Positions 1 to 43,624 of a DNA stretch of 43,624 bases are shown in pieces (position 1 is the first letter of the stretch; each line of letters begins with the position of its first letter). The DNA is from Eubacterium sp. Its GTDB lineage: Bacteria > Bacillota > Clostridia > Oscillospirales > Acutalibacteraceae. Position numbers and translations under genes: made by a program. Location: assembly GCA_017446095.1 (NCBI GenBank), contig JAFSRN010000017.1, positions 1 through 43,624 on the forward strand, given 5' to 3'. The notes under the pieces are model-generated. The model saw only the letters and a program-made list of their open reading frames with translations. It was not told where the DNA came from and did not search any database.

Positions 1-56
1 AGAGCAGAGGACTGAAAATCCTCGTGTCGATGGTTCGACTCCGTCCGGAAGCACCA
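1..56 (+). tRNA. tRNA-Phe (GAA), 5' end cut by window
   Basis: The 3' part of a tRNA is present. The anticodon stem GAGGA/TCCTC (8-12 and 20-24) encloses a loop CTGAAAA with anticodon GAA. The T stem GATGG/CCGTC follows, then the acceptor strand CGGAAGC (46-52), A73 and an encoded CCA (54-56). The 5' acceptor strand and most of the D arm lie outside the window. It is the first of three tandem tRNAs. Confidence 0.9.
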
Positions 57-60
57 ACCT

Positions 61-136
61 GCGGATTTAGCTCATCCGGTAGAGCGTCACCTTGCCAAGG
101 TGAAGGTAGCGAGTTCGAGTCTCGTAATCCGCTCCA
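61..136 (+). tRNA. tRNA-Gly (GCC)
   Basis: This is a complete 76-base tRNA with an encoded CCA. The acceptor strands GCGGATT (61-67) and AATCCGC (126-132) pair, the discriminator is T and the anticodon loop centre reads TTGCCAA. It starts four bases after the preceding tRNA-Phe, so the two are surely processed from one transcript. Confidence 0.96.
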
Positions 137-140
137 TTTT

Positions 141-167
141 TTTAACCATTAGTATTTGATGGTTAAA
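141..167 (+). other. Hairpin between tRNA-Gly and tRNA-Cys
   Basis: A perfect 9-bp inverted repeat, TTTAACCAT (141-149) and ATGGTTAAA (159-167), has a 9-base loop. It is not followed by a T-run on either strand, so it does not look like a terminator. A structure separating two tRNAs for RNase processing is the simplest reading, but this is inferred. Confidence 0.45.
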
Positions 168-169
168 AT

Positions 170-243
170 GGCACCATAGCCAAGAGGTAAGGCACGGGTC
201 TGCAACACCCTTATCCCCAGTTCAAGTCTGGGTGGTGCCTCCA
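170..243 (+). tRNA. tRNA-Cys (GCA)
   Basis: This is a complete 74-base tRNA with an encoded CCA. The acceptor arms GGCACCA and TGGTGCC pair, the discriminator is T73 and the anticodon is GCA in loop context TCTGCAACA. It is the last gene of the tRNA cluster and is followed at once by an intrinsic terminator. Its anticodon and UCCA end match the T-box leader of the cysE operon at 37914-38140 (-). Confidence 0.96.
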
Positions 244-274
244 AAAAAAGAGGACGGTTATCCGTCCTCTTTTC
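244..274. terminator. Bidirectional intrinsic terminator (tRNA cluster / mscS)
   Basis: An 8-bp stem GAGGACGG (250-257) / CCGTCCTC (262-269) with a TTAT loop is preceded by an A-run and followed by TTTT. It can end the rightward tRNA transcript and the leftward mscS transcript, whose stop codon lies just beyond it. Confidence 0.9.
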
Positions 275-275
275 C

Positions 276-1340
276 TTATGCATTATGTTCGATGTACACG
301 CTTGTGGTGGGGAAGGCGAATATGCCGCCGTTACTCTCTACAATCTCTTTTAAATTGTGGTTGATGTGGCTGCAGTATTCGTGGTATTCGTTTACTTCCG
401 TAATGGTTGTGTAGCAAAAAACGTTGATAATCAGCGCCGAATCGTCAAGCTTTGAAAAGTTAACCCTTATCGGAAAATCAACAATCTTTTCTTCTGTTTT
501 TAGGAATTTCATTATCGCGTCCTGGCACTTTTTAAGCGTTTCGGAAGTGGTTGAGTACAGCAGCTGAAGGTCAGTGTTGATAAGCCTTTTATCCATTCTG
601 CTGATGTTAAATACCTCGCCGTCGGCAATCTTCGAGTTGGGAACAGTAACGATGCTGTCCTCAAGCGTTCTCACCTTTGTAGAACGCATTGTGATGTCAA
701 CAACCGTGCCCTGAATCGAATCGGTTTCAATAAAATCGCCAACTAGGAACGGCTTGTCAAGCACAATCACAAATCCGCTTATCAGGTTGGAAATCGCGTC
801 CTGCGCCGCGAGGGAAACTGCAAGTCCGCCAACGCCGATACCCGTGAGCAAACCGTTAATATTGTAGCCGAGCTCGCTTATAACCATCACCACGGCAATA
901 GCAATAATTACTATTTTAAGTATGTTCGTAATGAACTTAATAACAGTCGCGTTTAGCTTATCATCTGTGCTGTCGCCGAACTTGAACAGTAGTTGCAGAT
1001 TGTCGGAAAGGTAACTTACAATACCCCAGCTGATAACAAATATCGTTGCTATCTTGAAGCAGCGCACAAGCACTATTGAGTGAACGTTTATATATACGCC
1101 GAGGAATATTCCGAGTATCAAAAAGAACAGGGCAAGCGGTCTTTGCAGTGTGTCAATAAACGAGTTGCGGTTGCGCTCATTCTTCCTGAAAAAGATTGAG
1201 CCGCACAGTTTAAGCACGCCACGCGCAAGCTTTTTTCTAAGTAAGAACAGCGCTAAAAATATGATTATGCCGGCGCCGATGTTGATTATCTTTGAATTTT
1301 CTTCAACCAATCGGGTTATTAAGTCTATAAAGTCTTTCAT
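276..1340 (-). CDS. mscS: Small-conductance mechanosensitive channel (MscS family)
   Basis: The product is a pressure-gated channel of the inner membrane that releases solutes on hypo-osmotic shock. The 354-residue protein has about four N-terminal hydrophobic helices. The pore-helix/beta-domain signature follows: a Gly/Ala-rich TM3 (GIGVGGLAVSLAAQD) leads into NLISGFVIVLDKPF and the GDFIE/G-V-D-I-T-R-S-T motif of the MscS beta domain, with a C-terminal alpha/beta region. The start chosen is the ATG at 1340, because AGAAAGGA stands about nine bases upstream. An in-frame extension of 17 residues upstream lacks a binding site. The gene stands alone, with its own promoter and terminator. It is longer than E. 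coli MscS (286 aa) because of an extra N-terminal helix pair. Confidence 0.9.
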   Translation of the reverse strand: MKDFIDLITRLVEENSKIINIGAGIIIFLALFLLRKKLARGVLKLCGSIFFRKNERNRNSFIDTLQRPLALFFLILGIFLGVYINVHSIVLVRCFKIATIFVISWGIVSYLSDNLQLLFKFGDSTDDKLNATVIKFITNILKIVIIAIAVVMVISELGYNINGLLTGIGVGGLAVSLAAQDAISNLISGFVIVLDKPFLVGDFIETDSIQGTVVDITMRSTKVRTLEDSIVTVPNSKIADGEVFNISRMDKRLINTDLQLLYSTTSETLKKCQDAIMKFLKTEEKIVDFPIRVNFSKLDDSALIINVFCYTTITEVNEYHEYCSHINHNLKEIVESNGGIFAFPTTSVYIEHNA

Positions 1341-1362
1341 AATATCATATCCTTTCTGTTTT

Positions 1363-1391
1363 ATGATAATAAATTCACAACATAATTTCAA
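1363..1391 (-). promoter_or_regulatory. Sigma-A-type promoter of mscS
   Basis: Read on the minus strand, TTGAAA (1391-1386) and TATCAT (1368-1363) are separated by 17 bases. The transcript would start about 20 bases upstream of the mscS start codon. Confidence 0.6.
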
Positions 1392-1503
1392 GAACTATTT
1401 ATTAATTTATTTGTGAGCCACTAAATGTAGTGGTTTTATACAATTTGGATAATAATATTTACAATTTGTTAACAAAATAAGCGTATTTCATTGAAATTTG
1501 TTA

Positions 1504-1532
1504 TTGAATTTTGAATTATTTTATAGTATACT
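1504..1532 (+). promoter_or_regulatory. Sigma-A-type promoter of the 1562 gene
   Basis: TTGAAT (1504-1509) and TATACT (1527-1532) are separated by 17 bases, about 30 bases upstream of the start codon. The spacing and hexamers are near consensus. Confidence 0.7.
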
Positions 1533-1561
1533 TATTCTATACTTATAAGGAGGGGACTGCT

Positions 1562-2221
1562 TTGAGTAAAGAAAAGAAACTGGCTAAAAAAGAAATTAAG
1601 GCAGCAAAGAAAGCAGCCAAACTTGAAAAGAGTCAAAGTAAACAGTACAACAAACTTGTAAAGAAAATAGATAAAAAGAACGCGAAGGCTGAAAAGAAAG
1701 CCAGCAAAAAAGGCAAACCGTTTGTTCCAACCCCGATTCCTACACAGGAAGAAGCATTTGCAGTTACAAGCGGCAGCAAGGTAAAGAAAATCATCCTTAT
1801 GATTATCCTTATCCTCTTAATCTGGTTTTTGGTATATTTCTTCTATATGTTCTATACCTACGTTGCACCACCTGCAAAGAATGAAGAGGAAACTTCACAG
1901 TCTGAAATGGCAGAATACGACAGATATAAAAATCCTCATAAGATTACTACAACACCGGATTACAGCATTTCCGATGCTAAAGCATATCTCAAGCAGGTAC
2001 TTCACGACTGCTACAGAGATCTCGGCTATACATACGACCCGTCATCAGGTCCTATCAGCTATACTTCAAACGTTATAAATATTAACAATGAAGATTGCTA
2101 TGTATTCAACGCCGGCGGAAGAACTTACGCTGTATCGGTTAAACTTAAATCTGCATATGTAAACAGCAACGGCGAATATAAGCCGATTACATTCAGAGAT
2201 ACAGATTACCTGTTCTATTAA
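1562..2221 (+). CDS. Single-pass membrane protein with Lys/Ala-rich cytoplasmic N-terminus, function unknown
   Basis: I do not recognise a family. The start is the TTG at 1562, placed about five bases after AAGGAGGGG. An upstream in-frame TTG (1511) overlaps the promoter and has no binding site. The 219-residue product has three parts. Residues 2-60 are a highly charged Lys/Ala/Glu stretch likely to form a helix or coiled coil. Residues ~76-100 form one very hydrophobic membrane helix. The remainder (~105-219) is a polar domain rich in Tyr and Asn, probably outside the cell. The positive N-terminus predicts that the N-terminus stays inside. It lies between its own promoter and a terminator, so it is a single-gene unit, next to another single-pass membrane protein at 2278. 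Confidence 0.75.
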   Translation: MSKEKKLAKKEIKAAKKAAKLEKSQSKQYNKLVKKIDKKNAKAEKKASKKGKPFVPTPIPTQEEAFAVTSGSKVKKIILMIILILLIWFLVYFFYMFYTYVAPPAKNEEETSQSEMAEYDRYKNPHKITTTPDYSISDAKAYLKQVLHDCYRDLGYTYDPSSGPISYTSNVININNEDCYVFNAGGRTYAVSVKLKSAYVNSNGEYKPITFRDTDYLFY

Positions 2222-2227
2222 ACTTTT

Positions 2228-2254
2228 AAGGCTACCCGTGCGGTAGCCTTTTTA
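2228..2254 (+). terminator. Intrinsic terminator after the 1562 gene
   Basis: Stem AAGGCTACC (2228-2236) / GGTAGCCTT (2242-2250) with a five-base loop, followed by TTT, begins seven bases after the stop codon. The next gene starts only 24 bases further on, with no clear promoter between, so readthrough may feed it. Confidence 0.85.
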
Positions 2255-2277
2255 TATTTGTGTGAGAGGGGAATAAT

Positions 2278-5200
2278 ATGAGATGTAACAAATGCGGCTT
2301 TGAATGGTACAACAACGTTAACGTATGCCCGAGGTGCGGCACACCGGTTAACGGCGCTGTGCAAAACCGTAACGTTCAAAACAACCAGAACATTCAGCAG
2401 GGCACGTACTACGCGCAGAATCAGCAGCAGTTCAGGCAGTATCAGCAACAGGTGCAAAACCCACGGCAACAGCCGACGCAGCCTAATCAGCCGCCTGTGC
2501 AGAATATGCAGCAAAGACCCGCACAGCCTATGCAGCAGCAATATCAACCGCAGCCGCAAAGACCTGTGCAACCTGCACCGCAGCAGTATCAGCAACCTGT
2601 AAAGCAGCAGGCGCAGTATCCGCAGCAGCGACCTGTTCAGCCTGTACAGCAACCCGTTCAGCAAGTTCAGTATAAGCAGCCTGCCGCACAGCCGGTGCAA
2701 AATGCAATGCCGAGTCAGCAGATGCCTCCTGCAGGCGGCGACGGCGCAGCAGCTGCAAAGAAGCGCGGAAAGTCGAAGAAATTAGCAATAATTATACCTG
2801 TTGTTGCAGTGTTCCTGATTATTGCACTTCTTGCTACAATGATCGCTATTGGCAAAAAGGATACGGACACCACCTCGTCTTACGACAGCACTTATAACCA
2901 GTATGACAGCGACGTGTATATGACCTCTAACGGCTCAAATTCAGGTAGCAAGACCGACGGCAAATACACGCTGATGATTTACATGGTCGGCGCCGACCTT
3001 GAGAGCGATTACAGAGCGGCAACCAAGGATTTAACCGAAATTGCAAGCAACAATCTTGACCTTGAAAACATCAATATTATCATCTACGCAGGCGGTACCA
3101 CAAGTTGGTCTATGCCACTTTCAAGCAGCGAGAAGAATTACCTTAAGCTTGCTGAAAAAGAGGACGGCACGCTTGGATATGAAAAGTTGTTAAGCGGCGA
3201 GAGCGGTGAGAATATGTCTGCACCGTCTGCGCTTACAAGCTTCCTCGACTACTCATATGAGAACTATCCTGCGGACAGCTACGGCTTAATCTGCTGGAAT
3301 CACGGCGCGGGCAACTACGGTTTCGGCCACGATACTATGTACGGTAACGGCGACGTTGATTTGCTCACAGTTGACGAGATGCAGTCTGCTTTGGACGCAT
3401 CGCCGTTTAAGGACAAAAACAAGCTCGACTGGCTCGGTTTTGACGCTTGCCTTATGGGTACTATCGAAGTGGGGCACGCTCTTAAGGACTATGCAAAATA
3501 TATGGTCGCGTCCGAGAATTCCGAAGCTGGCGACGGCTGGGATTATTCTTTCCTTGAAAAGATTAATGAAACTTCCGACCCTGTGGAAATCGGCAAATCC
3601 ATAGTATCAACCTATGAAGAATTTTACCGCGATTACCCGACGGGTTACCTGCAGCAGGAAATCAATGCAACGCTTTCGCTTGTAGACCTCAGCAAGAGCG
3701 ACGGCGTGTATAACGGACTTATAAGCTACCTTACAGCAGTGCAGAATGATGTTAACAGCAGCAGTTCCACTATGTCAAACGGTGACCGTGACCTCAGGTG
3801 CTTCGGCAAGGATTCGGGATTTGATTTGTACGACGTAGTTGACGTTGTGGATTCCACCTCATCAGTCACTGCGAGCGAAACAAGCGCAGTTAAGGACGCG
3901 GTTTCCGAGTTTGTTTTGAGCAACACAAGCACGCTTGACAGATGCTCGGGTGTGTCTTTCGGCTACACGCCTCCTAGCGATACTAACAAGACCTTCAAAC
4001 TCAATTCAAACAGCGAATACAACCAGTTTTACGAGGAAATCAATAAGTCGATTAAGGACAAGTCGAAGAAGAAAAATGTTTCCTGGAAGCTTGGTGAGGT
4101 TAAAAAGGACGGCAAAAACAACACCTTAACGCTTACCGCCGACCAGAAGGCAGACCTTGCGTACGCTTACTATAACATTATGTTCGACTCGGGTGACGAA
4201 AAGGGCGAGGTTTACACGCCTGTTGTAACTAATTACGAGATTAAGCCCGATAAAAACGGCAACCTCAAAGTGCCTGCAAGCCCGTCTGTTATTTCAATTG
4301 TAAACACATTTGAAAACGGCGATGAATCAGGCAAATCCGTATTTCCTGTTAAAATGACGTCCAAGTCAAAGAGCGATACAAGCTTTTCCTCAATCAACTC
4401 ATTGGTTTGGAAGGATGTTCCGCTTTCCACAACAGGTGATTTTGAGCACATTTTGGTTACCTTTACAAACGATAAGGATAACAACCTTACCGTTAACGAA
4501 TTAAAGGTTGACAACGATACCGACACAAACGGTAAAAACACCTTAAACATTAATGAATGGGGCTCAATCGGCTACGGTTACAGAAGATATGTTAAGGAAG
4601 ATAAGCCGTATGACGAGTGGGTTAACGACGGTTTTATCAATGCATCATACAATTATATCGGTTCGGATATCAGCTTTTGCAATGCTAAAACAGAGGATTT
4701 TGGCGACGATTTTGTGGCGCAGATTGTGCTTGTTGATTCTCAGGGAAACCGCTATGCAACAAGTGTGTTTGAACTCAACAACTGCTATACAGAAAAGGTT
4801 AAGACTAAAGACGTTAAAACTAAAAACGGTACGCTTACATTTGATGTATCTTCCGACCACGCCGAACTGATTAAATACAGCGGCGGAGATAAGAAGATTG
4901 AAATCCCTGAAAAGGTTAACGGACTTGAAGTTACCAAAATCGGCTCATACGTTTTCGGCAGCTCGTATTTTGAAAATGAGGCTTGCGAAAACGTTGTGCT
5001 TCCCGAAACGGTTAAAGAGCTTTCTGCCGGTACATTTGCGTATATGAACGCGCTCAAAACCGTGAATATCCCGAAGAATGTTGAGAGTATTCCGGACGCT
5101 TGCTTTATGTCCTCGGGCATTAAAAAGATTACAATTCCAAAAGGCATCAAGCGCATTGGCAGATACGCTTTCAGGTCGTCTGAAATTGAGAGTATTGATC

Positions 5201-6450
5201 TGTCAAAAACAGTTAACGATATCGGCAAAGGCGTATTTTACAGCTGTGTTAACTTAAAGAAAATTACCATCAACGGCAAGGATAAAAGCCGCTATTTCAA
5301 GGTGATTGACGGCTATATGCTGCTGACTAAAAACGGCAAGGAGGTTGTTGCTTGCGCAAACACTTCCGAATCGGCAGAGTGGATTAAGATTCCCGATAAT
5401 GTTGAGGTTATCAGAGATTACGCGTTTGCCGGCTGTATACAGGAAAAGTTCCCGTTTGATTCCGATTGGGGAGATGACCAGACCTACGTCACAAAGCTGC
5501 AACTGCCCGATACGCTTAAATATATCGGCGACTTTGCGTTCAAAGGCTGCATCACTCTCAAAAAGATTGAACTGCCTGAATCGGTAACTTACATCGGCAA
5601 CGAAGCGTTTTCATCTTATTTGTTCCAGGTTGGCGAAACGATTGAAAACATCAAAATTGGCAAGAACGTTGCCAAAATCTCAAACGGCGCGTTTGAGGGC
5701 TACAATGTTAAATCGTTTACGGTTGATAAGGACAACAGGTTCTATTCTTCTGTGAACGGCAAGCTGATGAACAAGGGCGGCGACTTTGAAATCCCTGTTC
5801 TTGCAAAAGAGGACGATGATGACGATGACAGCGGTACTTACTATGATATGAAAGGCAAAGCATACTCCTCGCGCGATGAAGTTCTTTATTACGACAAGAA
5901 GGGCAATACATACACAAGGAATTCCGAGGACGGCTGCTTCTATAACACAAAGACCAATAAGAAGTTAGAAGGCTATCCGCTGTTCGATTTAGACGGATAT
6001 ATGATTGTATTCGACTCATACCATGACTACACGTCTGCACGTCTTACAGCTGATAATGAGATTGTTTACGAAGTAACTGACATTGAGTGGGACGCAAAGG
6101 GCAAAATTGTAGAGAACAGCTACTCAAAAGACAAGTTCTACGACCGCAACGGTAAGTCTTATAAGAAGCTTACAGACGTTCCGTACTACACCAAGGACGG
6201 CAAGGTTTATTATCCGAAAGTGAACGAAAATAACTTTATTCAGAAGTTTGAGGAAAAGGGTACAAACAATGTAATTTCTCGTAACGAAGCGTACATTACA
6301 TCTGACGGCTACCTGTTTATCACAAAGACTTCCGTTCTTGACTACGTTTACACCGATTACAAGGGCAATGTTTTCCTTGCTGACTATTCGGTAATGTGGA
6401 ATAAAGAAGGTAAACTTGTAAACAGCGATACAGGAAAAGTGTATGAATAA
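2278..6450 (+). CDS. Zinc-ribbon, clostripain-type (C11) protease with BspA-like LRR domain, membrane-anchored
   Basis: The product is 1390 residues. Residues 3-20 form a zinc ribbon (CNKC...CPRC). A long Gln/Pro-rich linker (~30-150) precedes a Lys patch and one membrane helix (~167-192). Residues ~225-560 resemble peptidase family C11: YTLMIYMVGADLES opens the domain, His342 lies in WNHGAG and Cys391 in FDACLMG, the expected catalytic pair. A beta-rich linker follows, then about seven BspA-type leucine-rich repeats (~860-1165, recurring pattern IP..V..IG..AF). After an acidic run of Asp comes a Tyr/Gly-rich C-terminal region with repeated YYDKKGN-like units. By topology the zinc ribbon is cytoplasmic and the protease and LRRs are outside. 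The ATG has AGAGGGG seven bases upstream. The likely role is a surface protease with an adhesion or recognition domain; the substrate is unknown. Confidence 0.82.
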   Translation: MRCNKCGFEWYNNVNVCPRCGTPVNGAVQNRNVQNNQNIQQGTYYAQNQQQFRQYQQQVQNPRQQPTQPNQPPVQNMQQRPAQPMQQQYQPQPQRPVQPAPQQYQQPVKQQAQYPQQRPVQPVQQPVQQVQYKQPAAQPVQNAMPSQQMPPAGGDGAAAAKKRGKSKKLAIIIPVVAVFLIIALLATMIAIGKKDTDTTSSYDSTYNQYDSDVYMTSNGSNSGSKTDGKYTLMIYMVGADLESDYRAATKDLTEIASNNLDLENINIIIYAGGTTSWSMPLSSSEKNYLKLAEKEDGTLGYEKLLSGESGENMSAPSALTSFLDYSYENYPADSYGLICWNHGAGNYGFGHDTMYGNGDVDLLTVDEMQSALDASPFKDKNKLDWLGFDACLMGTIEVGHALKDYAKYMVASENSEAGDGWDYSFLEKINETSDPVEIGKSIVSTYEEFYRDYPTGYLQQEINATLSLVDLSKSDGVYNGLISYLTAVQNDVNSSSSTMSNGDRDLRCFGKDSGFDLYDVVDVVDSTSSVTASETSAVKDAVSEFVLSNTSTLDRCSGVSFGYTPPSDTNKTFKLNSNSEYNQFYEEINKSIKDKSKKKNVSWKLGEVKKDGKNNTLTLTADQKADLAYAYYNIMFDSGDEKGEVYTPVVTNYEIKPDKNGNLKVPASPSVISIVNTFENGDESGKSVFPVKMTSKSKSDTSFSSINSLVWKDVPLSTTGDFEHILVTFTNDKDNNLTVNELKVDNDTDTNGKNTLNINEWGSIGYGYRRYVKEDKPYDEWVNDGFINASYNYIGSDISFCNAKTEDFGDDFVAQIVLVDSQGNRYATSVFELNNCYTEKVKTKDVKTKNGTLTFDVSSDHAELIKYSGGDKKIEIPEKVNGLEVTKIGSYVFGSSYFENEACENVVLPETVKELSAGTFAYMNALKTVNIPKNVESIPDACFMSSGIKKITIPKGIKRIGRYAFRSSEIESIDLSKTVNDIGKGVFYSCVNLKKITINGKDKSRYFKVIDGYMLLTKNGKEVVACANTSESAEWIKIPDNVEVIRDYAFAGCIQEKFPFDSDWGDDQTYVTKLQLPDTLKYIGDFAFKGCITLKKIELPESVTYIGNEAFSSYLFQVGETIENIKIGKNVAKISNGAFEGYNVKSFTVDKDNRFYSSVNGKLMNKGGDFEIPVLAKEDDDDDDSGTYYDMKGKAYSSRDEVLYYDKKGNTYTRNSEDGCFYNTKTNKKLEGYPLFDLDGYMIVFDSYHDYTSARLTADNEIVYEVTDIEWDAKGKIVENSYSKDKFYDRNGKSYKKLTDVPYYTKDGKVYYPKVNENNFIQKFEEKGTNNVISRNEAYITSDGYLFITKTSVLDYVYTDYKGNVFLADYSVMWNKEGKLVNSDTGKVYE

Positions 6451-6456
6451 ATAAAA

Positions 6457-6488
6457 ATCCGCCGGGGTGACCCTCGGCGGATAATTCT
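6457..6488. terminator. Bidirectional terminator between convergent genes
   Basis: A GC-rich stem ATCCGCCG (6457-6464) / CGGCGGAT (6475-6482) has an inner GGGTGACCC-like core. On the minus strand it is followed by TTTTTATT, so it best serves the leftward UPF0210 transcript. On the plus strand only a weak AATTCTTT follows. Confidence 0.8.
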
Positions 6489-6495
6489 TTGCATA

Positions 6496-7851
6496 TTAGT
6501 TTTTGAGTGAGTGAAGCGGCGCAGGAATCTTGCCGCCGCGGTTGATAAATTTAGCAGGGGAGTTTGTGTTAACAGCCATAACAGGTCCGCTGCCAAGCAG
6601 ACCGCCGAACTCAAGCTCGTCGCCCACGTTCTTGCCGATTGCAGGGATAACCCTCACCGCAGTAGTCTTGCCGTTAACCATACCGATTGCCGCTTCGTCA
6701 GCGATAATACCGCTGATAACCTCGGGCGTTGTGTCGCCGGGGATAACAATCATATCAAGACCGACCGAGCAAACGGCTGTCATCGCTTCAAGCTTTTCAA
6801 TCGTCAAGGCACCGCTGCGCGCAGCGTCTATCATACCTGCGTCCTCTGATACAGGGATAAACGCACCGGACAGACCGCCAACGCTTGAAGAAGCCATTAC
6901 GCCGCCTTTTTTAACAGCGTCGTTAAGCAGAGCAAGGCACGCTGTTGTGCCTGCTGCGCCGCACTGTTCAAGTCCGATTTCCTCAAGAATATGCGCAACC
7001 GAGTCGCCGACTGCAGGTGTTGGCGCAAGCGACAAGTCAACAATGCCAAAGGGCACGCCAAGCCTTTCACTTGCAACAGCTCCGACAAGCTGACCCATTC
7101 GCGTAACCTTAAACGCAGTCTTTTTGATAAGCTCTGCAATCTCGTTAATCGAGTAATCGGGGTACTTTGAAACGGCTGCCCTTACTACACCGGGACCAGA
7201 AACGCCGACATTGATAACGCAGTCAGGCTCGGAAACACCGTGGAACGCGCCTGCCATAAACGGGTTATCCTCGGGCGCGTTGCAAAATACAACGAGCTTA
7301 CCTGCAGCAATGCAGTCCTGATCCTTTGTAAGCTCTGCAGCCTCTTTAACCTTCTGTCCCATCAGTTTAACAGCGTCAAGGTTAATACCTGCTTTTGTTG
7401 AGCCGATGTTTACTGACGAGCAAAGGTGCTCTGTGCTTGCAAGCGCTTCGGGAATTGATTTAATCAGTTCAAGGTCTCCTGCGGCAAAGCCCTTTTGAAC
7501 AAGAGCAGAGTAGCCGCCGATGAAGTTAACGCCGATAGTCTGCGCAGCCTTTTCAAGCGTAAGCGCGTACTTAACAGGGTCGCCGCCGCTGATGCCTGCC
7601 ATAATGGCAATCGGCGTAACGGACACTCGCTTGTTAATAATCGGAATACCGTATTCTTTTTTAATGTTGTTGCCTGTTTCTACAAGCTTTTCAGCCTTGG
7701 TGCAAATCTTGTCGTAAATCTTTTGGCAAGACTTGTCAATGTCGCTGTCGCCGCAATCGAGCAGGGAAATGCCCATTGTGGTCGTTCTTATATCAAGGCA
7801 CTCGTCGTCGATCATACGGATAGTTTCAAGTATGTCATATGTATTAATCAA
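6496..7851 (-). CDS. PFL/UPF0210 (DUF711) family protein
   Basis: The 451-residue product matches the UPF0210 family along its length. It opens with a di-acidic N-terminus ([13 protein letters not shown]) and contains the conserved Gly/Ala/Ser-rich stretches typical of the family, such as [21 protein letters not shown] and [17 protein letters not shown]. The fold is related to glycyl-radical (PFL-like) barrels, but no radical Gly motif is visible and the biochemical role of the family is not established. The start is a TTG at 7851, chosen because GGGGG lies seven bases upstream and no in-frame ATG fits. It is co-transcribed with the upstream ACT-domain gene (12-base gap). The two families are common neighbours in Firmicutes, which suggests the ACT protein regulates it. 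Confidence 0.9.
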
Positions 7852-7863
7852 AGCAAATGCCCC

Positions 7864-8133
7864 CTATATTCTGTGCATTGAGTTAAAAATATCCTCGTGC
7901 ATTGCGTGGATAACAAGGTTGTTGTCCTTGCCAAACTGTTCAAGCTTATCGCTGAACTCGGTAAAATCAACCTTTGATTCAGAAGTGTCAGCCATCATAA
8001 TCATGCAAAACATATCCTGCAAAATGGACTGTGTAACCTCAATAATATTAACATTATCTTCGGCGCAGATGGTGGAAACCTTTGCCAGAATACCAACCAT
8101 ATCCTTGCCGACAACAGTAATTACCGCTCTCAT
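7864..8133 (-). CDS. ACT-domain protein (UPF0237 family)
   Basis: An 89-residue protein consists of little more than one ACT domain: MRAVITVVGKDMVGILAKVSTICAE is the typical opening strand-helix with the small-ligand-binding Gly loop. ACT domains usually sense amino acids. The length matches the free-standing UPF0237 group. The ATG is preceded by a good GGAGG site, and a near-consensus promoter lies 30-60 bases upstream. It is the first gene of a two-gene operon with UPF0210 and is probably its regulatory partner; the ligand is not known. Confidence 0.9.
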   Translation of the reverse strand: MRAVITVVGKDMVGILAKVSTICAEDNVNIIEVTQSILQDMFCMIMMADTSESKVDFTEFSDKLEQFGKDNNLVIHAMHEDIFNSMHRI

Positions 8134-8164
8134 AATTTAATCCTCCGTTAAAAATATCACACAA

Positions 8165-8193
8165 ATTATAACAGAACAGGTGATATTTTTCAA
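8165..8193 (-). promoter_or_regulatory. Sigma-A promoter of the ACT-UPF0210 operon
   Basis: On the minus strand TTGAAA (8193-8188) and TATAAT (8170-8165) are separated by exactly 17 bases. This sits in the divergent region facing the PHP gene at 8263, whose own weaker TATAGTATA box lies near 8233. Confidence 0.8.
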
Positions 8194-8262
8194 TAATTTA
8201 TAAAATAATATTTTATTTTATGCAATTTTATGTTATAGTATATAGGATTAAGTGAGGTTATT

Positions 8263-9072
8263 ATGAAATATAAAAATATGATTGATATGCACACGCACTC
8301 GGATAACTCGTTTGACGGGCATCATTCCTGTGTGCTGCTGTGCGAGGGAACTATCACAAACGGCGGGCGCGGTCTTGCAATTACAGACCACTGCGATATT
8401 GACGGCAAAGAGTACGATTTTCGCGCTTTTTCGCTTAATCAGTATGTACAGACGTACGCCGCTAAAAAAGCCTTTGAGGGCAAAATACTTGTACTGCAGG
8501 GGCTTGAGCTCGGGCAGGGTATTTACGAAAAGGAAAAATCGCTTGAAATTCTAAATGCCTACAATTACGATTTCATCCTCGGCGCAATCCACAACCTTAA
8601 AGATACGCCCGATTTTTATTACCTCGACTACACAAAGCAAGATGTTGACGACCTGCTGAAAAGGTATTTTGAAGCGGAACTTGAGCTTGCCGAGTGGAAC
8701 GTCACCGATTCGCTTGCGCACCTTACTTATCCGTTGCGCTACATCACAGGCAAGTACGGCATAGAAGTTGACCTCACTAAATATTATGATATAATTGACG
8801 CTGTGTTTGAAACGCTGATTAAAAACGATAAAGCGCTTGAACTCAATATTTCCGGGCTTTACAGCGAACTTGGCGACACCATGCCGAGCGCACAGCTTAT
8901 GCAGCGTTACTACGATATGGGCGGTCGCCGCGTTACCGTTGGCACCGACTCGCACTATTACAACAAGGTTGTTACCGGCATAGATAAGGGCTACGATATC
9001 CTTAAAAAATGCGGTTTTAAAGAGTTCACCATATTCAAAAACAGGGAACCGATGCAAATAGAAATAAGATAG
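8263..9072 (+). CDS. PHP-domain phosphatase, histidinol-phosphatase-like
   Basis: The 269-residue product has the PHP metal-site motifs in order: DMHTHSD near the N-terminus, ITDHCD around residue 41, a Glu in GLELGQ, an HNL motif near 109 and the C-terminal GTDSHY. The family hydrolyses phosphate esters, and this length and order fit the HisK-type histidinol-phosphate phosphatase of Firmicutes. No other his gene lies nearby, so a different phosphate substrate is possible. The ATG follows AGTGAGG by about seven bases. It is followed after ten bases by an Lrp-type regulator and an aminotransferase, which suggests an amino-acid role. Confidence 0.75.
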   Translation: MKYKNMIDMHTHSDNSFDGHHSCVLLCEGTITNGGRGLAITDHCDIDGKEYDFRAFSLNQYVQTYAAKKAFEGKILVLQGLELGQGIYEKEKSLEILNAYNYDFILGAIHNLKDTPDFYYLDYTKQDVDDLLKRYFEAELELAEWNVTDSLAHLTYPLRYITGKYGIEVDLTKYYDIIDAVFETLIKNDKALELNISGLYSELGDTMPSAQLMQRYYDMGGRRVTVGTDSHYYNKVVTGIDKGYDILKKCGFKEFTIFKNREPMQIEIR

Positions 9073-9082
9073 GAGAACTATT

Positions 9083-9562
9083 ATGGACAGATTATTAGAT
9101 TTAATTGAGAAGAATCCAAGGCTCACCAACGCTGAACTCGCAGTAATGCTCGGCACTACGGAAGAGCAGGTAAAGGATCAGATTAAAACCCTTGAGGAAA
9201 GCGGCATTATCAAGGGCTACCGCGCTATTATTGATAAGGATAAGGCGGCTCTGCAGAATGTTACCGCACTTATCGAAATCAAGGTGCATCCTAAATTTGC
9301 ACACGGTTTTGAGGAGATTGCAGAGCGTATTTCAAGATTTGACGAGGTTGAAAGCGTTTACCTTATGAGCGGCGGCTACGACCTCTGCGCACTTGTTAAC
9401 AACAAGTCGTTCCAGGAGGTTGCTATGTTCGTTGCGCGCAGGCTTTCAACTCTCGAAGACGTGCTGTCCACGGCTACGCACTTTATCCTTAAAAGATACA
9501 AGGAACAGGATATAATTCTGTTTGACGAACCGAAAGATGACAGGGGGAATATCTCACTGTGA
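9083..9562 (+). CDS. Lrp/AsnC family transcriptional regulator
   Basis: A 159-residue protein has an N-terminal winged helix-turn-helix (~1-60, LTNAELAVMLGTTEEQVKDQI followed by GIIKGYRAIID) and a C-terminal RAM ligand-binding domain (~65-150, with SGGYDLCALV and a Gly-rich turn). Such proteins respond to amino acids. The start ATG has AGGAGA eight bases upstream. Its stop codon overlaps the start of the following aminotransferase, so the two are translationally coupled and the regulator probably controls this operon or its substrate pathway. Confidence 0.93.
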   Translation: MDRLLDLIEKNPRLTNAELAVMLGTTEEQVKDQIKTLEESGIIKGYRAIIDKDKAALQNVTALIEIKVHPKFAHGFEEIAERISRFDEVESVYLMSGGYDLCALVNNKSFQEVAMFVARRLSTLEDVLSTATHFILKRYKEQDIILFDEPKDDRGNISL

Positions 9563-10740
9563 TGAACTACGATAAATATTTAAATAAGAACCTTTTGCAG
9601 GTTAAGCCGTCGGGAATACGTAAGTTTTTTGCAATTGCAGAGGAAATGGATAACGTAATTTCCCTCGGCGTTGGCGAGCCCGACTTCAAAACGCCGTGGC
9701 ACATCAGGCAAAAGGGTATAGAATATCTTGAAAAAGGCGTTACTCGCTACACCGCAAACGCAGGTCTGCTTGAGCTCAGGCTTGAAATTGCCGATTACTA
9801 CAAGCGCAGATACGGCGTTTCGTACGACGGGAAAACACAGGCGCTTGTTACAGTAGGCGGCAGCGAGGGCATTGATATGGCTATTCGTGCCGTTGTTAAC
9901 CCCGGCGACGAGGTTCTTGTTGTTGAGCCTGCATTTGTTTGCTACAAGCCGATTGTTGAGGTTTGCGGCGGTGTCGCTACACCGATTGTTACCAAGCAGG
10001 AAAATGAGTTCAGGCTTATGCCCGAAGAGCTTATAGCGGCGATTACTGACAAAACAAAGATGCTCATTCTGCCGTACCCGAACAATCCTACTGGCGGCAT
10101 TATGACTAAAGATGACCTGCTTAATATCCGCGATATTATTATTGATAACGACCTTCTTGTGCTGTCTGACGAGATTTACAGCGAGCTTACATATAGCGAG
10201 GAAGGTCACACCTCAATCGCCTCGCTCGACGGTATGCAGGAACGCACAATTGTAATTAACGGCTTCTCAAAAACGTACTCTATGACCGGCTGGCGACTCG
10301 GCTACGCGCTCGGTCCCGAGCTGATTATCAAGCAGATGACTAAACTGCATCAGTTTGCCATTATGTCATCGCCGACCAATTCGCAGTACGCTGCCATTGA
10401 CGCGCTTAAAAACGGCGATTACGATGTTAAAAAGATGAAGCAGGACTACGATATGCGCCGCAGATTCACTGTTAAGGGCTTCCGCGATATCGGTCTTGAG
10501 TGCTTTGAGCCGAAGGGCGCGTTTTACGTGTTCCCGTGCATTAAATCAACAGGTCTTTCAAGCGAAGAATTTGCGGAAAGGCTGATTAAAGCAAAACGCG
10601 TGGCGGTTGTTCCGGGCAACGCTTTCGGCGATTGCGGCGAGGGCTTTATCCGCGTTTCCTACTGCTATTCAATTGATAATATTAAAGAGGCAATCCGCCG
10701 TATCGGTGAGTTTGTTGAGGAATTGAAGAATGAAAATTAA
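9562..10740 (+). CDS. Class I/II pyridoxal-phosphate aminotransferase
   Basis: A 392-residue fold-type I aminotransferase. It opens with the substrate-side motif SLGVGEPDF, then YTANAGLLELR, PYPNNPTGG (Asn contacts PLP), LSDEIYSEL (Asp/Tyr contacts) and the PLP-lysine motif NGFSKTYSMTGWRLGY, and ends with the Arg that binds the substrate carboxylate (FIRVSYC). It resembles the aromatic/aspartate (PatA-like) aminotransferases paired with Lrp regulators in Firmicutes. The start is ATG 9562 in a TGATG overlap with the Lrp stop; a GTG at 9559 is an alternative. The exact substrate cannot be read from sequence. Confidence 0.92.
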   Translation: MNYDKYLNKNLLQVKPSGIRKFFAIAEEMDNVISLGVGEPDFKTPWHIRQKGIEYLEKGVTRYTANAGLLELRLEIADYYKRRYGVSYDGKTQALVTVGGSEGIDMAIRAVVNPGDEVLVVEPAFVCYKPIVEVCGGVATPIVTKQENEFRLMPEELIAAITDKTKMLILPYPNNPTGGIMTKDDLLNIRDIIIDNDLLVLSDEIYSELTYSEEGHTSIASLDGMQERTIVINGFSKTYSMTGWRLGYALGPELIIKQMTKLHQFAIMSSPTNSQYAAIDALKNGDYDVKKMKQDYDMRRRFTVKGFRDIGLECFEPKGAFYVFPCIKSTGLSSEEFAERLIKAKRVAVVPGNAFGDCGEGFIRVSYCYSIDNIKEAIRRIGEFVEELKNEN

Positions 10741-11602
10741 GTCCAGAGCATATGCAAAAATCAATCTTATACTCGACATAACTGCCAAGCGTACGGACGG
10801 CTTTCACGAACTGTTTACTGTTATGCAGAGCGTGAGCGCTCACGACATTATTACCGTGGAAAAGAAGAAGGGGCAGGGGATTGAAATCACCTGCAATGTC
10901 GACGGCATCCCAACTGACGAAGGAAACATTGTCCACAAGTGCGCAACTGCATTCTTTAAGGCGGTAAAAATCAGGCGTTTCGGTATTCATATTGATATAA
11001 ACAAGCGTATTCCGCACGCAGCAGGGCTTGCAGGCGGCAGCGCTGACGGAGCAGCAACGCTGATTTCGCTCAACGAGCTGTACGGCACTAACCTTACGCT
11101 TGATGAGCTTTGCGATATTGGCGAAAAAATCGGTGCAGATATACCGTTTTGCATCAAGGGCGGCACGCTTCTGGCGCAGGGCAAGGGCGAAGTTTTGTCT
11201 AAAATGAAGCCGCTTCGCAAGTGTTTTATTGTGCTTGCAAAGCCCGATATTGCGGTAAATACGGGGCTTGCTTACAAGTCGTTTGATGAAAACGGCAAGG
11301 TCAGAACGCCCGATAATTTCGGTATGCTTTGCGCGATTCAGAGCAGGGATTTAAAGCAGGTTGCGGCTAAACTTGATAACGTTTTTGAGCAGTTTATTGA
11401 GGTTCCGCAGCGTGTGGATATCAAGACCGTTATGTACTCTCACGGTGCGCTCGGCGCTTGTATGAGCGGATCGGGACCAACAGTTTTCGGAATTTTTGAT
11501 ACTAAAGAAGCCGCCGAAAGCTGCAAGGCAGAGCTTGATACATTCGTTAAAGACGTTCTTGTTTGCACTCCTGTCGGCAAAGGCTGCAAAATTGAAAAAT
11601 AA
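10730..11602 (+). CDS. ispE: 4-diphosphocytidyl-2-C-methyl-D-erythritol kinase
   Basis: This kinase phosphorylates CDP-methylerythritol in the MEP isoprenoid pathway. The 290-residue product has the three GHMP-kinase motifs: AYAKINLILDI at the N-terminus, the ATP loop PHAAGLAGGSADGA (about residues 94-107) and a C-terminal GACMSGSGPTVFGIF. Length is normal for the family. The ATG lies 11 bases inside the end of the aminotransferase gene, so translation is coupled although the functions look unrelated. An intrinsic terminator follows, and spoIIR begins straight after it, the ispE-spoIIR order often seen in Clostridia. Confidence 0.95.
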   Translation: MKIKSRAYAKINLILDITAKRTDGFHELFTVMQSVSAHDIITVEKKKGQGIEITCNVDGIPTDEGNIVHKCATAFFKAVKIRRFGIHIDINKRIPHAAGLAGGSADGAATLISLNELYGTNLTLDELCDIGEKIGADIPFCIKGGTLLAQGKGEVLSKMKPLRKCFIVLAKPDIAVNTGLAYKSFDENGKVRTPDNFGMLCAIQSRDLKQVAAKLDNVFEQFIEVPQRVDIKTVMYSHGALGACMSGSGPTVFGIFDTKEAAESCKAELDTFVKDVLVCTPVGKGCKIEK

Positions 11603-11616
11603 CTGAATAGAATTAG

Positions 11617-11655
11617 CAAAACCTGCCAACAATGCAAATGAAAGGCAGGTTTTTG
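11617..11655 (+). terminator. Intrinsic terminator overlapping the spoIIR ribosome binding site
   Basis: Stem AAAACCTGCC (11618-11627) / GGCAGGTTTT (11644-11653) with a 16-base loop ends in a T-run. The spoIIR ATG (11658) starts three bases past the T-run, so the only plausible Shine-Dalgarno bases (GGCAGG) lie in the 3' arm of the stem. Confidence 0.85.
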
Positions 11656-11657
11656 TT

Positions 11658-12257
11658 ATGAAAAAAATATTCGTTTTTGTGCCGATTTTCCTTATATTTG
11701 CGCTTGTTGCAACAGCAATTTTGCCGCAAATTGAAAAGAGCGAAAACATCAGTAAAAACGTGCTGCGGCTGCACATTCTTGCTAACAGTGATTCGCTTAT
11801 AGATCAGGAATTGAAGCTTAAAGTGCGCGACGAAATTCTAAAGCTATCTTCGCAGCTGTACGACGATTGCAACGACATCTACGAAGCGGTTAATGTTGCC
11901 ACGGAAAACAGGCAGGCTTTGCAGTACACCGCACAGAAAACACTTGCGTTTTACGACTGCGCAGATGAGGTGCGAGTCAGCGTTTGCAAAGAGTTTTTCA
12001 GCACCCGTGAATACGACAGTTTTACGCTGCCTGCAGGCGTTTATAACACGGTTAAAATCACTATCGGCGAAGGTAAGGGGCACAACTGGTGGTGCGTTAT
12101 GTTCCCGACTGTCTGCCTTACCGGCTGTACCGACGATTTTGATAAATCCCTGACTCCCGAAGAGCGCAAGATGATTGAAACTAAAGGCTACGCCACTCGA
12201 TTTAAGACTGTGGAAATCTACGAGAGAGTTAAAAATATTGTAACTAAAGATAACTGA
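11658..12257 (+). CDS. spoIIR: Stage II sporulation protein R
   Basis: SpoIIR is the forespore-made signal that triggers SpoIIGA to process pro-sigma-E in the mother cell. The 199-residue product begins with a signal or anchor segment (MKKIFVFVPIFLIFALVATAI), followed by the family motif VLRLHILANSDSLIDQ.LKLKVRDEI. It then has LPAGVYNTVKITIGEGKGHNWWCVMFP with conserved Cys residues after it (CLTGC). The length suits the family. No promoter is visible between the terminator and the gene, so expression depends on ispE readthrough or on a sigma-F promoter that I cannot identify with confidence. Its ribosome binding site lies in a terminator hairpin. The gene shows that the organism carries the endospore programme. 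Confidence 0.93.
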   Translation: MKKIFVFVPIFLIFALVATAILPQIEKSENISKNVLRLHILANSDSLIDQELKLKVRDEILKLSSQLYDDCNDIYEAVNVATENRQALQYTAQKTLAFYDCADEVRVSVCKEFFSTREYDSFTLPAGVYNTVKITIGEGKGHNWWCVMFPTVCLTGCTDDFDKSLTPEERKMIETKGYATRFKTVEIYERVKNIVTKDN

Positions 12258-12263
12258 AATCTA

Positions 12264-12292
12264 TTGACATTTAACTGCAAAATCAATATACT
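12264..12292 (+). promoter_or_regulatory. Consensus promoter of tRNA-Leu(CAA)
   Basis: TTGACA (12264-12269) and TATACT (12287-12292) are 17 bases apart, ending 14 bases before the tRNA. It is the closest match to the sigma-A consensus in the window. Confidence 0.9.
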
Positions 12293-12306
12293 ATTATTTG
12301 CAGTTT

Positions 12307-12393
12307 GCCGGCGTGATGGAATTGGCAGACGTGCCGGACTCAAAATCCGGTCCTGGCAACAGGGTGCGGGTTCGACCCCCGCCGCCGGCACCA
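12307..12393 (+). tRNA. tRNA-Leu (CAA)
   Basis: This is an 87-base class II tRNA with a long variable arm (TCCTGGCAACAGGG region) and an encoded CCA. The acceptor arms GCCGGCG and CGCCGGC pair. The anticodon stem CCGGA/TCCGG holds loop CTCAAAA, so the anticodon is CAA. It is a single transcription unit with its own promoter and terminator. Confidence 0.96.
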
Positions 12394-12395
12394 TA

Positions 12396-12424
12396 AAAGC
12401 ACTTCTCATTTCGAGAAGTGCTTT
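12396..12424 (+). terminator. Terminator of tRNA-Leu(CAA)
   Basis: Stem AAAGCACTTCTC / GAGAAGTGCTTT with a short ATTTC loop. The T-run is cut to TTT because the dispersed repeat element begins at the next base. Confidence 0.8.
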
Positions 12425-12639
12425 GAGGCTGTCGAAAAAGTGCATAACCATGCCGAAATACTATTTATGAGAAATAGTAGGGAGCGGCGACCCCGACGCT
12501 CCGCGTGCGAAGCACCTGATAAATAATATCTATGAAAACCCGCAGAAACATTGAGTTCCTGCGGGTTTTGGCGTTTCCCGTTTTTTGCTCACAAGCGGTG
12601 CCGTCGTACAGCAAAGTTCGCAAGAAAACGGGATTCTGC
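12425..12639 (-). repeat. Dispersed multi-hairpin repeat, copy 1 (inverted, left end missing)
   Basis: Read on the minus strand, these 215 bases match positions ~34467-34682 (copy 2) with seven differences that I counted by eye. The outer end reads GAGGCTGTCGAAAAAG on the plus strand. The internal hairpins are CCCGTTTT/AAAACGGG, AAACCCGCAG/CTGCGGGTTT, GGAGCG/CGCTCC and ACTATTT/AAATAGT. The left-end hairpin seen in copies 2 and 3 (AGCGTGTCGAA) is absent, so this copy is truncated or diverged beyond 12639. From 12640 to 12808 I see nothing else. Confidence 0.9.
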
Positions 12640-12808
12640 CACATCCTTTACAATTTTGCTTAATTCCATTATACAGAATTTTTGGGGAAATCAACTTTAA
12701 TGCTTATTCACGCACTGTTTGTTATTAAAATAAATACAAATTGTGTACGGGCAATTAACAGGGGTTTATTTGTTTTAAAATATTTTATAATTCTTTCATA
12801 TAAATCTA

Positions 12809-12836
12809 TTGACTTTATTTACAAAAGTATTACAAT
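12809..12836 (+). promoter_or_regulatory. Candidate promoter of the C39-GH13 pair
   Basis: TTGACT (12809-12814) and TACAAT (12831-12836) are 16 bases apart, about 31 bases upstream of the start codon at 12868. Confidence 0.6.
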
Positions 12837-12867
12837 ATATGTAGATTATTTGAGAAGGTTTGATTTT

Positions 12868-14352
12868 ATGAAATTCTCTAAAAAAGTTGTTGTATGGCTG
12901 ATAGCTGCAGTGATGCTGCTGAGCGTTCCGGCTCAGGTTATGGCATCATCGGATATCGGCTTTTTCGGCTTTGGTAACACAATAGTTTCATCTCTGCCGA
13001 AGCCGGGTAACACCGAAACTACTACGAAGATTAAAAAAGAGAATATCAAAATCACCACAACTTCAACGGAAGCGCGCCTTAATTTTGACGCGTCGCATAT
13101 GATTTACAAGATTAAGGAATACAACCTTCTGCTCAATAAGTGGGAGGATATCAACTTTATTAATAATTCGACTTATCTTCAAATCAGCAACCTTTCGCCT
13201 AATACTTTCCACAAGATTAAGGTTACCGCAGGCAAGCGCGTAATCGGCGTGTATACCTTCACCACAAAGCCTGCTAATATCAAAAAGATTAATTCCAAGG
13301 TTACAGAGGAAGATATTACCCTTACCTGGTCTAACCCCGATAACTACACAACGCAGGTGTACAAGAGAATGCTCACTCCTGAAGAGATTGACGAGATTGA
13401 AAAAGCCAAGCTCGAGGCGGAGGAAGCACAGCGCGCTAAAGAGGAAGCCGAAAAAGAAGAGGAAACCACCCGTCCCGGCGAATTCTACGCTGAAATGCCT
13501 ACCGAAGAGGAAGAGGAAACCACAGTTCTGACATTCGACGACCTCTCCGAAGAAGAGCAGGAAAAATGCAAGTGGAAGCTTGTCTGCGAAGTTAAAGACA
13601 CCAAGTATGTTGACACTGATGTAGAAGGCGGCAACTACTACTATTACAAGGTTCGTTATGTCTGCAAAACAAAGCAGTCAACGCAGTATTCCGATTTCAG
13701 GCACTACAACGAGCTGCTTGTTCCGCTTGAGGAAGAAGGCATACTTAAGATTGACGGCTTTACCATCATCCGCCAGAACGACCCTGTTAACCGCCTTGTA
13801 GCTTATCCGTTTACAAAGGGCGACGGCAGAACTATCGGCACAAGCGGTTGCGGCGTATGCGCAGCGCTTATGGTTATCCGCAACACGTCGGATTACGACA
13901 CCTCGCTTGAAGATTTTACCAAGGAAGTTATCAAGGCAGGCGGCAGAGTTGCAGTTGGCAGCGACCTTGACAAGATTTCCAAGCTGATGAAGTCGAAGTA
14001 CCACTACAATTACGAATACACTAACGATATTGATAAACTCAAAGAGCATTTGAGAAAAGGCTATATGTGCGTTGCCAATGTCGGCGCAAGCAAGTACTTC
14101 TCAAACGGCGGCCACTTTGTGACTATCGCAGGTATTACTACTGACGAAAACGGCGAAGAGGTTGCAATCGTGCTTGACCCGTCGTTCAGGGAAAGTAAGT
14201 ATAACGAAAAGCACCGCAAGGAAGCAGGGCTTAAGTATACCGAGGACGGCATAGTGTTCTCGCCTTTCAAGGTTATCAAGGACGACGGTAAAATGCTACA
14301 CTACGCACTTTACACACCCGAGGATGCGGAAGACACCGCAAAATCGGAATAA
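12868..14352 (+). CDS. Secreted C39-like cysteine peptidase-fold protein with FnIII-like segments
   Basis: The start is ATG 12868, nine bases after AGAAGG; the longer open frame upstream crosses the promoter. The 494-residue product begins with a signal peptide (cleavage probably after VMA, residue ~27). A fibronectin-III-like segment covers ~45-130. A second one starts near 145, is interrupted by a Glu-rich insert (~171-235, runs of EEAE and EEEEE) and resumes at ~236-285. The C-terminal part (~300-485) resembles the C39_2 papain-like domain: Cys328 in SGCGVCAAL, His416 in NGGHFVTIAG and Asp437 in VLDPS form a plausible catalytic triad. It is followed 12 bases later by a GH13 gene and is likely co-transcribed with it. 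The natural substrate is unknown; a peptidase or peptide-cleaving surface role is inferred. Confidence 0.8.
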   Translation: MKFSKKVVVWLIAAVMLLSVPAQVMASSDIGFFGFGNTIVSSLPKPGNTETTTKIKKENIKITTTSTEARLNFDASHMIYKIKEYNLLLNKWEDINFINNSTYLQISNLSPNTFHKIKVTAGKRVIGVYTFTTKPANIKKINSKVTEEDITLTWSNPDNYTTQVYKRMLTPEEIDEIEKAKLEAEEAQRAKEEAEKEEETTRPGEFYAEMPTEEEEETTVLTFDDLSEEEQEKCKWKLVCEVKDTKYVDTDVEGGNYYYYKVRYVCKTKQSTQYSDFRHYNELLVPLEEEGILKIDGFTIIRQNDPVNRLVAYPFTKGDGRTIGTSGCGVCAALMVIRNTSDYDTSLEDFTKEVIKAGGRVAVGSDLDKISKLMKSKYHYNYEYTNDIDKLKEHLRKGYMCVANVGASKYFSNGGHFVTIAGITTDENGEEVAIVLDPSFRESKYNEKHRKEAGLKYTEDGIVFSPFKVIKDDGKMLHYALYTPEDAEDTAKSE

Positions 14353-14364
14353 GAAGGGAAGAAT

Positions 14365-16269
14365 ATGTTAAAAATCAATCCCAATACCACATTAAAAAGC
14401 GCCATGGTTAACCCCATGGCGAAAGATATTATTGAGAAGCTTATGCTTGCGCTGCGGCTTCCTGCAGATTTGCCGAACAAAAATAAAGTGTTCGGCAATC
14501 TTAAGTTTAAGACGCTTACCACGCTCACCGCAGGTCTGCTTGACAAAAAGACTGTGCAGACAATCTGCGATATGCTGAATCTGGAAACGGACGAGGTTAT
14601 CACGGATGAGGGTGAAATGGTTGAAAAATGGTGGAAAGAAGCCATAATTTACCAGATTTATCCGCGCTCGTTTTATGACAGCAACGGCGACGGCATTGGC
14701 GACCTTGCAGGCATTACGCAGAAGCTCGACTACCTCAAGGAACTCGGCGTTACTGCTATCTGGTGCTCGCCGTTTTACGATTCGCCAAACGACGATAACG
14801 GCTATGACATCCGCGATTATACAAAGATTATGACCGAATTCGGCACTATGGACGACTTTGACACGCTGCTTGAGGAAATCCATAAGCGCGATATGAAGTT
14901 GATTATCGACCTTGTAGTCAACCACACGAGCGACGAGCACAAGTGGTTTACGGAGGCGCTTAAGTCAAAGGACAATCCGTACCACGATTATTACATCTGG
15001 CGCGACGCAACCGACGGCGACAAAACACCTCCTAACAACTGGGTGAGCCTGTTCAAAGGTCCTGCCTGGAACTACTATGAAAGCGTTGACCAATGGGCAA
15101 TGCATCTGTTCAGCAAAAAGCAGATGGACCTGAACTGGGAAAATCCGAAGGTGCGCGAGAGTGTGTACGAGATTATGCTCTGGTGGCTCGATAAAGGCAT
15201 TGACGGCTTCAGAATGGACGTAATCAACTTTATCTCTAAACAGCCCGATTTACCCGATGCAAACGCCTTTTTAGGTATGCTAACAGGCTTTAAGGGCGCT
15301 GAATACTACTTCTACGGCCCCAAGCTTCACGACTATCTGCGTGAAATGCGCGAAAAGACATTCGGCAACTACGACGTATACACAGTCGGCGAGTGCGGCG
15401 GCGCAGGTATTGAGATGGACAAAATGCTCACTGCTGACTTCCGCGGCGAGCTTGACACGGTGTTCAATTTTGACTTCCTGATTAACCAGGGGCACACCGA
15501 TTACGACAACTATACATACGACCTGTACAAGGTTATGCTTGAGTTTGAACGCTTCCAGAGCGGTTACACAAACCACTGCTGGCCTGCTGTTTTCTTTGAG
15601 AATCACGATAATCCGCGAATCGTCAGCAAGGTTGATAAATCGGGCGCGTTCCGCGAGGATATCTCTAAACTCTGCGTGCTTATTGAAATGACTTTGCGCG
15701 GCACGCCGTATATCTACCAGGGTCAGGAAATCTCTATGGCTAACGGCGACTTTGAAAGCATTGACGAGATTGACGACAGGGAAGCTATCGGTCATTATAA
15801 CGAGATGATTGAAAAGGGCAAGAACCCTGAAAAAGCCTTTAAGCGTGCAAAAACAGGTACGCGCGACAATGCAAGGACGCCGTTCCAGTGGTCGGACAGC
15901 GAAAACGCCGGATTTACAACAGGTACGCCGTGGCTGCGTGTTACTTCCGACTACCGCAGATATAACGCGGAGGACGAGATGGCGCGCCCTGACAGCGTTT
16001 GGAATTTCTATAAAAAGGCAATTGCTCTGCGCAAAAACACAAAGGCACTTATTTACGGCTCGTTTACACGGTCGAGGGACGCACAAAAGCCCGTTTTCTG
16101 CTACTTCAGGGAATACGGCGACGAGAAGTATTATATTGAACTGAACCTCGGCTCAAAGCCGCAGAAAAAGCCGATTAACACTGATGATATGGAACTGATT
16201 TTGTCCACAAAAGATGTAAATTGCAGCAATTTGCGTCCGTTTGAGGGCAACATCTATAGAATTAAATAG
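14365..16269 (+). CDS. GH13 alpha-glucosidase / oligo-1,6-glucosidase with extra N-terminal region
   Basis: The 634-residue product has a GH13 catalytic barrel beginning at about residue 88 (WWKEAIIYQIYPRSFYDSNG). The four conserved regions are complete: DLVVNHTSD, GFRMDVINF with nucleophile Asp285, TVGECGG with acid/base Glu343 and FENHDNPR with Asp415. The IYQGQEISM stretch and the Val after the nucleophile fit the oligo-1,6-glucosidase/alpha-glucosidase subfamily, which cleaves short malto- or isomalto-oligosaccharides. No signal peptide is seen, so it is cytoplasmic. Unusually, ~87 residues precede the barrel (TTLKSAMVNPMAKDIIEKL...), a helical region with no counterpart in the plain enzyme. 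The ATG has AGAAGGGA nearby. It probably forms an operon with the upstream secreted C39 protein. No terminator is seen before the next promoter. Confidence 0.9.
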   Translation: MLKINPNTTLKSAMVNPMAKDIIEKLMLALRLPADLPNKNKVFGNLKFKTLTTLTAGLLDKKTVQTICDMLNLETDEVITDEGEMVEKWWKEAIIYQIYPRSFYDSNGDGIGDLAGITQKLDYLKELGVTAIWCSPFYDSPNDDNGYDIRDYTKIMTEFGTMDDFDTLLEEIHKRDMKLIIDLVVNHTSDEHKWFTEALKSKDNPYHDYYIWRDATDGDKTPPNNWVSLFKGPAWNYYESVDQWAMHLFSKKQMDLNWENPKVRESVYEIMLWWLDKGIDGFRMDVINFISKQPDLPDANAFLGMLTGFKGAEYYFYGPKLHDYLREMREKTFGNYDVYTVGECGGAGIEMDKMLTADFRGELDTVFNFDFLINQGHTDYDNYTYDLYKVMLEFERFQSGYTNHCWPAVFFENHDNPRIVSKVDKSGAFREDISKLCVLIEMTLRGTPYIYQGQEISMANGDFESIDEIDDREAIGHYNEMIEKGKNPEKAFKRAKTGTRDNARTPFQWSDSENAGFTTGTPWLRVTSDYRRYNAEDEMARPDSVWNFYKKAIALRKNTKALIYGSFTRSRDAQKPVFCYFREYGDEKYYIELNLGSKPQKKPINTDDMELILSTKDVNCSNLRPFEGNIYRIK

Positions 16270-16281
16270 TGTAAATTGTAC

Positions 16282-16310
16282 TTGACATTGTGTTTAAAAT
16301 AATTTATATT
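16282..16310 (+). promoter_or_regulatory. Consensus promoter of tRNA-Leu(UAA)
   Basis: TTGACA (16282-16287) and TATATT (16305-16310) are 17 bases apart, ending 12 bases before the tRNA. Confidence 0.88.
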
Positions 16311-16322
16311 ATTTAAAGATGT

Positions 16323-16409
16323 GCTGGTGTGGCGAAATCGGCAGACGCAAGGGACTTAAAATCCCTCGGTAGCAATACCGTACCGGTTCAAGTCCGGTCA
16401 CCAGCACCA
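16323..16409 (+). tRNA. tRNA-Leu (UAA)
   Basis: This is an 87-base class II tRNA with an encoded CCA. The acceptor arms GCTGGTG (16323-16329) and CACCAGC (16399-16405) pair. The anticodon loop CTTAAAA gives anticodon UAA, and a long variable arm (CGGTAGCAATACCG) is present. It has its own promoter and terminator. Confidence 0.96.
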
Positions 16410-16449
16410 ACAAATATAGCCCCTCATTTGGAGGGGTTATATTTGTTTA
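16410..16449 (+). terminator. Terminator of tRNA-Leu(UAA)
   Basis: A 16-bp stem ACAAATATAGCCCCTC / GAGGGGTTATATTTGT (one G-T pair) with a four- to five-base loop is followed by TTT. The low-GC outer stem makes it effective in both directions. Confidence 0.88.
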
Positions 16450-16473
16450 AGTTAGTTATATTATAATTAATTA

Positions 16474-16502
16474 TTGAATATTATAATTTATTTTGTTATA
16501 AT
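16474..16502 (+). promoter_or_regulatory. Promoter of the DUF2156-MATE-GNAT-SpoIIE operon
   Basis: TTGAAT (16474-16479) and TATAAT (16497-16502) are 17 bases apart in a very AT-rich stretch, about 48 bases upstream of the first start codon. Nothing in it suggests a sigma-B-type promoter. Confidence 0.72.
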
Positions 16503-16550
16503 TATAATGTTAATGTAGCCTTGCATCTGTTGCAGAAGGGAAGTAATGTT

Positions 16551-17438
16551 TTGAAAGTATCTATGGATGCCAAGCAGCAACTTACATTTACACATATTAC
16601 TATTTCGCAAAAGGAACAGGTTGAGGCTATTCGAGTAGCTTTTGGCAACACACAATATGTCTACACTTTTGCGTCGCTTTTTGCGTGGCAGGCAGATGAA
16701 GGTTACGAGATTTGTTTGCAGGACGATGCGTTTCTGGTAAAGAATAATGCAGCAGGGGATAACGCCTATCTTTTCCCATGCGGCACATACGATGGCAAAA
16801 AGCGGATGCTTGACAGCCTTATTAACAACGGCTGCGCGGAATTGTATTTCGTCAGTGATGAGGATAAAAGCTTTCTGGAAGCAGAGTATCCCGGTAGATT
16901 CAGTTTTAAAGAATGTCGCAACGATTTTTCCTACCTGTACGATAAAGATGAGCAGATTGAATTAAGCGGCAAGGACTACAAAAACTTGCGCCACCAGATA
17001 AATATTGGTCGTGCAGTTGCTGATAATTGGGAAATTGAGCCGCTTTGCGAAGGTAATGTTGAAAGAGCGCTTGCGCTGAACAGCCGCTGGGCTGCAGCTC
17101 GAAATATAAAAAGCGTGGCAGACACCCGCGCTGCGGAAACTGCACTGCGCAATTTTGACGACCTTGCGATGTGGGGCTTGATTTTTAAGGCAGACGGCGA
17201 GGATACTGCTTATATTGCTGGCTCGTTTGTTACGCCGGAGATATTTGACGTCAGCTTTTGCAAGGTGCTTGACAGACGTTGCGACTGCTACATAAAATGG
17301 GCGCTGTACTGCGCACTGCCAGAAGAAACTAAAACTGTTGATTCCGAAGAGGATCTGGGCATAGAGGGACTACGCACGCATAAGCTGCTGCGCAGACCTA
17401 AAGAACTCACAAGAGTGTGGAAAGGTGTTTTGAATTAA
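16551..17438 (+). CDS. DUF2156 / LPG-synthase C-terminal-like acyltransferase
   Basis: The start is TTG 16551, ten bases after GAAGGG; an earlier TTG (16521) has no binding site. The ~295-residue product resembles the DUF2156 (phosphatidylglycerol lysyltransferase C-terminal) group. This is a double GNAT-like fold that in MprF moves an aminoacyl group from tRNA to lipid. Visible hallmarks are the central YDKDEQIELSGKDYKNLRHQIN stretch (the family core Y...L..L.G..Y..KR..IN), a C-terminal Cys/Tyr-rich region with WALYCALPE, and NDLG-like DLGIEGLR near the end. There is no membrane domain, unlike MprF. It is the first gene of a four-gene operon; its stop overlaps the next start (TAATG). The substrate is not known. 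Confidence 0.75.
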   Translation: MKVSMDAKQQLTFTHITISQKEQVEAIRVAFGNTQYVYTFASLFAWQADEGYEICLQDDAFLVKNNAAGDNAYLFPCGTYDGKKRMLDSLINNGCAELYFVSDEDKSFLEAEYPGRFSFKECRNDFSYLYDKDEQIELSGKDYKNLRHQINIGRAVADNWEIEPLCEGNVERALALNSRWAAARNIKSVADTRAAETALRNFDDLAMWGLIFKADGEDTAYIAGSFVTPEIFDVSFCKVLDRRCDCYIKWALYCALPEETKTVDSEEDLGIEGLRTHKLLRRPKELTRVWKGVLN

Positions 17439-19177
17439 TGAGTGACGCTGTTTCGGCAAATATTAAGAGCAGAGCGTTTACCGACAGAATGTTCCGTCGG
17501 CTTTTTTGGCCGTCCCTTGTTTCGTCAATCGGTCTTGCTCTGGGCGATATTGCCGACGCGCTGTTTGTGGGTATCCGCCTCGGCAAAGTCGGGCTTGCCA
17601 CAATGTCGCTCGTTGCGCCTGTGTATATGATTTACAACGTTCTTGACGTTGGTATTGCTGTCGGCACATCCGTAAAATACACACAGCACCTCGGCAAGGG
17701 CGACGCAAAAAAGGGAATAGAAGTATTTTCGCAGATGCTTGTATTTGCAATTGCCGTCAGCCTTGCGGTTGCGGCTATCGGGCTTATCGCAATGCCGTAT
17801 ATTCTGCGGCTGCTCGGCGCAGGCGAAGTTAACGGCGAGCTGTGGAACTACACAAAAGAATACCTGCAGATTATGTTCCTCGGCGCACCGCTTACATTCT
17901 TATACTTCTTACTATACTACTGCGTTCGCTGTGACGACGCGCAAAAGCTTGCAAGCGCAGGCTTTACAATCGGCTACCTCACAGACGTTGTTGCAAGTGC
18001 GGTGTTCATTATGGGCTTTAAGCTCGATGTGCGCGGCGCAATCTACGCAACAGTTCTGGGCAAGTTCGTAGGCGTGTGCATCTTCTTATTCCACTTTACA
18101 AGAGAGTGGGCGATTCTGCGATTCCGTCCGTTTAAGCCCGATGTTAGCCTTGTAATCGGCGTGCTTAAAACGGGTATGTCGTCATCTGTTGGCTATATCG
18201 GTCAGTTTATCGCGCTGATTGTAGTTAATAACCTACTGCAGAATATAGGCGGCGAGAGCGCGCTTGCCGTACTCAACGTCGTGCAGGATGTATCTTACGT
18301 CGCGCTTGCGATTTATATGGCGCTCGGCGACACTATTCAGCCGCTCAGCGGCACGTTCTTTGCAGAGCATAACAGGGACGCAATCAAGCGTACTATGGGG
18401 CTTGGCATGAAAATCGGCGTTGCCTGCGGTGCAGTTATTGCCGCTGCATTTGCTTTCTTTGCGCCGTCTATCTGCACTTTGTTCGGCTTAAAAGGCACCG
18501 CTGTGAGCATGGGCACATTTGCTATAAGGCTGTTCTGCCTGTCGATAATTCCTGCTGGCATCAGTATTATCTGGAGTGCTTGCTTCCAGGCGATTAAGAG
18601 GGAACGTATTGTATTCCTCATTAACCAACTGCGCACCTTTGTCTGCTTTTTAGCGTTCGCATTAGTGCTTTCTTGCTTTGAGATAAAATGGTTTTGGTGC
18701 ACGTTTTTAGGTGCGGAACTGTTGTCGCTCGCAATCTGGGTACCTGTTAGTTTAAAGACGAGAAAAACGGCGTCTGATAAGGTGTTTAACTATCTGCTTG
18801 ACACAAACTCCTCCGATATTTCCGACCTGATGAATAAGGCAGAGGCTTTTTGTGAAAAGTATGACGCCACCCCAATGCAGAACTACTGTGTTGTTCTGTG
18901 CGTTGAGGAAATCTGCCAGGCGATTATTGAAAACGCGTTTGAGCAGCAGGGCGACGAGTATATACAGCTCACCCTTTGTATTGAAAACGACGGCGCGTTT
19001 GTAATTCATATTCGCGATAATGCGGTTAGCTTTAACCCGTTTGCAATGAACATGGGGCAGGATTACGATGATGAAGAGCAGCTTGCCTCGCTCGGCGTGC
19101 AGATGGTTAAGAACAAGTCGAAGCAGTTCTTCTACCGCCGCTACGCAAACTTCAACACACTTACAGTAGAGGTATAG
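17438..19177 (+). CDS. MATE-family transporter fused to anti-sigma-factor-type ATPase domain
   Basis: The start is ATG 17438, overlapping the previous stop. The 579-residue product has two parts. Residues ~15-440 form a MATE-type multidrug/cation antiporter with about twelve hydrophobic helices, beginning WPSLVSSIGLALGDIADALFVG. Residues ~447-579 look like a GHKL/HATPase_c_2 domain of the RsbW/SpoIIAB class: an N-box-like CVEEICQAIIENA (Glu490-Glu491), a G1-like IRDNAVSFNP (Asp527) and a closing LGVQMVKNKSKQFFYRR...NTLTVEV. Two usually conserved positions differ: the N-box Asn is Gln494 and the Gly after Asp-Asn is Ala. The domain follows the last helix on the cytoplasmic side. With a SpoIIE phosphatase two genes downstream, this suggests transport linked to partner-switch signalling (inference). 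Confidence 0.8.
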   Translation: MSDAVSANIKSRAFTDRMFRRLFWPSLVSSIGLALGDIADALFVGIRLGKVGLATMSLVAPVYMIYNVLDVGIAVGTSVKYTQHLGKGDAKKGIEVFSQMLVFAIAVSLAVAAIGLIAMPYILRLLGAGEVNGELWNYTKEYLQIMFLGAPLTFLYFLLYYCVRCDDAQKLASAGFTIGYLTDVVASAVFIMGFKLDVRGAIYATVLGKFVGVCIFLFHFTREWAILRFRPFKPDVSLVIGVLKTGMSSSVGYIGQFIALIVVNNLLQNIGGESALAVLNVVQDVSYVALAIYMALGDTIQPLSGTFFAEHNRDAIKRTMGLGMKIGVACGAVIAAAFAFFAPSICTLFGLKGTAVSMGTFAIRLFCLSIIPAGISIIWSACFQAIKRERIVFLINQLRTFVCFLAFALVLSCFEIKWFWCTFLGAELLSLAIWVPVSLKTRKTASDKVFNYLLDTNSSDISDLMNKAEAFCEKYDATPMQNYCVVLCVEEICQAIIENAFEQQGDEYIQLTLCIENDGAFVIHIRDNAVSFNPFAMNMGQDYDDEEQLASLGVQMVKNKSKQFFYRRYANFNTLTVEV

Positions 19178-19181
19178 CGCT

Positions 19182-20006
19182 ATGATTACCGATATTCGTA
19201 AGGCTGAAAAGCAGGATATTCCTGTGTTGTGCGAAATCTGGAAGGCTTGCTTTTCCGATTCCGAGGATTATATCCGAAGCTTTTATAAAGAGAATTTTGA
19301 GCGTATTGAGGTGCTGCTCTGTTGCATTGACGGCAAGCCTGTTTGTATGCTGCATTTGCTTGACGCAGAGTTTGTAAACGGCGGCGAAATTCAAAAGGCA
19401 AAGTATATGTACGCAGGCGGAACACTGCCTGAATACCGCAAAAACGGCTGCCTCGGCGCGCTGCTTGAATATGCAAAAGAGCGTGCTGATAAAACGGGCG
19501 ACGCGCTGTTTTTCAAACCTGTTTCTCCAACGCTTACCGACTATTTTAAGGGTCACGGTTATGTTATTGATTCTTACTTCAAAATAGCAACTGTTCTGCC
19601 TGGAAAGGTTGAGCTGATTGGTTTCACCGACCTTTCGTATAAAGAGTACAATCTTATGAGGAATTCGGCGTTTGCCGATATTCCGTACGTCAGGTGGGAT
19701 GATGAGCATCTGCGCTGGTGCGTTATGGAAAACGATTATTATTCAGGCAGAACTCTTGGCGTAAACCTTATCGGCAAAGAGCATTTTATTATGTGCTATC
19801 CCGATTCGGATGCACTTATAATAAACGAAACCGATTTGTCTTTAAATCAACTAAAGCAAATCAGCGGCGCACTGTGCGAGCAGTTTGGCACAACGCAAAT
19901 CAAGGCGTATATGCACGAAACCTGCAGCGAGGGTGAAAGTGTAATATCCTCCTTCGTTTACAACACGCCGCTTTGCAAGACCTACGTAAATCTGATTCTT
20001 ATATAA
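19182..20006 (+). CDS. GNAT-family N-acetyltransferase
   Basis: The 274-residue product carries an N-terminal GNAT domain. IRKAEKQDIPVLCEIWKACF is the usual opening helix. The acetyl-CoA loop lies around residues 80-100, where YAGGTLPEYRKNGCLGALL matches the pattern Q/R-x-x-G-x-G/A with the Gly partly replaced (RKNGCLG). The C-terminal half (~140-274) has no motif I can name and may be a second, degenerate acyltransferase lobe. The start lies four bases after the MATE stop, with AGAGGT upstream, and the following phosphatase is 12 bases on, so it sits inside the operon. The acceptor substrate is unknown. Confidence 0.82.
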   Translation: MITDIRKAEKQDIPVLCEIWKACFSDSEDYIRSFYKENFERIEVLLCCIDGKPVCMLHLLDAEFVNGGEIQKAKYMYAGGTLPEYRKNGCLGALLEYAKERADKTGDALFFKPVSPTLTDYFKGHGYVIDSYFKIATVLPGKVELIGFTDLSYKEYNLMRNSAFADIPYVRWDDEHLRWCVMENDYYSGRTLGVNLIGKEHFIMCYPDSDALIINETDLSLNQLKQISGALCEQFGTTQIKAYMHETCSEGESVISSFVYNTPLCKTYVNLILI

Positions 20007-20018
20007 GGAAATATTATT

Positions 20019-21746
20019 ATGGCTAAAAAAGAAAAATCAAAGATGAACAAAATATTCTCCCTGCGATTTAAGGCTGTTGCAATTATTCTTGTTTTTGCAG
20101 TGGTTTTATCTGCCATCGCTATTGCTATCAGTTATAATTATTACAGCAAAACGATGTTTAATCACTACGAGGAGCTTGCTTCAAACGTTGCAAAGTCTGT
20201 TGCCGTACAGCTTGATTCCGACGAGCTACTGCGCTATTACAACGAGGTTAAGAAGGTCGGCGTATATGACGATGAGAAGTATGAAAACGACGAAGCATAC
20301 CGCGCAGAGTACGACAAGAAGGTAAACGCGCTCAAAGACGAGAGTTATAATAAAACGCTCAACTTCCTTTTCGATATCAAGAATAGTTTTGACAATCAGG
20401 ATGTAGGTAACCACTACGCAAAGATTGAGTACCTTTATGTGCAGAAGCTTGAGGGCGATTACTGTACATATCTGTTTGACGCGGACGAAGAGGACGCTTA
20501 TCAGTTCGGCACAAAGCACCATGTGTCTGCCGCTACAATGGAAACCGAAAATCCGGAAGAAGGAATTGAGCCCTTTGTTTCCAACGACGGCGAGTGGCTT
20601 GTTACCGCTGTTGAGCCTGTAAGGGATAAAGACGGCAAGCCCGTTGCACTTGTGGGCGTTGATATTTCTATGGAAAGGATTATCAGCGACAGAACTACAT
20701 ACCTGCGCAACGTTATTTCGATTATGGCGGCGGCTGTTGCTATTCTTCTTGTGCTGATTCTGCTTTGCGTTGACGGTACCATAGTTAAGCCAATCAACAA
20801 GCTTTCTTCCGCTGCACGCAGCTTTGTTGAGGACAGGAATAAGAGCAGAAAAGGCAATTCCTCTTTATCAAAGCTCAGAATCAGAAGCGGCGACGAAATC
20901 GGCACGCTGTTTGATTCCATTAAGCAGATGGAATACGACATAAATGAATATATCACAAACATCACTACCATCACCGCGGAAAAAGAGAGAATCGGCGCGG
21001 AGCTTGACGTAGCAAAGCACATCCAGTCGTCAATGCTGCCGAGCATTTTCCCGGCGTTCCCAGACATCCCCGAGTTCGATATTTACGCGACTATGGACCC
21101 TGCAAAAGAAGTCGGAGGCGACTTTTACGACTTCTTTATGGTTGACGATACGCACCTTGCAATCGTTGTTGCAGACGTATCCGGCAAGGGTGTTCCGGCA
21201 GCGCTGTTTATGGTAATCGGTAAAACGCTGATTAAAGACCATACAATGCCTGATGTAGACCTCAGCAGCGTGTTTGCAGAGGTTAACAATATGCTGTGCG
21301 AATCCAACAGCGAAGAGCTGTTTATCACGGCATTTGAGGGCGTATTAGACCTCGTTACAGGCGAGTTCCGCTATGTTAACGCAGGTCACGAGCCGCCGTT
21401 TATTATGCGCGACGGCAACAACTTTGAGCTGTTTAAGATTAAGCCGTGCTTTGTACTTGCAGGTATGGAAAATATCAACTACAAGAGCGGCGTTACCACA
21501 CTTTCGCCGGGTGATAAAATCTTCCAGTATACCGACGGTGTTACCGAGGCTACCGATAAGGACAACAATCTTTTCGGTATGCAGCGCCTTGAGGACGCAC
21601 TTAATAACGCAAAGGACAAGAGCGCTACCGATATTCTTAAAGCCGTTAAATCCGATATTGATGAGTTTGTGGGCGACGCACCGCAGTTTGACGATATCAC
21701 GATGCTTTGCCTCAACTTCAGGCAGTATCTGAAAGGCGACGAATAA
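20019..21746 (+). CDS. Membrane sensor SpoIIE-type PP2C phosphatase with HAMP domain
   Basis: The 575-residue product has membrane helices at about residues 18-38 and 233-253 that flank a ~195-residue extracytoplasmic sensor region. A HAMP-like linker follows (IVKPINKLSSAARSF...GDEIGTLFDSIKQM), then a coiled segment and a PP2C/SpoIIE domain (~335-570). Phosphatase metal-site residues are visible: Asp368 in EVGGDFYDFF, ADVSGKGVPAALFM, TDGVTEATD and FDDITML. Such RsbU/SpoIIE enzymes dephosphorylate STAS-domain anti-anti-sigma factors in response to stress. It closes the operon with a strong terminator. No STAS protein or sigma factor lies in the window, so the target is unknown. The ATG follows AAGGAAA. 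Confidence 0.93.
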   Translation: MAKKEKSKMNKIFSLRFKAVAIILVFAVVLSAIAIAISYNYYSKTMFNHYEELASNVAKSVAVQLDSDELLRYYNEVKKVGVYDDEKYENDEAYRAEYDKKVNALKDESYNKTLNFLFDIKNSFDNQDVGNHYAKIEYLYVQKLEGDYCTYLFDADEEDAYQFGTKHHVSAATMETENPEEGIEPFVSNDGEWLVTAVEPVRDKDGKPVALVGVDISMERIISDRTTYLRNVISIMAAAVAILLVLILLCVDGTIVKPINKLSSAARSFVEDRNKSRKGNSSLSKLRIRSGDEIGTLFDSIKQMEYDINEYITNITTITAEKERIGAELDVAKHIQSSMLPSIFPAFPDIPEFDIYATMDPAKEVGGDFYDFFMVDDTHLAIVVADVSGKGVPAALFMVIGKTLIKDHTMPDVDLSSVFAEVNNMLCESNSEELFITAFEGVLDLVTGEFRYVNAGHEPPFIMRDGNNFELFKIKPCFVLAGMENINYKSGVTTLSPGDKIFQYTDGVTEATDKDNNLFGMQRLEDALNNAKDKSATDILKAVKSDIDEFVGDAPQFDDITMLCLNFRQYLKGDE

Positions 21747-21754
21747 GTGTATAA

Positions 21755-21792
21755 AAATTCCCCGCAGAGCGAATCTGCGGGGTTTGCTTTTT
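21755..21792. terminator. Bidirectional terminator between convergent transcripts
   Basis: Stem CCCCGCAGA (21760-21768) / TCTGCGGGG (21774-21782) is flanked by AAAAATT on the left and TTTGCTTTTT on the right. It can serve both the phosphatase operon and the convergent dehydrogenase gene. Confidence 0.92.
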
Positions 21793-22738
21793 AATTTACA
21801 ACGTTTTGCGGATGTCCATCAATAAACGCTTTTAGGTTTGCTTCAAGTATGGTGAGCAGCCTTGCGCGAGTTTCCGTCGCAGCCCAGGAGATGTGCGGCG
21901 TTATAACGCAGTTTTTTGCGTGAAGCAGGGGATTGTCCTCGCTCGGCGGCTCTACGCTTAATACGTCCACACAGGCGGCTCTTATCCTGCCGCTGTTAAG
22001 TGCTTCTGCGAGCGCAGGCTCGTCAACCACAGGTCCGCGCGAGGTGTTAATAAGCACAGTCGTCTTTTTCATAAGGTTCAGCCTGTCTGCATTAATCAGT
22101 TTTTCAGTATCGCTGTTAAGCGGACAGTGGCAGGTAACAAAATCGCTTTGTTTAAGCAGTGTTTCAAGTGTCACAAACTCAATGCCCTCGTCGTCGGCAG
22201 GGTGGGGGGTGTTAACGAGAATACGCATACCAAACGCGCCTGCAATGCGTGCAACGCGCCTGCCTATTGAGCCGTAGCCGATAATGCCGATGGTCTTGCC
22301 GTTCATTTCCTCAAGCGGTGCTTTCCAAAAGCAGAAATCGGGGCAACTGCACCATTCGCCGTTGTGCACAGCCTCATCGTGCATTGCAACCTTGCTTGTG
22401 ATGTGCAGAATGTAAGCAAACACCATCTGCGCTACCTCGTTAGTAGAGTAAGCAGGGATGTTGGATACGGTGATACCGCGCTTTCTCGCCTCAACTGTAT
22501 CAATCACATTGTAGCCCGTAGACTGCAAACCAACGTATTTAAGGTTTGGCAGCTCATCAAGAATCTCATTATTAATAATCGATTTGTTAATGATTATAAC
22601 ATCGGCGTCCTTTGCACGCTCAACAATCTGTTCGGGTGCAGTGCGCTCGTAAACGGTGAAGTCGCCGTATTTATTAAAGGCGTCCCACGATAAATCGCCG
22701 GGGTTTGTGGAACAGCCGTCAAGATTAACAATTTTCAT
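21791..22738 (-). CDS. D-2-hydroxyacid dehydrogenase (glycerate/hydroxypyruvate reductase type)
   Basis: The 315-residue NAD(P)-dependent enzyme has the substrate-binding N-terminal lobe (LKYVGLQSTGYNVID) and the Rossmann loop GIIGYGSIGRRVA near residue 150. The catalytic Arg lies in INTSRGPVVDE, the Glu in DVLSVEPP and the His in ITPHISWA; the SWA after His is typical of glycerate dehydrogenase/hydroxypyruvate reductase-like members. It reduces 2-keto acids to D-2-hydroxy acids; the exact substrate is uncertain. The ATG follows GTGAGGTGA by about five bases. It is a single-gene unit on the minus strand with its own promoter and a shared terminator. Confidence 0.9.
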   Translation of the reverse strand: MKIVNLDGCSTNPGDLSWDAFNKYGDFTVYERTAPEQIVERAKDADVIIINKSIINNEILDELPNLKYVGLQSTGYNVIDTVEARKRGITVSNIPAYSTNEVAQMVFAYILHITSKVAMHDEAVHNGEWCSCPDFCFWKAPLEEMNGKTIGIIGYGSIGRRVARIAGAFGMRILVNTPHPADDEGIEFVTLETLLKQSDFVTCHCPLNSDTEKLINADRLNLMKKTTVLINTSRGPVVDEPALAEALNSGRIRAACVDVLSVEPPSEDNPLLHAKNCVITPHISWAATETRARLLTILEANLKAFIDGHPQNVVN

Positions 22739-22758
22739 AATGTCACCTCACTGGGTAA

Positions 22759-22787
22759 ATTATAGTACACTTTAAAAATTAAATCAA
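22759..22787 (-). promoter_or_regulatory. Promoter of the hydroxyacid dehydrogenase
   Basis: On the minus strand TTGATT (22787-22782) and TATAAT (22764-22759) are 17 bases apart, about 20 bases before the start codon. Confidence 0.7.
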
Positions 22788-22794
22788 TAAAATA

Positions 22795-22823
22795 TTGAAA
22801 GAATGGTAAATATAAGTTATAAT
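22795..22823 (+). promoter_or_regulatory. Promoter of amidase-radA
   Basis: TTGAAA (22795-22800) and TATAAT (22818-22823) are 17 bases apart, 26 bases before the amidase start. It is back to back with the dehydrogenase promoter. Confidence 0.75.
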
Positions 22824-22849
22824 AAATCATAAATATTAATGGTGATTTG

Positions 22850-23521
22850 ATGAAAAGATTACTGTTAGTATTATTTTGCATAGTATATATATTTTCCTTT
22901 TCAGCCTGCAGCGTAAGCAGCGCGGCTGACGTTAAGCCACTTGCACATTCAAGATATACAGTTGTGATTGATGCAGGTCACGGCGGAAAGGACGCAGGCA
23001 CAATCGGCGTTGACGGAACAGAGGAGAAGGGGATTAATCTATCTGTTGCACTGATACTCTACGACTACCTTATGGTAAGCGGAATTGACTGCAAACTCGT
23101 GCGCGACAAGGATTACGAGCTATATTATACAGAGGAAGATAAACAAAAATCCGACCTTTACAATCGCCTTGACTACGTTAACGCAGTTAAAAACAGCGCG
23201 CTGATTTCCATACATCAGAATCATTATGAAAGCCCAAAAGAGTGGGGTTGCCAGGTCTGGTATTCCAAGAATAATGACGAAAGCAAGGTGCTTGCAGACA
23301 AAATATTAACGTCTGTAAAAGCATTTATACAGCCTGAAAACACACGGCAAAACAAAGAATCAGGCAGCGAATATTACATATTGTATAACGCAACGGTTCC
23401 GTCCGTTATGGTTGAATGCGGTTTTATGAGCAATCCTGAGGAAAACAAACTGTTGCAGAACACGGATTATCAAAAGAAATTTGCCTATGCTATTTTAGCA
23501 GGCATTTGCGGAGAAGTATAA
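22850..23521 (+). CDS. N-acetylmuramoyl-L-alanine amidase (Amidase_3), probable lipoprotein, CwlD-like
   Basis: This zinc amidase cuts the bond between MurNAc and the stem peptide. The 223-residue product has a hydrophobic leader ending in the lipobox-like FSAC (Cys ~21), then the catalytic fold VVIDAGHGGKDAG, EKGINLSVAL, NSALISIHQNHY and a PSVMVECGFMSN motif. Together these supply the His-Glu-His zinc site and the catalytic Glu. The size and lone catalytic domain resemble CwlD, the spore-cortex amidase that makes muramic-delta-lactam, but a vegetative role cannot be excluded. The start ATG 22850 follows GGTGA. Its stop overlaps the radA start (TAATG), so the two are coupled. Confidence 0.88.
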   Translation: MKRLLLVLFCIVYIFSFSACSVSSAADVKPLAHSRYTVVIDAGHGGKDAGTIGVDGTEEKGINLSVALILYDYLMVSGIDCKLVRDKDYELYYTEEDKQKSDLYNRLDYVNAVKNSALISIHQNHYESPKEWGCQVWYSKNNDESKVLADKILTSVKAFIQPENTRQNKESGSEYYILYNATVPSVMVECGFMSNPEENKLLQNTDYQKKFAYAILAGICGEV

Positions 23522-24891
23522 TGGCTAAAGTTAAATCGTTTTACGTCTGCAGCGAGTGCGGATATGAAAGTGCGAAGTGGTACGGTAAGTGCCCGCAGTG
23601 CGGCGAATGGAACACAATGGAAGAACAGACGCCCGTTGCAGTCGGCAAAAAGGGAAGTACTGCAAAAGCATCCGTTGCTGTTGCTTCTGTTAAGAAACTC
23701 AGCGAAATCAGCAGCGATATAGAAAAACGCCTGCTTACAGGCACTTCGGAGTTTGACAGGGTGCTTGGCGGCGGAATTGTTGAGGGCAGCCTTATTCTGC
23801 TCAGTGGTGATCCGGGTATCGGTAAATCCACAATTTTGCTGCAAATCTGCCAGAAATTGGGGCAGAGCCACACGGTTTTATACATCAGCGGCGAGGAGTC
23901 GGCAAGGCAGATTAAATTGCGAGCGAACAGACTCGGTGTGGATACGGACAACCTGTTTATCCTTGCAGAAACCGACGTTGCAACGATTGTGGAAACAATT
24001 AAAATCGAAAAGCCTGATATGGTTATAATTGACTCAATCCAGACAATGATGATTGACGACGTGTCCTCAAACGCAGGCAGCGTTACGCAGGTCAGGGAAT
24101 GTACAAATATCTTTATGCACCTTGCAAAAAGCCTTGGTATACCTATATTTATAGTCGGTCACGTCAATAAGGACGGCGCTATTGCAGGTCCCAAAGTTCT
24201 CGAACACATTGTAGATACAGTGCTGTATTTCGAGGGCGAGCGCAATTATTCTTACAGAATTCTGCGCTCTGCAAAGAACAGATTTGGCTCAACTAACGAA
24301 ATAGGTGTGTTTGAAATGACGCAGGAAGGCTTAAAAGAGGTGCAAAACCCGTCGTTACTAATGCTTTCCGGCAGACCGAAGAACACAAGCGGCACCTGCG
24401 TTGCGTGTACAATGGAGGGCTCGCGTCCGATTTTGGCGGAAGTGCAGGGGCTTGTTACGGCTTCCGGCTTCGGTACGCCGCGCAGAATGAGCACAGGCTA
24501 CGATTATAACCGTATGAGTATGATAATCGCCGTGCTTGAAAAGCGCGCAGGCTACTTTTTTAACGGTATGGACGCTTATCTTAACGTTGTTGGTGGTTTA
24601 AAACTGTATGAGCCTGCAGCAGATTTAACCGTTGCGCTTGCGCTTTTGTCCTCATTAAAGGACGTTGTGGTTAACGACAGCACCCTCGCTTTTGGCGAAA
24701 TAGGCTTGGCAGGGGAAATAAGAGCTGTAAATAACTGCGAGCAGCGCATACAGGAAGCACAGCGCCTCGGTTTTACAAAATGCGTAATTCCGTTTCATAA
24801 TTACAAGTCGTTATCAAAAGAACTCAAAGCGTCGGTGGATATTATTCCTGTTCGCACAATCCGCGCCGCGCTTGAAGCTGTTACAGAGTAA
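23521..24891 (+). CDS. radA: DNA repair protein RadA (Sms)
   Basis: RadA is a RecA-like, hexameric ATPase that promotes branch migration in recombination repair. The 456-residue product has, in order, an N-terminal four-Cys zinc finger (CSECGYESAKWYGKCPQCGEW), a Walker A loop GDPGIGKST, a Walker B region VIIDSIQTM, the RadA-specific KNRFGSTNEIGVFEM motif and a C-terminal Lon-like domain with GGLKLYEPAADLTVALALLS. The ATG 23521 overlaps the amidase stop; a longer frame from 23506 would run into the amidase gene without its own binding site. A tiny membrane peptide follows ten bases later. Confidence 0.96.
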   Translation: MAKVKSFYVCSECGYESAKWYGKCPQCGEWNTMEEQTPVAVGKKGSTAKASVAVASVKKLSEISSDIEKRLLTGTSEFDRVLGGGIVEGSLILLSGDPGIGKSTILLQICQKLGQSHTVLYISGEESARQIKLRANRLGVDTDNLFILAETDVATIVETIKIEKPDMVIIDSIQTMMIDDVSSNAGSVTQVRECTNIFMHLAKSLGIPIFIVGHVNKDGAIAGPKVLEHIVDTVLYFEGERNYSYRILRSAKNRFGSTNEIGVFEMTQEGLKEVQNPSLLMLSGRPKNTSGTCVACTMEGSRPILAEVQGLVTASGFGTPRRMSTGYDYNRMSMIIAVLEKRAGYFFNGMDAYLNVVGGLKLYEPAADLTVALALLSSLKDVVVNDSTLAFGEIGLAGEIRAVNNCEQRIQEAQRLGFTKCVIPFHNYKSLSKELKASVDIIPVRTIRAALEAVTE

Positions 24892-24901
24892 AGGGGGCAC
24901 T

Positions 24902-24976
24902 ATGCCGTACATCATTATACTGGTAATTGTGATTGCATTTGTTGTAATCGCAGTTCGTCAGTCAAAACAAAAATAG
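24902..24976 (+). CDS. 24-residue single-helix membrane peptide
   Basis: A very short frame starts at ATG 24902 directly after AAAGGGGG (five-base spacing), 10 bases past the radA stop, and ends at TAG 24976. The peptide is MPY, then about 15 hydrophobic residues (IIILVIVIAFVVIAV), then a basic tail RQSKQK, the pattern of a small single-pass membrane protein. It is followed within five bases by an intrinsic terminator, so the transcript end is consistent with its being the last gene of amidase-radA. No family is recognised. Evidence is the strong binding site, the clean helix-plus-basic-tail pattern and the position. Confidence 0.6.
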   Translation: MPYIIILVIVIAFVVIAVRQSKQK

Positions 24977-24980
24977 CGTT

Positions 24981-25015
24981 AAAGGCAGAGGGGACGGCTC
25001 TCTGCCTTATTATTT
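24981..25015 (+). terminator. Terminator of the amidase-radA transcript
   Basis: Stem AAGGCAGAG (24982-24990) / CTCTGCCTT (25000-25008) with a nine-base loop is followed by ATTATTT. It lies just after the 24-residue frame. Confidence 0.8.
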
Positions 25016-25037
25016 CGCATATAGTAAATTTTACGCA

Positions 25038-25065
25038 ATTTCGCAAAATTAATATTTTGCGAAAT
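25038..25065. other. dif-like 28-bp palindrome (11-6-11), candidate Xer site
   Basis: The left arm ATTTCGCAAAA (25038-25048), centre TTAATA and right arm TTTTGCGAAAT (25055-25065) form two perfect 11-bp inverted arms around an asymmetric 6-bp centre. Known dif sites have this 11-6-11 geometry. The right arm agrees with the E. coli XerD arm TTATGTTAAAT at 8 of 11 positions. It lies 441 bases upstream of a Xer-type recombinase gene. An operator bound by a dimeric regulator is the main alternative. Confidence 0.5.
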
Positions 25066-25506
25066 AGAGGGGAGTTTTAAATCGGAAAAGCCACTATTTG
25101 CGAAAATGCAGTGATACAGCGCTTTTCAGGCATTTTTCGCTGTTGATACTATTAATATGTAATAATAACCTCTGCTCTGGAGACGATAGAAATTTTTTAA
25201 ACGATACATTGTATGATTTGTTTGCTGTTATTAGATGGTAAATTCTGCTTGCGCTCATTTGCAGCCGATAACGGAAATTGAAATGACGAATTGTACTATC
25301 GCAGCTGCGCTGTTCAGTTATATTATCGGTACTCTTGTTTACAGCCAATAGCGCAAAGCTAAATGAGGTATTGTACCAAAGAGCAATTTCTATTTGATAA
25401 AAATCGCTGCTAATTGCAAATAATTCTTGCAAATTATACTTCCCTTTGATATTATTGTTTTAGAATTTGCTAAAAGTTTTGCGAAATTGTTTTGAGGTGA
25501 TTCCCC
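25066..25506. other. Non-coding leader region upstream of the recombinase, with repeated TTTGCGAAA motif
   Basis: Apart from the palindrome at 25038, these 440 bases hold no gene I can support. The 9-mer TTTGCGAAA appears at 25097-25105 and 25478-25486, besides the two inverted copies in the palindrome. The last copy extends to a full 11-base arm TTTTGCGAAAT (25477-25487), next to an imperfect inverted partner (ATTTGCTAAAA, 25465-25475), 20 bases before the GTG. Possible promoter pairs are TTGCAA 25428 with TATTAT 25450 (16 bases apart), or TTGCAA 25414 with TATACT 25435 (15 bases apart). Confidence 0.5.
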
Positions 25507-26484
25507 GTGAAGCGTAGTGATTTTAACAAACTGCCGCCGCTTGTGCAGGACTATCTTGTGTATATTGAGGCTATTAAAGGTCACAGCTCGCTGTCCGTTA
25601 TAGAGTATGCCAATGATTTAAAGAATTTCTTTATATTTATGGCTAAAAGCAAGGGTTTGTACCCCGATTCTGCCGAGGAAAGCGAAATTGACCTTACTGC
25701 TATTGATATTGAGTTTATTAAGAAAATTACGCTTAATGACGCATATCAGTACCTTATTTACTGCCGCAATGTGCGCAAAAATAATGAGGCTACAAGGGCG
25801 CGCAGAGTTGTGTCAATCCGCCGATTTTTCGCTTATTTAGCGGATAATCTGGGACTTTTGCCCGTGAATCCGATGAAGAATCTTGACACGCCCAAAATAA
25901 AAAAATCCCTGCCTAAATACCTTACTCTTGACGAAGCGCAGAAGCTGCTTTCCGTCGTTGACGGTAAGTATAAAGAGAGAGATTTTGCAATTATTACCCT
26001 GTTTTTAAACTGCGGTATGCGACTGAGTGAGCTTGTTTCCATTGATTATAACGACATTCGCTCTGACGGAACGCTTGTAATCACCGGCAAAGGCAATAAA
26101 GAGCGCACTGTTTACCTGAATAACGCGTGTTTGGAAGCTATTGCGGCGTACAGACGTGTTCGCCCGAATGACGGCGTTAAGGACAGAGCGTTGTTTTTAA
26201 GCGCCAGAAATCAGCGCATGAATCCGCGTACGATTGAAATTATGGTTAACAAAAACCTTGAAAAAGCAGGACTCGGCGGCAGAGGTTTATCCGTGCATAA
26301 GCTGCGCCACACAGCCGCTACGCTGATGTATCAGCACGGTAACGTTGATGTGCTGCTGCTCAAAGAGATTTTAGGGCACGAAAATCTTGGTACCACGGAG
26401 ATTTACACGCATATTTCGTCCGACGCGACAAAGGCTGCGATTGAATCAAACCCGCTTGCAAACAACAAAACGCCTAAATCCTGA
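25507..26484 (+). CDS. Tyrosine recombinase XerC/XerD family
   Basis: This is a site-specific recombinase, in the usual case for chromosome dimer resolution. The 325-residue product has an N-terminal SAM-like core-binding domain (~10-125, including an extra acidic stretch around 52-65) and a C-terminal catalytic domain. The full catalytic set is visible: Arg172 (GMRLSEL), Lys195 (GKGNKER), His264 and Arg267 (HKLRHTAA), His291 (LGHENLG) and nucleophile Tyr300 (TEIYTHI). The GTG start at 25507 has GAGGTGA six bases upstream. The length is somewhat above E. coli XerD (298 aa). In Bacillus, xerD (ripX) lies near spoIIM; here a spoIIM-like gene is convergent and overlaps the end, which supports a housekeeping Xer role over a phage integrase. 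Confidence 0.88.
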   Translation: MKRSDFNKLPPLVQDYLVYIEAIKGHSSLSVIEYANDLKNFFIFMAKSKGLYPDSAEESEIDLTAIDIEFIKKITLNDAYQYLIYCRNVRKNNEATRARRVVSIRRFFAYLADNLGLLPVNPMKNLDTPKIKKSLPKYLTLDEAQKLLSVVDGKYKERDFAIITLFLNCGMRLSELVSIDYNDIRSDGTLVITGKGNKERTVYLNNACLEAIAAYRRVRPNDGVKDRALFLSARNQRMNPRTIEIMVNKNLEKAGLGGRGLSVHKLRHTAATLMYQHGNVDVLLLKEILGHENLGTTEIYTHISSDATKAAIESNPLANNKTPKS

Positions 26485-27088
26485 TTATTCCTGAAAATAA
26501 ATATGTAAACAGCGCGTTTGCAAACGCTGCCAAAGTCACTGCTAAAGTATACACAATGTAGCTTTTGAGCAGTGATTTTATTTTTAACGGCTCCCCTGCT
26601 TCTTTTGACGACACGCATTTTAGTATGTACTTGCTGATTATCGCGCTCTGCCTGATTGTATACAGTACCACGGTTGTGAATATTGCCGCCTGAGGTATGA
26701 CCAAAAGCAGCGAGTATCCTATGCCTTTTACCCCGTAAGTTATGTAGAAATATGCGAGTTTTAAGCCGACTGCACAGCCTATAACAAGCGGCACGGCGTT
26801 GATTACGGGATAGCCGATTAAGAACAGCGCAAGCAGCACAGTTACGGCAAAAACCGAGATATACAGCGCAAAATTGCATATGAACAGCGAATACAGATTG
26901 CCTGTTTGCGGCGTGTAAAGCGCCTTGATTCCGTTTGTAAGCACCTCGCTTTTTATCAGCGTGAAGCCGAATGAACCTACAAGCAGCCCGGCGGCGTAGA
27001 ACAGCACGGAATACACAAGCTCTTTTTCCTGTGTTATTATTTCTTCAAACGTCTTTTGAGGGTCGATTTCGCTTAAATTCAGCTTCAT
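26474..27088 (-). CDS. spoIIM: Stage II sporulation protein M-like membrane protein
   Basis: SpoIIM belongs to the SpoIIDMP machine that thins septal peptidoglycan during engulfment. The 204-residue product has a short polar N-terminus and about five hydrophobic helices. The family pattern of a helix with GSFG near residue 40, then FLIGYPVINAVPLVIGCAVGLKLAYF and GYSLLLVIPQAAI, is present. The similarity is one of pattern rather than strong identity. The start overlaps the stop of the upstream TIGR04086 gene by one base (TAATG), and its 3' end overlaps the convergent recombinase gene by 11 bases. Confidence 0.75.
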   Translation of the reverse strand: MKLNLSEIDPQKTFEEIITQEKELVYSVLFYAAGLLVGSFGFTLIKSEVLTNGIKALYTPQTGNLYSLFICNFALYISVFAVTVLLALFLIGYPVINAVPLVIGCAVGLKLAYFYITYGVKGIGYSLLLVIPQAAIFTTVVLYTIRQSAIISKYILKCVSSKEAGEPLKIKSLLKSYIVYTLAVTLAAFANALFTYLFSGIIRI

Positions 27089-27489
27089 TACTTAATCCTC
27101 AGCCTGCCTGATTTTTGCGATGTTATGTGCCCGATTAACATTCCTGTGCAGATTACAAGCACCGCTTTAATAATAAAAAACAGCAAGGATGAGCCGTTAA
27201 ATATTACATTCAGTATACTATAAAATAACAGCGGTACCTGTGCCGCAGCGCCGAGTATTAAGCCGTTATTCTTAAAGCCTAAGACTGATATAAACGCTGT
27301 GATTGCAGCGCATAACACACAGATAATCATGGCAAAATAATTGTCGTATTTCAGGTCTAAATCAAACTTGTAAGTTATTTTGCCGAATATGTATGTAAAC
27401 AGTAGTATTGACAAAATCGCCGTTATTACTACTTTTAGTATATACACCAATAATATGTTTTTGCTGCCGCTTGTGCTGACTTTTTTCAT
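27088..27489 (-). CDS. TIGR04086-family membrane protein
   Basis: The 133-residue product has a charged N-terminus (MKKVSTSGSK) and four hydrophobic helices with a Gly-rich third helix (FKNNGLILGAAAQVPLLFYSI), the layout of the small TIGR04086 membrane proteins usually found next to yajC and tgt in Clostridia. Function is unknown. The ATG at 27489 follows GGGGGAA by six T residues, and both belong to the terminator hairpin of yajC, so its translation start sits in that hairpin. It overlaps the spoIIM start by one base. Confidence 0.75.
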   Translation of the reverse strand: MKKVSTSGSKNILLVYILKVVITAILSILLFTYIFGKITYKFDLDLKYDNYFAMIICVLCAAITAFISVLGFKNNGLILGAAAQVPLLFYSILNVIFNGSSLLFFIIKAVLVICTGMLIGHITSQKSGRLRIK

Positions 27490-27540
27490 AAAAAATTCCC
27501 CCGATATTCAATAATGAATATTCAGGGGAGTTTGTTTTTA
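27490..27540 (-). terminator. Terminator of yajC overlapping the TIGR04086 ribosome binding site
   Basis: On the minus strand CTCCCCTGAATATTC and GAATATCGGGGGA form a stem with one bulged base and an ATTATT loop, followed by TTTTTT, and the TIGR04086 ATG follows directly. GGGGGA serves as both stem arm and Shine-Dalgarno sequence. On the plus strand the hairpin is also followed by TTTGTTTTT. Confidence 0.82.
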
Positions 27541-27556
27541 TGATATTAATTTGTGA

Positions 27557-28000
27557 TTATTCTTCGATTTTTTTCTCTACTTCCTTAACGGAATCGGACT
27601 TGCTGTCGTCCTTTGCCTTCTTGTCCTTCTTTGCCTTGGAAGCCTCGCGAGCTGCTTCAACTTCCTTCTTGTGCTGTTCGGTCTTTGTAACGTTAGTGTT
27701 AACAGCCCATCTCTGCAGCTTCATTTTTGTTCTGTCTGCACCGGTTTCGATAACAATATCCTCTTCGCGGATTGTAACAACCTTGCCTACAATGCCGCCG
27801 ATTGTGATGATTTCGTCACCGATTTCGAGAGCGGAACGCATTTCCTGCTCTTCCTTCTGGCGCTTTTTCTGCGGTCTGATCATTGTAAAGTACATAAAGC
27901 CGAGCAGACCTACCATTACAACAATGTAAAGATAAGAACTTGCGCCGCCCTGCTTGCCTGCAGTCTGCTGTGCGCCCATCATAAGTAAAAATGTATTCAT
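27557..28000 (-). CDS. yajC: Preprotein translocase subunit YajC
   Basis: YajC is an accessory inner-membrane subunit of the Sec translocon (with SecDF). The 147-residue product has one N-terminal helix (YLYIVVMVGLLGFMYFTMIRPQKKRQKE, with the diagnostic RPQ motif after it) and the YajC soluble domain with LEIGDEIITIGGIVGKVVTI. It carries an extra ~40-residue Lys/Glu/Ala-rich tail compared with the E. coli protein. The ATG has AGGAGG upstream. It has its own promoter between tgt and yajC, besides likely readthrough from queA-tgt. Confidence 0.94.
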   Translation of the reverse strand: MNTFLLMMGAQQTAGKQGGASSYLYIVVMVGLLGFMYFTMIRPQKKRQKEEQEMRSALEIGDEIITIGGIVGKVVTIREEDIVIETGADRTKMKLQRWAVNTNVTKTEQHKKEVEAAREASKAKKDKKAKDDSKSDSVKEVEKKIEE

Positions 28001-28033
28001 AATAATTTCCTCCTAATAAAATTAGCAATAACG

Positions 28034-28062
28034 ATTATATAGTATTATTGCCGATATTGCAA
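28034..28062 (-). promoter_or_regulatory. Internal promoter of yajC
   Basis: On the minus strand TTGCAA (28062-28057) and TATAAT (28039-28034) are 17 bases apart, about 33 bases before the yajC start. Confidence 0.68.
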
Positions 28063-28070
28063 GAACTATT

Positions 28071-29213
<1,143 letters not shown>

Positions 29214-30242
29214 CTATTTAATAAACATCGCGTCGCCGAAAGAAAAAAATCTGTACTCCTCCTCAACCGCGGTTTTGTATGCGTTCATAATATTATCGTA
29301 GCCGGCAAGCGCGGCAACAAGCATAATAAGCGTGCTTTCAGGCAGGTGGAAGTTCGTAACAAGCGCGTCAACGCATTTGAACTCATAACCCGGGTAAATG
29401 AAAATGCTTGTGTCGTCCTCATCCTCGCAGATACAGCCGTGCTTTGTTGCTACGGATTCAAGCGTGCGTGTGCTCGTTGTGCCAACGCTGATAATGCGAC
29501 CTCCGTTCTGCTTTGTTTCGTTGATAATGTCAGCAGTTTCCTTGCTAATCTGGTAGTGCTCGCTGTGCATTTTATGCTTTGTAACGTCGTCAACCTTAAC
29601 GGGACGGAATGTTCCCAGACCGACGTGCAGCGTTACATAGCAGACACTAACGCCCATATCCTCAATCTTTTTGAGCATATCCTTTGTAAAGTGCAAGCCT
29701 GCCGTTGGTGCGGCTGCAGAGCCGAGTTCCTTTGAGTAAACTGTCTGATATCTTTCGCCGTTTTTAAGTTCCTCCGTAATGTATGGCGGCAGCGGCATTT
29801 TGCCGATTTTATCAAGAATGTTGTAAATCTCTTTTGAATCGCAGTTAAAACGGATAATCCTGTTGCCGTCCTCAGTAACCTCGGTGACTTCGCAGTCAAC
29901 AATACCCTCGCCAAAAACAAACTCCGTGCCTGCTTTAGCGCGTTTGCCGGGCTTGCAAAGACACTCCCAGCAGTTATTTTTCTTTTGCTTGAGAAGCAGG
30001 AATTCAACCACCGCGCCCGTTTCCTTCTTAACGCCGTAAATGCGTGCAGGGATAACCCTTGTGTCGTTAAGCACAAGGCAGTCGCCGGGGTGCAGATATT
30101 CAGTTAAATCGCGGAAAATGCGATGCTCAACCTCGCCCGTGTTCCTGTCCAGCACCATAAGACGTGACGAATCACGCGGCTCAATCGGCGTTTGTGCGAT
30201 TAAATTTTGTGGAAGTTCATAGAAAAAGTCAGATGTTTTCAC
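29214..30242 (-). CDS. queA: S-adenosylmethionine:tRNA ribosyltransferase-isomerase
   Basis: QueA transfers and isomerises the ribosyl part of SAM onto preQ1-tRNA to give epoxyqueuosine. The 342-residue product carries the family motifs: [14 protein letters not shown] at the N-terminus, [35 protein letters not shown] and [16 protein letters not shown]. Length is normal. The start is a GTG at 30242 with GGAGAA about six bases upstream. It heads the queA-tgt-yajC group, divergent from asd; a TATAAT box at 30290-30295 (-) is a likely -10. Confidence 0.96.
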
Positions 30243-30264
30243 AAATATTCTCCGAATTTTTTAA

Positions 30265-30293
30265 TTGACATATATATGTAATAAGTGTATTAT
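30265..30293 (+). promoter_or_regulatory. Promoter of asd-dapA-dapB
   Basis: TTGACA (30265-30270) and TATTAT (30288-30293) are 17 bases apart. The transcript would have a leader of roughly 90 bases. It overlaps the presumed -10 region of the divergent queA promoter. Confidence 0.8.
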
Positions 30294-30306
30294 ATAAAAT
30301 ATATTA

Positions 30307-30350
30307 TGCAATATATATGTTATTGCGGTTTCGTCATATATTATATTGCA
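30307..30350 (+). promoter_or_regulatory. Inverted repeat in the asd leader
   Basis: TGCAATATA (30307-30315) and TATATTGCA (30342-30350) are perfect 9-bp inverted arms separated by 26 bases, inside the asd 5' leader. It does not match the lysine riboswitch and has no T-run. It could be a leader hairpin or an operator. Confidence 0.4.
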
Positions 30351-30387
30351 AAATTATCACGATTACAAGTACTAAAGGAGAAAACGT

Positions 30388-31482
30388 ATGGCAAATCCCA
30401 CAAGAAAATTCAAAGTAGGCGTTGTAGGCGCCACAGGTATGGTCGGACAGAGGTTTTTATGTCTGCTCAGCGAGCATCCCTGGTTTGACGTTGTAGTTCT
30501 TGCAGCGTCGGCGAGAAGCGCAAATAAAACTTATGAGAATGCTATAGGCAACAAATGGTGCATGGATACACCTATTCCTGAAAAATATAAACAAATGGTT
30601 ATAGCAGACGCTGAAAACGACATTGATAAAATCACCTCTATGGTTGACTTCGTTTTCTGCGCAGTAAATATGCCGAAGGATCAGATTAAAGAACTTGAGG
30701 AAAAGTATGCAAAGCACGAGTGCCCCGTTGTTTCAAACAACTCTGCGCACCGCTTTACGGACGATGTTCCGATGGTTGTGCCTGAACTCAATGCAGAGCA
30801 TATCAACATCATCCCCTCACAGCGCAAACGCCTTGGCACAAAGCGCGGCTTTATTGCAGTTAAATCAAACTGCTCGCTGCAGTCATATGTGCCTGCCCTC
30901 TTCCCTCTTCACGAGAAGTTTGGCGTTAAGGACGTACTCGTTTGCACATATCAGGCAATCAGCGGCGCAGGTAAAACGTTTGAAACCTGGCCGGAGATGA
31001 TTGACAATGTTATTCCTTACATCGGCGGCGAAGAGGAAAAGAGCGAAAAAGAACCGCTTAAACTCTGGGGTAAAATCGAAGGCGACAAAATTGTGTCTGC
31101 CGACAAGCCCAACTTTACGGCGCAGTGCATCAGAGTTCCCGTGTCAAACGGTCACCTCGGCGCAGTGTTTGTAAACTTTGAAAATAAGCCGTCGGTGGAC
31201 GAAGCTATAGAAATCTGGAACAACTTCAAGGGCAGAGCGCAGGAGCTTGAGCTTCCCTCCGCACCAAAGAAGTTCCTCAACTACTTCACAGAGCCTGACA
31301 GACCGCAGATTAAGTCTGAAAGAGAGCTTGAAAACGGTATGGCAGTTTCAATCGGCAGACTCCGTGAAGATACGCAGTACGACTACAAGTTTGTGTGCCT
31401 GTCACACAACACCCTTCGCGGCGCGGCAGGCGGCGCAGTACTTCTTGCAGAGCTGCTTGCGGCAGAAGGATATCTTGATTAA
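30388..31482 (+). CDS. asd: Aspartate-semialdehyde dehydrogenase
   Basis: This enzyme reduces aspartyl phosphate to aspartate semialdehyde, the branch point to lysine/DAP, threonine and methionine. The 364-residue product has the NADP loop [14 protein letters not shown], the catalytic Cys in KSNCSLQ and an active-site His in [11 protein letters not shown]. Its length and the SNCS context match the archaeal/fungal-type enzyme rather than the ~330-residue E. coli or Bacillus type. The ATG follows AAAGGAG by eight bases. It is the first gene of asd-dapA-dapB, spaced 20 and 18 bases. Confidence 0.95.
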
Positions 31483-31502
31483 TTTAGATAGGAGAATTTA
31501 TT

Positions 31503-32393
31503 ATGAAGACACCGGTATTTACAGGTTCGGCAGTAGCAATCATCACCCCTATGAATGATGATTTTACGGTAAATTACGAAGAATTTAAGAAGTTTATCGA
31601 CTGGCAGATTGACAACGGCACAGACGCTATTGTTATCTGCGGTACAACAGGCGAATCGTCAACGCTCAGCACGCAGGAACACCTTGACGCTATCAAGTTC
31701 TGCATTGACTACGTTGACCACAGAGTACCCGTTATCGCAGGCGCCGGCTCAAACAACACGCAGTACGGCGTGGATATGGCTGTTAAGTGCTGCGAATACG
31801 GCGCAGACGCTATTCTGCTTGTTACACCTTACTACAACAAGTGCACACAGAAGGGCTTAATTAAGCACTACACTATGTATCACGACGCAACAAACGTGCC
31901 GATTATCCTTTACAATGTTCCGTCAAGAACAGGTGTTAACATCACGCCTGAAACCTGCAAGGAACTCTCAAAGCTTCCTCGCATCAATGGTATCAAGGAA
32001 GCATCGGGCAACATCAGCCAGATTATGAAGGTTCGCGCACTTTGCGGCGACGAGCTCAACATCTGGAGCGGCAACGACGACCAGATTCCCGCAGTTATGG
32101 CTTGCGGAGGCAAGGGCGTTATTTCTGTACTTGCAAACGTTTGCCCGCAGGAAACTCACGATATGGCTATGGCTTATCTTGATGGCGACGCTAACAAGTG
32201 CACAGATATGATGGCAGAATACCTTGAACTTGCAAACGCTATGTTTGTTGAGGTTAACCCGATTCCTGTTAAGGCTGCTTGCAATATGATGGGCTGGAAC
32301 GCAGGTCCGTGCAAGATGCCGCTTTGCGAAATGACCGAGGAACACACCGAATATCTTGAAAAGGTTATGAAGGACTACGGTCTTATTAAGTAA
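31503..32393 (+). CDS. dapA: 4-hydroxy-tetrahydrodipicolinate synthase
   Basis: DapA condenses pyruvate with aspartate semialdehyde. The 296-residue product is a (beta/alpha)8 aldolase with GTTGESSTLS near the N-terminus, the Tyr of LYNVPSRTG and the Schiff-base Lys of GIKEASGN, both at the usual places (~135 and ~163). Length is typical. The ATG has AGGAGAA seven bases upstream. In a spore former the pathway also supplies dipicolinate for spores. Confidence 0.97.
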   Translation: MKTPVFTGSAVAIITPMNDDFTVNYEEFKKFIDWQIDNGTDAIVICGTTGESSTLSTQEHLDAIKFCIDYVDHRVPVIAGAGSNNTQYGVDMAVKCCEYGADAILLVTPYYNKCTQKGLIKHYTMYHDATNVPIILYNVPSRTGVNITPETCKELSKLPRINGIKEASGNISQIMKVRALCGDELNIWSGNDDQIPAVMACGGKGVISVLANVCPQETHDMAMAYLDGDANKCTDMMAEYLELANAMFVEVNPIPVKAACNMMGWNAGPCKMPLCEMTEEHTEYLEKVMKDYGLIK

Positions 32394-32411
32394 ATTATAA
32401 GAGGATTTATA

Positions 32412-33164
32412 ATGACAAGGATTATTATTACAGGTGCCTGCGGTAAGATGGGCAAGGTTATTGCAAGCGTTGTATCTGCACGCGAGGACTGCACGGTTGT
32501 TGCAGGCGTTGACAAGTACAACGATAACACCTGCGCCTTCCCCGTTTACGCTACACTTGAGGAAGTTAATGAGGACGCGGACGTTGTAATCGACTTTTCC
32601 AACCCTTCCCTGCTTGACGATTTGTTAAAGTTCTGCAAGGAAACGGACACTGCAGTTGTTATCGCTACAACAGGCTATGACGAGTGCGAAAAGAAGAAGA
32701 TTGCAGACGCTGCAAAGGAATGTCCCGTATTCTTCACCTACAATATGAGTATCGGCATCAACCTGCTTGCAAACCTTGCTAAAAAGGCGGTCAGCGTGCT
32801 TGGCAACGACTTTGATATAGAAATCGTGGAACAGCACCACAATCAGAAGATTGACGCACCGTCAGGCACAGCGCTTATGCTTGCAGATGCAATTGCAGAA
32901 GAGTTTGACAAGCCGATGAAGTATGAGTACGACCGCCACTCAAAGCGTGAAAAGCGTACAAAGGACGAAATCGGTATTCACTCCGTTCGCGGCGGTACTA
33001 TTGTAGGCGAGCACGAGATTATCTTTGCCGGCAGAGATGAAAATATCACCCTTTCGCACTCGGCGCGCAGCAAGGAAGTTTTTGCAGTTGGCGCAGTTAA
33101 CGCCGCTATGTTTATGAACGGCAAGGGCGCAGGTATGTACGATATGGGCGAACTCGTTAAATAA
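32412..33164 (+). CDS. dapB: 4-hydroxy-tetrahydrodipicolinate reductase
   Basis: DapB reduces the DapA product to tetrahydrodipicolinate with NAD(P)H. The 250-residue protein has the nucleotide loop GACGKMGKVIASV, ATTGYDECEKK and the catalytic/substrate motif EQHHNQKIDAPSGTAL, followed by the C-terminal ISH-like sequence HSVRGGTIVGEHEI. The ATG follows AAGAGGA by about seven bases. It is the third gene of the lysine operon; no further lysine gene lies in the window. Confidence 0.97.
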   Translation: MTRIIITGACGKMGKVIASVVSAREDCTVVAGVDKYNDNTCAFPVYATLEEVNEDADVVIDFSNPSLLDDLLKFCKETDTAVVIATTGYDECEKKKIADAAKECPVFFTYNMSIGINLLANLAKKAVSVLGNDFDIEIVEQHHNQKIDAPSGTALMLADAIAEEFDKPMKYEYDRHSKREKRTKDEIGIHSVRGGTIVGEHEIIFAGRDENITLSHSARSKEVFAVGAVNAAMFMNGKGAGMYDMGELVK

Positions 33165-33174
33165 TAAAAGTAAT

Positions 33175-33210
33175 TGTAGGGAGCGATGACCACATCGCTC
33201 CGTTTACTTC
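33175..33210 (+). terminator. Hairpin after dapB, related to a motif inside the dispersed repeat
   Basis: TAGGGAGCGATG and CATCGCTCC form a 9-bp stem with an ACCA loop (33180-33201), then GTTTACTT. It is a weak terminator because the T-run is broken. The shape TAGGGAGCG..GACC..CGCTCCG also occurs at 12479-12505 and 34607-34630 inside the dispersed repeat, so it may be a small mobile or REP-like hairpin. Confidence 0.55.
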
Positions 33211-33222
33211 TATGGTATTTAT

Positions 33223-34386
33223 ATGACAAAAGAGCAGCAATACTTTTTGCATTTAGTGAAGTCACATCTGAATAACACAAAGCCCGAGCCCCCTGAAAAC
33301 ATTGACTTTGAGGGGCTTTTTAAGGTTTGCGAATTGCAGGATATGACCGCTATTGCTGCTATTGAACTTAAGAAATTACCTGCCGAACACCGTCTGTCAA
33401 AAGAGGACTTTTCCCCTTTTAATCAGGTGCTTGGGCTGACGCTGCAAAATTATGAGTACAAGCAGGAAGGCATCAGACTGCTTACCGATACGCTGACTGA
33501 AAACGGAATAAAACATTTGTTCATAAAGGGCGCTGCTATACGCGAGCTCTACCCTGTTCCCGAGGTCAGAACAAGCGGCGACACGGACGTTATTGTGGAC
33601 AGCGCAGATTTAGAGCGCACTGCTACCCTGCTTGCCGGCTGCGGTTTCAAGGATGTTCACTCTACCGACGTTGAACACGATTTGAAGTACCGCGGCGAGG
33701 ACTACGAAATCAAGTGCGAAATCAGGGCGATAAACGCTGATATCAAGGCATATTTTGCCGATATTCTGCACAGCGATATGTGCGAAAACTCAGGCGGTTC
33801 TGCTTATAAAATGCAGCCGCTTTGCCACCTTGTTTACATCACTTCGCACCTTTTAAGGCACTTTAAGTCTGGCGGAGCAGGCGTGCGGCAGCTTGCCGAT
33901 ATGGACGTTATCATGCGTAACTGCAATATTGATTTTACTGAATATCTTGCAATCTGCAAGTCGCTCGGCATTGAAAAATCGTCCAAAGTTCTGCTCTCTC
34001 TGTGCAAGGAATTCTTTGCCACTCCGATTGATTTTGAATACGAAATCGAGCCCGAATTGCTTGAAATCTTGCATAAGGTTATGCTTGAGGGCGGCACGTT
34101 CGGCTATGGCATCGGCGATGTCGGCACCACCCACCTGATGCACAGCGAGGGCAGCACTGCAAAGGCTGTTTTAGGGCTTTTTGCGGTGAACAAGGAACGG
34201 TTGTACCACGACTACAAATACGCGCGAGAGCACCGTATACTGCTGCCTGTGGCATATGTTTCTCGCCTGTACAGCGCGGTGTTTAAGCGCGGACGGCAAA
34301 ACGCACAGCACATCAGATCAATGTTCACGGACCGCGAGGTTGCAACCGAACTCAGCGCAATGCTTGAAGAATTGGAAATAAAATGA
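33223..34386 (+). CDS. Nucleotidyltransferase-like family protein (PF14907 type)
   Basis: The 387-residue product resembles the uncharacterised nucleotidyltransferase group PF14907. The diagnostic stretch FIKGAAIRELYPVPEVRTSGDTDVIV (~100-125) carries the GD.D metal-binding pattern, and the C-terminal half is helical with TSHLLRHFKSGGAGVRQLADM. Substrate and role are unknown; members often lie near cell-surface polysaccharide genes, but nothing here supports that. The ATG at 33223 has a poor ribosome binding site. The stop codon TGA is the first base triplet of a terminator hairpin. It may be read through from the dap operon or be monocistronic. Confidence 0.78.
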   Translation: MTKEQQYFLHLVKSHLNNTKPEPPENIDFEGLFKVCELQDMTAIAAIELKKLPAEHRLSKEDFSPFNQVLGLTLQNYEYKQEGIRLLTDTLTENGIKHLFIKGAAIRELYPVPEVRTSGDTDVIVDSADLERTATLLAGCGFKDVHSTDVEHDLKYRGEDYEIKCEIRAINADIKAYFADILHSDMCENSGGSAYKMQPLCHLVYITSHLLRHFKSGGAGVRQLADMDVIMRNCNIDFTEYLAICKSLGIEKSSKVLLSLCKEFFATPIDFEYEIEPELLEILHKVMLEGGTFGYGIGDVGTTHLMHSEGSTAKAVLGLFAVNKERLYHDYKYAREHRILLPVAYVSRLYSAVFKRGRQNAQHIRSMFTDREVATELSAMLEELEIK

Positions 34387-34408
34387 GGAGGGTTACTTCC
34401 CTCCTCTA
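34381..34408 (-). terminator. Left terminator hairpin flanking repeat copy 2
   Basis: GAGGAGGG (34385-34392) and CCCTCCTC (34399-34406) form an 8-bp stem. On the minus strand it is followed by TTTTATTT, so it works as the terminator of the leftward cysE-cysS-AKR transcript. On the plus strand there is no T-run before the repeat starts. Confidence 0.75.
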
Positions 34409-34682
34409 AGCGTGTCGAAAAACCAAAGAAACAAATTCGACACGCTGTGAGGATGAACGAAAAAGATGCAGAATCCCGTTTTCTTGCGAACTTTGCTGTA
34501 CGACGGTACCGCTTGTGAGCAAAAAACGGGAAACGCTAAAACCCGCAGGAACTCAATGTTTCTGCGGGTTTTCATTGATGTTATTTATCAGGTGCTTCGC
34601 ACGCGGAGCGTCGGGGACGCCGCTCCCTACTATTTCTCCTAAATAGTATTTCGGCGTGGTTATGCACTTTTTCGACAGCCTC
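34409..34682 (+). repeat. Dispersed multi-hairpin repeat, copy 2 (complete, ~274 bp)
   Basis: The ends are AGCGTGTCGAAAAA and, read inward from the right, GAGGCTGTCGAAAAAG, sharing TGTCGAAAAA as a short inverted terminal repeat. Hairpins in order: AGCGTGTCGAA/TTCGACACGCT (34409-34446); CCCGTTTT/AAAACGGG (~34473-34529); AAAACCCGCAG/CTGCGGGTTTT (~34541-34575, terminator-like both ways); GGAGCG/CGCTCC (~34606-34627); ACTATTT/AAATAGT (~34629-34647). There is no transposase gene. It fits a non-autonomous, MITE-like element. Copies 1 and 3 match it with seven differences in ~215 bases and four in ~140 bases (counted by eye). Confidence 0.9.
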
Positions 34683-34714
34683 TGAGGAGGGAAAGTTCCC
34701 TCCTCTGTTTTTTA
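34683..34714 (+). terminator. Right terminator hairpin flanking repeat copy 2
   Basis: TGAGGAGGG / TCCCTCCTCTG is nearly the same hairpin as at 34384-34408 (21 of 25 bases identical) and is followed by TTTTTT on the plus strand. It therefore terminates the rightward transcript and overlaps the end of the convergent reductase gene. Confidence 0.8.
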
Positions 34715-35842
34715 CTCAAATAAATCCGGTATTCCCTTGTTCATCCAGCCGGGTATGTCAATGCCCTGCGGACAGTGCGTTTTGCACTTGCCGCAATTGA
34801 TGCACGAACTTGCTCTAACATCAATTTTATCATATTCAGCCTGCGCGTCAACATTGCTCAACTCGCCGTTTTTAAGCTTGTTGTAAACTGCAAAAATCGA
34901 GCTGATTTTAACTTCCTTCGGGCAGTCTGCGCAGTAGTCGCAGCCCGTGCAAGGGATGATATCAGCCTTGTTCATAATCGACGCCGCGTTTTTGCAGATG
35001 TTGAACTCCTGCTCGTTAAACGGCGTAAAGTCTGTAAGCGTTGCAAGGTTATCAAGCATCTGTTCCTGCGCGTTCATACCGCTGAGGATAGTCAGCACGT
35101 TGTCAAAGCTTGCGTCAAAGCCGATAGCCCAGGATGCAAACGACTTGTCCGGCTTTGCGTTTTTAAACAGTTCCTGCGCAGCCTTTGGCGGATTTGCAAG
35201 CTTGCCGCCGCGCACAGGTTCCATTATGATTACAGGGATGCCTGCGTCGGTCAGAATCTGATACTGTTCCTCCGCCCTCTGGTTCTTCCAGTCGAGGTAG
35301 TTCATCTGAATCTGCGCAAAATCCCAGTCGTGAGCGGCAACAATCTCCTTAAGATTGTCAACCGAGCCGTGGAACGAGAAGCCGAAATACTTGATTTTGC
35401 CCTCTTTGCGCTTCTGTTCGCCGAAGCTGATAGCGTCAAACTTTTTTACCTTCTCCCAGTTGCCGTCGTCAAGCGAGTGCAAAAGGTAAAAATCAAAGTA
35501 GTCAACGCCGCATCTTTTAAGCTGCTTGTTAAAAATCTTTTCCATATCGGATTTCTTAAGGCAAATCCATACGGGCAGCTTGTCTGCAAGGAAGTACGAA
35601 TCGCGCGGATACTTTTTGAGCGCCGAGCCTATAAACGCTTCGCTTTTGCCCGCGTGATAAATGTACGCCGTGTCAAAGTAATTAACGCCGTTTTGATACG
35701 CGAGGTCAACGAGCGCCTGACCTTCCTTGTAGTCGATCATGGGGTTTGCCTCCCTTTTGAGCGGGGTTTTAACGGGAAGCCGCATTGTGCCGAGGCCGAG
35801 TCTGGATACCTCCGTATCCTTAAACTTTACTCTGTCTACCAT
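34712..35842 (-). CDS. Aldo/keto reductase with C-terminal 4Fe-4S ferredoxin domain
   Basis: The 376-residue product has an aldo/keto reductase barrel (~1-280): LGLGTMRLP near the start, FDTAYIYHAGKSE with the catalytic Asp/Tyr, LLHSLDD and the NADPH-binding region IIMEPVRGGKLA. A ferredoxin-like tail follows (~295-376) with two Cys clusters, CTGCDYCADCPKEVKI and CINCGKCKTHCPQGIDI, the ligands for two 4Fe-4S clusters. Such proteins reduce carbonyls with electrons that may pass through the clusters; the substrate is unknown. The ATG has AAGGAG seven bases upstream. It sits 18 bases after cysS, so it is probably under the cysteine T-box. Confidence 0.93.
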   Translation of the reverse strand: MVDRVKFKDTEVSRLGLGTMRLPVKTPLKREANPMIDYKEGQALVDLAYQNGVNYFDTAYIYHAGKSEAFIGSALKKYPRDSYFLADKLPVWICLKKSDMEKIFNKQLKRCGVDYFDFYLLHSLDDGNWEKVKKFDAISFGEQKRKEGKIKYFGFSFHGSVDNLKEIVAAHDWDFAQIQMNYLDWKNQRAEEQYQILTDAGIPVIIMEPVRGGKLANPPKAAQELFKNAKPDKSFASWAIGFDASFDNVLTILSGMNAQEQMLDNLATLTDFTPFNEQEFNICKNAASIMNKADIIPCTGCDYCADCPKEVKISSIFAVYNKLKNGELSNVDAQAEYDKIDVRASSCINCGKCKTHCPQGIDIPGWMNKGIPDLFE

Positions 35843-35860
35843 AATTTTACTCCTTAAAAA

Positions 35861-37255
35861 TTATTCTTTTGTCCACGTAACGCCTTGTGGGGTATCCTTG
35901 AGTATAATGCCTTGTGCCTTTAAATCATCACGGATTTTATCCGCTGTTGCCCAATCTTTATTCTTGCGTGCCTGCTGGCGCTGCTCAATAAGCGCCTCAA
36001 TCTCGCTGTCAAGGTCGTTAGACTTGCGGTTGTAGAGAATGCCTAAAACGTCGCAAAGTTCGTCAAACAGCTTTGCAGCAGCCTCGCACGTGCCCTTGGA
36101 AACAGGCTTGTCGAGTATCTTTGTGTTGATGTCCTTAACAAGGTCAAACACGGCAGCAAGTCCGTCAGCTGTGTTGAGGTCGTCGTCCATGGAATCGATA
36201 AACTGCTGGCGGCGGCTCTCAATAAGCTTAAGAATTTCTTCATCGTCTGCGATGTCCGCAGGCGCATTTTTTATTGCAAAATCAAGCGAATCGCGGCAGG
36301 TGTAAAGCCTCTCAAGCGCTGATTTGCACTGCTCAATAATTTCAAGATTATAGTTAATCGGTGAACGGTAGTGCGAGGAAATAAGGAAGTATCTGATAAC
36401 CTCGTAGCCGTAAACGTCTGCGATTTCGCGCACGGTTTTGAAGTTGCCGAGCGACTTACTCATCTTAACGTTATCAACGTTGATATAGCCGTTGTGCATC
36501 CAGTATTTAGCAAAAGGCACGCCGTTTGCAGCCTCGCTCTGCGCAATCTCATTTTCGTGATGCGGGAAGATTAAGTCCTGACCGCCGCAGTGAATATCAA
36601 TTGTGTTGCCGAGGTACTTCCTGTTCATCGCGCTGCATTCAATGTGCCAGCCCGGTCTGCCCTTGCCCCACGGCGAATCCCAGTAAGGCTCGCCCTCTTT
36701 TGCAGCCTTCCAGAGCGCGAAGTCAAGCGGATTTTCCTTCTTCTCCCCTACAGCAATCCTTGCGCCGCTCTGCAAATCATCAATCGGCTGGTGGGAAAGC
36801 TTACCGTAGCCGTCAAACTTAAGCGCGCGGTAGTAAACGTCGCCGTCAACTGCGTAAGCGTAGCCCTTGTCAATAAGAGTTTTGATGATATCAATAATCT
36901 CGTTGATGTTCTCCGTCGCCTTCGGGTGAACGTTAGCGTCCTTGAAGTTAAGTCCGTGAGCGTCAGTCCAGAACTCGTCAATATACTTTTCAGCAACCTC
37001 GGTAAAGGTTAAGCCCTCCTCATTTGCTCTGTTGATAATCTTGTCGTCAACATCGGTAAAGTTCTGCACAAACTTAACATTGTAGCCGCGGTATTCCATA
37101 TACCTGCGCAGCACGTCGAACACGCAAAGCGGACGCGCGTTGCCGATGTGGATAAAATTATATACGGTAGGACCGCAGGCATAAATCTTAACTTCGTTTT
37201 CGTCTACGGGAACAAATTCCTCTTTTTGCCTAGATAAAGTATTCAATATTCTCAC
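35861..37255 (-). CDS. cysS: Cysteinyl-tRNA synthetase
   Basis: CysS charges tRNA-Cys. The start is GTG 37255 (nine bases after [18 protein letters not shown]), giving 464 residues, the normal length; the open frame extends 15 further codons upstream without a binding site. Class I motifs: [16 protein letters not shown] (HIGH), zinc ligands ACGPTVYNF Cys, GWHIECSAM Cys and [10 protein letters not shown], and KMSKSLGN (KMSKS). The gene overlaps cysE by about 26 bases, so the two are translationally coupled, and it is under the cysteine T-box. Confidence 0.96.
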
Positions 37256-37913
37256 TTTTCTTCGCCTCCAGTTTTGTAATTTCCTCTTTAAGCTCGTCAA
37301 TAAGCTTACTGTTGTTTGTAATAGCGTCCATAAGCGGGTCGGGCATTGTTACCTGGTCAAGGTCGTCAACACGCTGACCGTCAAGCCTTACAACGCGTCC
37401 GGGTACGCCAACCACGGTGCTGTTGGGTTCAACGTCCTTAACAACCACCGCGCCTGCAGCAACCTTGACATTTTCGCCGATAGTAATCGGTCCAAGCACC
37501 TTTGCGCCTGCGCCGACCATAACGCCGCGCATCAGAGTCGGGTGACGTTTGCCGGTGTCCTTACCCGTACCGCCAAGCGTTACGCCCTGGTAAATCATAC
37601 AGTCGTCGCCGATTTCCGCCGTTTCGCCGATAACAATACCGTGGCCGTGGTCGATGCACACGCGCCTGCCGATTGTTGCGCCCGGGTGAATCTCTATACC
37701 CGTTTTATGCGCGGAATGCTGGCTTATCCAGCGTGCAAAAAACTTCATATTATGCCTGAAAAACCAGTTTGCTCTGCGATGGCTGCGAAGAGCCTTAAAG
37801 CCCGGATACAGCAGCACAACCTCAAGCGGATTGTTGGTTGCAGGGTCGTGCTCAATAAAGCTGCGCACATCCTCCTTATAATCGCTGAAAAAGCTGATAT
37901 TAATCACTTCCAA
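37230..37913 (-). CDS. cysE: Serine O-acetyltransferase
   Basis: CysE makes O-acetylserine, the acceptor of sulfide in cysteine synthesis. The 227-residue product has an N-terminal helical region with HDPATNNPLEVVLLYPGFKALRSHRRANW and a left-handed beta-helix of hexapeptide repeats (GIEIHPGATIGRRVCIDHGHGIVIGETAEIG...VTLGGTGKDTGKRHPT) with the catalytic His in DHGHG and HPT. The start is uncertain: TTG 37913 lies nine bases after the T-run of the T-box terminator, and GTG 37907 is the alternative; neither has a clean ribosome binding site outside the terminator stem. It is the first gene of the T-box operon with cysS. Confidence 0.93.
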   Translation of the reverse strand: MEVINISFFSDYKEDVRSFIEHDPATNNPLEVVLLYPGFKALRSHRRANWFFRHNMKFFARWISQHSAHKTGIEIHPGATIGRRVCIDHGHGIVIGETAEIGDDCMIYQGVTLGGTGKDTGKRHPTLMRGVMVGAGAKVLGPITIGENVKVAAGAVVVKDVEPNSTVVGVPGRVVRLDGQRVDDLDQVTMPDPLMDAITNNSKLIDELKEEITKLEAKKSENIEYFI

Positions 37914-38140
37914 TCAATAAAAAATGCCTGCGCCGATTGCTCGACGAAGGCAATAATAAACTGCGGTTCCACTTCGATTTATACTCAATTTCGCCTTTAA
38001 CGGGGCAACCCGGCACAGAATACTGCTACTTCCTCCGTGCAGTTCACAGGTGCATTTCGCCATACGGGATATATGAGCATCACAGCGCCGCTCACTCTCT
38101 TTGATATCCGAAGTGTGGTTACTTCTCCTGATCAAAACTT
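37914..38140 (-). promoter_or_regulatory. Cysteine-specific T-box leader of cysE-cysS-AKR
   Basis: Read on the minus strand. The Stem I bottom CAGG/CCTG encloses an AGTA on the 5' side and GAA on the 3' side, followed by specifier TGC (38054-38052). The upper stem GGATAT/ATATCC with inner GTGAGC/GCTCAT follows, then a GCACGG/CTGTGC hairpin and the T-box AAGTGGAACCGCAG (37974-37961). The terminator GCCT..GTCG/CGGC..AGGC ends in TTTTTT. UGC specifies cysteine, and TGGA in the T-box pairs with the UCCA end of tRNA-Cys. Uncharged tRNA-Cys would favour the antiterminator and so transcription of the operon. Confidence 0.93.
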
Positions 38141-38144
38141 TTTG

Positions 38145-38173
38145 ATTATATATACATTATATACAATCTGCAA
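38145..38173 (-). promoter_or_regulatory. Promoter of the T-box operon
   Basis: On the minus strand TTGCAG (38173-38168) and TATAAT (38150-38145) are 17 bases apart. An alternative pair is TTGCAA (38183-38178) with TATAAT (38161-38156), 16 apart. The pgsA stop lies only four bases upstream of the second pair. Confidence 0.65.
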
Positions 38174-38186
38174 AAAATTGCAATAC

Positions 38187-38771
38187 TTATTTTGTTTTTA
38201 TAAGATGCCAGCCGTCCTTTGCGTACTTTAAGCCGCTGAGCAGCGCAACTATGCCTGACAGCCAGAACGCAACCGTGCAGAACACGTTCATCCAGTCGGG
38301 CGCATTAAAGCCCTGCGTTGCGATTACAACCTCGCCGTCCTTTTCAAGTATTGCAAGGAACAGGAACACAAGCCCCGTTGCCGCCATTTGAATAAACGTT
38401 TTTGCCTTGCCGAATGCGTTTGCGGCGATAACCTCGCCCTCCGTAACGGCAACCATGCGCATACCAGCCACAAGGAACTCGCGCGCCATCATAATCATAA
38501 TTACAATATCGGTGTGCCAGCCGAGGTTAATCTGGATTAAGAATGCGGCAAGCACAAGAGATTTGTCGGACAGCGGATCCATAAGCTTGCCGAAGTCCGT
38601 TACAAGCCCCTGCTTACGCGCTATAATGCCGTCTGCCTTGTCGCTCATACACGCAAGGAAGTAGATAATCAGCGTAACAGTCCAGTGGTATTTGAACTGT
38701 ATCAGCGCCGCTGCAAACAAAAACGGCACGCAGCAAAAGCGGAATACTGTAAGTTTGTTAGGTAAATTCAA
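38187..38771 (-). CDS. pgsA: CDP-diacylglycerol-glycerol-3-phosphate 3-phosphatidyltransferase
   Basis: PgsA makes phosphatidylglycerol phosphate in the membrane. The 194-residue product has the CDP-alcohol phosphotransferase signature SDKADGIIARKQGLVTDFGKLMDPLSDK (about residues 42-69), all six key Asp/Gly/Arg present, and four or more hydrophobic helices. The start is a TTG at 38771, overlapping the rimO stop by four bases (TTGA), with GGGGTGA upstream. No terminator is seen between it and the T-box promoter. Confidence 0.94.
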   Translation of the reverse strand: MNLPNKLTVFRFCCVPFLFAAALIQFKYHWTVTLIIYFLACMSDKADGIIARKQGLVTDFGKLMDPLSDKSLVLAAFLIQINLGWHTDIVIMIMMAREFLVAGMRMVAVTEGEVIAANAFGKAKTFIQMAATGLVFLFLAILEKDGEVVIATQGFNAPDWMNVFCTVAFWLSGIVALLSGLKYAKDGWHLIKTK

Positions 38772-40105
38772 TTAGTTTTCACCCCAATCAAGTCATATCC
38801 GTTAAAGTCGGTGATTTTAACATTAACAAAGTCGCCCGTGGCAATTTCCGTGTCGGAAGTAAAGATGATTCCGCTGTCAATTTCAGGCGAATCGAGGTAC
38901 GACCTGCCTGTGTAATTCTCGCCGTCAAAGCCGTCTACTATAACCTTATATACCCTGCCGACGCGGCTTTTGTTAGCCTGCTCGGTAACGGAATACTGCA
39001 GGTTCATCAGGATTTCCTGACGGTGAAGTTTAACGTCCTCGTCAATCTGATTTTTCATATCAAATGCAGGCGTATCCTCTTCGGGAGAGAAGGTAAAGCA
39101 GCCCATTTTATCAAAACGAACGTCGCTTACAAAATCGCAAAGCTCCTCAAAATCCTCGTCCGTTTCGCCCGGAAAACCTACCATAAACGTGGTGCGCAGC
39201 GACAAGCCGTCAATCTTTGCCCTCATCTTGCTTAAAAGGCGCTTGTAGTCGTCGGCGGTACCGACTCTGTTCATAGCCTTTAAAACGCGCTCTGAAGCGT
39301 GCTGCAGCGGAATATCAATGTAATTGCAAATCTTATCTTTGCTTGCGATAACGTCAATCAGAGAATCCGTTATGCGCTGCGGATAGCAGTAAAACAGGCG
39401 TATCCACTCAATGCCGTCAATCTTAACAAGCTCTTTTAAAAGCGCGTCAAGCCTGTATTCACCGAATAAATCGTAGCCGTACTTTGTGGTGTCCTGCGCA
39501 ATCAGGATAAGTTCTTTAACGCCGCCTGCTGCAAGCTCTTTTGCCTCTGCAATAACAGATTCGGGCTTCCTGCTTCTGAACGCGCCGCGGATACCGGGAA
39601 TCGCACAGTAAGCGCACCTGTTGTCGCAGCCGTCCGCAATTTTAAGATACGCCCAATGCTTCGGCGTGGAAAGCAGCCTTTTGTCGTCAAGCGGCAAAAA
39701 ACACTTGTTCGGGAACGCGGAAGTGTCAAGCCCGATAAGCACCTTCTGGCAAATTTTGACTATATCGCCGTTTGCGCCGATGCCGACCACGGCGTCGACC
39801 TCCGGCATTTCCTTGGTAATCTCGTCCTGATAGCGCTCTGCAAGGCAGCCTGTAACAACGATAGCGGTGATTATGCCTGCCTTTTTGTATTCGGCAACCT
39901 CAAGGATAGTGTCAATCGCTTCCTGCTTTGCCGCGTCAATAAAGCCGCAGGTGTTGATAATCATAATGTCGCTGTCCGCAATTTCGCCCACTATCTGAAA
40001 ACCGGCGTCATTCAGTTTTGCAAGCAAAATTTCGCCGTCCACCTGATTCTTCGGGCAGCCGAGCGAAATCATACCAATTTTATAATTACTGTTGATATTC
40101 GTCAT
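38768..40105 (-). CDS. rimO: Ribosomal protein S12 methylthiotransferase
   Basis: RimO is a radical SAM enzyme that methylthiolates an Asp of ribosomal protein S12. The 445-residue product has the N-terminal MTTase domain with Cys residues in SLGCPKN, NTCGFID and GCLAE (second 4Fe-4S cluster), the radical SAM motif CDNRCAYC, and a C-terminal TRAM domain. RimO is separated from MiaB by its SLGCPKN and PGIRG (IPGIRGAFRSR) motifs. It overlaps recX by 20 bases, and pgsA by four, so translation is coupled along the run. Confidence 0.95.
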   Translation of the reverse strand: MTNINSNYKIGMISLGCPKNQVDGEILLAKLNDAGFQIVGEIADSDIMIINTCGFIDAAKQEAIDTILEVAEYKKAGIITAIVVTGCLAERYQDEITKEMPEVDAVVGIGANGDIVKICQKVLIGLDTSAFPNKCFLPLDDKRLLSTPKHWAYLKIADGCDNRCAYCAIPGIRGAFRSRKPESVIAEAKELAAGGVKELILIAQDTTKYGYDLFGEYRLDALLKELVKIDGIEWIRLFYCYPQRITDSLIDVIASKDKICNYIDIPLQHASERVLKAMNRVGTADDYKRLLSKMRAKIDGLSLRTTFMVGFPGETDEDFEELCDFVSDVRFDKMGCFTFSPEEDTPAFDMKNQIDEDVKLHRQEILMNLQYSVTEQANKSRVGRVYKVIVDGFDGENYTGRSYLDSPEIDSGIIFTSDTEIATGDFVNVKITDFNGYDLIGVKTN

Positions 40106-40700
40106 TTTCTACTTTATAAAAGGCTTCCTTAATATCGGAATACTTAAAGCCTTTTCGTGTAAGAGCGGCAAAAACCTTGTCCTTGCCGCCCTCCTGATTT
40201 AACTTGCGTGCGTATTTGGTGAGTATGAGTTCGCAGATAGAAGATACATTATCTATCTCATTTTCCTCAAACAGATTGTTAACTATCTCTGAATCAATGC
40301 CGCGTTTGCGCATCTCCCGCTTAATGAATGAGGATGACATCTTTTTTTCGTCGCGCAGGTGCTTTAGCAGCACTTCTGCGTAGTGTTCGTCGTTGAGATA
40401 GCCGAGTTCTAACATTCTGTCTATCGCTCTGTCTGCGTTAACCTCGTCAACGGTGCGCAGCAGCTTTGTGCGCAACTCTTTAACCGAATGGTCGCGGCGT
40501 GACAGCAGGTCGTAGCACTTGTTAACAGCTTTTTTGTAGTTGATTTTATCAACCAAGTCCTTCCACTCGTCCTCATCAATTTCGGTGCCGTCCTTGATAA
40601 AGTTCTCCGCCCAGAAGTCGATGTCGGTTGTAATCTGATACTCACCGTCAAGGTGCAGGTGAATCTTCTTTCCCCTGCCCTGCGTATGTGTAATAATCAT
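40086..40700 (-). CDS. recX: Regulatory protein RecX
   Basis: RecX binds and modulates RecA filaments. The 204-residue product is made of three-helix repeats with the family pattern KKAVNKCYDLLSRRDHSVKELRTKL and YLNDEHYAEVLLKHL, then FIKREMRKRGID, close to the RecX hallmark sequences. The ATG overlaps the recA stop by one base (TAATG), the usual recA-recX coupling that keeps RecX scarce relative to RecA. Length is typical for the Firmicute form. Confidence 0.93.
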   Translation of the reverse strand: MIITHTQGRGKKIHLHLDGEYQITTDIDFWAENFIKDGTEIDEDEWKDLVDKINYKKAVNKCYDLLSRRDHSVKELRTKLLRTVDEVNADRAIDRMLELGYLNDEHYAEVLLKHLRDEKKMSSSFIKREMRKRGIDSEIVNNLFEENEIDNVSSICELILTKYARKLNQEGGKDKVFAALTRKGFKYSDIKEAFYKVENDEYQQ

Positions 40701-41833
40701 TAATCTTCGTCGTCGATTTCTATATCAAGCTTTGCGCGAGCGGCTTCCCTCGTCTTGGTAACAGGCTTAACCTCCGGCTCTGCGTCAGCCTTTGCGCCTG
40801 CAACGTTTGCCTTGTACTCGTGCTCGGCAGTCTTGCTCATCAGGGACATAACCTGCTCTTCAATCTCTTTTGCAAAGGCAGGGTCGGATTTAAGCATTTC
40901 CTTAAACTTATCGCGCCCCTGGATTCTCTGCTCGCCGTAGGACAGCCAGGAGCCGCTTTTCTTAACAATACCGAGGGAAACTGCAAGGTCGCAGATTTCG
41001 CCCATTCTGTCAATACCTGTGCCGTACATAATGTCAAACTCTGCGGTCTTGAACGGCGGCGCAACCTTATTTTTAACGATTTTAGCCTTGGTGTGAGAGC
41101 CTACAAACTCGTTGCCGGGTGCTTTAATCTGCTCGCTCTTTCTTACGTCAATACGCATTGAGGAGTAGAATTTGAGCGCACGACCGCCTGTTGTAACCTC
41201 TGGATTACCGTAGATAACGCCAACCTTTTCACGCAGCTGATTGATAAAGATGATGATGCAGTTTGACTTATTGATTGCGCCTGCGAGCTTGCGCAGAGCC
41301 TGCGACATAAGCCTTGCGTGCAGACCAACGTGGGAATCGCCCATTTCGCCCTCAATTTCGCTGCGAGGAACGAGCGCTGCAACAGAGTCAACAACAATGA
41401 TATCGATAGCGCCGCTGCGTACAAGCTGCTCTGTAATCTCAAGCGCCTGCTCGCCGTTGTCGGGCTGCGCTACAAGAAGGTCGTCTATATTTACGCCGAG
41501 GTTTGCAGCGTACTCGGGGTCGAGTGCATGCTCTGCGTCAACGAATGCAGCCTCGCCGCCTGCCTTTTGCGCCTCTGCCACGCAGTGCAGCGCAAGGGTG
41601 GTTTTACCCGAAGATTCGGGGCCGTAAATCTCAATAATTCTTCCCTTTGGAAGTCCGCCGATACCTGTTGCAATGTCGAGTGTGAGTGAGCCGGTTGATA
41701 TAGCGTCAACCTTGAGCCTGTTATTTTCGCCAAGGCGCATAATAGCACCTGCACCGTACTGCTTTTCAATCTGTTTTAAAGCAGATTCAAGCGCAGTCTT
41801 TTTGTCGTTAGCCTTGCTTTTATCAGCAGCCAT
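40700..41833 (-). CDS. recA: Recombinase A
   Basis: RecA is the strand-exchange recombinase and the co-protease of the SOS response. The 377-residue product has Walker [10 protein letters not shown], Walker [12 protein letters not shown], loop L1 [10 protein letters not shown], the [10 protein letters not shown] loop region and an acidic, Ala-rich C-terminus ending DIEIDDED. The ATG has GGAGG upstream. It heads recA-recX-rimO-pgsA. I see no Cheo-type LexA box in the 190-base divergent region to rpmB, which is noteworthy because recA is usually SOS-controlled. Confidence 0.98.
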
Positions 41834-41871
41834 AATTTTGTCCTCCGTAATTATAATATATTTACTTGTGT

Positions 41872-41900
41872 ATTATACTAAATATAGTGGATAAAATCAA
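41872..41900 (-). promoter_or_regulatory. Promoter of recA-recX-rimO-pgsA
   Basis: On the minus strand TTGATT (41900-41895) and TATAAT (41877-41872) are 17 bases apart, about 39 bases before the recA start. A second TATAAT lies at 41856-41851. Confidence 0.7.
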
Positions 41901-41958
41901 GCCGATATACTAAAAAGTCCAATTATTTTCGCCGAATTAAAATAAATTAAAAAAATGC

Positions 41959-41987
41959 TTGCATTTTGTGTAACTTTCTGTTAATAT
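41959..41987 (+). promoter_or_regulatory. Promoter of rpmB
   Basis: TTGCAT (41959-41964) and TAATAT (41982-41987) are 17 bases apart, 35 bases before the rpmB start. Confidence 0.65.
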
Positions 41988-42022
41988 ATATGCGTTCTTA
42001 AAATATAAGGAGGTGTACGCAA

Positions 42023-42208
42023 ATGGCAAAATGTGAATGCTGCGGCAAATCAATGTCCTTCGGTATTAAGGTATCACACTCACACAGAAGATCAAACAGA
42101 ACCTGGAAACCGAACATCAAAAAAGTTAAGGCTATCGTAGACGGCTCACCAAAGAGAATTTATGTTTGCACAAGATGCCTTCGCTCCGGTAAGGTTGAAA
42201 GAGCGTAA
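42023..42208 (+). CDS. rpmB: 50S ribosomal protein L28
   Basis: The 61-residue product has the L28 core: a Cys-rich start (CECCGKSMSFGIKVSHSHRRSNRTWKPN) and a C-terminal CTRCLRSGKVERA. The two CxxC pairs mark the zinc-binding (C+) form. The ATG has AAGGAGG eight bases upstream, typical of ribosomal genes. It stands alone between its promoter and a strong terminator, divergent from recA. Confidence 0.97.
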   Translation: MAKCECCGKSMSFGIKVSHSHRRSNRTWKPNIKKVKAIVDGSPKRIYVCTRCLRSGKVERA

Positions 42209-42219
42209 TTAAATAAAAG

Positions 42220-42252
42220 ATTAAAGGACTGTCAATCGACAGTCCTCTTTTT
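42220..42252 (+). terminator. Terminator of rpmB
   Basis: Stem AGGACTGTC (42225-42233) / GACAGTCCT (42238-42246) with an AATC loop is followed by CTTTTTAT. On the minus strand, serving the convergent LRR gene, only a weak TTTAATCTTTT follows. Confidence 0.9.
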
Positions 42253-42263
42253 ATGCCCTTTTT

Positions 42264-43400
42264 TTAAACTTCGTAACCTACAAAGTTAGCAAACAAATCC
42301 TTGTATTTTGAATTCTGCGTTTTCATCGCTGCGTAGTCCCTGCCGTTAACAAAGCCGTCGCCGTTGAGGTCGCAGGTCATAATAACAATGTCGCCGTCCT
42401 CATCAGGTGAGAATGTGTGTGTAACCTCGGTGTTGCCCACAGTGATAACTGCCTCGGCATTATCCTCCGTAACGGTGCGAGTGTATGTGCCGTCTGTGTC
42501 CTCGCCGTCAATCTTTGCTTCGTCAATAATAATGTCGCTCGCTGCGCCTGACGGGTCGTTCATAGCGTAAATTGTACCGCCGAGCGTGTACTGCACCGGC
42601 TCAATAAATACGTCAAACGATCCTTTGAGCGATGAGTTCATAATGCGTGCGCCAAAGTAATAAGTCTGCCCTGCGGTAAGGCTTACGGAACTTATGCGGA
42701 AGTTCGTTGAGCTGCCGTAGTCGTCGTTATACGCAATCTGCTGATAATTGCTGTTGTAGATGTATCCGCGTGTGTCGTGCGTGCCTGTTGAGTAAAACTT
42801 GTATGTACCGCTGTACTTTGGCGTGTAGGGGTAATAAGCAAGCATACCGCCTGTCTGTGTGATGCGCACAGCGTACTCGCCGCAGGTAATCTTTTCCGTA
42901 TTCACGGCAATTTTATTGTCCGAGTTACGGTTATTTTTAATTATGTAGTGCAGCGCGTAGGAGCCTGCAGGCGCGTTAAGCGTAAAGTCCTTAAGCTCAA
43001 TGCCGTTGTACGCAAACGAGTAGTCGGCAATAGAAGTAACCTTGCTGCCGAGAGTGAGTTCGGTAAGCATCGGGCAGGATGCAAACGCGTACTCGCCTAT
43101 TGAAGTAACGCAGTTATCAAGCGTTACGCTTGACAGATGAGTCGCACCTGAAAAAGCGTAGTTGCCGATATGAGTCATATTCTCAATAATTACATTTTCA
43201 ACCTCAAGGATTAAGAAGTTCCACGGGGCTGAATACGAATTCTCATAATCGGGCATAACGCCGTCGTAGATATATAAAGTTTTAGTGTCGTCGTCATACT
43301 CCCAGATAAGCTCGTCATCTGCAAAAGCGATAAACGAAAATGCAAGTGCAAATACGAGGAACAAGGATATAACGGCTGCTGTGAAGTGCTTACGCTTCAT
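42264..43400 (-). CDS. Secreted BspA-type LRR protein with PPC-like and dockerin-like segments
   Basis: The start is ATG 43400 (GGTGA seven bases upstream), since the longer frame from 43445 has no binding site. The 378-residue product has a signal peptide (~1-27, cleavage near AFA/DD) and three BspA-type LRRs (IGNYAFSG, IGEYAFAS, IADYSFAY; ~75-150). A beta domain resembling bacterial pre-peptidase C-terminal modules follows (KYSGTYKFYSTG...AYNDDYGSSTNF...LTAGQTYYFGARI). At the C-terminus is one dockerin/EF-type calcium loop DLNGDGFVNGRDYAAMKT. A canonical dockerin needs two such loops, so this is half a dockerin or a degenerate one. It is probably a cell-surface or secreted binding protein. 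Confidence 0.85.
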   Translation of the reverse strand: MKRKHFTAAVISLFLVFALAFSFIAFADDELIWEYDDDTKTLYIYDGVMPDYENSYSAPWNFLILEVENVIIENMTHIGNYAFSGATHLSSVTLDNCVTSIGEYAFASCPMLTELTLGSKVTSIADYSFAYNGIELKDFTLNAPAGSYALHYIIKNNRNSDNKIAVNTEKITCGEYAVRITQTGGMLAYYPYTPKYSGTYKFYSTGTHDTRGYIYNSNYQQIAYNDDYGSSTNFRISSVSLTAGQTYYFGARIMNSSLKGSFDVFIEPVQYTLGGTIYAMNDPSGAASDIIIDEAKIDGEDTDGTYTRTVTEDNAEAVITVGNTEVTHTFSPDEDGDIVIMTCDLNGDGFVNGRDYAAMKTQNSKYKDLFANFVGYEV

Positions 43401-43458
43401 ACTAATCACCAAGATAAGTATAACATATATCTGTATTTTTTGCAATAAAAATAATTAA

Positions 43459-43483
43459 GGCGCGATTTTACATAATCACGCCG
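43459..43483. other. Hairpin beside repeat copy 3
   Basis: GGCGCGATT (43459-43467) and AATCACGCC (43474-43482) form an 8-bp stem with one mismatch and a six-base loop. It abuts the left end of repeat copy 3 and lies upstream of the minus-strand LRR gene. It has the shape of a terminator hairpin, but no T-run follows on the plus strand. Confidence 0.5.
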
Positions 43484-43484
43484 C

Positions 43485-43624
43485 AGCGTGTCGAAAAACC
43501 TAAGAAACAAGTTCGACACGCTGTGAGGATGAACGAAAAAGATGCAGAATCCCGTTTTCTTGCGAACTTTGCTGTACAACGGTACCGCTTGTGAGCAAAA
43601 AACGGGAAACGCCAAAACCCGCAG
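43485..43624 (+). repeat. Dispersed multi-hairpin repeat, copy 3 (cut by window end)
   Basis: The first 140 bases match copy 2 (from 34409) with four differences counted by eye, in the same orientation. The AGCGTGTCGAA/TTCGACACGCT end hairpin (43485-43522) and the CCCGTTTT/AAAACGGG pair are present; the rest lies outside the window. Confidence 0.92.

Follow-up and report, generated by a model that had tools for sequence, protein, structure and literature searches.

The window analysed here, a 43,624-nucleotide stretch of a Eubacterium sp. contig, carries on its forward strand four genes with intact reading frames (4/4) that form one tight operon. The first (16551..17438, +), which starts with TTG, encodes a 295-aa DUF2156 or LPG_synthase_C-type acyl(aminoacyl)transferase (PF09924). 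It overlaps by 1 base with the gene for a 579-aa protein (17438..19177, +) in which a MATE transporter (MatE, 101.1 bits) continues at its C-terminus into an RsbW-type HATPase domain (18773..19174, +), whose nucleotide site is degenerate by residue alignment. A gap of 4 bases separates this gene from that of a 274-aa GNAT acetyltransferase (19182..20006, +; Acetyltransf_9, 50.9 bits), and a gap of 12 precedes the gene for a 575-aa membrane sensor phosphatase (20019..21746, +) with a SpoIIE PP2C domain (21144..21719, +; 154.9-158.2 bits, over the Pfam cut-off, profile positions 1-191 of 192). Gene order, domains and spacing are as the initial annotation had described them, and so is the shared terminator, for which a sequence scan revealed a strong hairpin with a 9-pair stem containing 7 G-C pairs (21760..21782, +). 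The shared promoter it had placed upstream, a TG-extended TTGAAT-17-TATAAT (16474..16502, +), is plausible and stays putative: it matches 10/12 consensus positions, which is weak evidence, as the same region holds 19 promoter-like sites at that level, whereas shuffled sequence gives 10.6 on average.

The phosphatase had also been described as a HAMP-sensor protein. Its SpoIIE domain is clear; two hydrophobic helices, predicted from sequence, flank a Cache-like segment followed by a HAMP-like linker, but both assignments fall below the Pfam cut-offs in the window (HAMP, 21.3 against 25; dCache_1, 16.5 against 45). When we scanned the SpoIIE proteins of three relatives, dCache_1 scored over the cut-off in 3/3 and HAMP in 2/3. 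The DUF2156 protein reaches 63.6 bits against LPG_synthase_C (Pfam cut-off 27.5, profile positions 7-198 of 298), and its family profile matches a single solved structure, PDB 2hqy (E 1.1e-40), annotated as a 'conserved hypothetical protein'. By profile it holds an LPG_synthase_C domain, and aminoacyl transfer from tRNA to a phospholipid is its putative activity.

The transporter core contains two MatE stretches and shares its architecture with DinF-type MATE proteins, the best solved matches being BH2163 (DinF-BH) and PF0708 (PfMATE). Its Asp40 aligns with Asp40 of BH2163 and is invariant in 24 alignment rows; we take this residue to serve the cation- or proton-coupled export predicted here. 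The window protein differs from the DinF-type proteins in carrying Ser187 at the position of BH2163 Asp184, and in the additional C-terminal HATPase domain of ~135 residues. An anti-phage defence role was considered and rejected, with a PADLOC match for 0/4 window proteins.

Gene order and partner genes of the fused transporters

In one contig scan, the gene order was kept in 34/34 relatives as far as their contigs extend, at least 12 of which match genomes of the window's own genus (contig coordinates, judged by eye), so the 34 are not independent of that genus. The DUF2156 gene lies upstream of the MATE gene in 34/34, and SpoIIE is present in 30/34, contig ends cutting off the remaining 4. 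Because the order holds throughout, the operon arrangement is not due to chance, and the four genes constitute a conserved system. Within the genus, matches were present in 24/80 genomes, counting the window's own, and reached E below 1e-59 in 20 of these. The reading in the initial annotation would have been refuted if homologues of the four genes were never neighbours elsewhere; we found them adjoining in several genera. Misplacement of the contig was rejected as well, since the window RadA is 74-77% identical to that of same-genus genomes (3/3), compared with 59-62% for same-family genomes (2/2) and 53% for the one f20 genome with a full-length match (G019; G344 and G350 had no match).

We then took a census of 86 loci, comprising the window, the 34 scan relatives and 51 loci from wider searches, in which a first set took 40/41 sites outside the window's own genome and a second took 15 stretches for 46 sites, chosen mainly by open-frame length. 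Six loci were dropped, L031, L032 and L038 for contig ends, L092 for a split frame, and L131 and L132 for having no MATE fusion; the duplicates L083 (equal to L024) and L084 (equal to L027) were excluded, and L136 and L137 (no MATE) and a second fused ORF in L106 were not counted. The group names other than window type (intermediate, distant and phylum-level) reflect the search and score that yielded a locus and do not denote clades. As controls we hand-picked 40 ordinary MATE regions, 38 of which were recognised as MATE (L161 and L168 were not), from genomes including one without a MATE-HATPase match (G103).

Same-strand SpoIIE, STAS or RsbW genes lie no more than 5 kb from 66/80 MATE-HATPase genes, even though 37/80 loci have less than 5 kb of sequence on a side, the individual counts being 59 for SpoIIE, 36 for STAS, 39 for RsbW and 25 for all three. 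In contrast, none of these partners was found within 5 kb, on either strand, of any of the 38 ordinary MATE genes (Fisher 1e-19, kinship ignored); in 4 of these (L162, L169, L170 and L175) one flank is shorter than 5 kb, that of L169 measuring just 178 bases. The proposed link to partner switching is therefore borne out by the neighbourhoods. In the distant order-level group, 13/26 fused MATE genes have no same-strand partner within 5 kb. With the window genome's own SigF-like protein as the single query, we detected no SigF-like sigma factor gene in the 5-kb surroundings of the 80 loci. Accessory genes differ among loci, and Pfam recognised nothing in eight of the neighbouring proteins (in L110, L115, L095 (467 aa), L118, L129 (275 aa), L121, L126 (479 aa) and L122).

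The initial annotation had also anticipated STAS genes near the homologues. This holds for many relatives: STAS is found in the operon in 13/32 window-type loci (window included) and 9/11 intermediate loci, and RsbW in 19/32 and 10/11, respectively, the window-type RsbW domain being fused to SpoIIE in 18 loci and separate in L037. It does not hold for the window, whose operon has neither gene. The phospho-acceptor serine, as we take this residue to be, is retained in 53/53 STAS domains. No free operon-type STAS was found in the window's own genome, which encodes elsewhere three STAS-APH fusion proteins (the APH part of one matching TIGR02172 below the cut-off) and RsbW domains. Among 14 genomes searched that have no adjacent same-strand operon STAS, 12 have a free STAS at another site (E below 1e-35), the L016 and L018 genomes having none at that threshold.

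Degenerate nucleotide site of the MATE-fused HATPase domain

The window domain was recognised by HATPase_c_2 at 31.3 bits against a Pfam cut-off of 27.4, confirming the annotated fusion. The second outcome named in the initial annotation as a refutation, a C-terminal domain of another type than a GHKL ATPase, therefore did not occur. A single-sequence search of solved structures with it gave no credible match; with the fused-domain profile, RsbW and SpoIIAB were the best PDB matches, albeit weak (E 0.0015 to 0.0031). The N, G1 and G2 boxes are, we assume, the nucleotide-site motifs of RsbW-type HATPase domains. In the window, the N-box Asn is replaced by Ala495 (18920-18922), the G1-box Gly by Ala529 (19022-19024) and the first G2-box Gly by Ser551 (19088-19090), while Glu491, Asp527 and Gly553 are retained. 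Substitutions in the three boxes are present in 32/32 window-type copies. All six nucleotide-site residues (E, N, D, G, G, G) are kept in 0/80 MATE-fused domains versus 45/46 RsbW-type domains, a set drawn from anywhere in the examined stretches, two own-genome loci and the genome's own SpoIIAB and chosen by a canonical-sequence profile with a 60-bit floor, which biases it toward intact motifs. Likewise, the canonical RsbW profile outscored the fused-type profile for 0/83 MATE-fused domains.

Because the nucleotide-site residues are never all kept, the fused domain would not be expected to function as an RsbW-type kinase, and we infer that it is a catalytically dead RsbW-like copy. Thus, while the link to partner switching drawn in the initial annotation stands, the kinase role it implied for the transporter domain does not. 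In the most distant order-level group the N-box Asn is kept in 22/26 domains, and nucleotide binding might still occur there. The dead domain evolves about as slowly as the transporter core, with median dN/dS values of 0.097 and 0.103 over 36 pairs, in 34 of which dS exceeds 1 in the transporter part.

A partner-switching model and its alternatives

A MATE exporter joined to an apparently disabled kinase copy, present in many gut and rumen bacteria and often beside switch genes, suggests that a signal may set the exporter directly. We hypothesize that the operon encodes a partner-switching module with a transporter as its output instead of a sigma factor, a full gating scheme that we consider moderately probable. 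In this model, the SpoIIE protein, with its extracellular Cache-like sensor, HAMP and PP2C parts, would be the phosphatase, and the opposing kinase would be the RsbW domain that roughly one locus in two encodes (39/80, intact and distinct from the MATE-fused copy), either at the SpoIIE C-terminus or as a separate gene; the STAS protein would be their common substrate. A signal would activate SpoIIE, leading to dephosphorylation of STAS, which in its unphosphorylated form would dock on the dead MATE-fused domain, as RsbV binds RsbW, and open or close the transporter. Phosphorylation of STAS by RsbW would reverse the switch. The DUF2156 and GNAT enzymes may make or modify the exported compound; that they modify the cargo, as the initial annotation had proposed, is a guess. 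Since neither STAS nor RsbW is encoded in the window operon, both would be supplied in trans from other loci, the STAS perhaps by one of the three STAS-APH proteins, or the switch would be a reduced one.

If correct, this model would let gut and rumen Clostridia regulate export quickly at the post-translational level, and it would account for the conservation of the kinase fold after loss of its active site. It would also tie sensor phosphatases to operons for small-molecule tailoring and export, for which we found no study among the open-access matches listed.

The dead domain could instead be a docking hub that recruits STAS-tagged enzymes, coupling cargo modification to export and not gating the transporter. 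STAS-APH proteins with RsbW as a third domain, confirmed by Pfam for L105, lie directly beside the MATE-HATPase gene in L103, L105, L107 and L109; L128, L130 and L135 encode STAS-Condensation fusions, in the latter two as the only STAS found within 5 kb; and the three STAS-APH proteins of the window genome fit the same idea. However, window-type operons carry a free STAS where they have one, and Pfam finds no STAS domain in the window DUF2156 and GNAT proteins, so we regard recruitment in place of gating as possible but doubtful. A broader proposal, in which the dead-domain MATE is a receptor for unphosphorylated STAS and, in some lineages, STAS-fused enzymes that make or tag the cargo (APH-type kinase, Condensation) assemble small-molecule synthesis and export on demand through one extracellular sensor phosphatase, seems to us evenly balanced between true and false. 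Alternatively, the window copy may be a decaying remnant of a full module that no longer switches, given that it misses the STAS retained in L005 and the STAS and RsbW retained in L037. The tree of the window clade leaves the branching open at the level of RsbW and STAS loss and does not fix the number of losses. Against decay stand the four intact reading frames, a SpoIIE domain matching the whole Pfam profile and the recurrence of the RsbW-less state in L009, L020, L028 and L034, and we think it unlikely.

Slightly less likely still is a plain co-transcribed stress or resistance cluster, in which SpoIIE would act in another STAS system, with the HATPase domain left over as a structural relic. 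The missing STAS and RsbW of the window, the partnerless half of the distant group and the variable accessory genes would suit such a cluster, but a relic sits poorly with the slow evolution of the domain and with the absence of STAS, RsbW and SpoIIE around 38/38 ordinary MATE genes. As for an active, membrane-tethered RsbW-like kinase or anti-sigma factor, which the HATPase_c_2 score and the RsbW and SpoIIAB structural matches might indicate, we rejected it on the nucleotide-site motifs. The distinct RsbW domain in 19/32 window-type operons and the outcome of the SigF-like query also argue against this activity, leaving it very improbable.

Partner switching is best known for freeing sigma factors, and in Bacillus it relies on a SpoIIE PP2C phosphatase, an RsbW HATPase kinase and a serine-bearing STAS protein. 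SiaABCD of Pseudomonas aeruginosa runs from a sensor SpoIIE phosphatase through a STAS protein to a diguanylate cyclase, whereas the candidate output here is a MATE transporter; a match to the SiaA NCBIfam model was far below the cut-off (80.9 versus 700 bits). MprF combines an LPG synthase with a flippase, and resembles our operon in pairing a DUF2156 enzyme with a lipid- or drug-type exporter; it differs in that the exporter here is a MATE protein, and the lipid substrate is putative. Among the open-access matches listed, no description of such a system was found, a weak absence as few subscription journals were covered, and the available portion of PMC2887360 has nothing on a transporter output. 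The parts of the RsbU/RsbV/RsbW and SpoIIE/SpoIIAA/SpoIIAB systems, as given in the accessible text of PMC8256260, are adjacent in many of our relatives; the difference lies in the candidate output, a transporter bearing a presumably dead RsbW-like copy, and in the lack of SigF-like neighbours with our single query. The same text records that SulP/SLC26 transporters bear a C-terminal STAS domain; there the STAS half is fused to the transporter, and here the kinase half, in a dead form (PMC8256260). In Vibrio fischeri, the portions available describe the STAS protein SypA as controlled by the RsbW-like kinase and PP2C activities of SypE, active when unphosphorylated and acting other than via a known sigma factor (PMC8256260, PMC12826045). 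Its target is given there as unknown, whereas our operon encodes a candidate target, the MATE-fused domain. The transporter output proposed here would thus be a variation on partner switching, and the system offers a test bed for the action of STAS proteins on targets other than sigma factors.

The MATE-HATPase operon and its spread

The four-gene operon proposed by the initial annotation was recovered intact on the + strand of the window, where the genes for a DUF2156 protein (16551-17438), a MATE transporter with a C-terminal RsbW-type HATPase domain (MATE-HATPase; 17438-19177), a GNAT (19182-20006) and a SpoIIE protein (20019-21746) follow one another closely, the first two overlapping by 1 base and the later junctions spanning 4 and 12 bases. 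Pfam bore out the domain assignments (LPG_synthase_C in the DUF2156 protein, MatE with HATPase_c_2, Acetyltransf_9, and SpoIIE). The MATE-HATPase protein carries two MatE stretches and HATPase_c_2 at 31.3 bits (cut-off 27.4); HAMP and dCache_1 scored under cut-off in the SpoIIE protein. Regarding the shared transcription signals, the terminator is strong (21760-21782, +), while the single promoter is plausible only, being a weak promoter-like site (16474-16502) downstream of a tRNA-Leu gene. Just upstream of the operon, two tRNA-Leu genes (caa, taa; 12307-12393 and 16323-16409) bracket two genes that sequence reading identified as amylase-like and C39-peptidase-like. By the same reading, the alpha-amylase-family protein (14365-16269) has an extra N-terminal ~90 residues ahead of its catalytic domain.

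The gene order, which was to be sought in other genomes, recurs. A scan using one genome per species gave 34 loci with relatives of the MATE-HATPase protein, at least 12 of them from the window's genus as judged from shared contig coordinates. DUF2156 lies directly upstream in all 34, and GNAT and SpoIIE follow downstream in 30; the other four (L022, L031, L032 and L038) stop at contig ends. In one MAG (L020:4814-5466) the GNAT gene is broken over two reading frames, a possible frameshift or assembly error. Searches with the HATPase profile matched 37/394 genomes and 26/168 genera at the order level, and 24/398 genomes at the phylum level, some of the latter being plain RsbW domains. Within the window's genus the operon has a patchy distribution, with matches in 24 of 80 genomes (20 of these at E < 1e-59). 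RadA of the window contig shares 74-77% identity with its counterparts in 3/3 same-genus genomes and 53% with that of G019, a genome of family f20; no full-length match was found in G344 and G350. On this evidence, the contig is truly part of its assigned genome.

Partner-switching genes beside the transporter gene

Gene maps revealed that many relatives carry a STAS gene of ~98 residues just upstream in the operon, and an RsbW domain either on the C-terminus of SpoIIE or encoded nearby. The STAS protein of L037 exceeds the NCBIfam cut-off for anti-sigma factor antagonists. On the same strand and within 5 kb of the MATE-HATPase gene, SpoIIE occurs in 59/80 loci, STAS, whose presence near homologues had been raised as a check, in 36/80, and RsbW in 39/80. 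At least one of the three is present in 66 loci and all three in 25; of the 14 loci with none, one (L022) stops at a contig end. These counts are lower bounds, because 37/80 loci have less than 5 kb of sequence on a side. In contrast, the 38 ordinary MATE genes examined (4 from the window's own genome, 4 with a short flank) have none of the three on either strand within that distance. Fisher's test gave 1e-19, a value that overstates independence since the loci are related, and the contrast is plain despite this kinship. With own SigF as the query, no gene of this type was found within 5 kb in any of the 80 loci.

The fused HATPase domain and the proposed switch

We compared six nucleotide-site residues. 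All 32 window-type copies have Ala in place of both the N-box Asn and the G1 Gly; the first G2 Gly has become Ser in 30 and Ala in 2, and the Glu, Asp and last Gly are retained in all. None of 80 fused copies keeps all six residues, whereas all six are intact in 45/46 RsbW-type domains taken from the locus sequences and the window's own genome, and the canonical RsbW profile was preferred over the fused-type profile in 0/83 fused domains. Motif loss is graded, since in the most distant group at order level 22/26 copies still have the N-box Asn, with Cys at G1 in 20 and His at G2 in 18. Median dN/dS was 0.097 for the fused domain and 0.103 for the transporter core (36 window-type pairs with dS <2; for the transporter part, dS exceeded 1 in 34 pairs), and purifying selection on the domain is as strong as on the core. 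The domain looks like a dead kinase, and such a conserved fold is best explained as a putative binding site.

The serine aligning with the SpoIIAA phospho-acceptor is present in all 53 STAS domains found in the locus sequences and the window's own genome. Its retention fits a functional RsbW/SpoIIE cycle in which STAS is the messenger. An RsbW-type surface is what unphosphorylated STAS would naturally target, and the transporter displays one. Our inference is that the transporter is gated by docking of STAS, and this docking mechanism seems likely. Alternatively, STAS being sometimes part of an enzyme, an APH-type phosphotransferase or a Condensation domain, suggests that STAS may carry the enzyme to the exporter.

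A review and a paper describe STAS proteins that act via sigma factors or, in the case of SypA, on a target given as unknown, and STAS domains fused to SulP transporters (PMC8256260, PMC12826045). HATPase kinases that lack HisKA and target STAS proteins have also been named (PMC9239204). No description of a MATE with partner switching was found in the literature searched, nor in the available part of the one paper matching all terms. The module is real and conserved and, as far as the searches show, undescribed; it represents a variant of partner switching not described in the literature searched.

Accessory enzymes and the window's own copy

Accessory genes vary among operons. The window type has DUF2156 and GNAT; others have a formyl transferase (L086, L087, L089), a methyltransferase (L113), GH3 with ATP-grasp (L133), a GNAT (L127) or, in L128, an NRPS-like adenylation-carrier-condensation protein. 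Pfam gave no match for eight neighbour proteins. STAS-APH-RsbW triple fusions, chains of a substrate domain, a small-molecule kinase and a protein kinase, adjoin MATE-HATPase genes in L103:8452-10041, L105:9809-11404 (domains confirmed by Pfam), L107:6390-7937 and L109:6230-7816. Next to MATE-HATPase, L128:1355-2947, L130:4787-6391 and L135:5052-6644 each encode STAS joined to an NRPS-type Condensation domain, which is the sole STAS found within 5 kb in the last two; these loci possibly encode switch-controlled peptide or amide synthesis. Together, accessory enzymes and fusions suggest small-molecule tailoring and export. By pairing DUF2156 with a flippase-like exporter, the window type is reminiscent of MprF.

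The gene map of the window operon has neither STAS nor RsbW. RsbW is also missing in L009, L020, L028 and L034, and in L026 it is not fused to SpoIIE, the contig stopping soon after. RsbW is suggested to be ancestral because it is SpoIIE-fused in L035 and L036 and lies within 5 kb in 10/11 intermediate loci; on the tree, RsbW/STAS may have been lost once or more often. Fourteen genomes were chosen because their operon has no adjacent same-strand STAS, with little sequence upstream of it in L014 and L028. A free STAS lies elsewhere at E < 1e-35 in 12 of them, the exceptions being those of L016 and L018, so supply of STAS in trans is probably common in this group. In the window genome (97% complete) we found one SpoIIAA-like protein, three STAS-APH proteins and no free operon-type STAS; consequently, its switch would depend on a STAS-APH protein or be reduced.

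Besides the fused one, the own genome has four HATPase_c_2 domains: SpoIIAB, a stand-alone RsbW (contig C7), an RsbW fused to a different SpoIIE (C13) and a more distant domain (C5) whose surroundings, by sequence reading, hold redox genes. On C13 (L048:3074-7044), a STAS-APH fusion is directly followed by a 944-aa protein with an N-terminal membrane region, SpoIIE and an intact RsbW domain. This is a second partner-switching operon, whose predicted output is an APH-type phosphotransferase. Just downstream, on the opposite strand (L048:7220-8080, -), lies a sigma factor gene similar to own SigF (130 bits).
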